Of a DNA stretch of 64,000 nt, positions 1 through 64,000 are shown piece after piece (positions within the stretch are counted from its first letter, which is position 1; the number at the start of each line of letters is the position of its first letter). This DNA is from Dehalococcoidia bacterium (lineage in GTDB: Bacteria > Chloroflexota > Dehalococcoidia > Lucifugimonadales > Australimonadaceae): the NCBI GenBank assembly GCA_022820645.1, contig JAJEFD010000003.1, positions 1 through 64,000 of the forward strand. The letters run 5' to 3'. The notes under the pieces were generated by a model. That model was not told the DNA's origin. It did no database searches and saw only the letters and a list, made by a program, of their open reading frames with translations. The translations under genes were made by a program, and so were the position numbers.

Positions 1-1150
1 ACATCCGCCACGGTGGACGACCTCAACTGCAACGCGGGCTACAACTTCCGGGTCCGCGCTCGCGGCAACGGCACCACGTACTCGACCACCTACGGTGACT
101 CATCGAGCAGCGTGTCAGAGACGACCGACAAGTGCATCGCACCCGCTCCGACGGGACTCACGGTAGCCTCGGACACCGACGACAGCGTCAGCCTCAGCTG
201 GACTGCCCTGACCGGCGCGGCCCTTTACAAGGTGGAGTACAAGGCGAGCAGTTCCAGCAAATGGCTCCATGCCACCTACACGTCCAGCACATCCGCCACG
301 GTGGACGACCTCAACTGCAACGCGGGCTACAACTTCCGGGTCCGCGCTCGCGGCAACGGCACCACGTACTCGACCACCTACGGTGACCCGTCGAGCAGCG
401 TGTCGGAGACGACCGATAAGTGCAAGGCGCCAGCTCCGACAGGGCTCACGGTGACCTCGGATACCGACGAGAGCGTCAGCCTCAGCTGGACTGCCGTAAC
501 CGATGCGGAACGTTACAAGGTGGAGTACAAGGCGAGCACTTCCAGCACCTGGCTCCACGCCACCTACACATCGAGCACGTCCGCGACGGTGGACGATCTC
601 GAGCACACTACGGGCTATGACTTCCGGGTCCGCGCACGTGGAGACGGCAGCCCCTATTCGACCCTCTACGGTGAACCGTCCACCAGCCTGTCGGAGACGA
701 CCGATAAGCCCACCCCGCCCGCTCCGCAGGGACTCGAGGTGACCTCGGACACCGACGACAGCGTCAGCCTGAGGTGGACCGCCGTAACCGACGCGGCCAA
801 GTACAAGGTGGAGTACAAGGCGAGCACTTCCAGCACATGGCTCCACGCCACCTACACATCGAGCACGTCCGCGACGGTGGACGATCTCGAACCGGATACA
901 GGATATGACTTCCGGGTCCGCGCGCGCGGAGACGGCAGTCCCTACTCGACCCTCTACGGCGACCCGTCGCGCACCGTATCCGAGACGACCGATGAGCGCT
1001 ACGCACCTGCTCCCACGGGGCTCAGCGCCACGGCTTCGACCCAGACCGGCGTGAGTCTCAGTTGGACCGCGGTCACCGACGCCGAGTACTACAAGATCGA
1101 GCGCGGCGCCTCCAGCACAGGCCCCTGGACGTCCGTCAGCGACACCATCT
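1..1150 (+). repeat. Tandem FN3-coding repeat, 288-bp period, 4 close copies (phase points 1, 289, 577, 865)
   Basis: acatccgccacggtggacgacctcaactgcaacgcgggctacaacttccgggtccgcgctcgc at 1 recurs at 289; related ac(a/g)tccgc(c/g)acggtggacga at 577 and 865. Confidence 0.9.
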
Positions 1151-4100
1151 CCACCAGCAGCTACACGGCGACCGGACTCGTGTGCAACACCACCTACTAC
1201 TTCAAGGTGAGCGCCCGGGGAGACGGTTCGCCCTATTCGACCACCTTCGGTTCGCAGTCTGACGGCGATGTCTCAAAGAGCACGACCGATTGCCCGAACG
1301 CTCCCGCGCCTCTCGGCCTCGAGGCGACGGCTTCGACCGATACCACGGTGATTTTGAGCTGGACGGCGGTCACTGACGCCGAGTACTACGAGCTCGAGCG
1401 CGGCGCCTCCAGCGAAGGCCCCTGGACCTCCATCAGCAACACCATCTCCACCAGCAGCCACACGGCGACCGGACTCGCCTGCAACACCACCTACTACTTC
1501 AGAGTGAGCGCCCGTGGAGACGGCACCCCGTTCTCCACGACCTTCGGCAGTCCATCAACAAATGATGTGACTAGCACCACTTCAGCGTGTATCCCCGCGT
1601 TTGGGCAAGACGCCTACACCTTCACAGTCGCTGAGGATGCATCGACCGGCACCATCCTAGGTACGGTCTCGGCGACCAATCAGAATGCTGGCGGCACCGT
1701 GTCGCACTCGATTCTCGAAGGCAACAGCGCTGGCAGGTTCAGCATTAACTCGATGACCGGACAGATCGCCGTTGCGACCGCCTTGGACTATGAGCTTGCA
1801 TCGGTCTATGAGTTGACAGTGAAGGCATCGAACCCGCAGGACGCGAGTGTCTTTGACCTCGCTACAGTCCGCGTCACCGTCACGAACGTCAATGAAGGAC
1901 TTGCCTTCGACCTGGACGCATACGAATTCGCAATCCCGCTAAGCTCCCGAAGCTCAACGGACGATGTGCTTGTAGGTGGAATCAGGGCAGCTGATCCTGA
2001 CGCTGAGGACAGAGTCACCTACAGCATTACCGCAGGCAACACGATCACCACAGGCCAGACGAAAGGACCCTTCACCGTGGATGGCTTGGGGAGGATCTGG
2101 GCGGTTCCGTCGAGGTTGCCCCAAGCAGCGACAGACTACACCCTGACTCTTCAGGCTTCTGACGGCAATAGCCATACGGACACCACGACGGTAACCGTGA
2201 GGGTAACGAGCCTGCCGATTGCCAAACTGGAAGTGGACTACGATCGATTTGTCACGGGCGCGGACATCGATGCGTCGGTCAAGTTCGAGAACGGCACTCG
2301 CACTGACACTTCGCAACTCAGCCTGACCATCACGCGCCCTTCTTCGACCAGCGGAGCAGCGGGTGACTCGTCGACCACGAAAGCAACGCCTACTCGGTTC
2401 ATCGTTGGTGGCATCACCGTCACTCAACTAGACATCACCAACGGCAGAGGCTTCGACTTCAGCATACTTGGCTCTAAGTCCGAAGCCGACCTCCCGATCC
2501 CGAGCACCAGAGTTCCGAGTGCGTTGAGAACGGGGAATAGCTACCTCACTCTCAGCCGTCGTGCCACCAGTGCAACGCAGTTCGTCGTCAGCCAGAGCAA
2601 GGTTCCTCTGGTCATAGACGATGATGCGATCTCCATCGGAGGTTCGTATTCTGGAGACTGGAGCTTCGTCCCTTCCAACTCCCGGAATTCGGAACCGAAC
2701 GAACGCAGGTTCTCGCTAACTGTTCCGAGCGACGTTGGGAGCAAGAAAGTCCGTATAGACCTGACCAGCGGTGACCGTGATCCCGTTCTCGTACTCGAAG
2801 ACGATGCTGGCAACGTGCTGGAATGGAACGATGACGGCGGCGCTGACCTCAATGCGAAGATCGTGCGGCAGCTGTCGAGCGGTGACTACGAGATCGTCGC
2901 CTTCACTCAATGGTCGGGCGGAAAAGGAAGATACGAACTCACGGTCTCCTACTCCGACGAAGCGCCAACGGACCCTGACGGGGAGTTCAGCGATCTCTCC
3001 GGAGCCAGCTTCTACATCCCCAGGGCACAGGTCGACACAGCCAATCTCGTGCCGACCGGGCGCAGTGTGACCAGTGCCGAGTGGAAGAGCACGGCTAGTG
3101 ACGGAAGCTGCGGCAGTACGGCTACCTCAACCAGCCAGGGCTCCATCGTCTGCCTCGTAGTCAACGGGTCCGGCTTCCAACAGGATGACAAGCTGATGGC
3201 GCTCCTGCTCGTTGAGTCGGCTCACCAGCCAACCCCGTTCGTGGTAGGAGCGGTCACGCTCACCCATCAAGCCGCTGACAAGATGCATGGCAAGTGGGTG
3301 GCGCAGCACCTGTCCCGGTATGCCGTGTCCGGCGGCGCAACGAGCTACCGTGTGGCAATAGCTGGACATGACAGCATCCTGAGCGGTATCTCCGTCAACC
3401 AGCGCAGCACTAGCCAGCCCGCAGGGGGCGCAAGCGGTACACAGAGTACAGACTACATCTCCGGATTACGGACTATGTTTACTGAACTCGGATACTCCGC
3501 CTCCAACGTCACCGATATATATCAGACACTATGGCTCCTTTTGGGAGAACACTATGAGACCGAAGAGGCCTTCGCCCAGGACTTCCTTGAGGGAGCGCTG
3601 TACGGTGAGTGGGGCGTCAGAAATGACGACCATGGACGGGGTGTCGCCTATTTCGCAGGGTGGATCACTATCGGATTCATCCCGGGAGTGGACATACTGC
3701 CCGACCTCAGGGATGTCTTTGCGCTCGAGATCACCAGGTGTTCCGGGTTGGGATGGGACAGCTGGAAGTGCCGCGGAAGGGCGGCGGTAGACGACTTGAT
3801 CGATGTGGTCGCCGTGGTACCCGGCTGGGGCAAGATAGCCGATACGGCTCAGATCGGGAGAATAGTTGGCAAGTTCGGTGGAACCAGCGAGCTAAAGGGA
3901 GTGTTGAAACAGTTCCCGACGATCGCGAAGCGCTTCTTTAAAGGCTACAGAGGATGCTGGGTGCGTTCTCCGTTAGGAAAGCAAGGACGGGGAGTCTGCA
4001 TAGAGAAGAACTTCTTCGATAAGGTATGGGAAGGCACAGGCAGTCAAACTGTAAGGCTTGATGTCAAGAAGGGAAACACGCCTGTCATAGACTTATATCG

Positions 4101-4506
4101 ACGTACTGGCGCAGACTATGAGGTGAGCAGCGTGAAATCGCTGGACCTGGATGCCAAGACTTACGTCGACAGTCCAACCAGGATTACCACCAGGATTGAT
4201 GCATATTTCACGATCCTGAGAACCCGTCCGGAGTCCGAGATCCAAAAGTCTCTAAAGGAGAGGGACATAACTCTCCCGAAGAGAACCACGCTCATGCGTG
4301 AGTTGAATGTTGTCATAAACAAGGCACCGAACGCGGCGCAGGCCACAGCATTGAAGCGATCGGTGTGTAGGGTGAAGTTATCTTCTCATGCAACCCTTCC
4401 AACCTTGAAGATATACGTCAACAATGGATCCAGCTTCACTGAGTGGTCGGAGGCGAGGAGTCTCACTCCGGGAGCCTGCAGTAGAATGTTCGGGGCGACT
4501 CCCTGA
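1..4506 (+). CDS. Giant surface/secreted protein, 5'-truncated by the window: six FN3 domains, cadherin-like domain(s), PPC-like beta domain, hydrophobic pre-toxin hairpin and a C-terminal candidate endonuclease toxin domain
   Basis: Frame open from base 1 to stop at 4506. FN3 motifs (SVSLSWTAV..YKVEYKAS..GYDFRVRARGDG), cadherin-like (FTVAEDASTGTILGTVSATN..DYELASVYELTVKA), PPC-like (RRFSLTVPSDVGSKKVRIDLTSGDRDPVLVLEDDAGN), hairpin (GFIPGVDILPDLRDVF..DDLIDVVAVVPGWGKIAD). Confidence 0.85.
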   Translation, partial: TSATVDDLNCNAGYNFRVRARGNGTTYSTTYGDSSSSVSETTDKCIAPAPTGLTVASDTDDSVSLSWTALTGAALYKVEYKASSSSKWLHATYTSSTSATVDDLNCNAGYNFRVRARGNGTTYSTTYGDPSSSVSETTDKCKAPAPTGLTVTSDTDESVSLSWTAVTDAERYKVEYKASTSSTWLHATYTSSTSATVDDLEHTTGYDFRVRARGDGSPYSTLYGEPSTSLSETTDKPTPPAPQGLEVTSDTDDSVSLRWTAVTDAAKYKVEYKASTSSTWLHATYTSSTSATVDDLEPDTGYDFRVRARGDGSPYSTLYGDPSRTVSETTDERYAPAPTGLSATASTQTGVSLSWTAVTDAEYYKIERGASSTGPWTSVSDTISTSSYTATGLVCNTTYYFKVSARGDGSPYSTTFGSQSDGDVSKSTTDCPNAPAPLGLEATASTDTTVILSWTAVTDAEYYELERGASSEGPWTSISNTISTSSHTATGLACNTTYYFRVSARGDGTPFSTTFGSPSTNDVTSTTSACIPAFGQDAYTFTVAEDASTGTILGTVSATNQNAGGTVSHSILEGNSAGRFSINSMTGQIAVATALDYELASVYELTVKASNPQDASVFDLATVRVTVTNVNEGLAFDLDAYEFAIPLSSRSSTDDVLVGGIRAADPDAEDRVTYSITAGNTITTGQTKGPFTVDGLGRIWAVPSRLPQAATDYTLTLQASDGNSHTDTTTVTVRVTSLPIAKLEVDYDRFVTGADIDASVKFENGTRTDTSQLSLTITRPSSTSGAAGDSSTTKATPTRFIVGGITVTQLDITNGRGFDFSILGSKSEADLPIPSTRVPSALRTGNSYLTLSRRATSATQFVVSQSKVPLVIDDDAISIGGSYSGDWSFVPSNSRNSEPNERRFSLTVPSDVGSKKVRIDLTSGDRDPVLVLEDDAGNVLEWNDDGGADLNAKIVRQLSSGDYEIVAFTQWSGGKGRYELTVSYSDEAPTDPDGEFSDLSGASFYIPRAQVDTANLVPTGRSVTSAEWKSTASDGSCGSTATSTSQGSIVCLVVNGSGFQQDDKLMALLLVESAHQPTPFVVGAVTLTHQAADKMHGKWVAQHLSRYAVSGGATSYRVAIAGHDSILSGISVNQRSTSQPAGGASGTQSTDYISGLRTMFTELGYSASNVTDIYQTLWLLLGEHYETEEAFAQDFLEGALYGEWGVRNDDHGRGVAYFAGWITIGFIPGVDILPDLRDVFALEITRCSGLGWDSWKCRGRAAVDDLIDVVAVVPGWGKIADTAQIGRIVGKFGGTSELKGVLKQFPTIAKRFFKGYRGCWVRSPLGKQGRGVCIEKNFFDKVWEGTGSQTVRLDVKKGNTPVIDLYRRTGADYEVSSVKSLDLDAKTYVDSPTRITTRIDAYFTILRTRPESEIQKSLKERDITLPKRTTLMRELNVVINKAPNAAQATALKRSVCRVKLSSHATLPTLKIYVNNGSSFTEWSEARSLTPGACSRMFGATP
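4010..4506 (+). other. Candidate PD-(D/E)XK / CdiA-CT-like endonuclease toxin domain
   Basis: Motif VIDLYRRTGADYEVSSVKSLDLDAKTYVDSPTRITTRIDAYF resembles the ID-f-x(n)-xxSiKSLDLxAKTYq signature of polymorphic endonuclease toxins, with a conserved C-terminal alpha/beta pattern. Confidence 0.6.
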
Positions 4507-4543
4507 GTAGCAAGGTGATATCCAGTGCGAAACGGAGAATCGG

Positions 4544-6544
4544 ATGGGCAGAACCAACAGCCTCGAGTACGATCTCAGGGTCTATCTTCGGATGGGTGAG
4601 GTCACGGTAGTGGACTTTGGTCATCGATCCAGGGGGATGCCCATAGGTTCGGAAAGACTGGTGCGGCTGGACCCGGCGGCAGTGGGCAAGGCCATCCAAC
4701 ACCACGCCGATCCCGGATTGCCCTTTACTGATGACTGGCTAGAGGGGGTGAACGGCATCGACACGGTCTGCGCTGATGCAGTCGGAGCCCCCAGCGGTTC
4801 CAACCTCGAACGCACTAGCGCTTTACTCTTCGTTTCCTCCGACGGACACGAAGCGCGGTTCTCGGGTGATGGACCCACCCTGCGTGAGGACGACGTTTCG
4901 AAGTGGATTGTTTTGGACGACCGTCTATCTCCCAACACACCGGACTACCACTACGATTTGTCTTACCCTTCGACCAACCCAAGTCCTTTCTGGATAGCGC
5001 CGTGGCGCGATGCCGAGATGCTGGGCCATTCGATCCTGATGGCATTCGGGCTCGCCGGACCTCCAATCGGGAAGGGCATGATGCCTTCTGTCTTCGATCC
5101 CATGGAGCCAAAGCGGCGCACCGCTCTGCACCACGCAGCGAAGGACGGTGACATCGACGCGCTCCCACCTCAGGACTCTCGAAATCGTCTCAAGATTGAC
5201 CCTGTTGACACGGCCGGCCTCACGCCTTTGATGCTCGCTTCAGAGCACGGACACGCAAGCGCCGTCGAGCGTCTGTTGCAACTGGGAGCAAACCCCAGCG
5301 CCCGGGACGACCAAGGTCGTTCTCCGTTGCACTATGCAGCCAGGACTGGAAGGCACGAAGCGGTTGCCAGGCTTCTCGAAGCAGGAGCGGACCCGTCCAC
5401 TGCGGACCAGTTCGGGGACACTCCGCTACACCTAGCTGCTAGCGGAGGTTTCCTGGAATCGCTCGAACTCCTCCTGCAATCCGGAGCGGACCCTAATGCC
5501 GCGGATGCCATCTACCTCTCCACCCCCCTGCACCGGGCTGTCAGGGGCAACCACTCGGGCGTCATCGCACCGTTGATCGACGGCGGAGCGAACGTAGATG
5601 CACCCAACGAAGTAGGGAGAACCCCGCTCCACGTTGCGGCGGCCTACGGCCACATCGAGACGGCCGAGGCGCTCATCCGATTGGGAGCAGACCAGAGCCC
5701 CAGAGACCACAGCGGAGAGACACCCCTCCACAGGCCCGTGTTCTTCCAACACTCGGAGATGATTGAGCTGCTCATCGAACACGGGGCATCCGTGACCGCG
5801 GAGGATGACGATGGCAACACCCCGCTTCACGTCGCCGGGAGCATGAACCGGGACGCCGCCGCCCGCCTGCTCGTGGACGCCGGAGCGAACGTTGAGGCGA
5901 AGAACCATGAGGGGCTGACCGCGCTCGACCTGGCAATCGTCAACCAGCATCGGGACGGCGCCATGGAGCACAATGCCGAGGTCGCCGAGGTCCTGCTGGG
6001 CTACGGGGCCTCCGTAGTCCCCGAGCGGATCCCCGTGGGCGACAGACACGCCCTGTGGCCACACCTGACTCCTAGAGAGCTGCTCTTTGAGACCGGAGAC
6101 ATCGACTACAGCAAGCTCCCTGAGTTGCCAGAGTCAGTGCGCCGCCGGCTTCCGAGTAGGGACGATCTCGGTAATCCCACCTTGAGCAAGACGATGACCA
6201 GCATATCGCTGCTCCACGATGCAGCGATAAAAAACATGGCGGGGCTGGTCGACAAGCTTCTCCAGAACGGAGTCTCCGTGATGACGGCGGTGCGCTTGCA
6301 CGGGACGCCACTGCATAGTGTTGCGAGGTATGGCACCTGCGATATGGCAGCCCTCCTGTTGGATCGAGGCGCTGACTTGGAGATGCCCTTGAGCAACACA
6401 AAGGATGGTCGGTATAGCCGCCATGCCAAGGACAGACGCTGGGTATCGATGAGAACACCGCTGGACATGTCCGAACTCAACCCCCGTCCGGAGATGGCTC
6501 AGTTCCTGTTGAATCGTGGAGCCAAGCCCTTTCGTGATGACTAG
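4544..6544 (+). CDS. Ankyrin-repeat protein with unannotated N-terminal domain; candidate immunity protein for the upstream toxin
   Basis: Many TPLHxAAxxGhxxxxxxLLxxGADPxxxDxxG repeats; starts 37 bp after the toxin stop on the same strand. Confidence 0.85.
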   Translation: MGRTNSLEYDLRVYLRMGEVTVVDFGHRSRGMPIGSERLVRLDPAAVGKAIQHHADPGLPFTDDWLEGVNGIDTVCADAVGAPSGSNLERTSALLFVSSDGHEARFSGDGPTLREDDVSKWIVLDDRLSPNTPDYHYDLSYPSTNPSPFWIAPWRDAEMLGHSILMAFGLAGPPIGKGMMPSVFDPMEPKRRTALHHAAKDGDIDALPPQDSRNRLKIDPVDTAGLTPLMLASEHGHASAVERLLQLGANPSARDDQGRSPLHYAARTGRHEAVARLLEAGADPSTADQFGDTPLHLAASGGFLESLELLLQSGADPNAADAIYLSTPLHRAVRGNHSGVIAPLIDGGANVDAPNEVGRTPLHVAAAYGHIETAEALIRLGADQSPRDHSGETPLHRPVFFQHSEMIELLIEHGASVTAEDDDGNTPLHVAGSMNRDAAARLLVDAGANVEAKNHEGLTALDLAIVNQHRDGAMEHNAEVAEVLLGYGASVVPERIPVGDRHALWPHLTPRELLFETGDIDYSKLPELPESVRRRLPSRDDLGNPTLSKTMTSISLLHDAAIKNMAGLVDKLLQNGVSVMTAVRLHGTPLHSVARYGTCDMAALLLDRGADLEMPLSNTKDGRYSRHAKDRRWVSMRTPLDMSELNPRPEMAQFLLNRGAKPFRDD

Positions 6545-6560
6545 GAACGAAAGGATGTCT

Positions 6561-7646
6561 ATGGCTCGCATAAACTGGTCGCCTCGGGAGTCGCGCACTG
6601 CAGGAGTCGCTATTCTGCTCGCGATCCTCCTCCTCGCTGCATGTGACGCTGGGTCCCCTTCTACCGAACCCACCCGCAGGGCTCCAGAATCTGGAGCGGT
6701 GCCGACAGCGACTCCCGCAAGAACGCCGACGCCTACCCCCACGTCGATCCACGCTGTGGAAGCGACTGCCACGCCCTCTGGTTCGACGCACAGTGCTGAT
6801 CCCGATAGATTTGTCGCAATCAGCGCAGGGGGTGCCCATACGTGCGTACTCCGCATGAGCGGCGATGTCTCATGCTGGGGGGCGAACGAAACAGGTGAGT
6901 CTTCGCCACCGGAAGGTCTCAGGTTTGAGTCCATCAGCAGTGGGGGCTGGCATACTTGCGCACTTACTCGAGATGGTATGCCTGTGTGCTGGGGAGCGGA
7001 GATCGACGAATCCGACTTCGGTCAAAGAACACCTCCCACGGGGCAGCTCTCGTCGATCAGCAGTGGCACATTCCACAGCTGCGGGGTTCAACCGAACGGT
7101 GAAGCTACTTGTTGGGGCGCCAACGACAGTGAGGTAGACAGCGGTCAGGCGGACCCTCCACCCGGCGAAACACTTGTGTCCATCAGCTCAGGATGGCATC
7201 ACACCTGCGGGCTTCGTGAGGAGGGGACTGCCGTCTGCTGGGGCGCCAACTCGTTCGGTCAGGCATCACCCCCAGCGGGCGAGTTGTTCACATCCATCAG
7301 CAGCGGGCGATTCCATACCTGCGCCCTCCGGCCGGACAACGCTGTGGTGTGTTGGGGCCTGAACCGGCACGGGCAGACCTCCGCACCATCCGATGGCAGG
7401 TTCGCATTCGTGAGCAGTGGCGACCTGCACACCTGTGGGATAAGCGAGGATGGCTCACCGGTATGCTGGGGTGCGAATTCCGACGACATCAATAAAGGGC
7501 AGGCTTCACCACCCAGCACTGAGAGAATCATCACCGTCAGCAGTGGCGGAGGGCACACTTGCGCGCTTCGGTTCGATAGCACGGTCCTCTGCTGGGGTGC
7601 TGATGCTCAGGGTCAAGCATCACCGCCACCGGTGGGTGGCAGGTAA
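6561..7646 (+). CDS. Lipoprotein with seven RCC1-like repeats
   Basis: Signal peptide with lipobox (ILLAILLLAAC), then seven SISSGxxHTCxLxxxGxxxCWGxNxxGQxxPP blades; start 6555/6561 preferred to ORF-track 6516. Confidence 0.85.
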   Translation: MARINWSPRESRTAGVAILLAILLLAACDAGSPSTEPTRRAPESGAVPTATPARTPTPTPTSIHAVEATATPSGSTHSADPDRFVAISAGGAHTCVLRMSGDVSCWGANETGESSPPEGLRFESISSGGWHTCALTRDGMPVCWGAEIDESDFGQRTPPTGQLSSISSGTFHSCGVQPNGEATCWGANDSEVDSGQADPPPGETLVSISSGWHHTCGLREEGTAVCWGANSFGQASPPAGELFTSISSGRFHTCALRPDNAVVCWGLNRHGQTSAPSDGRFAFVSSGDLHTCGISEDGSPVCWGANSDDINKGQASPPSTERIITVSSGGGHTCALRFDSTVLCWGADAQGQASPPPVGGR

Positions 7647-7829
7647 CGCTCACCTGTTCCCGCATTGGCTGAAAGGCTCGGGCCACGCCCGATACGGGGC
7701 ACGCGCGATTGTCAGATAATCATGCGGCCGGGCTGTGGACCGTGAGCCTGATCCGACGGTGGCCGCGCCCGGCTGTTCCCACACGCGGGTCCGGGTTGTG
7801 CCTCGCCCGCGAGGAGGTACGCCTGCGCC

Positions 7830-8051
7830 TCACGCGGCTTCCTCGTCCCATGCAGCGTTCGCATCGGCGGCGCGGCCGTCAGGAGCCGTGAACCTCTCGT
7901 CGACGTTCGGCTCCTGGTCGACAAGGCAGCGGCGCGCGATGAGACGCGCCAGTATCCGCAGCCCGCTCAGGCGCAGTTCCTCCTGCTCCTTCGTCAATCT
8001 CCGCTTCTGCTGCCGCACGTCTCCGCTCCGTTGGCATCCGATCCCGGTCAC
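7830..8051 (-). CDS. Small hypothetical protein divergent from the recombinase
   Basis: GTG start at 8051; QQKRRLTKEQEELRLSGLRILARLIARRCL looks like genuine helical coding sequence; upstream palindrome at 8083. Confidence 0.4.
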   Translation of the reverse strand: MTGIGCQRSGDVRQQKRRLTKEQEELRLSGLRILARLIARRCLVDQEPNVDERFTAPDGRAADANAAWDEEAA

Positions 8052-8082
8052 GCCCCGGTGGTGCTGGTGTATCGCTTGATGA

Positions 8083-8094
8083 GAACATACGTTC
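8083..8094. promoter_or_regulatory. Candidate LexA/SOS box GAACATACGTTC
   Basis: Matches the GAAC-N4-GTTC consensus used by Gram-positive/Chloroflexota-type LexA; 31 bp upstream of the small minus-strand ORF. Confidence 0.45.
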
Positions 8095-8097
8095 TTC

Positions 8098-8128
8098 CAC
8101 GGAGCCGAGTGTAACCACGGGCTCCGTG
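8098..8128. repeat. Inverted repeat CACGGAGCC-N13-GGCTCCGTG
   Basis: 9-bp perfect arms beside the LexA-like box. Confidence 0.6.
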
Positions 8129-8317
8129 CGAACACAATGGCCTCGGTGACGCGGCGAGGCGAACGGTCGACCGATTGCTCGCTCGGATGAAACAAGAACT
8201 CCCGTCATGTGGCAGTGTTCCGCCGGGCATCTGACACCAGACCCTTGACCTGCGCAGAGAACAAGTCAGACCATCGCCCTATAGCAAGCACAGAAGACAC
8301 GAAGGAGCAACCTTTCC

Positions 8318-9952
8318 ATGACCGACAGACAGAACCCCACACCCGCAGCCGTCTACGCACGGGTCTCCAGCGACCGCCAGGACGTCGACCTCTCCGTCGC
8401 CGCCCAGCTCCGCGCGCTCCGGGACTACGCGCAGAAGAACAACTACGCCATCGTCCGCCAGTACGTTGACGAGGCCGAGAGCGGGCGCGTCGCAGACCGG
8501 CCACAGTTCCGCCGCATGATCGACGAGGGCAGCAGTACCCAGGCGCCGTTCAACGTCATCCTCGTATGGAAGTTCTCCCGCTTCACGCGCAAGCGCGAGC
8601 ACGCCGTCGCCTTCAAGTCCATGCTCCGCAAGAAGGGCATCCGCGTCGTCTCCATCACCGAGCACGCCGACGACACCCCCACCGGCAAGCTCATGGAAGC
8701 CATCATCGAGTCCGTGGACGAGTTCTACTCCGAGAACCTTGCACAGGAGGTTGTCCGGGGGATGCGCGAGGCCGCCTCGCGCGGCTTCTGGGTCGCGCCG
8801 GTCGCCCCCTACGGCTACAAGAAGGTCCACGTCCAGGACGGCGCCAAGACGCGCCCGGTCCTCAAGCTCGACCCGCCCCTCGACTCCGTCGTCAAGCGCA
8901 TCTTCACCATGGCGCTCAGCGGCACGAGCATCCTCGACATCACCAAGACCCTCAATGGCGAGGGCGTCTCCTCCCCCGACGGCAAGCGCTGGATGAAGAC
9001 TTCCATCCACCGCTTGCTCGGCAACGAGGCCTACACGGGAACGCTCGTCTGGGGAACCACAGCCAAGGACAACACGCCTCCCGTCCGCGTTGAGAGCGCC
9101 TTCCCCGCCATCGTCTCGCAGCGGGAGTTCAAGCGGGTGCAGAAGATGCTGCGCTCCAAGGCCCCGAAGGTCACGCACCCCCGGCGCACCGCAAGCCCCT
9201 ACCTCCTCAGCGGCCTCCTCACCTGCAGTGTCTGCGGCAAGATCCTCTCCGCCGCAGAGGCCAAGGGCGGACGCTACACCTACTACGTCTGCCACTCCCT
9301 CCTCAAGCGCGGGAGCGGCGAGTGCACCACACCCCGGCTCAATGCCAAGCGCTTCGAGCGCCTCATCATCGACCAGATCAGAGAGCACATCCTCACCGAG
9401 TCCAACGTCCGCGATCTCGTGAAGATGGCCAACGAGGAGATGGACTCCGTCATCAGGGAGCAGCAGGAGCGTGTCGAGGCGGCCGACGCCGAGCTCGCCG
9501 ACATCCGCAGGCGTATGGACCGGCTGTGGGAGCTGGTCGAGAAGACCGACCTCACCATGGAGGAGATTCTCCCGCGCATCCGGCATCACCTGGAGAACCA
9601 GGAGCGGCTGGAGCGGGCGGCCGACGAGGCGCGAACGCTGTTGGCCCTGCGCAGGGCCAATGTCCAGGACGTGGAGCGGATCGCGGCCTACGCCAGGGAG
9701 ATGAGCGATTTCCTGATGGAGAGCGACCTCACCGAGACCAAGGCGTTCATCCGGTCGTTCGTCAAGGAGATCGCGGTCCGGCCCGGCAGGGCAACGATTC
9801 AGTACACAATCCCCACGCCGGAGGACAACGATATCGGCGGCGCGGACATCGCGGAGATTGCCCTCAGCCGCCGAGTTATGAAATCAGTAACGGCTGGTGG
9901 GCGAAGCAGGAATCGAACCTGCGACCTCCTGTGTGTAAGACAGGCGCTCTAA
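8318..9952 (+). CDS. Large serine recombinase / site-specific integrase
   Basis: AAVYARVSSDRQ resolvase catalytic motif, recombinase domain (PYGYKKV..SILDITKTLNGEGV), zinc ribbon (LLTCSVCGKIL..YVCHSLLKRGSGEC), C-terminal coiled coil; stop lies within the tRNA gene. Confidence 0.93.
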   Translation: MTDRQNPTPAAVYARVSSDRQDVDLSVAAQLRALRDYAQKNNYAIVRQYVDEAESGRVADRPQFRRMIDEGSSTQAPFNVILVWKFSRFTRKREHAVAFKSMLRKKGIRVVSITEHADDTPTGKLMEAIIESVDEFYSENLAQEVVRGMREAASRGFWVAPVAPYGYKKVHVQDGAKTRPVLKLDPPLDSVVKRIFTMALSGTSILDITKTLNGEGVSSPDGKRWMKTSIHRLLGNEAYTGTLVWGTTAKDNTPPVRVESAFPAIVSQREFKRVQKMLRSKAPKVTHPRRTASPYLLSGLLTCSVCGKILSAAEAKGGRYTYYVCHSLLKRGSGECTTPRLNAKRFERLIIDQIREHILTESNVRDLVKMANEEMDSVIREQQERVEAADAELADIRRRMDRLWELVEKTDLTMEEILPRIRHHLENQERLERAADEARTLLALRRANVQDVERIAAYAREMSDFLMESDLTETKAFIRSFVKEIAVRPGRATIQYTIPTPEDNDIGGADIAEIALSRRVMKSVTAGGRSRNRTCDLLCVRQAL

Positions 9953-9970
9953 CCGCTGAGCTATTCGCCC
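9895..9970 (-). tRNA. tRNA-Val (TAC)
   Basis: Reverse complement GGGCGAATAGCTCAGCGGTTAGAGCGCCTGTCTTACACACAGGAGGTCGCAGGTTCGATTCCTGCTTCGCCCACCA folds as cloverleaf; anticodon loop CTTACAC; CCA encoded. Confidence 0.95.
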
Positions 9971-10052
9971 CTGGGGGATAGTCTACAGCCTCCGCGCCGG
10001 AGTACGGCGCGTGATAGCCTGAGGAGTCCCATCACACCCTCGGTGGTTCCCT

Positions 10053-11288
10053 TTGCTCACGTCCCGGAGATTCTGGAGCGGCGCGCTCCACATCTATATC
10101 CCGTCCCTGCTGATGATGATCGGCCAGGGGATGCTCATACCTGCGTTGCCCACCCTGGCAGAGACGTACGCAGTAGCCCCCGCACTCGCTGTGCAGGTGG
10201 TCACCATCCAGCAGGTTGGCAAGTTCGTCGCTTTCATTCCCACGGGCGCGATCGTCGATAGGTGGGGGGCTAAGCCGCCGATGATGATCGGCGCGTTCGT
10301 CTCTGCGGTCTGCCTCCTGGGTGCTGCTGCCACGGAGAACTTCGTACTGCTCCTTGGCACACAGATCGTGTGGGGATTCGGGCAGAACATGTGGATGTTC
10401 GGACGGGAGATCGCGGCGGCGGAGATGGTGCGTGCGGAGCAGCGGGGCAGGGCGCTGAGCACGCTGATGGGCATCAGCGGCGCAGGGATGGCGCTGGGCC
10501 CGGCGATAGGCGGGTTCCTCGTCGAGCCTGTGGGCGTGCGGGGACTCTTCCTGATCTTCGCGGGAATCAGCGCGGTGATATTCGTTCTGGCAACTATCCA
10601 CAAGAGTGTCCGGATCGAAAGGCCGAAGAGCAACCGCTCCATGTTCAACTTCACTGCCTTCAAGGAGATACATCCCTATTTCCGGCTTACCTACTTCATC
10701 CTGTTCATCACCACTTTCGGCGTACTCACGCGTACGCAGGTCACACACACGATGCTGCCCCTCTACGTGGAGAACCAACTGGCCTACAGCCCCACGGTGA
10801 CCGGGCTGCTGTTCACCGTGCACGCCATCGCAACGTTCGCAATCATCCTGCCCGCCGGATTCGTCTCGGACAAACTGGGCCGGAAGTGGGTTGCTGCGCC
10901 GTCGGCCCTCATCGCTGGTGCCACGTTTATCTTCGTTCCACTCGCAGACAACATGCTGACGCTGGGAGCCGTGCTCGTGTTCATGGGGTTCGCCAGCGGT
11001 ATGGCGATGGGTTCCATGACGACGTATACGTTCGACATCGTGCCGGTGCATCTGCGTGGACAGCTGCAGGCGTTGCGCCGCTCGTTCGGGGAGACGGGAG
11101 CGATATCGGGGCCTCTCATCGCCGGAACGGTCGCAAGCGTATCCAGCCCATCGACGACCTTCTGGGTGTTCGCCCCGCTGCTCACGGGCGCGGGGCTGGC
11201 GCTCGTCTTCTTCGCACGGGAGGGGTTGCCCTCCAAGCGTGCACCGGGTGCTCCGCCCCCTGCCGTGGAGAGCGTTCCCGCCCGATAG
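10053..11288 (+). CDS. MFS transporter (TTG start)
   Basis: 12-TM-like hydrophobicity; GAIVDRWGAKPPMMIG and SDKLGRKW motifs. Confidence 0.85.
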   Translation: MLTSRRFWSGALHIYIPSLLMMIGQGMLIPALPTLAETYAVAPALAVQVVTIQQVGKFVAFIPTGAIVDRWGAKPPMMIGAFVSAVCLLGAAATENFVLLLGTQIVWGFGQNMWMFGREIAAAEMVRAEQRGRALSTLMGISGAGMALGPAIGGFLVEPVGVRGLFLIFAGISAVIFVLATIHKSVRIERPKSNRSMFNFTAFKEIHPYFRLTYFILFITTFGVLTRTQVTHTMLPLYVENQLAYSPTVTGLLFTVHAIATFAIILPAGFVSDKLGRKWVAAPSALIAGATFIFVPLADNMLTLGAVLVFMGFASGMAMGSMTTYTFDIVPVHLRGQLQALRRSFGETGAISGPLIAGTVASVSSPSTTFWVFAPLLTGAGLALVFFAREGLPSKRAPGAPPPAVESVPAR

Positions 11289-11348
11289 GCTGCTACCATG
11301 CGGAGGCGGCGTTCGCCGGTATTCCCCGCCGTAAGGGAGGCCTCTTTC

Positions 11349-12608
11349 GTGCGCTCCGGTAGGCCACCACTCCTGAGGGCTGCGCTCTTCATCTACCTGC
11401 CGTCCATGCTGATGAGTATGGGGCAGGGCATGATCATCCCCGCACTTCCCGCGATAGCCCGAACGTTCAACGTTTCGGAAGCGCTTGCGGTGCAGGTGAT
11501 AACGAGCCAACTCATCGGGCGCACCATCTCCATGCTCCCCACGGGCGCGATCGTCGACCGGTTCGGCGTGAAACCGCTGATGATAGGCGGTGCGGCGCTT
11601 GCGACGGTCAGCACCTTCACTGCGGCTGTCGCGCCGAGCTTCACGGTCATCATCGTCACCCAGTTCTTCTGGGGCATCGGCATGAGCACGTGGATGTTCG
11701 GTCGCGAGGTCGCCGCGGTCGACATGGTGCAGCGGAGCCAGCGAGGGCGGCAGATGAGTGCGCTCATGGGCATCGGCAGCACGGGAATGGCGTTCGGCCC
11801 GGCTATAGGAGGCGTGCTGACCGACCTGATGGGCGTCCGGGGTCTCTTCTTCGTGTACGCGGGTATGTCGGCGGTCGTGCTGGCGATATCGCTGCTGCAC
11901 CGGGAGATATCCCGGCCTTCCCGCCGCGCCTCCGCTCCACTGTTCGACCTGCGCGCTGTTGCGCAGATACATCCCTACTACCGCGCCACCTACCTGGTCC
12001 TCTTCTACTCCACGTTCGCACAGATGATCCGTGGGCAGGTCACGAACACGATGCTCCCGCTCTACGTACAGAGCCAGTTGCAATACTCGGCCTCGATCAC
12101 GGGGCTTCTATTCACTGCTGCGGGGGTGACGACGTTCCTGATGATCGCGCCGACGGGGATCATCTCGGACAAACTGGGACGGAAGTGGGCGGCCGGGCCT
12201 GCCGCCGTGTTCTCCACCGTCGCGTTTATCGCCTTCCCGCTGGCGACGAACATTCCCCTGCTCTTCGCCGTGATGTGCCTCGTCGGTCTGGCGAATGGGT
12301 TGGCTATGGGCGCAATGACGATCTACACCTACGATGTCGTGCCGGTGCACGTGCGGGGGCAGTTGCAGGCGCTTCGGCGCGGAGTAGGCGAGCTCGGAGC
12401 GCTCACGACGCCGCCCTCGGCGGCTGTGATAGCCAGCGCGTTCACACCGGCCATGGCGTTCTGGTTCTTTGCCCCGCTGCACGTGGTCTCGGCCGTGCTC
12501 ATCTTCGGATTGGCACGGGAGAGCCTGCAGGGAAAGCGTGCAGCGGGCGCGCCGTCGTCGCAGGAGATCGACGAGGGGGCATCGTCGGTACGTGGAGAGG
12601 GAGAGTGA
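11349..12608 (+). CDS. MFS transporter, paralog of the upstream gene
   Basis: Closely parallels 10053-11288 (IPALPaIArTFNVseALAVQVIT, SDKLGRKWAAGP, DVVPVHVRGQLQALRR); GTG 11349 aligns with the paralog N-terminus, ORF-track start 11298. Confidence 0.82.
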   Translation: MRSGRPPLLRAALFIYLPSMLMSMGQGMIIPALPAIARTFNVSEALAVQVITSQLIGRTISMLPTGAIVDRFGVKPLMIGGAALATVSTFTAAVAPSFTVIIVTQFFWGIGMSTWMFGREVAAVDMVQRSQRGRQMSALMGIGSTGMAFGPAIGGVLTDLMGVRGLFFVYAGMSAVVLAISLLHREISRPSRRASAPLFDLRAVAQIHPYYRATYLVLFYSTFAQMIRGQVTNTMLPLYVQSQLQYSASITGLLFTAAGVTTFLMIAPTGIISDKLGRKWAAGPAAVFSTVAFIAFPLATNIPLLFAVMCLVGLANGLAMGAMTIYTYDVVPVHVRGQLQALRRGVGELGALTTPPSAAVIASAFTPAMAFWFFAPLHVVSAVLIFGLARESLQGKRAAGAPSSQEIDEGASSVRGEGE

Positions 12609-12619
12609 GGGGTGGTCGT

Positions 12620-12694
12620 TGGTGGCAACGACAGGATTCGAACCTGTGACCTAGCGCTTATGAAGCGCCCGCTCTGCCGCTGAGCTACGTTGCC
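12620..12694 (-). tRNA. tRNA-Met (CAT)
   Basis: Reverse complement GGCAACGTAGCTCAGCGGCAGAGCGGGCGCTTCATAAGCGCTAGGTCACAGGTTCGAATCCTGTCGTTGCCACCA; anticodon loop TTCATAA; CCA encoded; paired 1-72 argues against initiator; Ile2 not excluded. Confidence 0.92.
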
Positions 12695-12797
12695 ACCGGG
12701 CACGCCGGGGAGCCAGCCGCTCGACCCGGTGCGCAGCCTTTCGATGATACGGACGCTCAGCGCCCTCCGTCAACGAGAGAGCGGTGCGGCGGCGCGC

Positions 12798-14078
12798 CTA
12801 CGCAGAGGCGCGTCGCGGGTTGCCGATGGGCGGCAGGAAGAGCGCGGCCACTGTTGCGAGCAGGGAGACGACGGTGGCGTACGGGAAGATGAGGCGGTAG
12901 TCGTCGATACCCGGCGGTGAGAACCAGGCGATGATGATGCCGAGCAGGAGAGGAGAGAACGCGCCGAAGAAGGCGTTGTTGCCCCAGAGCAGGCCGATCA
13001 TGCTGCCCTCGATGTGGCGTCCCTCGGCGACGTCCAGCGACGCCGCCTGTGCGAGGTTCGCGCCGGCGAACCGGAATATGCCCAGCAGGCCAACCAGCAC
13101 GAGGAAGAGCGGGCCCAGCTCCGCAGTGAAGATCATGATGCCCGTGATCACGGTCGAGAAGAGGAGCACACCGACGAGCACCGGCTTGCGCCCTGCCCTA
13201 TCGGAGAAGGCCCCGATGAGCGGGGAGACGATGATGGACGTGCCGACCATGAGGGCGAGGTAGGGCGCGACAACCGCAGCGATACGCGCTTCGCTCGGGT
13301 CGTCCTCGACCTCGCGCAGGAGCTGGGCGATGAGGACGGGGAGGAAGAAGACGATGGCACGATCGGCCATGCCTCGGAGGCCGGAGACGATGAGCAGCAC
13401 CGGCAGTGCGCGGGTGGTGAACAGCCCGCCGATGCTCCTGAACTGCGCACCCGCGGTCCGGGACACGGTCTCCCGGCGCGGCAGTCCCAGCCGCGCCAGT
13501 ATGAAGAGGATGGTGGCCGAGACGATCGCGATAACGAAGAAGCCGCCCACCAGCACGCCGCTCCACGTGGTGACCAGGAGCGCGGCGGCGACGATGAATG
13601 GCGTGATCACCTCGCCCAGGCTTCCCGAGGAGCGGTGCAACGACATCAGCAGGGCACGGTCCTTCGGGAACGTGTAGGACAGGATGCCAAGCCCTACCGG
13701 GTGCCAGAACGACCCTGCTGCCGAGCCGATAGAGACGGCGATGATGAGGACGGCGGCGTTGGGAGAGATGCCGGCCAGGAGGTAGGCGAAGCCCATCGCG
13801 AACAGACTTCCAGCGAGGAAGAGACCCCGGTTACCTGCGAAGAGGTCCACCATAAAGCCGCCGCCCATACTGAGGAGGCCTCCCGCCGCCTGCCGTGATG
13901 CGGACAGGATGCCGAGCGCGACCGGCCCCATCATGAACACGTCCTGGATGATGGGGAGCAGGACGAGGAAGCCGTCGGCGTACATATGCTGGAAGCCGTG
14001 GCCGGTGACGATGACTCCGGCCACGCGCTTCGGCTTACTGACGACTACTACGTCTGCTGCAGGGGCTGCGGTGGTCAT
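12798..14078 (-). CDS. MFS transporter
   Basis: Hydrophobic multi-TM; LPVLLIVSGLRGMADRAIVFFLPV, GAFSDRAGRKPVL. Confidence 0.85.
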   Translation of the reverse strand: MTTAAPAADVVVVSKPKRVAGVIVTGHGFQHMYADGFLVLLPIIQDVFMMGPVALGILSASRQAAGGLLSMGGGFMVDLFAGNRGLFLAGSLFAMGFAYLLAGISPNAAVLIIAVSIGSAAGSFWHPVGLGILSYTFPKDRALLMSLHRSSGSLGEVITPFIVAAALLVTTWSGVLVGGFFVIAIVSATILFILARLGLPRRETVSRTAGAQFRSIGGLFTTRALPVLLIVSGLRGMADRAIVFFLPVLIAQLLREVEDDPSEARIAAVVAPYLALMVGTSIIVSPLIGAFSDRAGRKPVLVGVLLFSTVITGIMIFTAELGPLFLVLVGLLGIFRFAGANLAQAASLDVAEGRHIEGSMIGLLWGNNAFFGAFSPLLLGIIIAWFSPPGIDDYRLIFPYATVVSLLATVAALFLPPIGNPRRASA

Positions 14079-14168
14079 AACCGTTCGCGTTTACCTCTAC
14101 GTCTTCCAGTGTGCCGATACTAGCATGCGGCGCTCGCGGAGGCTCGGAGGACACCCACGAGAGGCATC

Positions 14169-15320
14169 CTACTCCAGGCGGAAGCAGCGGGCGGCGTTCT
14201 CCCACATGAGCTTGCGCATCCGCTCTTCACCGAGGCTGTCCCATCCGAGGACTATGTCCGCCGACCTGGGGAAGCGGGACTCGGCGTGGGGGTAGTCGGA
14301 GCCGAACATGAGGACGTGGTCGCCCATGAGTTCGGAAACCATGCGCGTCATCTGCTCGCCCTCGTGGATGACGATAGCGGCGAAGAAGCGTCCGCCGGTC
14401 ATGTACTCCTCGATGGTGCGGAGGCCGTCGGCGACGTAGCCCATATAGTGAACCTGGTCCTCCATGCGCTTCATCCAGAAGGGGAGCCAGCCGAAACCGG
14501 ACTCGAGGATGGCGAGGTTGAGGTTCGGGTACCTGTCGAGGAGACCCGCGCCGATGAAGGCGGAGATCATGCGCATCGCGCCCCAGGGATGGGAGGCGGT
14601 GCGCCCGATGAAGGGGTTGTCCCAGAGGTCGCGGTAGCCGGGGTAGCCGGTGGCGAAGCTGTGGTGGGTGATGGTGAGTCCGGCGTCGTCGGCAGCGGCC
14701 CAGATGGGGTGCAGGTCGGGATGGTCGACAGGGTAGTCGAGCGGCAAGCTCACCCAGACGCCCTTTGCCCAGGGGGAATCCGCGTAGCGCTTTATCTCCA
14801 GCACGGAGCCCTCGACGTCGCGCGCGGTGGCGAGGATGAGCGAGTTGAGGCGCCCGGGGTGGCGGGAGCACATGTCGTCAATCTGGCGGTGGACGCTGCG
14901 GAGCATCGCCATGTCGACCGCAGGATCGGGGTGGCCGGACGCCGCGCCGGGCACCATGAGGTGGACGTCCACGCCTTCCTCGTCCATGTCGCGTACACGG
15001 GCATCGGCGTCCCAGTCGGAGCCCCCGGGCGTGGGGAAGGTGAAGCCCTGGAAGTTCTGGAAGTGTCGCTGGGCGTTGGGGCGAGGGCCCGCCTCCCCAA
15101 GGATGCGCGGAGGCGCAGCGCCCCATCCACCCTCGCTGCCGAGGCGGTAGAGGTGGGTGTATGGCTCCGGCATCTCCTCGCCGGCCCATCCGGTGCGGAA
15201 CTCGCGGGTCTGGAGCTCGTCCTTCATGTCGCGGAGCATGGGGTCGAGGAAGGGTTCGAGCGTCTCGGCGGACGCGTGGAAGTGCGTGTCCGCGTCGAAT
15301 ATCCGGTAGCCGTTGCGCAT
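14169..15320 (-). CDS. Amidohydrolase family 2 (ACMSD-like metal-dependent hydrolase)
   Basis: IFDADTHFHASAETLEPFLDP; FGSDYPHAESRFP C-terminal motif. Confidence 0.85.
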   Translation of the reverse strand: MRNGYRIFDADTHFHASAETLEPFLDPMLRDMKDELQTREFRTGWAGEEMPEPYTHLYRLGSEGGWGAAPPRILGEAGPRPNAQRHFQNFQGFTFPTPGGSDWDADARVRDMDEEGVDVHLMVPGAASGHPDPAVDMAMLRSVHRQIDDMCSRHPGRLNSLILATARDVEGSVLEIKRYADSPWAKGVWVSLPLDYPVDHPDLHPIWAAADDAGLTITHHSFATGYPGYRDLWDNPFIGRTASHPWGAMRMISAFIGAGLLDRYPNLNLAILESGFGWLPFWMKRMEDQVHYMGYVADGLRTIEEYMTGGRFFAAIVIHEGEQMTRMVSELMGDHVLMFGSDYPHAESRFPRSADIVLGWDSLGEERMRKLMWENAARCFRLE

Positions 15321-15386
15321 GGCTGTGCCTCGCTGTGAGGGGATGTGGGGAGTATACGCCTACCTTGTTCATCCTCACTTCTGTGC

Positions 15387-15442
15387 GTAGGACCAAGAAG
15401 CTCAACGGGGCTTAAATCCCGAGCTTCTTGGTCGGATCCTAC
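15387..15442. repeat. Inverted repeat / hairpin: gtaggaccaagaagctc ... gagcttcttggtcggatcctac
   Basis: 13-bp perfect core arms extended across a small bulge. Confidence 0.75.
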
Positions 15443-15464
15443 GAGTAATCCAGCAGGCGGTTCT

Positions 15465-15541
15465 GAGCTCCTTGGTCTTCTTGGTCGGGGGTGTTTCCAA
15501 GGCCGTGGCCTGCTTCCCGCGACCAAGAGGCCAAGGAGTTC
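15465..15541. repeat. Imperfect inverted repeat: gagctccttggtcttcttggtcg ... cgaccaagaggccaaggagttc
   Basis: About 20 of 23 positions complementary; shares CTTCTTGGTC with the preceding hairpin. Confidence 0.7.
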
Positions 15542-15563
15542 ATCGCTTTCAAAGTTTCGCGTT

Positions 15564-15621
15564 GCACCCATAGGCCCTGTCTATATCTGGGCCTCGAGCT
15601 ATAGACGGAATCTATGGGTGC
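15564..15621. repeat. Long hairpin: gcacccatag-n5-gtctata-n14-tatagac-n5-ctatgggtgc
   Basis: 10-bp and 7-bp perfect stems separated by a symmetric internal loop. Confidence 0.8.
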
Positions 15622-15708
15622 TGTCAGGACCGCGGTCATGCATCCAGCGTACGCGGTGAGGGTGCGACCGCGTAAGGGGCGGGTGTCACAGGGACAACCC
15701 TCACCCGC

Positions 15709-15897
15709 CGCGCAAGCGCGTCGACCTCTCCCAAGGGGAGAGGTGGGCTGATGGGCACCCACAAGGGATGCCCCTACACCAGCACCCCGCACCAGTGCAC
15801 CCGCACCCGTCGCGCAAGCGCGTCGACCTCTCCCACGGGGAGAGGTGGGCTGATGGGCACCCACAAGGGATGCCCCTACACCAGACACCCCGCACCA
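15709..15897. repeat. Direct repeat of about 86 bp, two copies at 15709 and 15811
   Basis: cgcgcaagcgcgtcgacctctccca(a/c)ggggagaggtgggctgatgggcacccacaagggatgcccctacaccag in both copies, with internal palindromes. Confidence 0.9.
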
Positions 15898-15917
15898 CAC
15901 CCCACCGTGGTGACCGT

Positions 15918-16020
15918 GTGCGCTAACGCGCACTTCTGGATTCCAGCCTTCGCTGGAATGACGGGGGAAGGGGGACGAGGTTCCTGCCTTCGCGGGAATG
16001 ACGAAGGGGCGGGAATGACG
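15918..16020. repeat. Two-hairpin REP-like element plus adjacent half-copies
   Basis: GTGCGC-TAAC-GCGCAC followed by tctggATTCCAGC-CTTC-GCTGGAATgacg; partial copies ttcctgccttcgcgggaatgacg and gcgggaatgacg. Confidence 0.8.
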
Positions 16021-16044
16021 GGGCAAGGGTGTAGGATGCGCGGC

Positions 16045-17076
16045 ATGACGAACGGGAAACCGATACGGCGCATCGGGGTGCACGTGCCTGCGGACGGGCT
16101 GTCGCGGCAGGAGACGCTCGACCTCGTGCGGCGGGCGGAGGAGTTGGGGTACGAGTCGATCTGGGCCGGGGAGTCGTGGGGATTCGACGCGTTCACGACG
16201 CTGGCGTGGCTCGCGGGGCAGACGACGCGCATCGGCATCGGCACGCACATCGCGACGATGTTCAGTCGGACGCCCGCGATGACAGCGCAGAGCGCGGCGT
16301 CGCTCGACTCGATATCAGGCGGACGGCTCACACTGGGGCTCGGAACGAGCGGGCCTATCGTGGTCGAGCACTGGCATGGGCAGCGGTGGGAGCAGCCGCT
16401 GCAGCGTACGCGCGAGTTCGTGGATATCGTGCGCCTTGCGCTGTCGGGCGAGCGAGTGGACCACGACGGCAAGGTATTCCGGCTGCGCGGGTTCCGCCTG
16501 CGGGACGAGCCGCCGCGCTCCAAGGTGCCGGTCATGCTGGCGTCGATAGGCCCCCGGAACGTGGAACTGACCGGCGAGTTGGCGGAGGGCTGGCTGCCTA
16601 TCTTCCTGCGCATGGACTCGCTGCCGGAGATGCAGGCGTTGCTGGCAACGGGGGCGGCGCGGGCCGGACGTGACGCGTCGGCGATCGAGATAGCGCCCGC
16701 GATGCTGGCCGCGGCGTCGGAGCGGGCCCCGGAGGCTGCGCGGGACATGGCGCGGGCGCACATCGCGTTCTACGCAGGCGGCATGGGGACGTTCTACAAC
16801 CGGATGCTGCAGCGGTTCGGGTGGACGCAGGAGGCGGAGCGCATCAACCGGGAGTGGGCGCGTCCGAACCGCGAGGGGCGTCCGGCAGCCGCAGCAACCG
16901 TCAGCGACGAGATGCTGGACTCGACGAGCGCGGTCGGGACTCCGGCGCACGCTCGGGAACGGCTGGAAGCGGCGTACGCCGCAGGTGTGACGCTGCCGGT
17001 GCTGATGTTCCCGCACGGCGCCGACGCCGCTCTGATCGGCGACACGCTGGGAGCGCTCGCGCCGTCGCGGTGGTGA
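16045..17076 (+). CDS. LLM-class (luciferase-like) flavin/F420-dependent oxidoreductase
   Basis: TRIGIGTHIATMFSRTPAMTAQSAASLDSISGGRLTLGLGTSG; ORF-track start 15751 runs through intergenic repeats, so ATG 16036/16045 preferred. Confidence 0.88.
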   Translation: MTNGKPIRRIGVHVPADGLSRQETLDLVRRAEELGYESIWAGESWGFDAFTTLAWLAGQTTRIGIGTHIATMFSRTPAMTAQSAASLDSISGGRLTLGLGTSGPIVVEHWHGQRWEQPLQRTREFVDIVRLALSGERVDHDGKVFRLRGFRLRDEPPRSKVPVMLASIGPRNVELTGELAEGWLPIFLRMDSLPEMQALLATGAARAGRDASAIEIAPAMLAAASERAPEAARDMARAHIAFYAGGMGTFYNRMLQRFGWTQEAERINREWARPNREGRPAAAATVSDEMLDSTSAVGTPAHARERLEAAYAAGVTLPVLMFPHGADAALIGDTLGALAPSRW

Positions 17077-17098
17077 TGGGGAGAGGGGATCGAACCCC

Positions 17099-17142
17099 GA
17101 GAGATTTCTCGACTCCGCTGCGCTCCGCTCGAAATGACAGGC
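17099..17142. repeat. REP-like repeat gagatttctcgactccgctgcgctccgctcgaaatgacaggc
   Basis: Resembles the common intergenic palindromic repeat that translates as CHFERSAAESRNL. Confidence 0.6.
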
Positions 17143-17168
17143 AGCCACCCCAGTCCCGGCCACCCGGT

Positions 17169-17214
17169 GTGACCTGACGGTCACTCTGGATTCCCGCCTT
17201 CGCGGGAATGACGG
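17169..17214. repeat. Two-hairpin REP-like element, copy 2
   Basis: GTGACC-TGAC-GGTCAC then tctggATTCCCGC-CTTC-GCGGGAATgacg. Confidence 0.85.
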
Positions 17215-17217
17215 CGG

Positions 17218-18318
17218 TTATCCCATCTCGATGATGGCGCGGCCGACGATGTCGCCGCCGGCGAGGGCGGCGTAGGCGTCGTTCACCTCGTCGAGGGTGT
17301 AGCGGCGGGTGATCGGAGCGCTGGTGTCGACCGCGCCGCGCCGCACGAGTTCAACGATCTCCGGCATGTCGCTGCGGGCCTTCGCGCCGTAGGAACCGGC
17401 GACGGTGATGCCGCGCCGGACGAACCGCGTGATCTCCAGCGGCACCTCCACGCCCACCGCTGCGATGCCGATGAGGACGACCTTGCCGCCGTCGCGTACG
17501 GACTCGAACGCCTGCCGCACGGTGACGGGCGAGCCGAGCGCCTCGATGGCGACGTCGACGCCGCGACCGTTCGCCAGTTCACGGACGCGGGCGGGGGCGT
17601 CCTCGGCCGCGCCGTTCACAGCGTGGGTTGCGCCCATCTCCAGCGCCTTCTCCAGCTTGTCGCCGCGTATGTCCACGGCGATGACCTGCGAGGCTCCGAA
17701 CGCCCGCGCCATCTGGAGCACCTGCGTGCCGACGCCACCAACGGCGAAGACGGCCACGCTCTGGCCGGGGCGGACGTCGGCCTGGTTCCGCACCGCACCG
17801 TAGGCGGTGAAGATGGAGCAGCCGACGATGGCGGCGTCGCTGAGCGGCACGCTCTCCGGCAGTGGGAAGACGGAGGTATCGGGCGTCACGGCGTACTCGG
17901 CAAGGCCGCCCATGCTGTACATGGCGATGGGGTCGCCGTTGGGCCGGTGCAGGCGTGTGGAGCCGTCGTAGAGCTGGCCCTTGAGGCGGTTGTAGGCGAA
18001 GAACGTCTCGCAGAGGTCCTCGCGCCCGCGGACGCAGTAGCCACAGTTGCCGCACGGCATGATGAACGAGCAGACGACGCGGTCGCCCACGGCGACGTTC
18101 GTCACGCCGGGGCCGACGGCGTCGACTATCCCGGAGACCTCGTGTCCGAGCACGCCGGGCGTGGGGAAGGCGACTTCGCCCTTGAGGACGTGGAGGTCGG
18201 TGTGGCAGACGCCGCACGCGGCGACCTTAACGCGCACCTCGTGCTCGTGGGGCTCCGGCATGACCAGATCCTCGACGGTCATGGGCTGGTTGGGCTGGGA
18301 GAAGACGGCGGCGCGCAC
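17218..18318 (-). CDS. Zinc-binding alcohol dehydrogenase (MDR superfamily)
   Basis: GTG start MRAAVFSQPNQPMTVEDL; ACGVCHTDLHVLKG, GHEVSGIVDAVGPGV, CGNCGYCVRGREDLC, AVGGVGTQVLQMARAFGA; ORF-track N-terminus to 19035 is antisense extension into mmsA. Confidence 0.92.
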   Translation of the reverse strand: MRAAVFSQPNQPMTVEDLVMPEPHEHEVRVKVAACGVCHTDLHVLKGEVAFPTPGVLGHEVSGIVDAVGPGVTNVAVGDRVVCSFIMPCGNCGYCVRGREDLCETFFAYNRLKGQLYDGSTRLHRPNGDPIAMYSMGGLAEYAVTPDTSVFPLPESVPLSDAAIVGCSIFTAYGAVRNQADVRPGQSVAVFAVGGVGTQVLQMARAFGASQVIAVDIRGDKLEKALEMGATHAVNGAAEDAPARVRELANGRGVDVAIEALGSPVTVRQAFESVRDGGKVVLIGIAAVGVEVPLEITRFVRRGITVAGSYGAKARSDMPEIVELVRRGAVDTSAPITRRYTLDEVNDAYAALAGGDIVGRAIIEMG

Positions 18319-18320
18319 GA

Positions 18321-19793
18321 CTAGAACCACCTGCTGATGACGACCTTGCGGTCGGTGAAGAAGTCGACGACCTCGCGTCCCTGGGCGTGCAGGGTGCCGA
18401 AGAACGAGTCCTTCATGCCGCCGAAGGGGAAGAACGCCATGGGCGCCGCGACGCCGACGTTGACGCCGATGTTGCCTGCGGTGACGCGGTGCCTGAACTC
18501 GCGCGCCGCCGCGCCGCTGGCGGTGAAGATGCTTGCGGCGTTGCCGAACGGCAGTGCCTCGATGTGGCCTATCGCCTCGTCGAGCGAGCCGGCGCGCATG
18601 ATGCCCGCGACCGGGCCGAATATCTCCTCTTTCGCGATGGCCATCTGCGGCTCGACGCCGTCGAACACGCACGGCCCGGCGAAATAGCCCGCGAGTTCCT
18701 CGTCCTGGCGGGCAGAGCGCCGGTCCACGATGAGGTCCGCGCCCTCCTCGACGCCCTTGTCGACGTAGCCGAGCACGCGGTCGAGGGAGCGTTGGGAGAT
18801 GACCGGCCCCATGCCGACGGTCTCGTCCAGCCCGTAGCCGAGCTTCAGGTTGCGCGCGCCCTCGGCGAGGCGGTCGCGCACGCTCTCGTAGGCGCCGCCG
18901 ACGGTGACGACGACCGAGCCCGCGAGGCATCGCTGTCCCGCCGCGCCGAAGATGGAGCCCATCATGTTGTCGATGGCGGAATCGAGGTGGGCGTCCGGCA
19001 TGGCGACGAGGAAGTTCTTCGCGCCGCCGCCGCACTGGACGCGCTTCCCCTCCGCGGACGCCTTCGTGTAGACGTAGCGGGCCACGGGCGAGGAGCCGAC
19101 GAACGAGATGCCGCGCACGTCCGGGTGCTCCAGCAGTGCGTCGACGGCGTCCTTCGCGCCGTGGACGACGTTGAGCACACCGGCGGGGATGCCCGCCTCC
19201 AGCGCGAGTTCGGCCATGCGCGTCTGGGAGAGCGGGGTCTGCTCCGACGGCTTGACCACGACGGTGTTACCGGTGGCGATGGCGTAGGGGATGAACCAGT
19301 TGGGCACCATGAGCGGGAAGTTGAACGGGCCGATGATGCCGAAGACGCCGATGGGCTGGCGGACGGCTTCGGCGTCGATACTGGGCGCGATGTTCTCCAG
19401 TCCGTAGCCCTGCATGAGCGTGGGGATGCCCGCGGCGACCTCCACGTTCTCGATGGCGCGGCGCGTCTCGCCGCGCGCGTCCTCGATCGTCTTACCGTGC
19501 TCCTGGACGATGGTGCGGGCGAACTCCTCGAAGTGCTGCTCCATCAGTCCCTTGAGCGTGAAGAGGCTGCGCGCCCGGAGCACGGGCGGAGTCTCACGCC
19601 ATGTAAGAAACGCCTGCTTCGCCGCGGCGACCGCGTCGTTCACCTCGCTGGGGGTGGAGAGCGGGACCTGGGCGATGACACCGGTGGTCGCGGGGTTCTC
19701 CACGTCCAACCAGCCGCTGGCGTCGGGCTCGACCCACTCGCCGTTGATGAGATTCCTCAGTTTGCCGTAGTTAGCTTTGACCTCGGGCAGCAC
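18321..19793 (-). CDS. mmsA: Methylmalonate-semialdehyde dehydrogenase (CoA-acylating)
   Basis: GTG start MLPEVKANYGKLRNLINGEW; IGPFNFPLMVPNWFIPYAIATGNTVVVKPSEQTP; GAAGQRCLAGS. Confidence 0.9.
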   Translation of the reverse strand: MLPEVKANYGKLRNLINGEWVEPDASGWLDVENPATTGVIAQVPLSTPSEVNDAVAAAKQAFLTWRETPPVLRARSLFTLKGLMEQHFEEFARTIVQEHGKTIEDARGETRRAIENVEVAAGIPTLMQGYGLENIAPSIDAEAVRQPIGVFGIIGPFNFPLMVPNWFIPYAIATGNTVVVKPSEQTPLSQTRMAELALEAGIPAGVLNVVHGAKDAVDALLEHPDVRGISFVGSSPVARYVYTKASAEGKRVQCGGGAKNFLVAMPDAHLDSAIDNMMGSIFGAAGQRCLAGSVVVTVGGAYESVRDRLAEGARNLKLGYGLDETVGMGPVISQRSLDRVLGYVDKGVEEGADLIVDRRSARQDEELAGYFAGPCVFDGVEPQMAIAKEEIFGPVAGIMRAGSLDEAIGHIEALPFGNAASIFTASGAAAREFRHRVTAGNIGVNVGVAAPMAFFPFGGMKDSFFGTLHAQGREVVDFFTDRKVVISRWF

Positions 19794-19899
19794 GCGCGTT
19801 CCTCCTGCGTTCGGTATAGGGCGGGGAGCATTGTAGCGGAGCGGGTTGTGGTCGCGCCGCTGCCCTATAATCGCGCCGTTCAGAAACAGGAGGCGGGCG

Positions 19900-20670
19900 A
19901 TGGACGAGCAGCAGGCACGGGAGCGTCGTAACGAACTGACCCGGTACGCGTCGCGGTTCTGGGCGGGCGAGGCCGAGATAGCGCGGACGTTCTTCTCGCA
20001 GCCAAGGGCGCCTGAAGAGCACCTGCGCTGGCTGCGCGTGCAGGCGTACAAGGAGTTGCAGCCACGCGACGACGGCATCATCCTGCGGAACATCGAGCAG
20101 CTTGCGCGGAACTACCCGTCGCTGGAGAAGGGCGTCGGTAGGGCAGATTTCCTCTACAACATCCAGTTCCTGGAAGAGGAGTTCCGGCACTACGTCGTCT
20201 TCGCGGACGTGATCGACTACATCACCGGCGGGCAGCTAACGACCGAGGAGTTGGCGACGTACGACATCGAACACGAGCGGGAGCTGCGCGCGGTGCGCAA
20301 GCGCTGCTTCGAGCGCCACGGGGAGCTGGGGCGGTTCGCATCGTCGTTCTGCGAGGGCGGCGGAGCGTCGATCTTCTACGAGGGGATGCAGATAGGCGGC
20401 GACGAGCTCAGCGACCGTATCGCCGCGGCGTGCGCCAACGTCTACAACGACGAGATGGACCATGCCGCGCACGGCGCCGACGACCTGAACGCCATCGCCC
20501 GCACCGAGGAGGACTGGGAACTGGCGAAGGAGATGGTGACGGAGATCTCCATGCAGCGGCTGCGGATGCGAAACGAGGAGTTCGGCTTTCCACTCTCGGA
20601 CGGGCGTCTGTTGGAGATCGCGGAGGGGCAGGTGGAGCTGCCGGCGCGGTTCGAGGAGTTGCTGGTCTGA
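19900..20670 (+). CDS. Hypothetical ferritin-like (candidate diiron) helical protein
   Basis: All-helical; two ExxH-type motifs (FLEEEFRHYVVF and YNDEMDHAAHG); upstream TATAAT at 19866. Confidence 0.6.
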   Translation: MDEQQARERRNELTRYASRFWAGEAEIARTFFSQPRAPEEHLRWLRVQAYKELQPRDDGIILRNIEQLARNYPSLEKGVGRADFLYNIQFLEEEFRHYVVFADVIDYITGGQLTTEELATYDIEHERELRAVRKRCFERHGELGRFASSFCEGGGASIFYEGMQIGGDELSDRIAAACANVYNDEMDHAAHGADDLNAIARTEEDWELAKEMVTEISMQRLRMRNEEFGFPLSDGRLLEIAEGQVELPARFEELLV

Positions 20671-20702
20671 GGCGGCGGCGGCCCATCCCCGTGCCCCGCC
20701 GC

Positions 20703-20765
20703 GTGGCCTGACGGCCACTCTGGATTCCAGCTTTCGCTGGAATGACGGGTGAAGGCGGGAATGAC
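20703..20765. repeat. Two-hairpin REP-like element, copy 3
   Basis: GTGGCC-TGAC-GGCCAC then tctggATTCCAGC-TTTC-GCTGGAATgacg, followed by half-copy gcgggaatgacg. Confidence 0.85.
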
Positions 20766-20773
20766 GAGGTAGG

Positions 20774-21850
20774 TTAGCGGAGTTCGGGGAGGCGGGTGAT
20801 GAGGTCGCGGCCGATGTCCTCGATGCGGGCCTTGCCGCACATCATCATGGTGGTCTCGACCTCGTCGCGCAGGATGTCCAGCATGTGCATCACGCCGTAG
20901 TCGCCGGCGTAGGAGAGTCCCCAGAACATCGGCCTGCCGAGCATGACAGCCTTCGCACCGAGGGCGATGGCCTTCACGACGTCCGTGCCGCGGCGGATGC
21001 CGCCGTCCAGGTAGACCTCAACGCCGCCCGCGGCTTCGGCGACCTCCGGCAGGGCCTCGATGGTGGGGATGGTGGTGTCGAGGTTGCGTCCGCCGTGGTT
21101 GGAGACGATGAGGGCGTCGACGCCGTGCTCGGCGCAGAGGGCAGCGTCCTCGCGGGTGATGATGCCCTTGAAGACGATGGGCAGGTTGGTTATGGAGCGG
21201 AGCCAGGCGACGTCGTCCCAGGATGCGCCGGGGTCGACGCGGCTGCGGGAGCTGATGCCGGAGTTGAACTTGGTGAGGTCCTTGGGCGGCTCGAGTCCGG
21301 GCGCGTCACCGGCGGAGGGGAGGCGCTGGTAGGAGTTGCGGATGTTGCGCTCGCGCTTCGGCGGCCAGACGGCGTCCAGCGTCACACAGATGGCGTCGTA
21401 GCCGTTCTCCTCGGCCATGTGGACGCGGTCCACGGTCTGTTCGCGGTCGCGGTAGAAGTAGGTCTGGTACCACTTGGGGCCGTCGGCTGCGCGGGCTATC
21501 TCTTCCGGGGCGTAGGAGCAGTTGGCGCTGACGGCGAGGACGGTCCCGGCGGCCGCGGCAGCCCTTGCTGAGGCGAGTTCGCCGTCCTCGTGGGCGCGCT
21601 TGTGGCTGCCGCACGGGGAGAGCATGAACGGGAGCCCGATGCGGTTGCCGAGCACGGAGACGGAGAGGTCCGCGTCCGGTATGCCCGCGAGCATCCGTGG
21701 GCGAAGCGCGATGTGGTCGAACACAGAGCGCGTGCGGGTGAGGGTAATCTCGTCGGTTGCGCCGCCCGCGACGTAGTCCCACTCGTTGAGCGGGAGCGTC
21801 TGCTCACAGATGGCTTCGAGTTCGTACAGGTTGATGGGTTCTCCGGTCAT
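20774..21850 (-). CDS. FMN-dependent alpha-hydroxy-acid oxidizing protein
   Basis: DALIVSNHGGRNLDTTIPTIEALPEVAEA and LDGGIRRGTDVVKAIALGAKAVMLGRP. Confidence 0.92.
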   Translation of the reverse strand: MTGEPINLYELEAICEQTLPLNEWDYVAGGATDEITLTRTRSVFDHIALRPRMLAGIPDADLSVSVLGNRIGLPFMLSPCGSHKRAHEDGELASARAAAAAGTVLAVSANCSYAPEEIARAADGPKWYQTYFYRDREQTVDRVHMAEENGYDAICVTLDAVWPPKRERNIRNSYQRLPSAGDAPGLEPPKDLTKFNSGISSRSRVDPGASWDDVAWLRSITNLPIVFKGIITREDAALCAEHGVDALIVSNHGGRNLDTTIPTIEALPEVAEAAGGVEVYLDGGIRRGTDVVKAIALGAKAVMLGRPMFWGLSYAGDYGVMHMLDILRDEVETTMMMCGKARIEDIGRDLITRLPELR

Positions 21851-21870
21851 GGCCGTTCCTCCCTTTGGTG

Positions 21871-22440
21871 TCAGCAGGTGTCGTCGCCCGTGAGCCGCTC
21901 GAACGGCAGGGCGCGGTCCTGGTATCGGGCGAGCATGAAGATGAGGTCCGAGGCGCGGTTGAGATAGCGGATGAGCTCAGGGTTCTCGATCATTCCCTCG
22001 AGGTTCATCTGCACGGCGCGGCGTTCGGCCCTGCGCAGGATGGAGCGTGCGAGGTCGAGCGCGGAGGATGCCTGTGTCGCGCCGGGGATGATGAAGCTCC
22101 GGGGCAGCTCTACCTGTGCGCCGAGGGTATCGATGTCGTTCTCCAGCGCGGCGGTCATGTCCGGTGTGACGACGCTGAAGTGGCGTTGGAGATTGGCGTA
22201 CTCGGCGCGGTCGGTGGCAAGTTCCGCTCCGACGGTGAAGAGCTCACGTTGGAGGCGCTTGACGATACGCTGCACGTCCGGGTCGCCGGTGAGCGCGCGG
22301 GCGAGGCCGAGGGCGGAGACGGCCTCGTCGGTGGTGCCGTAAGCCTCGGTACGGAGGTCGCTCTTGGAGATGCGCCCACCGTAGAGCAGGCCGGTCTCGC
22401 CTTCGTCGCCGTACTTCGTATAGATCTTGAGGTCGGTCAT
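21871..22440 (-). CDS. Cob(I)yrinic acid a,c-diamide adenosyltransferase (PduO type)
   Basis: IYTKYGDEGETGLLYGGRISKSDLRTEAYGTTDEAVSALG; FIIPGATQASSALDLARSILRRAERR. Confidence 0.92.
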   Translation of the reverse strand: MTDLKIYTKYGDEGETGLLYGGRISKSDLRTEAYGTTDEAVSALGLARALTGDPDVQRIVKRLQRELFTVGAELATDRAEYANLQRHFSVVTPDMTAALENDIDTLGAQVELPRSFIIPGATQASSALDLARSILRRAERRAVQMNLEGMIENPELIRYLNRASDLIFMLARYQDRALPFERLTGDDTC

Positions 22441-22503
22441 GTCGCGGGGATTATACGTGCGCCGGAGAACGGTTGCGCCCGCTCGACGGTGAGGCGTACG
22501 CGG

Positions 22504-22532
22504 TTGACACAGGAGTGAGCTTGCGGTAGCAT
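22504..22532 (+). promoter_or_regulatory. Sigma-70-type promoter upstream of rpsL
   Basis: TTGACA-N17-TAGCAT. Confidence 0.6.
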
Positions 22533-22604
22533 CCCCATGTTCGTGCCCGAACGGGTACGGATTCGGCAGAACGGTTTACGAAAAGCGCAGGGAGTACCGC
22601 ACAA

Positions 22605-23015
22605 GTGCCTACTGTAAATCAGCTGGTGCGCCATGGACGCAAGCGCGTGGTGAAGAAGACCAAGGCGCCTGCGCTCCGTTTCGTGCGGAACAGCCTGCGC
22701 AACCGTGTGTACCGTGGGGACGGGAGCCCGCAGAAGCTGGGGGTTTGCGTCCAGGTGCGAACGGTTACGCCGAAGAAGCCGAACTCCGCTCTGCGGAAGG
22801 TGGCCCGTGTCCGCATGACGAACGGGATGGAGGTTACGGCCTATATCCCGGGAGAGGGCCACACGCTGCAGGAGCATTCCGTCGTCCTGATCCGCGGAGG
22901 CCGCGTGAAGGACCTGCCGGGCGTTCGCTACCACATCATCCGTGGGGCGCTCGACGCTACGGGGGTCAACGGCCGGAAGCAGGGGCGGAGCAAGTACGGG
23001 ACCAAGCGCCAGTAA
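22605..23015 (+). CDS. rpsL: 30S ribosomal protein S12 (GTG start)
   Basis: [46 protein letters not shown]. Confidence 0.98.
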
Positions 23016-23153
23016 GTTCACTGGAGGGTCCCGTTCTCCAATTCGTAATTGGCAGAGACGCGGTTCGCTGGCGCGATCTGCGGGCTTGGCGTCATGGGTT
23101 ATCTGCGCTCCGGGGCGCAAGTGCGCTACAGCGCAGGGGAGGAAAGCGAATAG

Positions 23154-23624
23154 ATGTCTCGTCGACGACGTGCTGAGCGCCGCGTGCCTGTAGCGGACCC
23201 CCGCTACGGGAGCGTGACGCTGGCCAGCTTCATCAACCGGGTCATGCTGAACGGCAAGAAGACGGTTGCGCAGCGCTCGGTCTACCAGGCGCTCGACCAG
23301 GTAGCGCAGGAGACGAACCGCGACGCGATGGAGGTGTTCCAGACGGCGCTGCGGAACGTCACGCCGACGGTCGAGGTGAAGCCCCGGCGCGTGGGCGGCG
23401 CGACGTACCAGGTGCCGGTTGAGGTGCCTGAACGGCGCCGGAACGCGCTGGCGATGCGCTGGCTCATACGCTTCGCGCGTGCGCGCGCAGGGCAGCCGAT
23501 GCGCTCCCGGCTGGCGGCCGAGATCATCGACGCGTCGCGGGGACAGGGCGCGGCGGCACGCCGCCGCGAAGAGATGCATAGGATGGCCGAGGCGAACCGG
23601 GCGTTCGTCCATTACCGCTGGTAG
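23154..23624 (+). CDS. rpsG: 30S ribosomal protein S7
   Basis: [34 protein letters not shown]. Confidence 0.98.
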
Positions 23625-23634
23625 GAACTCATAT

Positions 23635-25701
23635 ATGACTGTTGACCTGCAGAAAGTCCGAAACATCGGATTCATCGCCCACATCGACGCCGGCAAGACG
23701 ACGGTGACGGAGCGGGTGCTGTTCTTCACGGGCCGAACCTACAAGCTGGGCGAGGTGCACGAGGGCACGGCGGTGATGGACTGGATGGCCCAGGAGCGTG
23801 AGCGCGGCATCACGATCACGTCCGCCGCAACGCGTGCCGCCTGGAAGGGCCATCAGATCAATATCATCGACACGCCAGGTCACGTGGACTTTACGGCGGA
23901 AGTGGAGCGAAGCCTCCGTGTACTCGACGGAGGCGTTGTTGTGTTCGACGCGGTCGCGGGGGTGCAGCCGCAGTCCGAGACGGTGTGGCGCCAAGCCGAC
24001 CGATACGGAGTGCCGCGCATCTGCTTCGTGAACAAGATGGACCGCATCGGCGCGGACTTCGAGAAGACGATGGACTCTATCCGGCACCGGCTCAAAGCGG
24101 TGCCGGTCCCTGTGCAGTATCCGATCGGGGCCGAGGACCAGTTCCACGGCGTCATCGACCTGGTGGAAGAGAAGGCCTGGTTCTTCAAGCGGGGCGGCGC
24201 GTCCGGCGAGTTACGCGAGGGCGAGATACCGTCCGAACTGCGCGAGGAAGCGGCCCAGATCCGCGAAGAGATGATCGAGCGGGTCGCGGAGAACGACGAG
24301 CACGTGCTCGAACAGTTCCTCTCCGGCGAGACGCCCTCCCCGGAAGAGATCAAGGCCGCTCTCCGGCGGGCAACGATAGCGAACCACGCGGTGCCGGTCG
24401 TGTGCGGCTCAGCGCTCCAGAGCCTGGGCGTGCAACTGGTGCTGGACGCAGTGCTGGACTACCTGCCGTCGCCGCTGGACGTTCCCGCAGTGATCGGGAA
24501 GGCGCCCAACAGCGAGGACGAGGTCGAGCGCAAGGCGGACATCTCCGAACCGTTCGCGGCGCTGGCGTTCAAGGTCGTGTCCGACCCCTACGTGGGGCGG
24601 CTCGTCTACTTCCGGGTGTACTCCGGCTCCATGAAAGCGGGAGCGAGCGTGTACAACTCCATCAAGGGAGTGCGGGAGCGGATGGGGCGCATCATGTTCA
24701 TGCATGCGAACCACCGGGAGGAGGCGGAGAGCATCTCCGTCGGTGAGATCGGCGCCGCGGTGGGCCTGAAGAACACGTTCACGGGCGAGACGATCTGCGA
24801 CGAGAAGCAGCCCATCATGCTGGAGTCGATCCGCTTCGCCGAGCCGGTGATCTCGGTGGCTATCGAGCCCGCGACGCGAGCGGAGCAGGACAAGCTGACG
24901 GACTCGCTCATCAAGCTGGCGGAAGAAGACCCCACATTCCGGGTGCGGTACGACAAGGAGACCGGCCAGACGGTGATGTCCGGCATGGGCGAACTGCACC
25001 TCGAGATCCTGGTCGACCGCCTGAAGCGCGAGTTCAACGTGAACGCCGCGATAGGCCGCCCGCAGGTGGCGTACCGCGAGGCGATCACCCGTGCGTCGAA
25101 GGCGCAGGGGCGTTTCGTGCGTCAGACGGGCGGTCGCGGCCAGTTCGGCGACTGCGTGCTGGAGATCGAGCCGGGCCAGCAGGGCTCCGGCTTCCAGTTC
25201 GAGAACCGGATAGTAGGCGGCGCGATCCCGAGGGAGTACATCCCGGCGGTCAGCAAGGGCGCCGAGGAGGCGTTGCTCACGGGCGTCATCGCGGGTTACC
25301 CGGTGATGGACGTGAAGGTCGCCGTCGTGGACGGCTCCTTCCACGCGGTGGACTCGTCCGAGATGGCGTTCAAGATAGCGGCGTCCATGGCGATAAAGGA
25401 TGCGCTGTCCAAGGCAGGCCCCGTGTTGCTGGAGCCGGTGATGGAGCTGCAGGTGATAACGCCGGGTGAATACCTGGGCGAGGTGCTCGCAGACCTGAAC
25501 AGCCGCCGGGGCAGGATCAAATCGATGGAAGGCCAGGGCGACACGCAGGTGCTCGAGGCGGACGCTCCGCTGGTGGAGATGTTCGGCTATGCGACAGACC
25601 TGCGGTCGGTGACGCAAGGCAGGGCGAACTACTCGATGGAGTTCGGGCGTTACGAGAAGGCGCCGGACTCCACCGTGCAGGCCGTGGCCCGCAGCGCATA
25701 G
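23635..25701 (+). CDS. fusA: Elongation factor G
   Basis: [37 protein letters not shown]-track start 23419 overlaps rpsG. Confidence 0.98.
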
Positions 25702-25712
25702 GAGAACAGGAC

Positions 25713-26063
25713 GTGGTTGAACAGACAACACGAGTGCGAGGCGGCCAGGCGACAGTGCCTGGTCAGAAGGTCCGCATCGTCCTGAGGGCGTTCGATCACA
25801 AGCTGGTCGACCAGTCGTCGGGCCAGATCGTGGAGGCGGCTGAGCGAACGGGTGCAGCGGTATCCGGCCCGGTCCCCCTGCCGACGCGCATCAAGCGGTT
25901 CTGCGTGATCCGTTCGCCGCACATCGACAAGGACTCGCGCGAGCATTTCGAACTGCGGACGCACAAGCGGCTCGTGGACATCCTGGACCCCAACTCCAAG
26001 ACGATAGACGCACTGACCCGCCTGCAGATGCCTGCCGGCGTGGACATCTCCATCAAGTTGTAG
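25713..26063 (+). CDS. rpsJ: 30S ribosomal protein S10
   Basis: [40 protein letters not shown]. Confidence 0.97.
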
Positions 26064-26070
26064 CGGAACG

Positions 26071-27126
26071 ATGATCGAAGGACTGATAGGCAAGAAGATA
26101 GGGATGACGCACCTCTTTGCATCAGAGGCGCGAGTCATCCCCGTCACCGTGCTCGAAGTCGGGCCCTGTGTCGTCACACAGGTCCGCACCGAGGAGCGCG
26201 ACGGGTACGAAGCCGTCCAGATCGGTTACGGCTCGGTGAAGCAGCTGAGCAGACCCGCAGCCGGGCATCTGGCATCGTCGGGCGCGCGGGTACGGCACCT
26301 GCGCGAGTTCGGCTCAGACGACGTCTCCTCTTACAAGGTGGGCCAGGAGTTGCGAGTCAACCAGTTCCAGGCCGACGACCTCGTCGACGTGGTCTCGACG
26401 ACCAAGGGCCGCGGCTTCCAGGGCGCCATGCGGCGTCACGGCTTCGGCGGCGGACAGAAGACGCACGGTCAAGGCGACCGTGGCCGAGCGGTCGGCTCCA
26501 TCGGCGCGGGGACGTACCCGGGCCGCGTGTTGAAGGGCAAGAAGATGCCCGGCCACATGGGCAACAAGCGCAAGACCGTCCGCAAGCTCAAGGTTGTCGA
26601 GGTGGACGTCGAGCGCAACCTGCTTTTCGTGCGGGGCGCCGTTCCCGGCTCGCGCAACACGACCGTGATGGTGCGCTACGCACACGGGGTCCCCGTAGCG
26701 GAGCGCATCATTCCTGAGGAGCCGGTTGCCGAGATCGAGGAAGAAGTGGTCGAGGAGGCGGTTGCGGAGGTCGCCGAGCCCGAGCAGGAGGCGGTCGCGG
26801 AAGCGGAGGAGCCGGTAGCAGAAGTCGAGGAGACTGCGGCAGAGGAACCGGCAGGGGAAGCCGAAGAAGCTACTGCGGAGGAACCAGCGGCGGAGACGTC
26901 GCAGGAAGAGCCTGCCGCAGAAGTTGAAGAGCCCGCGGCCGAAGCCGACGAGACGCCGAGTGACGAAACGCCGGCGGAGGAAGCATCTTCCGATGAACCT
27001 GCGGCAGAGGAGGAGCCGGTCGACGAAGCACCGGCTGAGGAATCGCCTGCCGACGACGATGCGCCGACCGATGAAGCCGAGGGCGAGGATGCCGAGCAAT
27101 CCGACAAAGAGGAGGAGCGTTCCTGA
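26071..27126 (+). CDS. rplC: 50S ribosomal protein L3 with about 135-aa acidic C-terminal extension
   Basis: [34 protein letters not shown]; tail [25 protein letters not shown]... Confidence 0.97.
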
Positions 27127-27779
27127 TGCAACTTCCTCTGTACGACCTGAGCGCGAACGGCACGGACACGCTGGAAGTCAGCGACGTGGTCTTCGGCGCG
27201 CCTGAGAACCCGGAGCTGCTGCACCAGGCACTGGTGTACCACCGCGCGAACCAGCGGCAGGGCTCCAGCAACACCCTGACGCGCGGACAGGTGAACGGCA
27301 CCGGCCGCAAGCCGTTCTCGCAGAAAGGGACCGGCCGTGCGCGGCAGGGCTCCTGGAAGTCGCCGCACCACCGTGGAGGTGGCGTGGCTTTCGGGCCGAC
27401 GCCCCGCTCGTACCGGCAGCGGATGCCGAAGCAGATGCGCCGGCAGGCGATCCGGACGGCGTTGTCGGGCAAGGTGGCCGCAGAGCGGCTGTTCGTTGTC
27501 GACGGGCTGGACTCGATAGAGCAGAAGACGAAGGCGATGGCGGGAGTGCTGTCTGCCTTCGAGGTGAAAGGCTCAGCGCTCGTGGTGCTGGGAGCGGAAT
27601 CGCAGACCGGAGTCGCGGTGCGGAACATCCCCCGCGTGAAGGCGATCCGCGCCGACCTCGTGAACGTGTTGGACCTGCTCCGTTACGACGCAGTGCTCAT
27701 GAGCCCGGACGCGGCCCGCCGCACGGACGAGATATGGTCGGACACCCGCCGGGTGCGAACGCAGGAGGCGGTGGCCTGA
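27126..27779 (+). CDS. rplD: 50S ribosomal protein L4
   Basis: [35 protein letters not shown]. Confidence 0.97.
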
Positions 27780-28066
27780 TGCATATCTTCCAGGTGTTGA
27801 AGCGTCCGTTGATCACGGAGAAGTCGACCCTGCTGCAGGAGCAGAACAAGTACGTCTTCGAAGTGATGCCGTCTGCGAACAAGGTCCAGGTGCGCGAGGC
27901 GGTGCAACGGGCCTTCGAGGTCAAGGTTACGAACGTGAACATGGTGCACATCGCGGGAGAGAACCGGCGCCTGCGCAATGGGCGGTGGCTTCGGACTCCG
28001 GCGACGAAGAAGGCGATCGTTACCGTCGCTCCGGGCGACACGATCCAGTTGTTCGAGGGAGCGTAG
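27779..28066 (+). CDS. rplW: 50S ribosomal protein L23
   Basis: [24 protein letters not shown]. Confidence 0.96.
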
Positions 28067-28068
28067 CG

Positions 28069-28899
28069 ATGCCGTTGAAGCGATTGAACCCCACCAGCCC
28101 CGGCGTTCGCGCCGCGGTACGCCCCGACTTCTCGGAGGTCACGCGGCGGTCGCCGCACAAGCCGCTGACGAAGGGTCTCCACAAGAGCGGGGGCAGGAAC
28201 GTTCGCGGCAAGATGACCGTCCGGCATCGCGGAGGCGGCGCGAAGCGGGCCTGGCGCGACATCGACTTCAAGCGCAACAAGCCGGGCGTCCCCTGCAAGG
28301 TGGAGTCCATCGAGTACGACCCGAACCGATCCGCGCGCATCGCGCTGCTGCTGTACGCGGACGGAGCGAGGCGCTACATCCTCGCCCCCGGCGGCGTGAA
28401 GGTGGGCGATTCCCTGGTGTCCGGCCCGGACGCAGAGATACGCGTGGGAAACGCGATGCCGCTGCGGAACATCCCGACCGGCACGATGGTGCACAACATC
28501 GAGTTACAGCCCGGCAAGGGCGGCCAGATGTGCCGGGGCGCCGGCACCGGCGCGCAGTTGCTTGCCCGTGATGATGAGACGGCGCTGTTGCGGTTGCCCT
28601 CCGGCCAGATCCGGCGTGTCCCGAGCACGTGTCAGGCCACGATAGGCCAGGTGGGCAATGCGGAGCACAAGAACGCGTCGCTGGGGAAGGCGGGGCGGAA
28701 CCGGCATCTCGGCAAGCGCCCGCACACACGCGGTACCGCGATGAACCCGAGCGATCACCCCCACGGCGGGGGCGAGGGCCGCGCAGGCATCGGGATGACG
28801 CACCCGAAGACCCCATGGGGCAAGCCCGCGCTGGGTCCGAAGACGCGCCGCCGTATGCACACGGACGTGTTCATCGTTCGTGACAGGAGGAAGCGGTAA
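28069..28899 (+). CDS. rplB: 50S ribosomal protein L2
   Basis: [41 protein letters not shown]. Confidence 0.98.
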
Positions 28900-28902
28900 G
28901 TC

Positions 28903-29190
28903 ATGTCGCGCTCAGTGAAGAAGGGGCCGTACGTGCACCCGAAACTCGCGAAGAAGGTCACCCGCGCCCAGAACTCGGGCACGAAGGTGGTCATCACGAC
29001 GTGGTCGCGCGCTTCGACCATCATGCCGGACATGCTTGGCATGACGATCGCGGTGCATGACGGGCGTCGGCACATCCCGGTGTTCATCACGGAGAACATG
29101 GTGGGGCACAAGCTGGGCGAGTTCGCTCCAACCCGGACGTTCCGCGGCCATATCTCCAAGTCAGAACGTCAGTCTTCGGTGAGGCGGTAG
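28903..29190 (+). CDS. rpsS: 30S ribosomal protein S19
   Basis: [32 protein letters not shown]. Confidence 0.98.
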
Positions 29191-29193
29191 GCG

Positions 29194-29532
29194 ATGCCGG
29201 TCAGAGCAACAGGCAGGCAGGTGGGGATATCACCCAAGCGGGTGCGTCCACTGCTGCGCGCGCTGCAGGGGCGGCCCGTGCAGGCCGCGCTCAACGAGTT
29301 GCGGTTCCAACCGGGGCCTACTGCGGAGGAAGTGCTGTCGCTGTTGAAGTCGGCGGCAGCGAATGCCGAGAACAACGAACAGATGGACCCGACGAGGTTG
29401 GTAGTGGTGTCTGCCTATGCGAACCAGGCGGTGAAGATACGCCGGTTCCGCGCACGGTCGCGGGGCCGAGTGAGCCGTATCGCGAGGCAGGCGAGCCACA
29501 TCACGATTGTCGTGGACGAACAGGGAGACTGA
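29194..29532 (+). CDS. rplV: 50S ribosomal protein L22
   Basis: [15 protein letters not shown]; position between S19 and S3. Confidence 0.96.
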
Positions 29533-29536
29533 GCGC

Positions 29537-30430
29537 GTGGGGCACAAGACACATCCCATCGGTTTCCGCCTTGGCGTGATCAAGGGCTGGCAGTCGCGCT
29601 GGTTCGCGGGTACGGGCAAGCAGTACTCCGAGCAGGTCGTGGAGGACTGGCGCATCCGCGAAGTGATCCGTAAGCAGTATGCCGAGGCCGGCATCTCACG
29701 GGTAGAGATCGAGCGGAGCACGCAGGACATCACGATCAACGTGCACACCGCGCGTCCCGGCATCGTTATCGGCCGGGGCGGTCAGCGCGTGGACGAGCTG
29801 CGGAAGCTCGTGGAAGGCGCCGCAGGCGGGAAGCGGGTCCGGCTCAACGTGCTGGAGATACGCCAGCCGGAGCTGGACGCCTATCTCGTTGCGCGGAACG
29901 TGGCGGACCAGTTGGAGCGCCGTGTGATGTACCGCCGCGCGACGCGTCAGGCGGTGATGCGCTCCATGCAGGCCGGGGCCCGCGGGATCAAGGTGATGGT
30001 ATCGGGACGTCTGGGTGGCGCAGAGATCGCCCGGCGCGAGAAGGTGATGGATGGCCGCGTGCCGCTGCACACGCTGCGCGCCGACATCGATTACGGGCTG
30101 GCGGAAGCGAACACGACGATGGGTCGCATCGGCGTGAAGGTGTGGATATACCGAGGCGACGTGCTCAAGGAGCCCGAACGCGCCCAGCCCGCTGCGCCCG
30201 AGGTCCCCGCGGAGATTGTCGCCGCGGCCCAGGAGGCGCTCGCTGCGCAGGCATCGGGCACTGCGACAGCCGTCGTTGAACCTGAGGCAGCGCCGGTCGC
30301 CGTGGAAGAGAGCGAGCCTGAGGCGGTGGAGGAGCAGGTAGTAGAGGAGACTCCCGAGGCGGCCCCGGAAAGCGCCGTCGAGGACGCAGAGAACGAGGGA
30401 GAAGCAGATGCTTCAACCGAAGAGAACTAA
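29537..30430 (+). CDS. rpsC: 30S ribosomal protein S3 with about 80-aa acidic C-terminal extension (GTG start)
   Basis: [35 protein letters not shown]; tail [52 protein letters not shown]. Confidence 0.97.
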
Positions 30431-30833
30431 GTTCCGGAAGCAGCATCGCGGCCGCATGCGCGGCATGGCGGTGCGGGGCAGTTCCGTGCGCTTCGGCGAT
30501 TTCGGCCTGAAGACGCTGGACGCGGGCTGGATAACCGCGCGCCAGATCGAGGCGGGTCGCCGCGCCATCACGCGTCACCTCCGCCGTGGCGGAAAGGTGT
30601 GGATCAGGGTGTTCCCGGCCAAACCCATCACGCGCAAGCCGGCCGAGACCCGGCAGGGCGGCGGCAAGGGCCCGGTGGACGCCTGGGTCGCTCTGGTGAA
30701 GCCGGGGCGCGTGATGTACGAGGTCGGCGGGGTGCCCGCGGAGCTCGCGAAGGAAGCGCTTGCGCGCGCAGCGCAGAAGATGCCGGTGCAAACAAGGATG
30801 GTAAGCAGGGAGGAACCGCTCGTTACCAGCTAG
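30408..30833 (+). CDS. rplP: 50S ribosomal protein L16
   Basis: [19 protein letters not shown]. Confidence 0.98.
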
Positions 30834-30847
30834 CGGTGAGATAGAGC

Positions 30848-31057
30848 ATGAGAGCCAAGATTGAAACGGTACGGGCGCTGTCCGACGAACGCCTCAAAGA
30901 AGAGGAGTTCAGCACACGCCTGGAACTGATGAACCTGCGCTTCAAGGTGGCGACGCGTCAACTCTCGGACCCGTCGGAGTTGCGGGACGCGAAGCGCCGC
31001 CTTGCGCACATCTTGACCGTGGCCCGGGAACGCGAACTCATGGGAGGCGCGCTATGA
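30848..31057 (+). CDS. rpmC: 50S ribosomal protein L29
   Basis: [32 protein letters not shown]. Confidence 0.94.
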
Positions 31058-31842
31058 ACGAAAGAGCTGCCCTCCGCAAGAGCCGCGTTGGCCGCGTGGT
31101 CAGCGACGTGATGGACAAGACGGTGGTAGTTGCCGTGGAGCGCCGCGTGCACCATCCCATCTACCACAAGTCCGTGCGGCACGTGAAGAAGTTCAAGGCG
31201 CACGACGAGCGCAACGAGTTCAAGGTCGGGGACGTGGTCCGCCTGATGGAGACGAGGCCCCTCTCCCGCACCAAGCGCTGGCGCGTTGCGGAACTGCTCC
31301 ACCGGGAAGAAGTCGCACAGGCGCAACAGGTCGAGGTGGCCGCAGAGGTCGAGGAAGAGCTGGAGGCGACAGCGGTTGACGACGCGGCTGCGGAAGTAGA
31401 GGAAGCCGACGCCGGCGATGAGGCCGTTGTCGCCGAAGTAGAGGACGAAGCTGCCGTTGCAGAGACCGAGGAAGCAGAAGCGGACGTCGAAGAAGAGGCT
31501 GCCGTTGCAGAGGTAGAGGAATCGGCTGAGGAGCCTGCCGAGGAAGCGGTAGAAGAGACGGACGTCGAAGAAGAGGTTGCCACTGCAGAGGTAGAGGAAC
31601 CGCAAGAGCAAGCTGCTGAGGAAACGGTAGAAGAGGCGGACGTCGAAGAAGAGGCGGCCGTTGCAGAGGTAGAGGAACCGCAAGAGGAAGCTGCTGAGGA
31701 AACGGCGGAAGAACCGGACGCTGAAGACACGGTCGTGGCTGAGGTTGAAGAACCGGTCGATGAGCCCGCGTCGGATGCAGAAGAGCCGGAGGCCGCCGAA
31801 GAAGCGGATGCTGAGGGGACGAGCGAGGAGAAGACGTCGTGA
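31054..31842 (+). CDS. rpsQ: 30S ribosomal protein S17 with about 170-aa acidic repeat tail
   Basis: [65 protein letters not shown] then Glu/Ala/Val-rich repeats. Confidence 0.96.
31483..31716 (+). repeat. 78-bp (26-aa) tandem repeat within rpsQ, three copies
   Basis: gacgtcgaagaagag at 31483, 31561, 31639; [26 protein letters not shown] / [26 protein letters not shown] / [26 protein letters not shown]. Confidence 0.95.
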
Positions 31843-32207
31843 TCCAGCCGCAGACGCGCTTGAACGTCGCCGACAACTCCGGCGCGAAAGAGATCATGTG
31901 CTTCAACATCCCCGGCGGGACGCGCAGGCGTTACGCCAGGGTCGGCGACATCATCGTGGCATCGGTCAAGCACGCGCAGCCGAACAGCGCCGTGAAGAAG
32001 GGCGAGGTGGTGCGCGCCGTAGTGGTACGGACGAGCGCCGTGACCAAGCGTCCGGATGGCTCCACCATACGATTCGACGACAACGCGGCAGTCATCCTGG
32101 CGCAGTCGGAGATGCCGCGCGGCACGCGCATCTTCGGGCCTGTGGCTCGGGAGCTGCGCGAACGCAACTTCATGCGCATCGTTTCGCTCGCTCCGGAGGT
32201 GCTGTGA
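31839..32207 (+). CDS. rplN: 50S ribosomal protein L14
   Basis: [27 protein letters not shown]. Confidence 0.97.
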
Positions 32208-32527
32208 TGACGGCGCGTTTGCAGCGGGACGACGAGGTGATGGTGATAGCAGGCCGTGACAAGGGCAAGCGCGGCAAGATACAGCGCGTCCTGCCGGACA
32301 ACGGGAAGGTGCTGGTAGACGGCGTGAATATCGTCAAGCGGCATCAGCGCGCCGGCGCAGGCGGCGCCCGGCAGGCGGGCATCATCGACAAGGAGATGCC
32401 CATCCATGCGTCGAAGCTCATGCCGGTCTGTCCTGCGTGCAACCAGCCCACGCGCATCGCTATCAAGATGCTCGAGGACGGCAGGAAGTCGCGCATGTGT
32501 AAGAAATGCGAGGGGATGTTCAGTTGA
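32207..32527 (+). CDS. rplX: 50S ribosomal protein L24
   Basis: DDEVMVIAGRDKGKRGKIQRV; C-terminal CPAC..CKKC. Confidence 0.96.
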   Translation: MTARLQRDDEVMVIAGRDKGKRGKIQRVLPDNGKVLVDGVNIVKRHQRAGAGGARQAGIIDKEMPIHASKLMPVCPACNQPTRIAIKMLEDGRKSRMCKKCEGMFS

Positions 32528-33351
32528 CGACAGACGCTGAAAACAGCGCAGCGGAGCAGGAGCCAGCCGCAGCGGAAGAGAAGCCGAAGCGGGCCACACG
32601 GACGCGCCGGAGCGCAAGCGGAGAGTCCGCGCCGCAGCCTCGCACGCGTCGGCGGACCGCTGCCGCGGCTGCCGAGGAAACAGCGCCTGCTGCTGAGGTT
32701 GCCGTAGCTGAGCCGGAGGCGGAAGCGCCCGCGGCGGGCAGGACCACGCGGAGGCGTTCGACTCCGAAGCGGACGAAGCCGGTTGTCGAACAGCGCCCGC
32801 TGCCCAGGCTCATGGGCCGCTATCGCGAAGAGATCCGTGCGCAACTGATCAACGAGTTCGGCTACTCCAGCGCGATGCAGGCGCCGGAAGTGAAGAAGGT
32901 AGTGCTCAACGTGGGGCTCGGTGAAGGCTTGACGAACACCCGCGCCCTGGAGACGACGCCCGGACACGTGGCGGCGATCACCGGCCAGAAGCCCGTGATC
33001 ACGAAGGCCCGCAGATCGGTCGCGGGCTTCAAGGTGCGGGAAGGGCAGGCCATCGGCGTGATGGTCACGTTGCGTGGCAGGCGGATGTACGAGTTCCTGG
33101 ACCGGATGATCTCGACGGCGCTGCCGCGTATCAGGGACTTCCGCGGCGTTCCGCGGGACTCCTTCGATGGCCGGGGCAACTACGCACTGGGTTTCCGGGA
33201 GCAGATCGTGTTCCCTGAGATCGATTACGGGAGCGTGGACCGCGTCCGGGGGTTCCAGGTGGTCATCACGACGAGTGCGCGCACGGATGCGGAGGGTTTC
33301 CGTCTACTGGAGTTGATGGGGATGCCGTTCGCACGAGTGCAGACGAACTAG
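32506..33351 (+). CDS. rplE: 50S ribosomal protein L5 with about 95-aa N-terminal low-complexity extension
   Basis: Core [36 protein letters not shown]-terminal [29 protein letters not shown]..; alternative TTG start 32524. Confidence 0.95.
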
Positions 33352-33364
33352 GAGGCGGAGGGCC

Positions 33365-33550
33365 TTGGCGAAGAAGAGCAAACTGGCGAAGTGGAAGCGG
33401 GCAGCCCCGTACAAGGTGCGGGCGATGAACCGCTGTAACCGGTGCGGCAGGCCGCGTGCGTACATCCGGTTCGCCGGCCTGTGCCGCGTCTGCTTCCGGC
33501 AGATGGCGCTGACGGGTCAGTTGCCCGGAGTGCGGAAGGCCAGTTGGTAA
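33365..33550 (+). CDS. rpsN: 30S ribosomal protein S14, zinc-binding type (TTG start)
   Basis: [25 protein letters not shown]. Confidence 0.96.
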
Positions 33551-33560
33551 GAGGCGCGCC

Positions 33561-33959
33561 ATGACAATGACCGATCCCATAGCAGACATGCTCACGCGCA
33601 TCAGGAACGCGCTGCTGGTCCGCCACCCTGACGTCGATGTGCCGTCCTCCAAGGTGAAGGTCTCCATCGCGGAGATACTGAAGAGCGAGGGCTACATCTC
33701 CGACTACAGCGTTTCCAAGCAGAAGACGCAGAACTGGCTGCGGCTGCAGTTGCACTACAGAGCGAACCAGGAGCCCGGGATAACCGGACTGAAGCGGGTC
33801 AGCAAGCCGGGCCTGCGTATCCACGTTCAGAAGAAGGACGTGCCGCGCGCCTTCGGTGGCGTCGGCATCTCCATCGTCTCCACGTCGCAGGGGATCATGA
33901 CCGGACGCGATGCGTACCGCCGGGGTATCGGCGGGGAGCTCATGGCGTACGTCTGGTAG
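33561..33959 (+). CDS. rpsH: 30S ribosomal protein S8
   Basis: MTDPIADMLTRIRNALLVRH. Confidence 0.97.
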   Translation: MTMTDPIADMLTRIRNALLVRHPDVDVPSSKVKVSIAEILKSEGYISDYSVSKQKTQNWLRLQLHYRANQEPGITGLKRVSKPGLRIHVQKKDVPRAFGGVGISIVSTSQGIMTGRDAYRRGIGGELMAYVW

Positions 33960-33969
33960 GAGCACGGAA

Positions 33970-34509
33970 GTGTCACGAGTCGGGAAGAAGCCCATACCCA
34001 TACCCAACGGCGTCTCCGTGGAGGTTGCCGATGGGGAGATCGTCGTCAAGGGACAGCGCGGAGAGTTGCGCCAGGCCGTGAACCCGGGCATCTCGGTGCA
34101 GGAAGAGGACGGCGCCCTCGTGGTGCGCCGTGCGTCGGACGACCGTGAACAGCGGGCCTTGCACGGACTGACGCGTGCGCTGCTGGCCAATATGGTCACT
34201 GGCGTGAGTGAAGGTTTCACGCGGACGATGGAGCTGGTGGGCTACCGGGCGCAGGCCCAGGGCGATGCGGTCAACATGCAGCTGGGATTCAGTCATCCCG
34301 TAGTGATCGAGCCCATGGACGGAGTGGTGTTCGAGGTGGAGGGGGTCAACCGTATCCACGTACGGGGGATAGACAAGCAGATCGTGGGGGAACAGGCGGC
34401 GCGCCTTCGGCGTTTGAGGCCCCCGGATGCATACAAGGGCAAGGGAGTGCGGTACATGGGCGAGCAGGTCCGCCTGAAGCCCGGTAAGTCCGCCGCGAAG
34501 AGGTCTTAG
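33970..34509 (+). CDS. rplF: 50S ribosomal protein L6 (GTG start)
   Basis: [32 protein letters not shown]. Confidence 0.97.
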
Positions 34510-34513
34510 CGAG

Positions 34514-34870
34514 ATGGCGAAGATCAAGACGAACCGCGCTGCGCGGGTAGTGAGGCACCTCAGGTTGCGGCGGCACCTGTCGGGCACGACTGCACGCCCG
34601 AGGTTGAACGTGTACCGGAGCGCGCGATTCACGTACGCACAGGTGATAGACGACACCGCTGGTCACACGATAGCGGCGGCGAGTTCGCGCGAACTTCCGA
34701 AGGACGCGTTCGGCAAGACGGATGCGGCCAAAGAGGTGGGTCGCTTGGTCGCCGGCCGTGCGAAGGCGAAGGGCGTTCAGACAGTCGTGTTCGACCGCGG
34801 CGGCTACCAGTACCACGGACGCGTGAAGGCGCTGGCGGACGGCGCACGGGAAGAAGGGCTGGAGTTCTAA
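34514..34870 (+). CDS. rplR: 50S ribosomal protein L18
   Basis: [47 protein letters not shown]. Confidence 0.97.
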
Positions 34871-34873
34871 CCC

Positions 34874-35485
34874 ATGGTAATGACCGAGCGTTCAAGCGAA
34901 GAGCAGAGTGACCTGCAAGAGAAGGTTGTCCACATCCGCAGGGTCGCCAAGGTGGTGAAGGGCGGACGTAACCTCACGTTCAACGCCGTCGTCGTTGTAG
35001 GCGACGGCCAGGGCCAGGTCGGGGTCGGCTTCGGCAAGGGCAAGGCCGTCCCGGATGCCATCCGCAAGGGAGCGACGATCGCGCGGAAAGATATGACCCC
35101 GATCACGCTGAGCGGTTCGACGATCCCGTACTCCGTGACGACGAAGTTCCGTGCGTCCAAGGTGCTGCTGCGGCCTGCACAGCCAGGCGCCGGGATCAAG
35201 GCCGGAGGCGCCGTCCGTGCGGTCATGGAGGCGCTGGGTGTGAAGGACGTCGTCGCGAAGGCGCTTGGGAGCCGGAACCCCATCAACGTCGTGCAGGCCA
35301 CCATCCAGGGGCTTCGCCACATGGAGGCACTTTCCCCCAGCGAGGACGAGCATGCACGGAAAGCAGTCCTCCCTGCTCCGCCTGACCGGCGCACTCCGTT
35401 GCGCCGAGAGGCGAGTTCCCGCCGCGATCGAGACAGGGGCGACCGCGAGCGCCGTGACTCAGCACCGCGCCCGGCCCAGGTTTAG
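34874..35485 (+). CDS. rpsE: 30S ribosomal protein S5 with Arg/Asp-rich C-terminal extension
   Basis: EKVVHIRRVAKVVKGGRNLTFNAVVVVGDGQGQVGVGFGKGK; tail RRDRDRGDRERRDSAPRPAQV. Confidence 0.97.
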   Translation: MVMTERSSEEQSDLQEKVVHIRRVAKVVKGGRNLTFNAVVVVGDGQGQVGVGFGKGKAVPDAIRKGATIARKDMTPITLSGSTIPYSVTTKFRASKVLLRPAQPGAGIKAGGAVRAVMEALGVKDVVAKALGSRNPINVVQATIQGLRHMEALSPSEDEHARKAVLPAPPDRRTPLRREASSRRDRDRGDRERRDSAPRPAQV

Positions 35486-35496
35486 GAGCGTTACCG

Positions 35497-35685
35497 ATGG
35501 CGAAACTGCGTATCAAGTGGGTGCGGAGCGGCATAGGTTACGAACAGAGCCAGCGCCGCACGATCAAGGCGCTGGGGCTACGGCGCCTCCAGCACGAGGT
35601 GGTGCGGGAGGACAGTCCCACGATCCGGGGGATGGTGCACAAGGTGCGTCATCTGGTGTCGGTGAGCGCAGGGGAGGAAGGCTAA
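35497..35685 (+). CDS. rpmD: 50S ribosomal protein L30
   Basis: LRIKWVRSGIGYEQSQRRTIKALGL..GMVHKVRHLV. Confidence 0.95.
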   Translation: MAKLRIKWVRSGIGYEQSQRRTIKALGLRRLQHEVVREDSPTIRGMVHKVRHLVSVSAGEEG

Positions 35686-35688
35686 GCG

Positions 35689-36129
35689 ATGCAGGCGCAC
35701 ACGATCCGGTCTGCTCATGCTCGCCCGAAGCGCAAACGTGTCGGCCGGGGCGACGGCTCCGGCAGGGGCACCTACTCAGGGCGTGGGATGAAGGGACAGA
35801 AAGCCCGCTCCGGCGGCGGCGTCCGCCCCGGCTTCGAGGGCGGTCAGAACCCGCAGATCAAGGGTCTGCCGATGCTGCGCGGCTTCAAGAACCCGTTCCG
35901 CGTGGAGTACCAAGTGGTGAACGTCGGCAGGCTGGCCTCGTTGCCTGATGAGGTGAGCGGTATCACGCCATCGGTGCTGAAGGCGAACGGGATGGTCAGG
36001 CACGCGGACAGGCCGGTGAAGTTGCTGGGCGGCGGCGAGATAGAGCGTGCTTTCACGGTTTCGGGAGTGAAGGTTACGGCGTCCGCCAGGGCCAGGATCG
36101 AGGCGGCTGGCGGCTCAGTGGAGGCGTAA
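35689..36129 (+). CDS. rplO: 50S ribosomal protein L15
   Basis: KRVGRGDGSGRGTYSGRGMKGQKARSGG. Confidence 0.96.
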   Translation: MQAHTIRSAHARPKRKRVGRGDGSGRGTYSGRGMKGQKARSGGGVRPGFEGGQNPQIKGLPMLRGFKNPFRVEYQVVNVGRLASLPDEVSGITPSVLKANGMVRHADRPVKLLGGGEIERAFTVSGVKVTASARARIEAAGGSVEA

Positions 36130-36132
36130 GCG

Positions 36133-37472
<1,340 letters not shown>

Positions 37473-37476
<4 letters not shown>

Positions 37477-38123
37477 GCGCGCGCGTCGTGCTGTTGGGTC
37501 CGCCCGGCGCCGGGAAAGGCACGCAGGCGGCGCTCATCGCCGAAGGCGGGGCCGGCGCGCATATCGCGTCCGGCGACCTGTTCCGCAAGCACCTGGGCGA
37601 AGGCACGGAACTCGGAACGCTCGCGAAGACCTACATGGACAAGGGCGAGTTGGTGCCTGACGACGTCACGATCCGGATGGTGCTCGAGCGCATGGAAGAG
37701 CCGGACGCTCGTGACGGCTACGTACTGGACGGCTTCCCCCGGACGCTGGAGCAGGCAAAGGCGCTGGACGAGGCTCTGGATGGCCAGGGACGCGAGATAG
37801 CGGCAGCGCTGCTGATAGAGGTAGAGACGGAGGAACTGGTGCGCCGGCTGGCCGGACGGTGGATATGCCGGAGTTGCCAGGCGCCGTACCACGAGGCGTT
37901 CTCTCCCCCACAGACTGCGGGGAGCTGTGACTCCTGCGGTGGGGAGTTGTACCAGCGTGACGATGACAAACCGGAGGTGGTGCGGGCGCGGCTGGAGACC
38001 TACGAGCGGCAAACTGCGCCGCTGGTGGGTTACTACGAGTCACAAGGGAAGCTGGCGCGGGTTAACGGCCAGCAGAGCGTGGAACAGGTAACGACAGACC
38101 TGGAGGCGGCCTTTGGCGCATGA
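37473..38123 (+). CDS. adk: Adenylate kinase
   Basis: LLGPPGAGKGTQAALIAE; VLDGFPRTLEQA; lid Cys motif. Confidence 0.96.
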
Positions 38124-38983
38124 GACAGCGCTTTGCGTTGTCTGCGTGCGGCACGTACAATAGGCGTTTGCGGATGATGACACAGACGAAATCGGTGCTG
38201 CGGGACCTGGGCGTCAGGAGCGGGCGCGGCGGCATCACGGTCAAGAGTTCGAAGGAGCTGGACCGGATGCAGGAGGCTGGGCGCGTGACCGGCGAGGTTC
38301 TGCGTGTGCTGCGCGAGTCGATAGCCCCCGGGATGACGACACGGGAGATGGACGCTATCGCGGAGCGCGAGATACGGGCCCGCGGGGCAGTCCCCGCGTT
38401 CAAGGGCTACCGCGGCTTTCCCGCTACGCTGTGCATCTCGCTCAACGAGGAGATCGTCCATGGCATACCCGGCGAGCGCCGCATTCAGGTCGGCGACGTC
38501 GTAGGGATGGACCTCGGGGCGATCGTCGACGGGCTGTACGGCGACTCCGCGGTGACCGTGGCGGTCGGCGACGTGAGCGAGGGCATCCGTGCACAGATGG
38601 AGACGGGGCGTGCGGCGTTGTTCGCAGGCATCGCACAGGCACGCGCGGGCAACCGCGTTGGCGACGTCTCCCACGCCGTGGAGCAGGAGATCCTGCGGCG
38701 CGGTCAGTATGGCATCGTCAGGGAGTACGTTGGGCATGGCATCGGCACCCAGTTGCACGAAGAGCCGTCCGTTCCCAACTTCGGCCCCGGTGGGCATGGG
38801 CCGCTGCTGCGTCCGGGGATGGCCATCGCCATCGAGCCGATGGTGAACTTCGGAGGCGACGGTACGACCGTGCTGGACGACGACTGGACAGTGGTTACCG
38901 TGGACGGATCGGTATCCGTCCACTACGAGCATACGGTGATCATCACCGAGGGTGCTCCCATCATTACTACGAAGGTGGACTAG
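38120..38983 (+). CDS. map: Methionine aminopeptidase type I
   Basis: FKGYRGFPATLCISLNEEIVHGIPGERRIQVGDVVGMDLGAIVDGLYGDSAVT; start may be 38174. Confidence 0.95.
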   Translation: MRQRFALSACGTYNRRLRMMTQTKSVLRDLGVRSGRGGITVKSSKELDRMQEAGRVTGEVLRVLRESIAPGMTTREMDAIAEREIRARGAVPAFKGYRGFPATLCISLNEEIVHGIPGERRIQVGDVVGMDLGAIVDGLYGDSAVTVAVGDVSEGIRAQMETGRAALFAGIAQARAGNRVGDVSHAVEQEILRRGQYGIVREYVGHGIGTQLHEEPSVPNFGPGGHGPLLRPGMAIAIEPMVNFGGDGTTVLDDDWTVVTVDGSVSVHYEHTVIITEGAPIITTKVD

Positions 38984-39005
38984 CAGGGAGAAGACGTAAG
39001 CCCAT

Positions 39006-39224
39006 ATGGCAAAGAAAGAGTCCATAGAGGTCGAGGCCACGGTGATGGAGGCTCTGCCGAACGCAACCTTCCGGGCGGAGCTTGCGAACGGGCATGAGGT
39101 GCTGGCACACGTGTCAGGCAAGATGCGGATGCACTTCATCCGCGTTCTTCCCGGGGACCGCGTGCTGGTGGAACTGTCACCGTACGACCTTACCCGTGGA
39201 CGGATCACCTACCGGTTCAAGTAG
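39006..39224 (+). CDS. infA: Translation initiation factor IF-1
   Basis: [39 protein letters not shown]. Confidence 0.97.
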
Positions 39225-39240
39225 AAGGAGCAGGGACGAC

Positions 39241-39354
39241 GTGAAGGTATCAGCATCGGTCAAACCGCGGTGTGACAAGTGCCGTCAGATACGGCGTGGC
39301 CGCACGCTGCGGATCATCTGCTCCAATCCACGGCACAACCAGAAGCAGGGGTGA
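39241..39354 (+). CDS. rpmJ: 50S ribosomal protein L36 (GTG start)
   Basis: [37 protein letters not shown]. Confidence 0.96.
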
Positions 39355-39358
39355 GGCT

Positions 39359-39739
39359 ATGGCACGCGTAGCAGGGGTAGACATACCGGACAACAAGCGT
39401 GTGGAGATAGCGCTCAGGCGCATCCATGGCATCGGGCCGACGGCTGCAATGCGCATCGCGTCGCAGGCGGGTATCGCCGGTAACCCGAAGGTCCGTGAGG
39501 TGCCGGACGACCAGATGGCCCGCATCAGGGAGATCATCGACCACGAGTACACCGTGGAAGGTGACCTCAAGCGGGAAGTGAGCGACAACATCCGCCGGTT
39601 GCAGGACATCGGCGCTTACCGGGGGCTGCGGCACCGCCGCGGTCTGCCGGTGCACGGTCAGCGGACGAAGACGAACGCACGCACAAAGCGGAGCGGCCGC
39701 AGGACGGTCGCCGGCAAGCGGCGTGTGATGAAGAAGTAG
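39359..39739 (+). CDS. rpsM: 30S ribosomal protein S13
   Basis: [26 protein letters not shown]. Confidence 0.97.
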
Positions 39740-39757
39740 GACGGGCGGAGGATCATC

Positions 39758-40150
39758 TTGGCCAGGGCCAACAGAACAAGGACACGGCGCAGGGAGCGGA
39801 AGTTCGTTCCACGCGGCAAGGTGTTCATCACGGCGACGTTCAACAACACGATAGTTTCGCTCACCGACCCGGAAGGCAACGTTGTGGCCTGGGGATCCGG
39901 CGGCGGCGTTGGATTCAAGGGAACGCGGAAGAGCACAGCCTTCGCGGCACAGCGCGTTTCCGAGACTGCTGCGCGCAAGGCCATGGAGTTCGGTCTGCGT
40001 CAGGTCGAAGTGTACGTACGAGGTCCCGGCGCCGGGCGCGAATCAGCGATCCGCGCACTGCAGGGTGCAGGTCTGACCGTCACAAGCATCCGCGACGTTA
40101 CGCCGGTTCCGCATAACGGCTGCCGTCCTCCGAAACGGCGGCGGGTCTAA
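39758..40150 (+). CDS. rpsK: 30S ribosomal protein S11 (TTG start)
   Basis: [39 protein letters not shown]. Confidence 0.97.
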
Positions 40151-40159
40151 GAGGCAAAG

Positions 40160-40786
40160 ATGGCAAGATACACAGGCCCCGTGTGCCGGCAATGCCGGCG
40201 CGCAGGAGAGAAACTGTTCCTGAAGGGTGAGCGCTGCTTCACTCCCAAGTGCGGGGTAGAGAAACGTCGCAAGACACCCGGCGACCAGCAGCCGCGCCGC
40301 CGCCGTGCGTCGGACTGGGCGATACAACTGCGCGAAAAGCAGAAGGCACGCCAGTCTTACGGCGTGCTGGAGCGCCAGTTCCGCCGCTACTTCGGCGACG
40401 CGCTCCGGATGCAGGGTGCGACAGGTGAGAACCTGATGCAACTGCTGGAGCGCCGGCTGGATAACGTGATCTACCGCATCGGCTTTGCCGACTCCCGGGC
40501 GCAAGCCCGGCAGCGCGTGCTGCACGGACACTTCACCGTGAACGGTCGGAAGGTGAACATCCCCTCCTACCGTGTCCGACCGGGCGAGATGATCGCCTGG
40601 AAGCAGTCCAGTAAGGACGCCCAGTTCGGGCAGGACGCGGTCCGCTCGGTCGGTCAGCGGCCGCTGCCGGAGTGGATCGAGTTCGACCGGAGCGAGATGA
40701 CCGCGATGATCACGCGGAACCCGGAACCGGCGGATATAGACAGCAAGATCGAAACCCGAATGGTCGTGGAGTTCTACTCGCGCTAA
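40160..40786 (+). CDS. rpsD: 30S ribosomal protein S4
   Basis: MARYTGPVCRQCRRAGEKLFLKGERC; QLLERRLDNVIYRIGFADSRAQARQ. Confidence 0.97.
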   Translation: MARYTGPVCRQCRRAGEKLFLKGERCFTPKCGVEKRRKTPGDQQPRRRRASDWAIQLREKQKARQSYGVLERQFRRYFGDALRMQGATGENLMQLLERRLDNVIYRIGFADSRAQARQRVLHGHFTVNGRKVNIPSYRVRPGEMIAWKQSSKDAQFGQDAVRSVGQRPLPEWIEFDRSEMTAMITRNPEPADIDSKIETRMVVEFYSR

Positions 40787-40839
40787 CGGGCTGGCTTGGT
40801 TCGCCCGGCTCCTCCGAGGAGGACCGGGGTGCATGAAGG

Positions 40840-41901
40840 ATGGGACAAGAGATGTTGGACTACGGCTACGACGAGCCTCGCGACTCCAGTTTCGACCTCG
40901 CGCCTGTGCCCAAACCCACGGTGAGGATGACGGAATCCGGTGAGAACTACGGGATGTTCGTCATCGAGCCGCTGCCGCGCGGGTTCGGCGTCACGTTGGG
41001 GAACCCCCTGCGGCGCGTGCTGTTGAGCTCGATCAACGGCTCGGCTATCAGCTCCGTCAAGATCGAGGGTGTTGAACACGAATACTCTACCGTCCCCTAT
41101 GTGAAGGAGGACGTGGTAGACATCCTGCTCAACGTCAAGTCCATCAACCTGCGCGCACACACCAGCAGACCCGGCAAGCTCCGCCTGCGCGTCGAGGGAC
41201 CCGGTGAAGTGAAAGCGGGGGACATCATCATGTCTCCGGACTTCGAGATCGTGAACCCTGAGTTCCACATCGCTACGCTGGACGGCCCGAACTCGAAGCT
41301 CGAGATGGACCTGAACGTGGAGACGGGCAAAGGCTACGAACCGGCGGCATCAGGCGACGGACGCCCCATCGGGGAGTTGCCCGTCGACGCCATCTACACC
41401 CCGGTGCGCAAGGTGAACTACACGGTGGAGCGCACCCGCGTCGGGCAACACACGGACTACGAGCGGCTGAACGTCGAAGTCTGGACGAACGGAGCAGTCT
41501 CTCCCGCCGAGGCGATGCGCCAGGCGGGGCAGGAGCTGGTCGAGCACTTCTTCCGTTTCTCCACCGTATCGGAGTCGCAGTCGCAGGACGGCGACCGGAT
41601 GATGTGGGCGGCGGCGATTCCCTCCTCGCAGTACAACATGCCGGTTGAGAACCTGAACCTCACCATGCGGACACTCAACTGCCTGAAGCGCGCCGCGATC
41701 CACAAGGTGGGCGAGGTGCTGGAGAGGGACCGCGACGAGTTGCTGCGCATCCGGAACTTCGGCGAGAAGTCGCTCGATGAACTGGACGAGCGCCTGCGTG
41801 AGATAGGCATCACCCACCCCGGCTTGTGGACGCAGGAGAGCACGCCAGACCCGCTCCCCGTAGCCGCCGCCTCAGAGCAGGCGACAGAGGAGGAGGAGTA
41901 G
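40840..41901 (+). CDS. rpoA: RNA polymerase subunit alpha
   Basis: GFGVTLGNPLRRVLLSSINGSAISSVKIEGV; C-terminal LNCLKRAAIHKVGE. Confidence 0.97.
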   Translation: MGQEMLDYGYDEPRDSSFDLAPVPKPTVRMTESGENYGMFVIEPLPRGFGVTLGNPLRRVLLSSINGSAISSVKIEGVEHEYSTVPYVKEDVVDILLNVKSINLRAHTSRPGKLRLRVEGPGEVKAGDIIMSPDFEIVNPEFHIATLDGPNSKLEMDLNVETGKGYEPAASGDGRPIGELPVDAIYTPVRKVNYTVERTRVGQHTDYERLNVEVWTNGAVSPAEAMRQAGQELVEHFFRFSTVSESQSQDGDRMMWAAAIPSSQYNMPVENLNLTMRTLNCLKRAAIHKVGEVLERDRDELLRIRNFGEKSLDELDERLREIGITHPGLWTQESTPDPLPVAAASEQATEEEE

Positions 41902-41904
41902 GCG

Positions 41905-42255
41905 ATGCGACATCGAGTAGCAGGCCGCAAGCTGGGCCGTCGCAGCGAACACCGCGAGGCGTTGATGAACAACCTCGTCTCGCAGTTGCTGCGCCACGAG
42001 CGCGTAACCACGACCGAAGCCAAGGCCCGCGAGGTTCGCGCCCTGGCCGAAAAGGTGATCAGCAAAGGGAGAGACGCTACGCTGCACAACCGGCGCCAGG
42101 CGCTCTCGGTGGTGCCGGACAAGCACGCCGTCGAGCGGCTGTTCAATGAGATAGGCCCGCGGTACGCGGACCGGCCCGGCGGGTACACACGGATGGTAAA
42201 GCTCATGCCGCGCAAGGGCGACGCCGCCCCGATGGCGTTGCTGGAGTTGGTGTAG
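41905..42255 (+). CDS. rplQ: 50S ribosomal protein L17
   Basis: MRHRVAGRKLGRRSEHREALMNNLVSQLLRHERVTTTEAKAREVR. Confidence 0.97.
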   Translation: MRHRVAGRKLGRRSEHREALMNNLVSQLLRHERVTTTEAKAREVRALAEKVISKGRDATLHNRRQALSVVPDKHAVERLFNEIGPRYADRPGGYTRMVKLMPRKGDAAPMALLELV

Positions 42256-42264
42256 AGGAGGACC

Positions 42265-43068
42265 GTGACGAGACGGATCGCGCTCGTCATCGAATACGAT
42301 GGGACGGGGTACGCCGGTTTCCAACGCCAGGCGAACGCCCCTTCGATACAGGAGGAACTCGAAAACGCAATAGAGTCGCTCACGACGGTCAGGGCCACGG
42401 TTCGAGGCGCAGGTCGCACCGACGCCGGAGTCCACGCCTTGGCACAGGTGGGGGTATTCGATACACAGAGTACGCTGCCCACCGAACGTGTGGTGGCCGG
42501 GCTGAACCATTACCTGGGGGAGCAGATAGCGGTACGTGCGGCGTACGACGTTCCCCTGTCGTTCGACCCCAGAAGGCATGCCAGGGCGAGGGTGTACCGC
42601 TACCGGATGCTGGAAGGAGGCACACCGTCTCCGTTGCGCAGGGGCGTTACATACCGGGCCCCGCGCCGACTGGATACCGAGGCGATGAGCCTGGCAGCAG
42701 CAAGCCTGGTCGGGGAGCACGATTTCCGAGCCTTCAGTGGGCCGCAACCCGCAGGCAAGTCTTTCGTCAGGCGGATGACGCGGGCAACGGTGTTCCGGCA
42801 TGGCGATGAGGTGGTCGTGGAATTGGAGGCGAATGCCTTTCTCCCGCAGCAGGTGCGGCGGACGACAGGAGCACTGGTGGACGTGGGGCTTGGCAGGCTG
42901 ACAGTGAGCGCGTTCGAGCAGATGATCGAGAGCGGAGCGCAGGGCGCGGCGGAGACGGTTCTCCCCGCGCGTGGCCTGACACTACAGGAAGTGAGATACG
43001 CGGGATTCCCGCCTGAGAACGATGCAACTACAACGCACGACGAAACATACGAAACCGGCAGCCCGTAA
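42265..43068 (+). CDS. truA: tRNA pseudouridine(38-40) synthase
   Basis: IEYDGTGYAGFQRQ; VRGAGRTDAGVHALAQVG. Confidence 0.95.
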   Translation: MTRRIALVIEYDGTGYAGFQRQANAPSIQEELENAIESLTTVRATVRGAGRTDAGVHALAQVGVFDTQSTLPTERVVAGLNHYLGEQIAVRAAYDVPLSFDPRRHARARVYRYRMLEGGTPSPLRRGVTYRAPRRLDTEAMSLAAASLVGEHDFRAFSGPQPAGKSFVRRMTRATVFRHGDEVVVELEANAFLPQQVRRTTGALVDVGLGRLTVSAFEQMIESGAQGAAETVLPARGLTLQEVRYAGFPPENDATTTHDETYETGSP

Positions 43069-43723
43069 GGAGAAGTGGCACGTGGTGGACGCGGAAGGCG
43101 AGCGGCTGGGCCGCCTCGCCACGAAGGTCGCCGGTCTGCTGCAGGGCAAGCACCGCCCTGACTACAGCCGCCATCAGTTGTCGGACGACTTCGTTATCGT
43201 GGTCAATGCCGCGAAGGTCGGGGTCTCCGGCAACAAGATGTCCCAGAAGCTCTACTACCGTCACTCCGGCTACCTCGGTGGCATGCGCACGCGCACGCTG
43301 GAAGAGATGCTGACGCGTTTCCCCGAGCGGGTAATCGAACTCGCGGTGAAGGGGATGCTGCCCCGGAACCGGCTTGGCCGCCGGATGCTCCGGCGGCTGA
43401 AGGTCTACACAGCCGCGACGCACCCGCACGAGGCACAGGTCCGCATAGGCATGGGCAAGGCGAAGCAGGCCCCTGCCGCCCCTGCGCCGGCACCGGCGCG
43501 CCGCAGGCGCCGCACCGTGCGCGAGGAGACGGCGGCAGAGGAAGAGGCTCCTCAGGCCGTTGTCGAGGCAGAAGCGGCTGAAGAGGCCACCCCGTCCGGG
43601 GAAGAGCCCGAAACAGCCGTCGTCGAGGCTGAGGAGACCGCCGCAGACGAGTCGTCGGAAGGCGAACCCGAGACGGAAGAAGCCGCTGAAGGCGAACAGG
43701 AAGAGGAAAGCGAGACCAAATGA
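43022..43723 (+). CDS. rplM: 50S ribosomal protein L13 with about 85-aa acidic C-terminal extension
   Basis: WHVVDAEGERLGRLATKVAGLLQGKHRPDYSRH; tail VREETAAEEEAPQAVVEAEAAEEATPSGEEPE... Confidence 0.96.
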   Translation: MQLQRTTKHTKPAARKEKWHVVDAEGERLGRLATKVAGLLQGKHRPDYSRHQLSDDFVIVVNAAKVGVSGNKMSQKLYYRHSGYLGGMRTRTLEEMLTRFPERVIELAVKGMLPRNRLGRRMLRRLKVYTAATHPHEAQVRIGMGKAKQAPAAPAPAPARRRRRTVREETAAEEEAPQAVVEAEAAEEATPSGEEPETAVVEAEETAADESSEGEPETEEAAEGEQEEESETK

Positions 43724-44124
43724 CGACGCAGGAGAGCTACTACTACGGGACGGGGAAGCGGAAGTCTGCCATCGCTCGCGTGCGTCTCTACCCGGGCGGC
43801 ACGGGCACGGTGATCGTGAACGGCAAGCCGCTCGAAGAGGCGCTGCCCTGGATAGACTGGCAGAAGCGCGCGATGCAACCGTTCTCGACGATCTCTGCGG
43901 CAGCTGACCGGTTCAACGTTGTTGCGAAGATCGAGGGTGGCGGCGTCTCCGCGTGGGCGGATGCGCTGCGCCACGGCATCGCCCGCGCGCTGCTCCTCGC
44001 GGACCCCAACCTCAAGAAGGAGCTGCGCAGCCACGGCTACCTGACGCGCGACGCGCGCATCAAGGAGAGCAAGAAGTACGGTCTCAAGCGCGCCCGCCGT
44101 GCGCCTCAGTACACCAAGCGCTAG
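43720..44124 (+). CDS. rpsI: 30S ribosomal protein S9
   Basis: YYGTGKRKSAIARVRLYPGGTG; C-terminal KRARRAPQYTKR. Confidence 0.98.
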   Translation: MTTQESYYYGTGKRKSAIARVRLYPGGTGTVIVNGKPLEEALPWIDWQKRAMQPFSTISAAADRFNVVAKIEGGGVSAWADALRHGIARALLLADPNLKKELRSHGYLTRDARIKESKKYGLKRARRAPQYTKR

Positions 44125-44153
44125 ACGCTCTACTCTGACAACGGTTACAAGCA

Positions 44154-44184
44154 GAGAGCCCGCTCATCGAGCGGGCTCTCTTTT
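44154..44184 (+). terminator. Rho-independent terminator ending the ribosomal cluster
   Basis: GAGAGCCCGCTC-ATC-GAGCGGGCTCTC followed by TTTT. Confidence 0.9.
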
Positions 44185-45604
44185 ACGCTCCCGCGAGACC
44201 GCGTAGTTCCTGGAGCATCTCGGCGACGCGCTGAGGGCTGTCGCCTTCCGCATAGATGCGGAGGAGCGGCTCGGTGCCGGAGGGGCGTATCAGTCCCCAG
44301 AAGCCGTCCTCCAACACGTAACGTACGCCGTCCATAGTGTCAGTTCCCGCAACCCGCAGTCCCGCGATCGACGCCGGTGGGCTTGCAGCAAGCGCTTGCG
44401 TGTCCGGTTTCGGGTCGTCGGGAGCGAGGTCAACGTCGAGACGGTCGTAGGCGTGTTCGCCGACCTTCTCGAAGAGCAGTTTCACGAGTTCGGAAGCCCG
44501 CTTCCCGGTCCTGGCCATCAACTCCACGAAGAGGAGGCCGCTGAAGATGCCATCCCGCTCGGGGATGTTGCCCTGGAAGGCATAGCCGCCGCTTTCTTCT
44601 CCGGCCGCGACAGCCTGCTCCGTGAGCATCGCAGGCCCAACGAACTTGAAACCGACGGGCGTCACATGGACGGGCACATCGTACAGCGCAGCGAGTTTGT
44701 CGATCATCGCGCTCTGCGTAAGGGAGCGGATGATGGGCCCGCGCAGGCCCTTGCCGTCGAGTTGGTGAAGGCAGAGCACAGAGAAAGTGGAGAGCGTGTC
44801 GATGAAGGCGCCGTTCTCATCGAGCACACCCAGGCGGTCGGCGTCGCCGTCGTTCGCGAGAACGACGTCGAAACGGCCTGCACGCGCGGCCTCGATACTC
44901 GGGCCGAGGTTGGGCTCGATCGGTTCGGGCTGGCGCATGCCGGGGAACGCGGGGTTCCGCTCAGCGCGCATCTCATCCACACTCGCGCCAACGCCGTCGA
45001 GCGCGGCGCTGACGTAACCCGCTCCTGCGCCGTGCATGGCGTCGACGCCGATACGCAGACCTGACGCTCCGATCGCCCGCATGTCTATGGCGGTCGCGAG
45101 GTTGGCGAGATAGGGAGTCGCCATCTCGACAATCCGGGCCTTCGAAGCGTCCCGCCTTGGAGCGTCTACACCTCCGGAAGCCTGGAGTGCGTCTATGTGC
45201 CGCTCGATCTTCCCGACGATCTCAGGCGGCGCGCTGCCCGCGTAGTCCGGCTTGTACTTGAAACCGTTCCACAGGCCGGAGTTATGGCTGGCCGTGATGA
45301 TGACGCCGCCGCCTGCCTGCCGGTGGAGGATGTTGTAGCTGACGACCGGTGTAGGGGAAACGTTATCAGAGAGGTATGCGGGAACGCCGCTCGCGGCGAT
45401 GACAGCAGCAGCCTCTGCCGCGAATTCCGGCGAACCGAAGCGGGTGTCGTAACCGACGACGGCGCCGCGCTCCCCCAGCCCCTCGTCCTTGAGGTACTCG
45501 GCGACGGCAGCGGCGCAGATGCGCACGTTCTCGAACGTGTAGTCCCGGGCGATGAGGGCCCGCCAGCCGTCGGTACCGAACCGGATGAGCGGGTCGTTGC
45601 TCAC
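44183..45604 (-). CDS. Phosphohexomutase (phosphoglucomutase/phosphomannomutase family)
   Basis: [75 protein letters not shown] start. Confidence 0.92.
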
Positions 45605-46830
45605 CGGGCGGCTCCCGGCTTCGCGTCGGCCCGCAGGGCCTCCGCCTTGTCCGTACGCTCCCATGGCAGGTCGACGTCCATACGCCCGAAGTGGCCATAG
45701 GAGGCGGTCTGAGCGTAGATGGGCCTCCTGAGCTCGAGGTCGCGGATGATGGCGCGCGGGCGCAGGTCGAAGTGTTTCTTCACCAGTTCGGTGATGAGCG
45801 CTGTGTCTACCTTGTTCGTGCCGAACGTCTCGACTGCGAGGCTGGTGGGCTCCGCAACGCCGATGGCGTAGGAGACCTGCACTTCGCAGCGGTCGGCGAG
45901 ACCGGCCGCGACGACGTTCTTCGCGACCCATCGGGCGGCATACGTCGCCGAGCGATCCACCTTTGTGGGGTCCTTCCCGGAGAACGCCCCGCCGCCGTGG
46001 CGCGCGACGCCTCCGTAGGTGTCGACGATGATCTTGCGTCCGGTGAGGCCGGAGTCGCCGTGCGGGCCGCCGACGACGAAACGCCCCGACGGGTTCACGT
46101 AGATGCGGGTGTCGTCGTCCATGAGGTCTGCGGGGACTTCCGCACCGATCACGTGCTCGCGTACGTCCCGCTCTATCTCCTCATTGGTCACATCGGCGCT
46201 GTGCTGTGTGCTGACGACGATGGCCGCGATCCGCTTCGGTTTGCCGTGGGCGTACTCCACGGTGACCTGTGACTTGCCATCCGGCTTCAGGTAGGGGATG
46301 ACACCCTCCCGCCGGGCGATGGAGAGGCGCCGGGTGAGCTTGTGGGCAAGCGAGATGGTGAGCGGCATGAATTCGGCGGTCTCGCTGCAGGCGAAGCCGA
46401 CCATCATGCCCTGGTCACCCGCGCCGAGGTTCAGCTCGTCGGTCGCGCCGTCCTTGCCGCGCTCTTCGAGCGCCGTGTCCACTCCGGCCTTGATGTCCGG
46501 CGACTGCTCGTGCAGCCGGACGATGACCTCGCACGTCTTGTAGTCGATGCCGATCTCCTGGTCGTCGTAGCCGATGCGCCTGACGGTGTCGCGGACGATG
46601 GCTTCGTAGTCGACCTTGGCAGTCGTGGTGATCTCGCCGACCACCATGACGATGTTCGTGCCGGTGGCCGTTTCACAGGCGACGCGGGCCATCGGGTCCT
46701 GCGCATAGATAGCGTCGAGGATGGCGTCGGATACCTGATCGCACAGCTTATCGGGATGTCCCTCAGTAACCGATTCCGAGGTCAGCAGGTAAGAGGGCGA
46801 GGTCTCGAACGTCGTTCCGGTCTGTGTCAT
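45601..46830 (-). CDS. metK: S-adenosylmethionine synthetase
   Basis: [56 protein letters not shown]-track extension to 47004 rejected. Confidence 0.97.
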
Positions 46831-46870
46831 TCCGTGGGTCCTCCGAACTCCAGAGTTACTTGCTTGCGAG

Positions 46871-48142
46871 CTATGTGCCCGCTTCCCATCCCGCGAGATA
46901 GGCCGCCTGCTCGTCCGAAAGCGTGTCCATGTTGAGGCCCATCGCCTCCAGTTTGAGCGACGCGACCTGCTGGTCGAGCTCCAGGGGAACGTCGTAGACG
47001 TCAATGGGGAGGTTGGCGGCGTTCTTCGCCATGTACTCGGCGCTGAGCGCCTGGTTGGCGAAGCTCATGTCCATGACCGCGGAGGGGTGTCCTTCTGCGG
47101 CGGAGAGGTTGACCAGCCTGCCCTCTGCGAGCAGATTGATCTTGCGCCCGTCGGCCATCACGTACTGGTGCACCATGGGGCGCACTTCCTTCTTCTCGAT
47201 GGCGGCATCCTCCAGTGCGTCGATGTTGATCTCCACGTTGAAGTGGCCGCTGTTGGCGATAACGGCCTCGTCCTTCATCACCTGGAAGTGCTGCGCGTCG
47301 ATCGCGTGCTTGCCGCCGGTCACGGTGACGAAGACGTCTCCGGCACGGGCGGCGTCGTCCATGCGCATCAGCTGGTGGCCGTCCATCGTCGCTTCGAGTG
47401 CCCGGACGGGGTCGATCTCGGTAACGATGACCTGTGCGCCCATGCCCCTGGCGCGCATGGCGATGCCTCGCCCGCACCAACCGTAGCCCGCGACGACCAC
47501 GTTCTTCCCCGCGAAGAGCAGGTTCGTGGCGCGCGTTATGCCGTCCAACGTGCTCTGGCCGGTGCCGTAACGGTTGTCGAACATGTGCTTGGTGTCAGCC
47601 TGATTGACGGCGATGATGGGGTAGCGGAGCTTGCCGGCCTTCGCCATGCTGCGCAGGCGGATAACGCCGGTAGTGGTCTCCTCCATCCCCCCGATGACGC
47701 CGTCGAGGAGCGCCTGCCGCTGAGTGTGGAGCATGGCCACGAGGTCAGCGCCGTCGTCCATCGTCATGTGCGGCTTCGCGTCCACGACGGAGGCTATGTG
47801 CTGGTAATAGGTGTCGTTGTCCTCACCCTTGATGGAGTAGGTGGGTATGTCGTAGGCGACGGCGAGCGCGGCAGCGATGGGGTCCTGCGTGGAGAGGGGG
47901 TTGCTCGCGCAGAGGCGCACGTCCGCGCCTCCGGCCTGCAGGGCGAGGGCGAGGTTGGCGGTTTCCGAGGTTACGTGCAGGCAGGCTGCGAGGGTGAGCC
48001 CCTCCAGGGGCTTCTCCTTGGCGAAGCGCTCCTTTATCAGGCGTATCACGGGCATCTCCCGCGCCGCCCATTCAACGAGGCGGACTCCCTCGTCCGCCAG
48101 CGACGGGTCTTTGACGTCTCCGAGTTTTCCTTCCGGTTGCAA
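46871..48142 (-). CDS. ahcY: Adenosylhomocysteinase (TTG start)
   Basis: [76 protein letters not shown]. Confidence 0.95.
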
Positions 48143-48156
48143 GAATCTCTCCCTTC

Positions 48157-48510
48157 CTAGTCGCCGTAGTCGGTAGGCAGGTCTGCCGCGATCCAGTTCG
48201 GCGTGCCGGCCTCGATGTTGTAGAGGTGCTCGGACTCGAAGCCGAGCGCTGCGGCCATCTCCGCCGCCAGCCCGCTGCGGACGCCCGCGGCGCAGATGAA
48301 GAGGAGGTCGGCGTCCCTGGGGAGCTTCGCCTCCGCCTCTCCGAGGAAGTCGTCCACGGGGATGTGCAATGCGCCGGAGACGTGTCCCGTGACCCATTCG
48401 TCGGGGCGGCGCACGTCTACGACGAGTGCGCCTTCCTGCTGCATCTCGTGGGCCTCCTCGACGGATATCCGCCGGTAAGGCTCGCCCGGTTCCTGTCGTC
48501 CTCGTGCCAT
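48157..48510 (-). CDS. Rhodanese-like domain protein
   Basis: [27 protein letters not shown]; catalytic-loop FICAAGVRS. Confidence 0.92.
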
Positions 48511-48522
48511 GTCGTCAACTCC

Positions 48523-49398
48523 TCACTGCTTAGTGTATCGGGAGACGATGGGGCCGAGTCGCTCCAGAGTCTCCTGCGGGGCATGCCCGATGGGCGTGAC
48601 TATCGCGGTGCGCAAGGCATCCCCACACCCGCACCTACGCTCGCCCCCAAGCCGGGGGATGAGGCGGCTCAACGTCTCCCGTGACGCCGTAACGTTCCTC
48701 TGCAGGTTCTGTATCACCACCTCGACCGTTACGCTTGCGTACTCGTCGTGCCACACATCGTAGTCGGTCGCACACGCGAGCGTTGCGTAACACATCTCAG
48801 CCTCGCGAGCCAGCTTTGCCTCAGGCAACGCCGTCATGCCGATGATGCTCGCGCCCCAGGAGCGGTAGAGAGCGGACTCTGCCCGGGTGGAGAAGGCGGG
48901 GCCTTCCATCACCACCAGCGTTCCACCCCGGTGCACGGTCGCCGAGGCGTCTTCCTCGACAGCGTCCGCCAACTGAGCGCTCAGGTCGGGGCAGAACGGG
49001 TTAGCGAAGGAGATGTGCGCTATAAGACCATCGCCGAAGAAGGTGTTTTCGCGCAACCTCGTGCGGTCGATCAGCTGGTCCGGCACGACCATGTGCAGCG
49101 GCGCTATCTGCTCCTGCAGACTGCCCACGGCGCTCACGGAGACCACACGCTCGACACCCAACTGCTTGAATGCGTGGATGTTGGCATGGGAGTTCAGTTC
49201 CGTGGGAGATATGCGATGGCCTGCGCCGTGCCGTGGAAGGAACGCAGCCGCAACACCTCCCATCTCACCTATGGTGATAGCGCCGCTGGGGTCTCCGTAA
49301 GGCGTGGAGAGCGTTACTTCCTGCACGCTGTCCATGCTGATGTCGTACAGGCCGGTGCCACCGATGATGCCGATGGTTGCGCGTGGCAGGTCAGTCAT
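48523..49398 (-). CDS. mtnP: 5'-methylthioadenosine phosphorylase family
   Basis: IGIIGGTGLYDIS; FLPRHGAGHRISPTELNSHANIHAFKQLGVERVVSVSAVGSL; MEGPAFSTRAES. Confidence 0.93.
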   Translation of the reverse strand: MTDLPRATIGIIGGTGLYDISMDSVQEVTLSTPYGDPSGAITIGEMGGVAAAFLPRHGAGHRISPTELNSHANIHAFKQLGVERVVSVSAVGSLQEQIAPLHMVVPDQLIDRTRLRENTFFGDGLIAHISFANPFCPDLSAQLADAVEEDASATVHRGGTLVVMEGPAFSTRAESALYRSWGASIIGMTALPEAKLAREAEMCYATLACATDYDVWHDEYASVTVEVVIQNLQRNVTASRETLSRLIPRLGGERRCGCGDALRTAIVTPIGHAPQETLERLGPIVSRYTKQ

Positions 49399-50474
49399 GC
49401 CACCCCCGTGACCTCCGGTTGAGCGACGAGTGCATTCAGCCCCGCTTCGTACGGCGCACGCAACACTCCGTGTTCCGTGATGATCGCGGCGATGAGCCCG
49501 GCGGGGGTTACGTCGAAAACAGGGTTCCACACCTCCACACCTTCTGCCGCGATGCGTTGCCCCGCCAGGGATGTGATCTCCACGGCAGGGCGCTCCTCTA
49601 CCGGGATGTCTGCTCCGCTCTTCACGTTCAGGTCTACCGTAGAGAAGGGCGCGGCGACGTAGAAAGGGATGCCGTTCACAGCCGCCAGAGCAGCCAGGCT
49701 GTACGTTCCGATCTTGTTCGCCGTATCGCCGTTCGCGGCGATACGGTCAGCGCCGGTGACGACAGCCGTGACGCGACCGGACGCCATGAGCGCGCCGGCA
49801 GCGGAGTCCACGAGAAGCGTCGCCGGTATGCCGAGCCGGGCGAATTCCCATGCGGTGAGACGTGCGCCTTGCAGCCAGGGGCGGGTCTCGGTGTGGAAGA
49901 CGCGTACCCGCTTGCCGGACTCCCATGCCGCGCGGATGACGCCGAGCGCGGTGCCGTACCCGGCCGTCGCGAGCGCGCCGGTGTTGCAGTGGGTGAGTAC
50001 GCCGCCGGAGTCCGGCATGAGCGTTGCGCCGTTACGTCCGATCGACCTGTTGGACTCGATGTCCTGCTCTCGCATGGCGTGCGCGAGAGCGAGGGTGCGT
50101 GCGGCAGCCTGGTTGGGTGTACTGCACGTACGCGCGGCGTCCTGGCATCGCTGCACGGCCCAGCCCAGGTTGACGGCGGTGGGGCGCGCGGCGGCTATCC
50201 GCGCCGCTTGAGCATCCAACTCACCGAGGAACGCAGGCATGGCGTGGGTTTTGATGCTGCGCGCGGCAATGGCCATGGCGTAGGCCGCGGCGATGCCGAT
50301 GGCGGGCGCCCCCCGTACACGCATGCTGCGTATGGCCTCAATGGCGCCCGTCACGTCGTGGACGGTCACCCATTCTTCGCTCGCGGGGAGCATCGTCTGG
50401 TCAAGCAGAAGGAGCTGTCCGTCCTGCCAGACGATGGGTTGAAGTTCCTCGGTGATGGTGGGTAGGTCGCTCAC
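49395..50474 (-). CDS. mtnA: S-methyl-5-thioribose-1-phosphate isomerase
   Basis: MRVRGAPAIGIAAAYAMAIAA; LTHCNTGALATAGYGTALGVIRAAWE; TGADRIAANGDTANKIGTYSLA. Confidence 0.94.
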   Translation of the reverse strand: MSDLPTITEELQPIVWQDGQLLLLDQTMLPASEEWVTVHDVTGAIEAIRSMRVRGAPAIGIAAAYAMAIAARSIKTHAMPAFLGELDAQAARIAAARPTAVNLGWAVQRCQDAARTCSTPNQAAARTLALAHAMREQDIESNRSIGRNGATLMPDSGGVLTHCNTGALATAGYGTALGVIRAAWESGKRVRVFHTETRPWLQGARLTAWEFARLGIPATLLVDSAAGALMASGRVTAVVTGADRIAANGDTANKIGTYSLAALAAVNGIPFYVAAPFSTVDLNVKSGADIPVEERPAVEITSLAGQRIAAEGVEVWNPVFDVTPAGLIAAIITEHGVLRAPYEAGLNALVAQPEVTGVA

Positions 50475-50640
50475 TGGCTCTGTCCACGGGCGCGCTGAAC
50501 AATGCTATGGGCGTAGGGGCGAGGTGTCAAAGGCGCGGAGACGGCAGTGCTTCTGCGCCGACCGGACCGGTTGGGCACCGACATGCTGCGAGCCGCCCCT
50601 CAGGACGGCTCGCAAACGATGATATCTGCCGGGTCAGGCA

Positions 50641-51492
50641 CTACTGACCGAACCCGCTCCCGCCTGTGGGCGGCGTCATCTCGAGCCCGCATGTCTCGGC
50701 GGCTGCCATCAGTTCACCCAGCGCTGCCAGGTCCGGCTCTCCCCCGAAGAACAGGGCGAGCAGGTCCTCGAGGCTCCCGAGTTGCTCCTCCATGCACCGC
50801 ATGACGGAAGGGGGAGGCATCTGTTCGCCGACTTCTCCCGCGAAGCGAGCGGCCTCCTCGTCGCTCATGCAGAGCTGTATCTGGATGGCTGTGCCGAAGA
50901 GCTCGGCAGGATCTTCAGGCGGTTCACCGATCCCGAGTACGCTGGGGTTCTCCATCGCGAGACCGCTGATGCAGCTGCGCGTCTCCGCGCTCAGCCCTCC
51001 GGCCGCCGCAGACATCATGGCGATGCTGATGCCGATGGCGTTCTCCGGTGCGAGACATTCGAACGGAAGGGCATCCATTGCTCCCGGGGGAGCGCTCGCC
51101 AGGGGGAGGTTCATAACAGCACCCAGCGTGGCTTCACCGACGGCGTCACGCAGGCAGGAGACCTCGCCCTCGGAGAGCACAGCCATAAGGTCGCCTACGG
51201 TGGTGCTCTCGGTGATGACGAGGTCCTGAACGGACCCCGCCTCCGGCTGGGGCATCATGGCGTTCGGGGTTGGTTCCGGCGCGGGTGTCGGAGTCGGCGT
51301 TGGCGGGACCGGTGTTGGAGTTGCCGTCGGCGTCGGAGTCGGCGTTGGCCGGGGGGTCGCGGTTGGCGTTGGGGTCGGGTCGCTGCAAGCGGCGGCGAAT
51401 GCAGCGAGCATGAGAAGGATGAGCGTGACTGCGGCGGCGCTGCGGAAGCCGGTGCGGAGAGAAGCGGACAGGTTCGTGAGCATGAGGAACAC
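50641..51492 (-). CDS. Lipoprotein with Thr-Pro-rich linker, unknown function
   Basis: LMLAAFAAACSDPTPTPTATPRPTPTPTPTATPTP; Cys-containing C-terminal domain. Confidence 0.8.
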   Translation of the reverse strand: MFLMLTNLSASLRTGFRSAAAVTLILLMLAAFAAACSDPTPTPTATPRPTPTPTPTATPTPVPPTPTPTPAPEPTPNAMMPQPEAGSVQDLVITESTTVGDLMAVLSEGEVSCLRDAVGEATLGAVMNLPLASAPPGAMDALPFECLAPENAIGISIAMMSAAAGGLSAETRSCISGLAMENPSVLGIGEPPEDPAELFGTAIQIQLCMSDEEAARFAGEVGEQMPPPSVMRCMEEQLGSLEDLLALFFGGEPDLAALGELMAAAETCGLEMTPPTGGSGFGQ

Positions 51493-51707
51493 CCTCGCTG
51501 TGTCGATTTCGGTTGCCGGGGGTATCGCCTCCGCACCGCTCTACAATTGTAGATGGGTGAGAAGCACTCATACAACATAAGGAATCGGCGCATTTGACCT
51601 CGATGTGTGGAGGGATGAGGACACCTTGTCGGCGTGGATCGAACCGCTCCATGAGGGGCAAGGCTCCCTTGGACTATCATTCCAGGCGTCGACTCAGGGT
51701 GTGCACA

Positions 51708-52841
51708 GTGCAACTCACGAACCTGACACTCACGAACTTTCGTTCCTACCGGCAGCTTGAACTTGCGCTGGGGCCGGGGCTCACCGTTATCAGCGGCGAG
51801 AACGGGCAGGGCAAGAGCAATCTGCTGGAAGCGGTGTACCTGCTTGCCATCGGCAAGTCGTACCGCGCGGTGACGGAGCGCGACCTCGTCTCATGGCAGG
51901 CGGCGGAAGCCGGAGGGTATACGATCGTGGCGGCGGCGCTCGACGGGCCGCAGGGCGCACTCGAGCTGCGCGTCGGCCTCGACTGCAGAGAGGGCAACAG
52001 CACTGCCAAGCAGGTCCGGGTGAACGGCACGCCGAAGCGGATGTCCGACCTCGTGGGAATGATGGGCGCCGTGCTCTTCGCTGCCGAGGACATCGAGCTG
52101 GTGTCCGGCCCTCCGAGCGGACGCAGGCGCTATCTCGACGTGCTGCTCGCGCAGGTGTCGCGCCGGTACGTGCAGACGCTCTCGCGGTACCAACGGGTGC
52201 TGGCACAACGGAACACGCTCCTGCGTGCCATGCGCGAAGGGCGGGCCAGGGACGAAGAGCTCACTTTCTGGGACGACGCGCTGGTGAAGGAGGGCGCCGT
52301 CGTGCTGAGTGAACGCTGGTCGTCCATGGCGACGCTGGCAGCGTTCACTGCGTCCGCGTTCGAGCGCTTGTCATCGCAGGACGTGCTGTCGATAGCGTAC
52401 GCAGGGACGGCTGCGGAACCCGAAGACGGGGATGGGGAGCGTGCTCTGCGTGAGGCGCTGCGCGCTTCGCGCGACCAGGAACGCGCGCGAGGCATGACGG
52501 TCGTCGGGCCGCATCGTGATGATCTGCGGCTGATGCTGAACGGCGTGGAAGCGACACGGCACGCCTCGCGAGGACAGGCCCGGCTGGCGGCGCTGGCGAT
52601 GCGGCTGGGCGAGGCGCGTCTGCTGGCTGAGCGCAGAGGCGACCAGCCGTTGCTGCTGCTGGACGACGCGCTGTCCGAGCTCGACGAACGCCGCAGGAAA
52701 CTCGTGCTGGAAGAGGCGTGTTGCTATCCTCAGACCATCGTGACGACCGCTGATCCGCATGCGCTGCCCGAGGTGTTCCTGCGCTCTGCCCACCATCTGC
52801 GTGTCCGGGACGGGCAGATGATGACCGGGGAAGTTGCATGA
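51708..52841 (+). CDS. recF: DNA replication/repair protein RecF
   Basis: LTLTNFRSYRQLELALGPGLTVISGENGQGKSNLLEAVYLLAIGKSYR; LLLLDDALSELDERRR; GTG 51699/51708 preferred. Confidence 0.93.
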   Translation: MQLTNLTLTNFRSYRQLELALGPGLTVISGENGQGKSNLLEAVYLLAIGKSYRAVTERDLVSWQAAEAGGYTIVAAALDGPQGALELRVGLDCREGNSTAKQVRVNGTPKRMSDLVGMMGAVLFAAEDIELVSGPPSGRRRYLDVLLAQVSRRYVQTLSRYQRVLAQRNTLLRAMREGRARDEELTFWDDALVKEGAVVLSERWSSMATLAAFTASAFERLSSQDVLSIAYAGTAAEPEDGDGERALREALRASRDQERARGMTVVGPHRDDLRLMLNGVEATRHASRGQARLAALAMRLGEARLLAERRGDQPLLLLDDALSELDERRRKLVLEEACCYPQTIVTTADPHALPEVFLRSAHHLRVRDGQMMTGEVA

Positions 52842-53767
52842 GCGGGGCCGAGGTGCAGGCGCTCAGCGTTTCGGGCGTCCACAAGCGTTTCGGCAACGTG
52901 GAGGCCCTGCGCGGCGTCGACCTCTCGGTCGAGCAGGGTGAGATATTCGGCTTCCTCGGGCCGAACGGCGCTGGCAAGACCACGACCATCCGTGTCCTGA
53001 CCGGGTTCATCCGTGCGGACCAGGGCGCCGCCAGGGTGCTGGGGATGGAGTCCTGGGGCGAGACGGTTGCCATCAAGGCGAGACTTGGCTTCCTGCCGGA
53101 CGTGGTGGCGTTCGCCAGCGGCTTCACGGGGCAGGACTTCCTGAACTACGTTGCGAGCCTGAGGGGCATCAGGGGCAGACTCCCTCGCCAGGCGGAGCTG
53201 CTGGAGCGCCTGGAACTCCCGGACTCTGCGCTCCGGCGGAAGGTGAAAGGGTACTCCTCGGGTATGGCGAAGAAGCTGGCGCTCGTGCAGGCGATGCAGC
53301 ACGATCCCGACGTGCTGATCATGGACGAGCCGACCGAGGCGCTCGACCCGCTGATGCGGCAGGAGCTGTTCGCGATCATCAGGGAGGCGCGGGACAGAGG
53401 CGCGACGGTGTTCATGTCGTCCCACGTCCTGTCCGACGTGGAAGAAGTGTGCGAGCGGGTAGCGCTCATCCGCGACGGCCGCATCGTTGGGACGGGGTCG
53501 GTGGAAGCGCTGCGCGAGGGCAAGGCGCGCACGATGGAAGTGGAATTCCGGGAGTTGCCGTCAGGTGCGCTCGCCATACCCGGAGTGGAAGTGTTGTCGC
53601 AGGAAGGCACGAGGTGGGAGCTGGCCATCTCGGGCGACATCAACGAGGTGCTGCGGGAGCTGGCGAAGCACGACGTAGCCGACATGACCTATGAGCGGTT
53701 AAGCTTGGAGAACCTGTTCATGGGCTTCTACGGCGAAGGCGGTGGGAAGGAGCTGGCGGATGCTTAG
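52838..53767 (+). CDS. ABC transporter ATP-binding protein
   Basis: GFLGPNGAGKTTTIRVLTG; YSSGMAKKLALVQAMQHDPDVLIMDEPTEALDP. Confidence 0.95.
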   Translation: MSGAEVQALSVSGVHKRFGNVEALRGVDLSVEQGEIFGFLGPNGAGKTTTIRVLTGFIRADQGAARVLGMESWGETVAIKARLGFLPDVVAFASGFTGQDFLNYVASLRGIRGRLPRQAELLERLELPDSALRRKVKGYSSGMAKKLALVQAMQHDPDVLIMDEPTEALDPLMRQELFAIIREARDRGATVFMSSHVLSDVEEVCERVALIRDGRIVGTGSVEALREGKARTMEVEFRELPSGALAIPGVEVLSQEGTRWELAISGDINEVLRELAKHDVADMTYERLSLENLFMGFYGEGGGKELADA

Positions 53768-54566
53768 CGTCTTCACGTACACGCTCCGCTCGCACCGCAT
53801 CGGGTTGCTCGCCGTGTCGGTGGGCTTGTTCCTGATGAGCCTGATCATCGTCTACACGTTCGATGCGTTCGGTGGTCTGGATGCGCTTGCCGATCTGTTC
53901 GAATCGTTGCCTGCGCCGATGGCCGCGATGTTCCGCGCGCAGGCGGGGTTCGGGACGACGATAACGAGCTACATCGCACTCGACTACCGGCATCCGGTCT
54001 ACATCATCGCGGGGCTCGCGTTCGTGTTGTCGGTATCGAGCGGCGCGGCGTCGCGCGAGATTGAGCGGGGGACGGCGTTGATGCTGCTTGCGTCGCCCAT
54101 GGCGCGCTGGCGCTACCTGGCAGCGAAGACAGGCGTGCTGGTGGTGGGGGCTGTGGTCATCGTAACGATGTCCTGGCTGGGTTCGATGGCAGGGACGGCG
54201 CTGACGGGCGTTGCCGGCGACGTGGAAAGCGGGACGCTGATGCTGGCCCAGCTGAACGAACTGGGCGTGCTCCTGGCGGCGGGCGGCATCGCGATGCTGC
54301 TCTCCGCCGTGAGCTCGGACGGTGGCCGCACGGTATCCGTAACCGCCGGGATACTGACGGTGATGTACTTCCTCGACTTCGTGGGGGCGATATGGGGCCC
54401 GGCGGAGCCATTGGCGCCCCTGTCGATCTTCTACTACTTCGATCCCCTGGCTATCGCAACGAACGGCACGACGCTCCTGCGCGACATAGTGGTGCTGTTC
54501 GGCGTCGGACTCGCGGGGTTCGTCGCAGCGCTCGTGCTGTTCCAGCGGCGGGACATCACGCGCTAG
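53760..54566 (+). CDS. ABC transporter permease (ABC-2-like)
   Basis: Multi-TM; SREIERGTALMLLASPMARWRYLAAK; overlaps the ATPase gene by 8 bp. Confidence 0.85.
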   Translation: MLSVFTYTLRSHRIGLLAVSVGLFLMSLIIVYTFDAFGGLDALADLFESLPAPMAAMFRAQAGFGTTITSYIALDYRHPVYIIAGLAFVLSVSSGAASREIERGTALMLLASPMARWRYLAAKTGVLVVGAVVIVTMSWLGSMAGTALTGVAGDVESGTLMLAQLNELGVLLAAGGIAMLLSAVSSDGGRTVSVTAGILTVMYFLDFVGAIWGPAEPLAPLSIFYYFDPLAIATNGTTLLRDIVVLFGVGLAGFVAALVLFQRRDITR

Positions 54567-54574
54567 CGGCGCGA

Positions 54575-56029
54575 CTACAGATCCGGGTGCCGGTCGTGCC
54601 ACTCTGACGCCTGTTCGTAGGCGTAGGCGGCGCGGAGGAGCGTGGGCTCGCTCAGGTGCGGGCCGAGCAACTGCAGTCCGATGGGGAGGCCGTCCGAAAA
54701 TCCGCACGGCACCGAGATGCCGGGGATGCCCGCGATGTTCGCGGGGATGGTGCAGATGTCGTTCGCGTGCATGACGATGGGATCGACGATACCGCCGATC
54801 TCGAATGCCGTGGTCGGAGAGGTGGGGAGCGCCAGGACGTCAACGCGCTGGAAGGCGTCGTGGAACTCCCGGCGGATGAGCGTCCGCACCTGCTGCGCCT
54901 TCTTGTAGTAAGCGTCGTAGTATCCGGCTGAGAGCGCGTACGCTCCCATGAGGATGCGTCGGCGCACCTCTGCGCCGAAACCGTTGCGCCGCGTCGCGTC
55001 CAAAGCGGCCCACATGCCGTCCGCTTCCTGGTCGGAGTAGCCGTACTTCACGCCGTCGTACCGGGCGAGGTTCGCCGAACACTCGGACGGCGCGAGTATG
55101 TAGTAGACCGCAAGTGCGGCGCGCGACGTGGGCAGAGCGACCTCCTCGACGACCGCGCCCTGCGATTCGAGTACGGCGAGCGCGGCTTTCACCGACTCTG
55201 CAACCGTTGGGTCGATGCCGTCGCCGAGGTACTCCGGCACGACGCCGATGCGCAGTCCCTGCACGCCGTCCTGGAGTCCGTTCGTATAGTCCGGCGGCTC
55301 CGCGGGGATGCTGGTGGAATCCAGCGGGTCGTAACCGGCGATGGCGTTGAGCACGACCGCTGCGTCCTCCACGGAACGCGTCAGGGGTCCGATCTGATCG
55401 AGCGAGGATGCGAATGCGACGAGGCCGAAGCGCGAGACGAGGCCATAGGTTGGCTTGAGGCCGACGATGCCGCAGAGGGCAGCAGGCTGTCGTATCGAGC
55501 CGCCGGTGTCCGAGCCGAGCGAGTAAGGCGCCAACCCCGCAGCGACTGCCGCTGCGGGGCCGCCGCTCGATCCGCCGGGCACACGGGAGAGGTCCCAGGG
55601 GTTGTGGACGGTCTTGAACGCCGAGGTCTCGTTGGAGGAGCCCATGGCGAACTCGTCCATGTTGCCCTTACCGAGGAGTGCGCCCCCGGCGTTGGCGAGG
55701 CGGGTGGTCACGGTGGCGTCGTAGGGAGGTGTGTATCCCTCCAGCATGAGCGATGCGCAGGTCGTGGCTATGCCGCGCGTGGAGAGGTTGTCCTTGAGTT
55801 GCAGAGGGATGCCGGTGAGCGGTCCTGCATCGCCCTGTGCGATGCGGCGGTCAGCTTCGGCGGCCTGCGCCCGTGCGGTATCAGGCGTTACTGCAAGGTA
55901 AGCGCCGATGCCCGGGTCCAGCTCGGCGATGCGCTCCAGATGGGCCTCCGTGAGCTCCGCGGAGGAGACCTCTCTCTCGGCCAGGGCGCGGGACATCCGG
56001 GTTACGGTCTGATAGTGCAGTTCGCTCAT
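54575..56029 (-). CDS. gatA: Aspartyl/glutamyl-tRNA(Asn/Gln) amidotransferase subunit A
   Basis: GIPLQLKDNLSTRGIATTCAS; RVPGGSSGGPAAAVAAGLAPYSLGSDTGGSIRQPAALCG. Confidence 0.97.
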   Translation of the reverse strand: MSELHYQTVTRMSRALAEREVSSAELTEAHLERIAELDPGIGAYLAVTPDTARAQAAEADRRIAQGDAGPLTGIPLQLKDNLSTRGIATTCASLMLEGYTPPYDATVTTRLANAGGALLGKGNMDEFAMGSSNETSAFKTVHNPWDLSRVPGGSSGGPAAAVAAGLAPYSLGSDTGGSIRQPAALCGIVGLKPTYGLVSRFGLVAFASSLDQIGPLTRSVEDAAVVLNAIAGYDPLDSTSIPAEPPDYTNGLQDGVQGLRIGVVPEYLGDGIDPTVAESVKAALAVLESQGAVVEEVALPTSRAALAVYYILAPSECSANLARYDGVKYGYSDQEADGMWAALDATRRNGFGAEVRRRILMGAYALSAGYYDAYYKKAQQVRTLIRREFHDAFQRVDVLALPTSPTTAFEIGGIVDPIVMHANDICTIPANIAGIPGISVPCGFSDGLPIGLQLLGPHLSEPTLLRAAYAYEQASEWHDRHPDL

Positions 56030-56032
56030 CGA

Positions 56033-56347
56033 TCAGGATTCATCCATCACGGCTTGTACCCGGAAGAAAGAGCCTTCGCGCCGCGGGGCGTTGGCGAGGA
56101 CGTCCTCGCGCTCCAGCGGCGGGCGGGAGACGTCGTCGCGCATAACCGTGTGGACTTCCTCCACCGCATGACCTGTCGGCTCGATGCCGGAGGTATCTAT
56201 GCGTTGCAGGACGCTCACTTCGTCGAGGAGCTTGGCCATCTCGGCGCGCAGCTGCTCGGCCTCCTCATCGGTGAGCCCGATGTGGCACAGCGCGGCTACC
56301 TGCCGCACTTGTTCGACGGAGAGTTCAGGTTCCGGTTGGTTGGTCAT
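56033..56347 (-). CDS. gatC: Asp/Glu-tRNA amidotransferase subunit C
   Basis: LSVEQVRQVAALCHIGLTDEEAEQLRAEMAKLLDEVSVLQRIDTSGIEPTGH. Confidence 0.94.
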   Translation of the reverse strand: MTNQPEPELSVEQVRQVAALCHIGLTDEEAEQLRAEMAKLLDEVSVLQRIDTSGIEPTGHAVEEVHTVMRDDVSRPPLEREDVLANAPRREGSFFRVQAVMDES

Positions 56348-56538
56348 GGTCGGTGACGCACGTAGATGCGCGGCATACCCGGGGACGGGCATCAGTCTAT
56401 CAGACGCGCTCGGTCTGGCGGCCAGGGATGCTCTCAACGTGCGCTTACGCGCAAGCGAATCTGCTTCCGGTGCTTCTGAGGCACGTTTAAACTGATTGAC
56501 CAGTTAGTGGAGGTTCGCCTGCCGAGAGGGACGCGCCG

Positions 56539-56844
56539 ATGAAGATATCCCAGATCGCCAATTACAGCTTGCTCGCCGAGGGTGGCCTCCCCCCCTTACA
56601 GGCGATGGTGTACGAAGAGTTGATGCGCCGCCCGGACGAGGTGTTCGAGTACCAGGGCGACGAACTGATCAGGACTTTCCCCCGTATGAAGCGCTCCGCG
56701 CTCAACTGGTCGCTGTGGCTGCTGGCGAAGACGGGGCACATCGGCAAGTTACGGGTCCGGGTGGATGGCAGGCTGACGACGGTCTATGGCGCTCACGAGG
56801 CGGTAGACGCGCTCAAAGAGCGCATGGGTATCGCTACCAACTAG
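56539..56844 (+). CDS. Hypothetical 101-aa protein
   Basis: ATG start with upstream purine-rich region; lone plus-strand gene. Confidence 0.6.
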   Translation: MKISQIANYSLLAEGGLPPLQAMVYEELMRRPDEVFEYQGDELIRTFPRMKRSALNWSLWLLAKTGHIGKLRVRVDGRLTTVYGAHEAVDALKERMGIATN

Positions 56845-56862
56845 CGGGCCTGCCGGGAGTCC

Positions 56863-57177
56863 TCAGGAGCCGGCCGACTGGCTCGCGAGGTCGCGGAGCA
56901 GCTTGTAGGGGAATATCCCCGTGTCGTGCAGGTCGCTGAAGAGCAGGCCGACGGCGTAGCGGCCTATCTCCATGTACTCCTCTATCGTCACGTCCGACGG
57001 CACGTCGTCCACCCCTACGCGCCGCGTGTGCGTGATCTCGTCCACGCACTGGGCGCAGCCGCAGTGTCCCCGCAGGTAGCGGTGGGGGAGAAGGGTTTCG
57101 ACTCCGTCCTTCCAGATGATGTGGAGTCCGTCCGGTGCGATGTCTATCTGCCGGGGCTCGTACTGCTCTTCCGCCAT
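56863..57177 (-). CDS. DUF971-like protein
   Basis: PRQIDIAPDGLHIIWKDGVETLLPHRYLRGHCGCAQCVDE. Confidence 0.75.
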   Translation of the reverse strand: MAEEQYEPRQIDIAPDGLHIIWKDGVETLLPHRYLRGHCGCAQCVDEITHTRRVGVDDVPSDVTIEEYMEIGRYAVGLLFSDLHDTGIFPYKLLRDLASQSAGS

Positions 57178-57212
57178 GATCCTGTCTCGCTCTCCCTTCG
57201 CAGGGTAGGGAA

Positions 57213-58166
57213 CTAGAGTTCCGCTTCCCTGCCGATGCCGCCGTCCAGCGCCTTGCGGTAGACGTGCATGCCGACGGTAACGTCCTCCATCGCCAGCCCC
57301 TGGGACTCGAAGAGGGTGATGGCCTCCGGCGACGGTCTGCCAGCCACGCGCCCGGAAACCACGTCGCGCAACTCCACGGCGTTCTCCCAGCGGAAAGCCC
57401 GGCGCTCGGCGGCCCAGATCAACTCGCCGCACTCTATCTTCGCGTCCTCGAGGTCGTCCACGACGACGATGCCGCTGCGCCGTATCGTCGTCTCGTCTAC
57501 CTCGCGGCGCATCCAGTGGTTGCTCCCCGCAGCGTTGACGTGGGCGCCAGGGGCGAGCGATTCGCCGTCGAACACCGGCTCGCGCGAGTTGGTGATGGCG
57601 CAGACGATAGCGGACCCGGCGACGGCGTCGTGCGCAGACTCGGTCGGGCGTACATCTACGCCGAGTTCGGCTGACATCCGGTGTGCGAACGCTTCTCGAC
57701 GTTCCGGATTGCGGCTATAGACCAGGGCTCGTTCGACCGGGCGGACCGCAGCGACGGCTGCGAGTTGCGTCCGCGCCTGGTAGCCGCTCCCGATGACGGC
57801 AACCGTGCCGGCGTCCGGGCGCGCCATGTAACGGGTAGCCACACCGCTCGCGGCGCCGGTGCGTATCTGTCCGAGTGCGTTGGCCGCGAGCATGGCAAGA
57901 GGGGAGCCGTCCTCCGTGCTGAAGAGGAGGACGACCATGCGGCTGGACCCCCTTGTGCCGCTCACGTAGGTCTTCAGTCCGGTTGCTCCGGCGTCGTTGG
58001 ACATCCCGGCCATCACCTGTTGCGCGCCCCGCATGAGCGGCAGCCGGTACCGTGGCATATTGGACACCGACCCCCTAGCCCATTCGGCGAATGCGGCGTC
58101 GAGCACGTCCACGCACTCGTTCATGGGGAGCAGGTCTCGTACTTCTTGTTCGTTGAGCAGCAGCAA
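57213..58166 (-). CDS. Ornithine cyclodeaminase/mu-crystallin family
   Basis: GTVAVIGSGYQARTQLAAVAAVRPVERALVYSRNPERREAFA; GAHVNAAGSNHWMRREVDE. Confidence 0.92.
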   Translation of the reverse strand: MLLLNEQEVRDLLPMNECVDVLDAAFAEWARGSVSNMPRYRLPLMRGAQQVMAGMSNDAGATGLKTYVSGTRGSSRMVVLLFSTEDGSPLAMLAANALGQIRTGAASGVATRYMARPDAGTVAVIGSGYQARTQLAAVAAVRPVERALVYSRNPERREAFAHRMSAELGVDVRPTESAHDAVAGSAIVCAITNSREPVFDGESLAPGAHVNAAGSNHWMRREVDETTIRRSGIVVVDDLEDAKIECGELIWAAERRAFRWENAVELRDVVSGRVAGRPSPEAITLFESQGLAMEDVTVGMHVYRKALDGGIGREAEL

Positions 58167-58169
58167 GCG

Positions 58170-59270
58170 TTAGTTCTCCTCTTCGCCGTCGTCCATATCC
58201 AGGGCAAGCTGCCCGGGAGTCTGAACGGGCCGTAGATTGCTGACGCCGACGCCGATGAGGCGAACGTTCGTCCTGGGTTCCCAGTTGGCGTCCAGCAGAT
58301 GCAGCGCGTCGGCAAGTATCGCATCGGCGTGGGCTGTTGCGTTATCCCGGCTCGTGGAGCGTGTGAGCGTGGTGAAGTCGGAAAGGCGGAGCTTGAGCGT
58401 AACAGTGCGGCCCACCAGGCCGTGACGCTCCAGCGAATGCGCTACCCGCTCTGCCATGCGCCGCAGTTCCTCCGCCAGTGATTCACGAGCGTTCACGTCT
58501 TCCGCGAAGGTCTCCTCCGCACTCACGGACTTCGTCTCCCTGTCCGTCTCCACGGGGGATGGGTCTTCCCCTTGTGCTCGCCGCTTGAGTGCCGCGCCCC
58601 ATGGCCCCAGTACGGTTACCAGCGCCTCTGGCGACGCGGCGGCGATCTGGCCGAGTGTGTGGAACCCGTGCGCCTTCAGACGCTCCGTGGAGCGTGGCCC
58701 GATACCGGGCAGGGAGCGCACGTCTAGGTCCGCGAGGAACGCCGGTTCCGTTCCTGGCTCGACGACGACGAATCCGCCGGGTTTGCCCGTTTCACAGGCG
58801 ACCTTCGCGACCATCTTGTTGCTCGCGATACCCACGGAGCACGGGAGGCCGAGGTCAACGCGTACCCGGCCCTGCATCCGGTGGGCGCGGCCGGCGGCCT
58901 CCTGCATGTCCTTCGATACGGGCGTGAGGTCGACGTAGGCCTCGTCTATGGACATCTGCTGGATGACGCCGGACTCCTGCTGAAGGATGTCCATCACTCG
59001 CCCGGAGTATTCGCGGTAGAGGTGGAAGCGTGGCCGAAGGACAACCGCCTCCGGGCAGAGCCGTACGGCGCGGGACATGGGCATGGCAGAGTGGCAGCCA
59101 TACTTCCGCGCTTCGTACGAGGCCGCCGCCACCACCCCCCGCGACGTGGGGCTGCCTCCGATGAGCAGCGGCTTCCCCGCGAGGGACGGCTCTTCGAGCA
59201 CCTCCACCGAGGCGTAGAAGGCGTCGAGGTCTACGAGGGCGATGTACCGCTGGTCGTCCACGGCGCTCAT
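58170..59270 (-). CDS. dinB: DNA polymerase IV (Y family)
   Basis: IALVDLDAFYASVEV; QQMSIDEAYVDLT; PCSVGIASNKMVAKVA; LPGIGPRSTERLKAHG. Confidence 0.95.
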   Translation of the reverse strand: MSAVDDQRYIALVDLDAFYASVEVLEEPSLAGKPLLIGGSPTSRGVVAAASYEARKYGCHSAMPMSRAVRLCPEAVVLRPRFHLYREYSGRVMDILQQESGVIQQMSIDEAYVDLTPVSKDMQEAAGRAHRMQGRVRVDLGLPCSVGIASNKMVAKVACETGKPGGFVVVEPGTEPAFLADLDVRSLPGIGPRSTERLKAHGFHTLGQIAAASPEALVTVLGPWGAALKRRAQGEDPSPVETDRETKSVSAEETFAEDVNARESLAEELRRMAERVAHSLERHGLVGRTVTLKLRLSDFTTLTRSTSRDNATAHADAILADALHLLDANWEPRTNVRLIGVGVSNLRPVQTPGQLALDMDDGEEEN

Positions 59271-59416
59271 GGTAGCCCTGGTGTCGCGTACGTGGAAACG
59301 GTCGGTTGTCGTGTGCACGCTGGATGCGGGGCGTGCGCAATTGAAACGCCACCTCCCGCACGTGTGCAGGGAGGCGGCGTTGGATCGATAGTAGGACTGG
59401 GGTGTGTGTTGTCGGG

Positions 59417-59710
59417 CTACTTGCGTACCGCCCCTGCGAGATCTGCGCCTGCCGTGAAACCGACACGCTTGTGAGCGGGGACGTTGATGCGTTGCCCTGC
59501 CTGTGGACCGCGGATGGCGGTTACCTGCCGTTCCTTCACCTGCCGGGACTCGAAAGAGCCGAACCCGGTGAGGACGACACGGTCTCCGGCTGCCACCGCT
59601 TCTGTGATGCTTTCGAGCACTGCATTGAGTGCGGCGTCTCCCGCGGCACGGGTTCCGTTAAGCTTGAGTGAGACTCTCAGCGCCAGGTCTCCCTTACGAA
59701 TTGTTGCCAC
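59417..59710 (-). CDS. HU-family DNA-binding protein (GTG start)
   Basis: ALNAVLESITEAVAAGDRVVLTGFGSFESRQVKERQ..INVPAHKRVGFTAG. Confidence 0.92.
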   Translation of the reverse strand: MATIRKGDLALRVSLKLNGTRAAGDAALNAVLESITEAVAAGDRVVLTGFGSFESRQVKERQVTAIRGPQAGQRINVPAHKRVGFTAGADLAGAVRK

Positions 59711-59816
59711 CCTTTCACACCTCCTCGCACTGAGGCTGGGGCGAGGCCTCAATGCTTCTGTGGTTCGGGGCAGTATAGCACGGGCGCTACGTGCCGGACG
59801 GAATACAGAGGCTAAC

Positions 59817-60632
59817 TCAGGCAGTTGGCTCTCGGCCCCACCACGCGTGGAAGTGATGTAATGGCCCATGCCCCCCCCCGATGGGAGGAGCGCCCGCGAT
59901 GGCTGCGGTGACGTACGCTTTCGCGTCGGATACTGCGCCCTCCACGGTGTTGCCGCGTGCGAGCCCGGCAGCGACCGCCGATGCGAACGTGCAACCTGTG
60001 CCGTGCGTGCTGGTCGTGGAGATGCGCTTCGCAGGGAACTCAGTGAACGCTGAACCGTCGTACAGCACGTCCACCGCGTCCTCGCCGAAGTGGCCTCCCT
60101 TCACGACGACGTAGCGGCAGCCCATGGCGTGGATGGCACCTGCGGCGTCCCGTGCCTGCTCCATCGTTTCGACGGGATGCCCGCAGAGGGCGGCTGCTTC
60201 TCCTGCATTCGGCGTGGAGACCAGCGCCAGGGGGAGCAGCCGGGAGATGAGCGCGGATACGGCATCCTCACGCAGAAGGCGGTCGCCGCCTTTTGCCACC
60301 ATCACCGGGTCCACGACGAGTTGCTCCACGCCGTGATGCCGGAGCCGTTCCGCAACTGTCTCGATGATCGCCGCGCTGGAGAGCATCCCCGTCTTCACCG
60401 CGTCCATACCGATATCAGTCGCCACGGCGTCTATCTGGGCGCTGATCACGTCCACCGGCAGTTCGTGGATAGCCGTGACGCCCAGCGTGTTCTGCGCGGT
60501 GACGGCGGTCAGTGCGCTTGCCCCGTACACCTCGAACGCGGCGAACGTCTTGAGGTCGGCCTGTATGCCAGCGCCGCCCCCCGAGTCAGAACCTGCGATC
60601 GTCAGTGCGATGGGGGTACGCCCTTCGTTCAT
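59817..60632 (-). CDS. thiD: Hydroxymethylpyrimidine/phosphomethylpyrimidine kinase
   Basis: [61 protein letters not shown]. Confidence 0.95.
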
Positions 60633-61300
60633 ACCGGCCACTCCTCCCGGTTCCATGCCATCTCCCAGAAGAGGTACTCGTAGCGGGAGCTGGTGACGAA
60701 CGTCTCTTCGATGCGGGCCAACTCGTTCTCGGGCAGCCCTTCGGCGATGTGGTCGAGCAGGCCGCGGCACCATTCGGCCAGTTCGGCGAACTCGGCGGAC
60801 GCGTACATGTCGATCCATGCGGCGTAGCGCGGGTCTTCCGGTCGTTCCCGTGCAGCGAGCCGCTGACCGACCTCCGAGAACCCCCACATGCACGGCAGCA
60901 GCGCGCCGACGATCTCGGGGAAGCTGCCCGTCGCAGCCGTGCGAACGAGGAAGTCCGTGTACGCACGGCAGGTAGGCGACATCTCCTCGGTCTCCAGGTC
61001 TTCCTCGGTGATGCCGAACTCCGCCGCGTAGGAGCGGTGCATGGACATCTCCACGTTCAGCGTCTCGTTCGTAAGCTGCGCCAGCTTCGTCATCGCCTCG
61101 AGGTTGGGGGCGCGCGCCGACGCTGTCGCGAGCATCCGGGCGTACTCGATCAGGAAGCGGTAGTCCTGCCGCACCCAGTGCCGGAAACGGGCGATGTCCA
61201 AGCTGCCGTTGCCGATGCCCCGGATGAACGGGTGCTCGTGCTGCGCCTCCCACACATCTGCGGCTGCTGCCTTCAAGCGGGAACTGAATGGTTCAGGCAT
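60629..61300 (-). CDS. tenA: TenA-family thiaminase II / aminopyrimidine aminohydrolase
   Basis: [64 protein letters not shown]. Confidence 0.93.
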
Positions 61301-61303
61301 GGC

Positions 61304-62806
61304 TCACGCTTCGCTCTCCAGCGGGCGGATCTGCTCGGCAAGCGTTTCCAGCTCGAACCCTGCACCGCCGCGTTGCCTGGCTGCGAACACGAACAACGCC
61401 GTGACTACCGACGAAGTGACGACAGCGAGGAGGAAGCTGGCCAGCAGGTTCCCGGATGCGAGGATGTGCCATACGCTCGTGAGTCCCTCCCACGTCCACC
61501 AGCCGGAAAGGTCTGGTTTGGGGAAGAAGAGAGCTCCCACGATTATGCCGAGTACCGCACCGGTGACGGCCCCCGTTCCACTCAGATGCCGGCTCCACAT
61601 GCCGGCGAATACCGGCACCATCGCGCCGGCGCAGACCAGGTCCGCTATGAGGAAGAGGTAGAGCACGCTGTCGAACGCATAACCGACGATGGCGGCTGGG
61701 ACGATGAGGAATGCAGTGATGAGCCGGGTGGAACGGAGCAGCCCGCGCCCGCCGCGGATGCGTGAGAGGTCGGTCGTGAACACGCTCGCCATGCCGTTGA
61801 GGAGCGTGTCCATGCTGCTCATCACGAGTACGAGCGCAAGCGCGACCAGGACAACGAGCGCCCAGCCGGGCAGCACTTCCAGGGCCAGCGAGAAGAGCGC
61901 GATGGAAGCGGGTTGGTCGTCGTTCACCAGCCCGCTGCTGACAGCCCACAGTCCGAAGAACCCGGCAGCGATGATCAGCGGAACGACGATGGCGCCCGCG
62001 CCGAGGAACCCGCGCCAGATGTCGCCATCGGTCCTTGCCGCGTAGACGCGCTGCCAGAGTCCCTGGTGGAAGAGGTTCGCCGCGAGGATGGCGATCACGA
62101 GCGTGAGCCCGAACTCGATGCCGTGCAGCTGGGTGACGTCCAGCAGCGCCGCGTTCTCTTCCCGCACCGTATCGAAGGCCGCGGTCCAACCGCCGAAGTG
62201 GGCGAGGGTGGCGATGAGCACGGCGATGAGCAGCGGGATGATGATGGCGAACTGGATGTTGTCTGTGAAGATGGAGGCCCGGAGGCCGCCGTACACGGTG
62301 TAGGCCAGCGTTGCGACGCCGACGAGCACGAGCGTCAGCACCAGCGGGGCGTCGGCAACCTGTCCCACCGCCCGCGCGATCGCTCCCATCTCGGCGGCGA
62401 GGAACGTGAACATGTAGAGCACGACGATGAGGAGCGTGAGGAGATACATCGCGCGGCCGTACCGCTGCCAGACGAACTCGCTCAGGGAGTGGCCGTTCGG
62501 CGCGAGCTTGCGCATGCGCGGCCCGACAACGGTGAAGGCCACGATGGGCGCGGCCTGCCCGATGCCGTACCCGATGAGAGCGGCAACGCCTGCCCAGGTC
62601 GCCGCTTCGGCAGGGCTGAACAGGATCCACGCGCCGAGCAGGGATGCGGCCATGGTGGCCATCGCCGTCATGCCGCCGATGGAGCCGCGCGCAGAGACGA
62701 AGTCCTCGATGGTCTGCCGCCTCGCCCTCGCGTAGGTGATGCCCGCGGCGGACATGATGGCCATGGTGATGATCGCTGCGATGAGAGCCCAGGCCTCGGT
62801 AGACAT
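61304..62806 (-). CDS. Sodium:solute symporter family; candidate thiamine-precursor transporter
   Basis: Multi-TM SSS features; YTVYGGLRASIFTDNIQFAIIIPLL; operon with thiD-tenA downstream of a TPP riboswitch. Confidence 0.85.
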   Translation of the reverse strand: MSTEAWALIAAIITMAIMSAAGITYARARRQTIEDFVSARGSIGGMTAMATMAASLLGAWILFSPAEAATWAGVAALIGYGIGQAAPIVAFTVVGPRMRKLAPNGHSLSEFVWQRYGRAMYLLTLLIVVLYMFTFLAAEMGAIARAVGQVADAPLVLTLVLVGVATLAYTVYGGLRASIFTDNIQFAIIIPLLIAVLIATLAHFGGWTAAFDTVREENAALLDVTQLHGIEFGLTLVIAILAANLFHQGLWQRVYAARTDGDIWRGFLGAGAIVVPLIIAAGFFGLWAVSSGLVNDDQPASIALFSLALEVLPGWALVVLVALALVLVMSSMDTLLNGMASVFTTDLSRIRGGRGLLRSTRLITAFLIVPAAIVGYAFDSVLYLFLIADLVCAGAMVPVFAGMWSRHLSGTGAVTGAVLGIIVGALFFPKPDLSGWWTWEGLTSVWHILASGNLLASFLLAVVTSSVVTALFVFAARQRGGAGFELETLAEQIRPLESEA

Positions 62807-62824
62807 CGCGTCTCCTCCTGCATA

Positions 62825-62860
62825 GCGAAGGGCCGCTCACTGGAGGAGCGGCCCCTTCGC
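62825..62860 (-). promoter_or_regulatory. Hairpin between riboswitch and start codon; candidate expression platform
   Basis: gcgaagggccgctc / gagcggccccttcgc stem; loop/apical sequence CTCCTCC (minus strand) complementary to SD GGAGGAG. Confidence 0.5.
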
Positions 62861-62877
62861 GACATCCGCCGGTTGCA

Positions 62878-62970
62878 TCGCTCTTCCTACGCTGGCATGA
62901 CCCAGGTCAGGTTCGGAGGGTCGCCCGGTACGGGCCTCTCAGCCGGACGCGGCGCCCGGCTCCCCTGAAC
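62878..62970 (-). promoter_or_regulatory. TPP (THI-box) riboswitch
   Basis: Reverse complement GTTCAGGGGAGCCGGGCGCCGCGTCCGGCTGAGAGGCCCGTACCGGGCGACCCTCCGAACCTGACCTGGGTCATGCCAGCGTAGGAAGAG contains the GGGGAGC, GGCTGAGAGG, CGACCC, GAACCTGA and GGGTCATGCCAGCGTAGG signatures. Confidence 0.95.
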
Positions 62971-63233
62971 GTTCGCTATTCGATTGCGCGGCATGGTATA
63001 ACCGCCCGGTCGGCTGGTCAAACGAGAACGGGTTGAGCGTGTATTCGCGGAAACTCGGATGAGAGGACGCTGTAAAAACTATGGCGGAGCGGCGATGATG
63101 TACTATAATGCCGTGCAAAGCCCAGACCGGGTTCCGGCTGGACGAAGGATATGATATGCATTAGGTGTGTCCGGAGAGCGTCTTCCGGCCATGCCTTGAT
63201 GCGTAAAGAGTCACCGGACTAACAGGAGGCGGG

Positions 63234-64000
63234 ATGTTCACACGCCGAAAGCTCTCCACCAGCGTAGCCTTGATGCTGGCGCTGACCCTGCTCATGACCC
63301 TCAGCGCGAGCGCACAGGCGCCTGCCCTTGGCGGCACCGCCGCCTTCCGCGACGCCAACGCGGCAAGCGACAGCCTCGTTGTCGATTTCACCCGTGCGGA
63401 CGTGCTCTCTCACGGCTCTACCTACGAAGGCTGGCTCATAGACGCCGACGACAACAAGCTCAGCACCGGCAGGCTTGGCCGCGGGCCGTTCCTCCAGGGC
63501 GAGTACGTCTCCCCCAGTGGCGCGGACCTCCTCGCACGCTACAGCACGTTCGTGATTACCGTGGAGCCGCTGGACGACCCCGACCCCGCTCCTTCCGGCG
63601 TTATCGCTTACGGTGCGGCGACCCGTGGGGCTGTGCTCTCGCACGTAAGCGCTCTCGTGGGTGATGGCGGAGCAGCGACGGCGCTGCGCGATCAGGCTGC
63701 GCAGGTGCTGGCCTACGCTGAGGCGGAGAACGCCGACATGGTCGTGGGCATGCTGGACGGCGTTGTTGCTCAGGCACGTGAAGCGTCGTCAGTGGCCGCC
63801 GACCTCCTCTTCTCTTCCGCGAGCGGCGGCGACGAGAACGTCGAAGACGTGGCGAATGAGATCATCGACGCGTCGAACAACGTAATCAGGCTTGCGGGCG
63901 AGGTGCGGGACGCCGCGTCGCGCGCGTCCAGCGCGTCCGGCATCGAAGCCCAGCAGGAGACCAAGAACCTCCTCGCGTGGGCGACCCGGCTGTACTCCGG
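63234..64000 (+). CDS. Secreted protein with RskA-like beta domain and helical C-terminal region; runs off the window
   Basis: SD aggaggcggg + ATG; signal peptide MFTRRKLSTSVALMLALTLLMTLSASAQA; open to 64000 with no stop; absent from ORF track. Confidence 0.8.
   Translation, partial: MFTRRKLSTSVALMLALTLLMTLSASAQAPALGGTAAFRDANAASDSLVVDFTRADVLSHGSTYEGWLIDADDNKLSTGRLGRGPFLQGEYVSPSGADLLARYSTFVITVEPLDDPDPAPSGVIAYGAATRGAVLSHVSALVGDGGAATALRDQAAQVLAYAEAENADMVVGMLDGVVAQAREASSVAADLLFSSASGGDENVEDVANEIIDASNNVIRLAGEVRDAASRASSASGIEAQQETKNLLAWATRLYS

What the first reader, a model, noticed from the sequence alone, without database searches (positions are those of the whole stretch)
26071..43723. System-level pattern: at least five ribosomal proteins independently carry long acidic low-complexity extensions
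Seen: L3, S3, S17, L13 (C-terminal) and L5 (N-terminal) have Glu/Ala-rich tails while their cores are ordinary basic r-proteins, so simple proteome-wide halophilic acidity is not the explanation. Inference: shared selection for a polyanionic ribosome surface (assembly chaperoning, anti-aggregation, nucleoid exclusion or crowding control). I do not recall this being described as a coordinated trait.
Basis: partly seen in the sequence, partly recalled or inferred. Interest (0 to 1): 0.8.

Follow-up and report, generated by a model that had tools for sequence, protein, structure and literature searches.

The report
Acidic disordered tails on bacterial ribosomes
In one group of uncultured Chloroflexota bacteria, eight ribosomal proteins and the largest RNA-polymerase subunit end in long, floppy, strongly acidic tails, and natural selection keeps the acidity rather than the exact sequence, so the outside of the gene-expression machinery seems to be coated with negative charge for a reason still unknown.

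Summary
L3, S3, S17 and L13 carry 70-175 aa acidic C-terminal tails. L5's N-terminal extension is real but mixed-charge (19 K/R, 15 D/E), so it does not belong with them. The rest of the genome adds acidic tails on S2, S18, L9, L25 and RpoC. In a 1.23 Mb sample (45% of the genome), 8 of 36 called ribosomal proteins carry such a tail against 3 of 933 other proteins, one of them RpoC (p about 2e-10). There is clade signal: S17 and L9 tails run through most of the order, L3 and S18 tails are almost confined to one family, and other Dehalococcoidia carry tails on L4 or RpoA. Selection acts on charge: tail dN/dS is 0.17-0.27, Glu-to-Lys changes are almost absent while Ala-to-Thr changes of the same mutation type are common, and D+E content does not follow genome GC although the neutral filler does. 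Proteome-wide halophilic acidity and unconstrained repeat expansion are rejected. I favour a bulk polyanionic brush over cis-chaperoning, because tailed cores are not more basic and carriers change between relatives, but function is untested. Bacterial r-protein extensions are known; a concerted, selected acidic version is a new variant.

The parts
26692..27123 (+). Acidic C-terminal tail of ribosomal protein L3 (144 aa, net -58)
   Evidence: L3 tails of 50-182 aa in most of the family; its end carries the Shine-Dalgarno of L4
30218..30427 (+). Acidic C-terminal tail of ribosomal protein S3 (70 aa, net -21)
   Evidence: the S3 end overlaps the start of L16
31315..31839 (+). Acidic C-terminal tail of ribosomal protein S17 (175 aa, net -77), twice the length of the core
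   Evidence: AlphaFold core pLDDT about 95, tail about 41-55
31481..31727 (+). 78-bp tandem repeat (3.2 copies, 85% matches) inside the S17 tail
   Evidence: Tandem Repeats Finder
43460..43720 (+). C-terminal tail of ribosomal protein L13 (87 aa, net -20; begins with an Arg-rich stretch, then acidic)
32506..32799 (+). N-terminal extension of ribosomal protein L5 (98 aa, 19 K/R, 15 D/E): mixed charge, not acidic
   Evidence: extension of varying length found through most of the order
35384..35482 (+). C-terminal extension of ribosomal protein S5 (33 aa, net +5), mixed charge, not part of the acidic set
41875..41898 (+). Short acidic end of RpoA (EQATEEEE); long acidic RpoA tails occur in relatives

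Best explanation
The tails are a clade trait of this Dehalococcoidia lineage: disordered polyanionic appendages on proteins of both ribosomal subunits and on the RNA-polymerase beta-prime subunit, kept by selection on bulk negative charge and not on sequence. Most likely mechanism: together they form a loose acidic brush on the surface of the assembled ribosome (and polymerase), which weakens non-specific contacts with other nucleic acids, ribosomes and basic proteins. Shown here: the tails, their specificity, their clade distribution, their predicted disorder (S17) and purifying selection for acidity. Inferred: that they stay on the mature ribosome, point outward, and work as a brush.
For: Specificity: 8 of 36 called r-proteins versus 3 of 933 others, the three being RpoC, a histidine kinase and a repetitive protein without a Pfam domain. 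Selection: tail dN/dS 0.17-0.27 against core 0.04-0.05; single-nucleotide E/K differences 0, 0, 0 and 1 in four genome pairs, against A/T differences (same mutation type) 18, 8, 11 and 4; Fisher p = 3e-7, 0.002, 0.0002 and 0.17. D+E fraction of the tails is independent of genome GC (rho 0.11, p 0.65) while A/G/P rises (rho 0.74) and S/T/N/I/K falls (rho -0.69). Bulk and position-insensitive: carriers change between relatives (L3 and S18 in family f1, L4 and RpoA in other families). Both subunits are involved, tails totalling net -256 against +520 for the r-protein cores. Tailed cores are not more basic than untailed ones (0.065 vs 0.105 per residue, p 0.28), and RpoC is tailed too, which speaks against neutralising individual basic proteins. 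Disorder: S17 tail at low pLDDT.
Against: rRNA already gives a ribosome thousands of negative charges (-4000e is used in PMC12858079), so -256 adds little total charge; a brush would have to act locally or sterically. Some sister genera have mixed or Lys/Arg-rich tails on L13 (net +11, +12) and S3 (G006), and L5 and S5 extensions are mixed, so tails in this clade are not always acidic. Whether the tails remain on mature ribosomes, or where they point, was not tested.
Confidence: 0.4

Rival explanations
1. Cis-acting chaperone or nucleic-acid mimic: each acidic tail transiently covers the RNA-binding face of its own protein until rRNA displaces it, as the acidic C-terminal tip of Hfq does for its RNA-binding ring.
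For: Precedent: the Hfq acidic tip binds the basic core, competes with non-specific RNA binding and prevents DNA aggregation (PMC5606850). S17, L3, L13, S3 and S18 cores are basic (+11 to +18).
Against: Tails do not sit preferentially on basic cores (p 0.28); S2, L9 and L25 cores are near neutral (-1, +1, +1); RpoC is tailed too; the S17 tail charge (-77) far exceeds its core charge (+11).
Confidence: 0.27
2. Tolerated expansion: repeat slippage lengthens C-termini that happen to be surface-exposed, and selection only removes positive charge because a basic tail would stick to rRNA. The tails have no positive function.
For: Tail sequence is repetitive (78-bp array in S17) and lengths change fast (L3 88-182 aa within the genus); L13 and S3 tails become basic in sister genera. 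R-protein extensions are common in bacteria and not specific to sub-groups (PMC9534751).
Against: Only 3 of 933 other proteins have such tails, though many have free C-termini. Charge is kept across genomes of 42-70% GC. S17, L9 and family-wide L3 and S18 tails have persisted through long divergence.
Confidence: 0.23
3. Specific docking: the tails are binding sites for a partner such as a basic chaperone, a hibernation factor or a membrane or nucleoid anchor.
For: Acidic extensions can recruit basic partners in principle; nothing here points to a particular partner (no supporting call).
Against: No conserved motif was seen inside the tails; the conserved ends (EEKTS of S17, EEERS of L3) coincide with the Shine-Dalgarno and start of the next gene; carriers change between relatives.
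Confidence: 0.1

Closest known systems
Ribosomal protein extensions of Mycoplasma pneumoniae (PMC9534751)
   Same: Many r-proteins of one species (11 of 52) carry N- or C-terminal extensions, mostly predicted disordered; disrupting them affects fitness. The 287-aa L3 chain 7ood_b aligns with window L3 to residue 266, some way into the tail
   Different: Described there as common through bacteria and not specific to any sub-group; charge is not the theme in the passages read. Here the extensions are acidic and their set follows a clade
Actinobacterial r-protein tails (here Corynebacterium macginleyi and a Micromonospora record; S3 chains 7kgb_c and 32nj_C, mycobacterial by my own knowledge)
   Same: Glu/Ala-rich C-terminal extension on L17 (net -16 and -7), weaker or mixed ones on S2, S3 or S16; 274-275-aa S3 chains align into the S3 tail
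   Different: No acidic tail on L3, S17, L9, S18 or L13 in the copies examined, and far less charge
Acidic C-terminal tip of Hfq (PMC5606850)
   Same: Disordered acidic C-terminus on an RNA-binding protein
   Different: Works in cis on one basic ring protein; here tails occur on many ribosomal proteins, several with near-neutral cores
Acidic proteome of halophilic archaea (own knowledge)
   Same: Acidic surfaces on ribosomal proteins
   Different: There acidity is proteome-wide; here the rest of the proteome is ordinary (median net -0.029 per residue) and acidity is confined to appended tails

Membership tests
Bacterial ribosomal protein extensions (sense of PMC9534751) | N- or C-terminal extension of more than 20 aa relative to the E. 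coli protein | tested here: met
   Same yardstick: L3 144, S17 175, L13 87, S3 70, S18 108, L9 56, S2 42 aa beyond the E. coli end
Bacterial ribosomal protein extensions (sense of PMC9534751) | Extension mostly disordered | tested here: met
   AlphaFold of S17: core about 95, tail about 41-55; only S17 was folded
Bacterial ribosomal protein extensions (sense of PMC9534751) | Present on the mature ribosome | not testable with these tools
   Needs ribosome mass spectrometry or cryo-EM
Hfq-type cis-acting acidic tail | Tail sits on a protein whose core is basic and binds nucleic acid | tested here: not met
   S2, L9 and L25 cores are near neutral and tailed cores are no more basic than untailed ones (p 0.28)
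Hfq-type cis-acting acidic tail | Tail contacts its own core and competes with RNA | not testable with these tools
   Needs binding experiments
Halophilic acidic proteome | Acidity spread over the whole proteome | tested here: not met
   Sample median net charge -0.029 per residue; acidic tails in 3 of 933 non-ribosomal proteins

The most novel reading that the evidence does not exclude
The total negative charge hung on the outside of the ribosome and RNA polymerase is itself a selected quantity: it is kept while the proteins that carry it change, so this is a physical coat of the gene-expression machinery evolved at the level of the whole particle. Suggestive only: in the four same-genus genomes with an uninterrupted S17 tail the summed tail charge is -203, -227, -233 and -242, while L3 ranges from -23 to -59 and L13 from -12 to -44.
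Probability: 0.3. Interest if true: 0.78.

Novelty: new variant of a known kind. Interest (0 to 1): 0.58.

Why it matters
Ribosome surfaces are usually treated as nearly universal. A lineage that repeatedly adds acidic disordered tails to ribosomal proteins and to RNA polymerase, and defends the charge against mutation, would show that surface charge of the translation machinery is an evolvable trait. Positively charged proteins bind E. [quoted passage not shown] The set of relatives with and without each tail gives natural comparisons.

Tried and rejected
Proteome-wide halophilic acidity: rejected. GC-driven codon drift: rejected, because D+E does not follow GC while the filler does. DNA-level simple repeat or Shine-Dalgarno-like function of GAG runs: not supported; Glu is coded by GAG and GAA and Ala by four codons, and SD-like motifs are fewer than expected in S17 (28 against 38 with the tail's own codons shuffled, p_low 0.024) and not depleted in L3. 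Conserved tail ends as a protein motif: they coincide with translation signals of the next gene. L3 tails elsewhere in the phylum: 19 long L3 frames outside the class were examined and none had an acidic L3 tail; the extra length lay upstream. Solved structures: no chain covers the S17 tail; only a mycoplasma L3 and 274-275-aa S3 chains align part-way into a tail, and tail-only searches found nothing.

Full report
What was checked. The window holds a standard ribosomal protein gene order (S12, S7, EF-G, S10, L3 ... L13, S9). Measured against E. coli K-12 protein ends, L3, S17, S3 and L13 have C-terminal extensions of 144, 175, 70 and 87 aa with net charge -58, -77, -21 and -20. L5 has a real 98-aa N-terminal extension, but it contains 19 K/R and 15 D/E, so it is mixed and not acidic.

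Rest of the genome. A search of the genome with off-operon E. coli r-proteins and inspection of the loci found acidic C-terminal tails on S2, S18, L9 and L25, and none on L20, L35, L19, L21, L27, S15, S16, S20, L11 or L33. Scanning called genes in 1.23 Mb of stretches (45% of the genome), 11 of 969 closed genes had a tail at the threshold used: S17, L3, L13, L9, S3, S18, S2, L25, RpoC, a histidine kinase and a repetitive protein without a Pfam domain. That is 8 of 36 called r-proteins against 3 of 933 others, p = 2.5e-10. The sample was not random: it was chosen to include the r-protein loci, which is why r-proteins are well covered; the 933 others serve as background. The gene caller missed some small untailed r-proteins, so the r-protein fraction is nearer 8 of about 49; the contrast remains. 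NusA has a long acidic segment before its end.

Charge budget. For 47 r-proteins of this genome the cores sum to +520 and the long tails to -256 over 837 aa; the same E. coli set sums to +488. The 837 aa include S5's basic 33-aa extension (+5) and the whole 122-aa L25 stretch beyond the E. coli end, most of which is the TL5 domain.

Clade signal. In the own genome and 35 relatives of the order, S17 has an acidic tail in most (absent in G030 and G032, weak in a few). The L3 tail is long and acidic in family f1 apart from a 7-aa end in G011, and outside f1 only in G037. S18 is acidic-tailed in all f1 members seen, and outside f1 only in G023 and G026 among those read. L9 acidic ends occur through most of the order. 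The RpoC tail is strongest in f1 (net -34 to -59 in most). S17 tails of G004 and G005 are interrupted by N in the assemblies, so their values are too low. Nineteen long L3 frames elsewhere in the phylum had no acidic L3 tail, though L4 was acidic-tailed in G308 (net -29). The class-wide S17 search gives open-frame lengths only, not charge, and one of its longest frames (G176) turned out to be long upstream of the core.

Selection. In same-genus codon alignments, tails have dN/dS 0.17-0.27 against 0.04-0.05 for cores. Single-nucleotide E/K differences number 0, 0, 0 and 1, while A/T differences, the same first-position change between G and A, number 18, 8, 11 and 4 (Fisher tests). These pairs share genomes and are not independent. 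Tail alignments are gappy, so dN/dS is approximate. Across genomes of 42-70% GC the D+E fraction is flat and the neutral filler follows GC.

Mechanism. Tailed cores are not more basic than untailed ones, RpoC carries a tail, and the tailed protein changes between relatives; this favours a bulk property over cis-protection of each protein. Against a purely electrostatic reading, rRNA charge is far larger. The S17 tail is predicted disordered. Whether the tails are kept on mature ribosomes is the key unknown.

Literature. PMC9534751 reports extensions on 11 of 52 M. pneumoniae r-proteins and calls such extensions common across bacteria and not specific to any sub-group. PMC5606850 describes the Hfq acidic tip. 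PMC5726854 shows ribosome binding of positively charged proteins. PMC12858079 models ribosome and DNA charge. Nine searches of the held open-access library found no description of a concerted acidic tail set; subscription papers were not searched.

Noticed in passing
L137:1556-5881 (RpoC, own genome): RNA polymerase beta-prime ends in a 74-aa D/E tail; long acidic RpoC ends recur in the family (net -34 to -59 in most).
   Followed up: yes
L132:16763-18337 (NusA, own genome): NusA has an approximately 90-residue acidic segment before its C-terminus.
   Followed up: partly
L067, L071, L066 (G008, G012, G006): In sister genera L13 tails are Lys/Arg-rich (net +11, +12) and the S3 tail of G006 has a Lys/Ala-rich part, so tail charge can switch sign.
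   Followed up: partly
L064 and L065 (G004, G005), S17 gene: The S17 tail is interrupted by N in both assemblies, so its true length there is unknown.
   Followed up: no
L054 record (Micromonospora sp. HM5-17, NZ_RJWA01000017.1): The genome reached from this record returned two sets of S3, L3, L2 and S17, one matching Corynebacterium in length and S3 end; this looks like contamination of the record.
   Followed up: partly
window about 17192, and many places in the sampled genome: REP-like palindromes TCCCGCN2-6GCGGGA give 82 hits over both strands in 1.23 Mb; a similar element seems to be read in frame (VVPAEAGIQ) in the linker of a 2-oxoacid dehydrogenase acyltransferase (L231:2443-4560).
   Followed up: partly
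L356 (G176), S17 locus: The very long S17 open frame (479 aa) comes from about 351 residues upstream of the S17 core, not from a C-terminal tail.
   Followed up: partly
L342 (G308) and L355 (G329): L4 carries an acidic C-terminal tail (net -29 and -15) in Chloroflexota outside this class.
   Followed up: no
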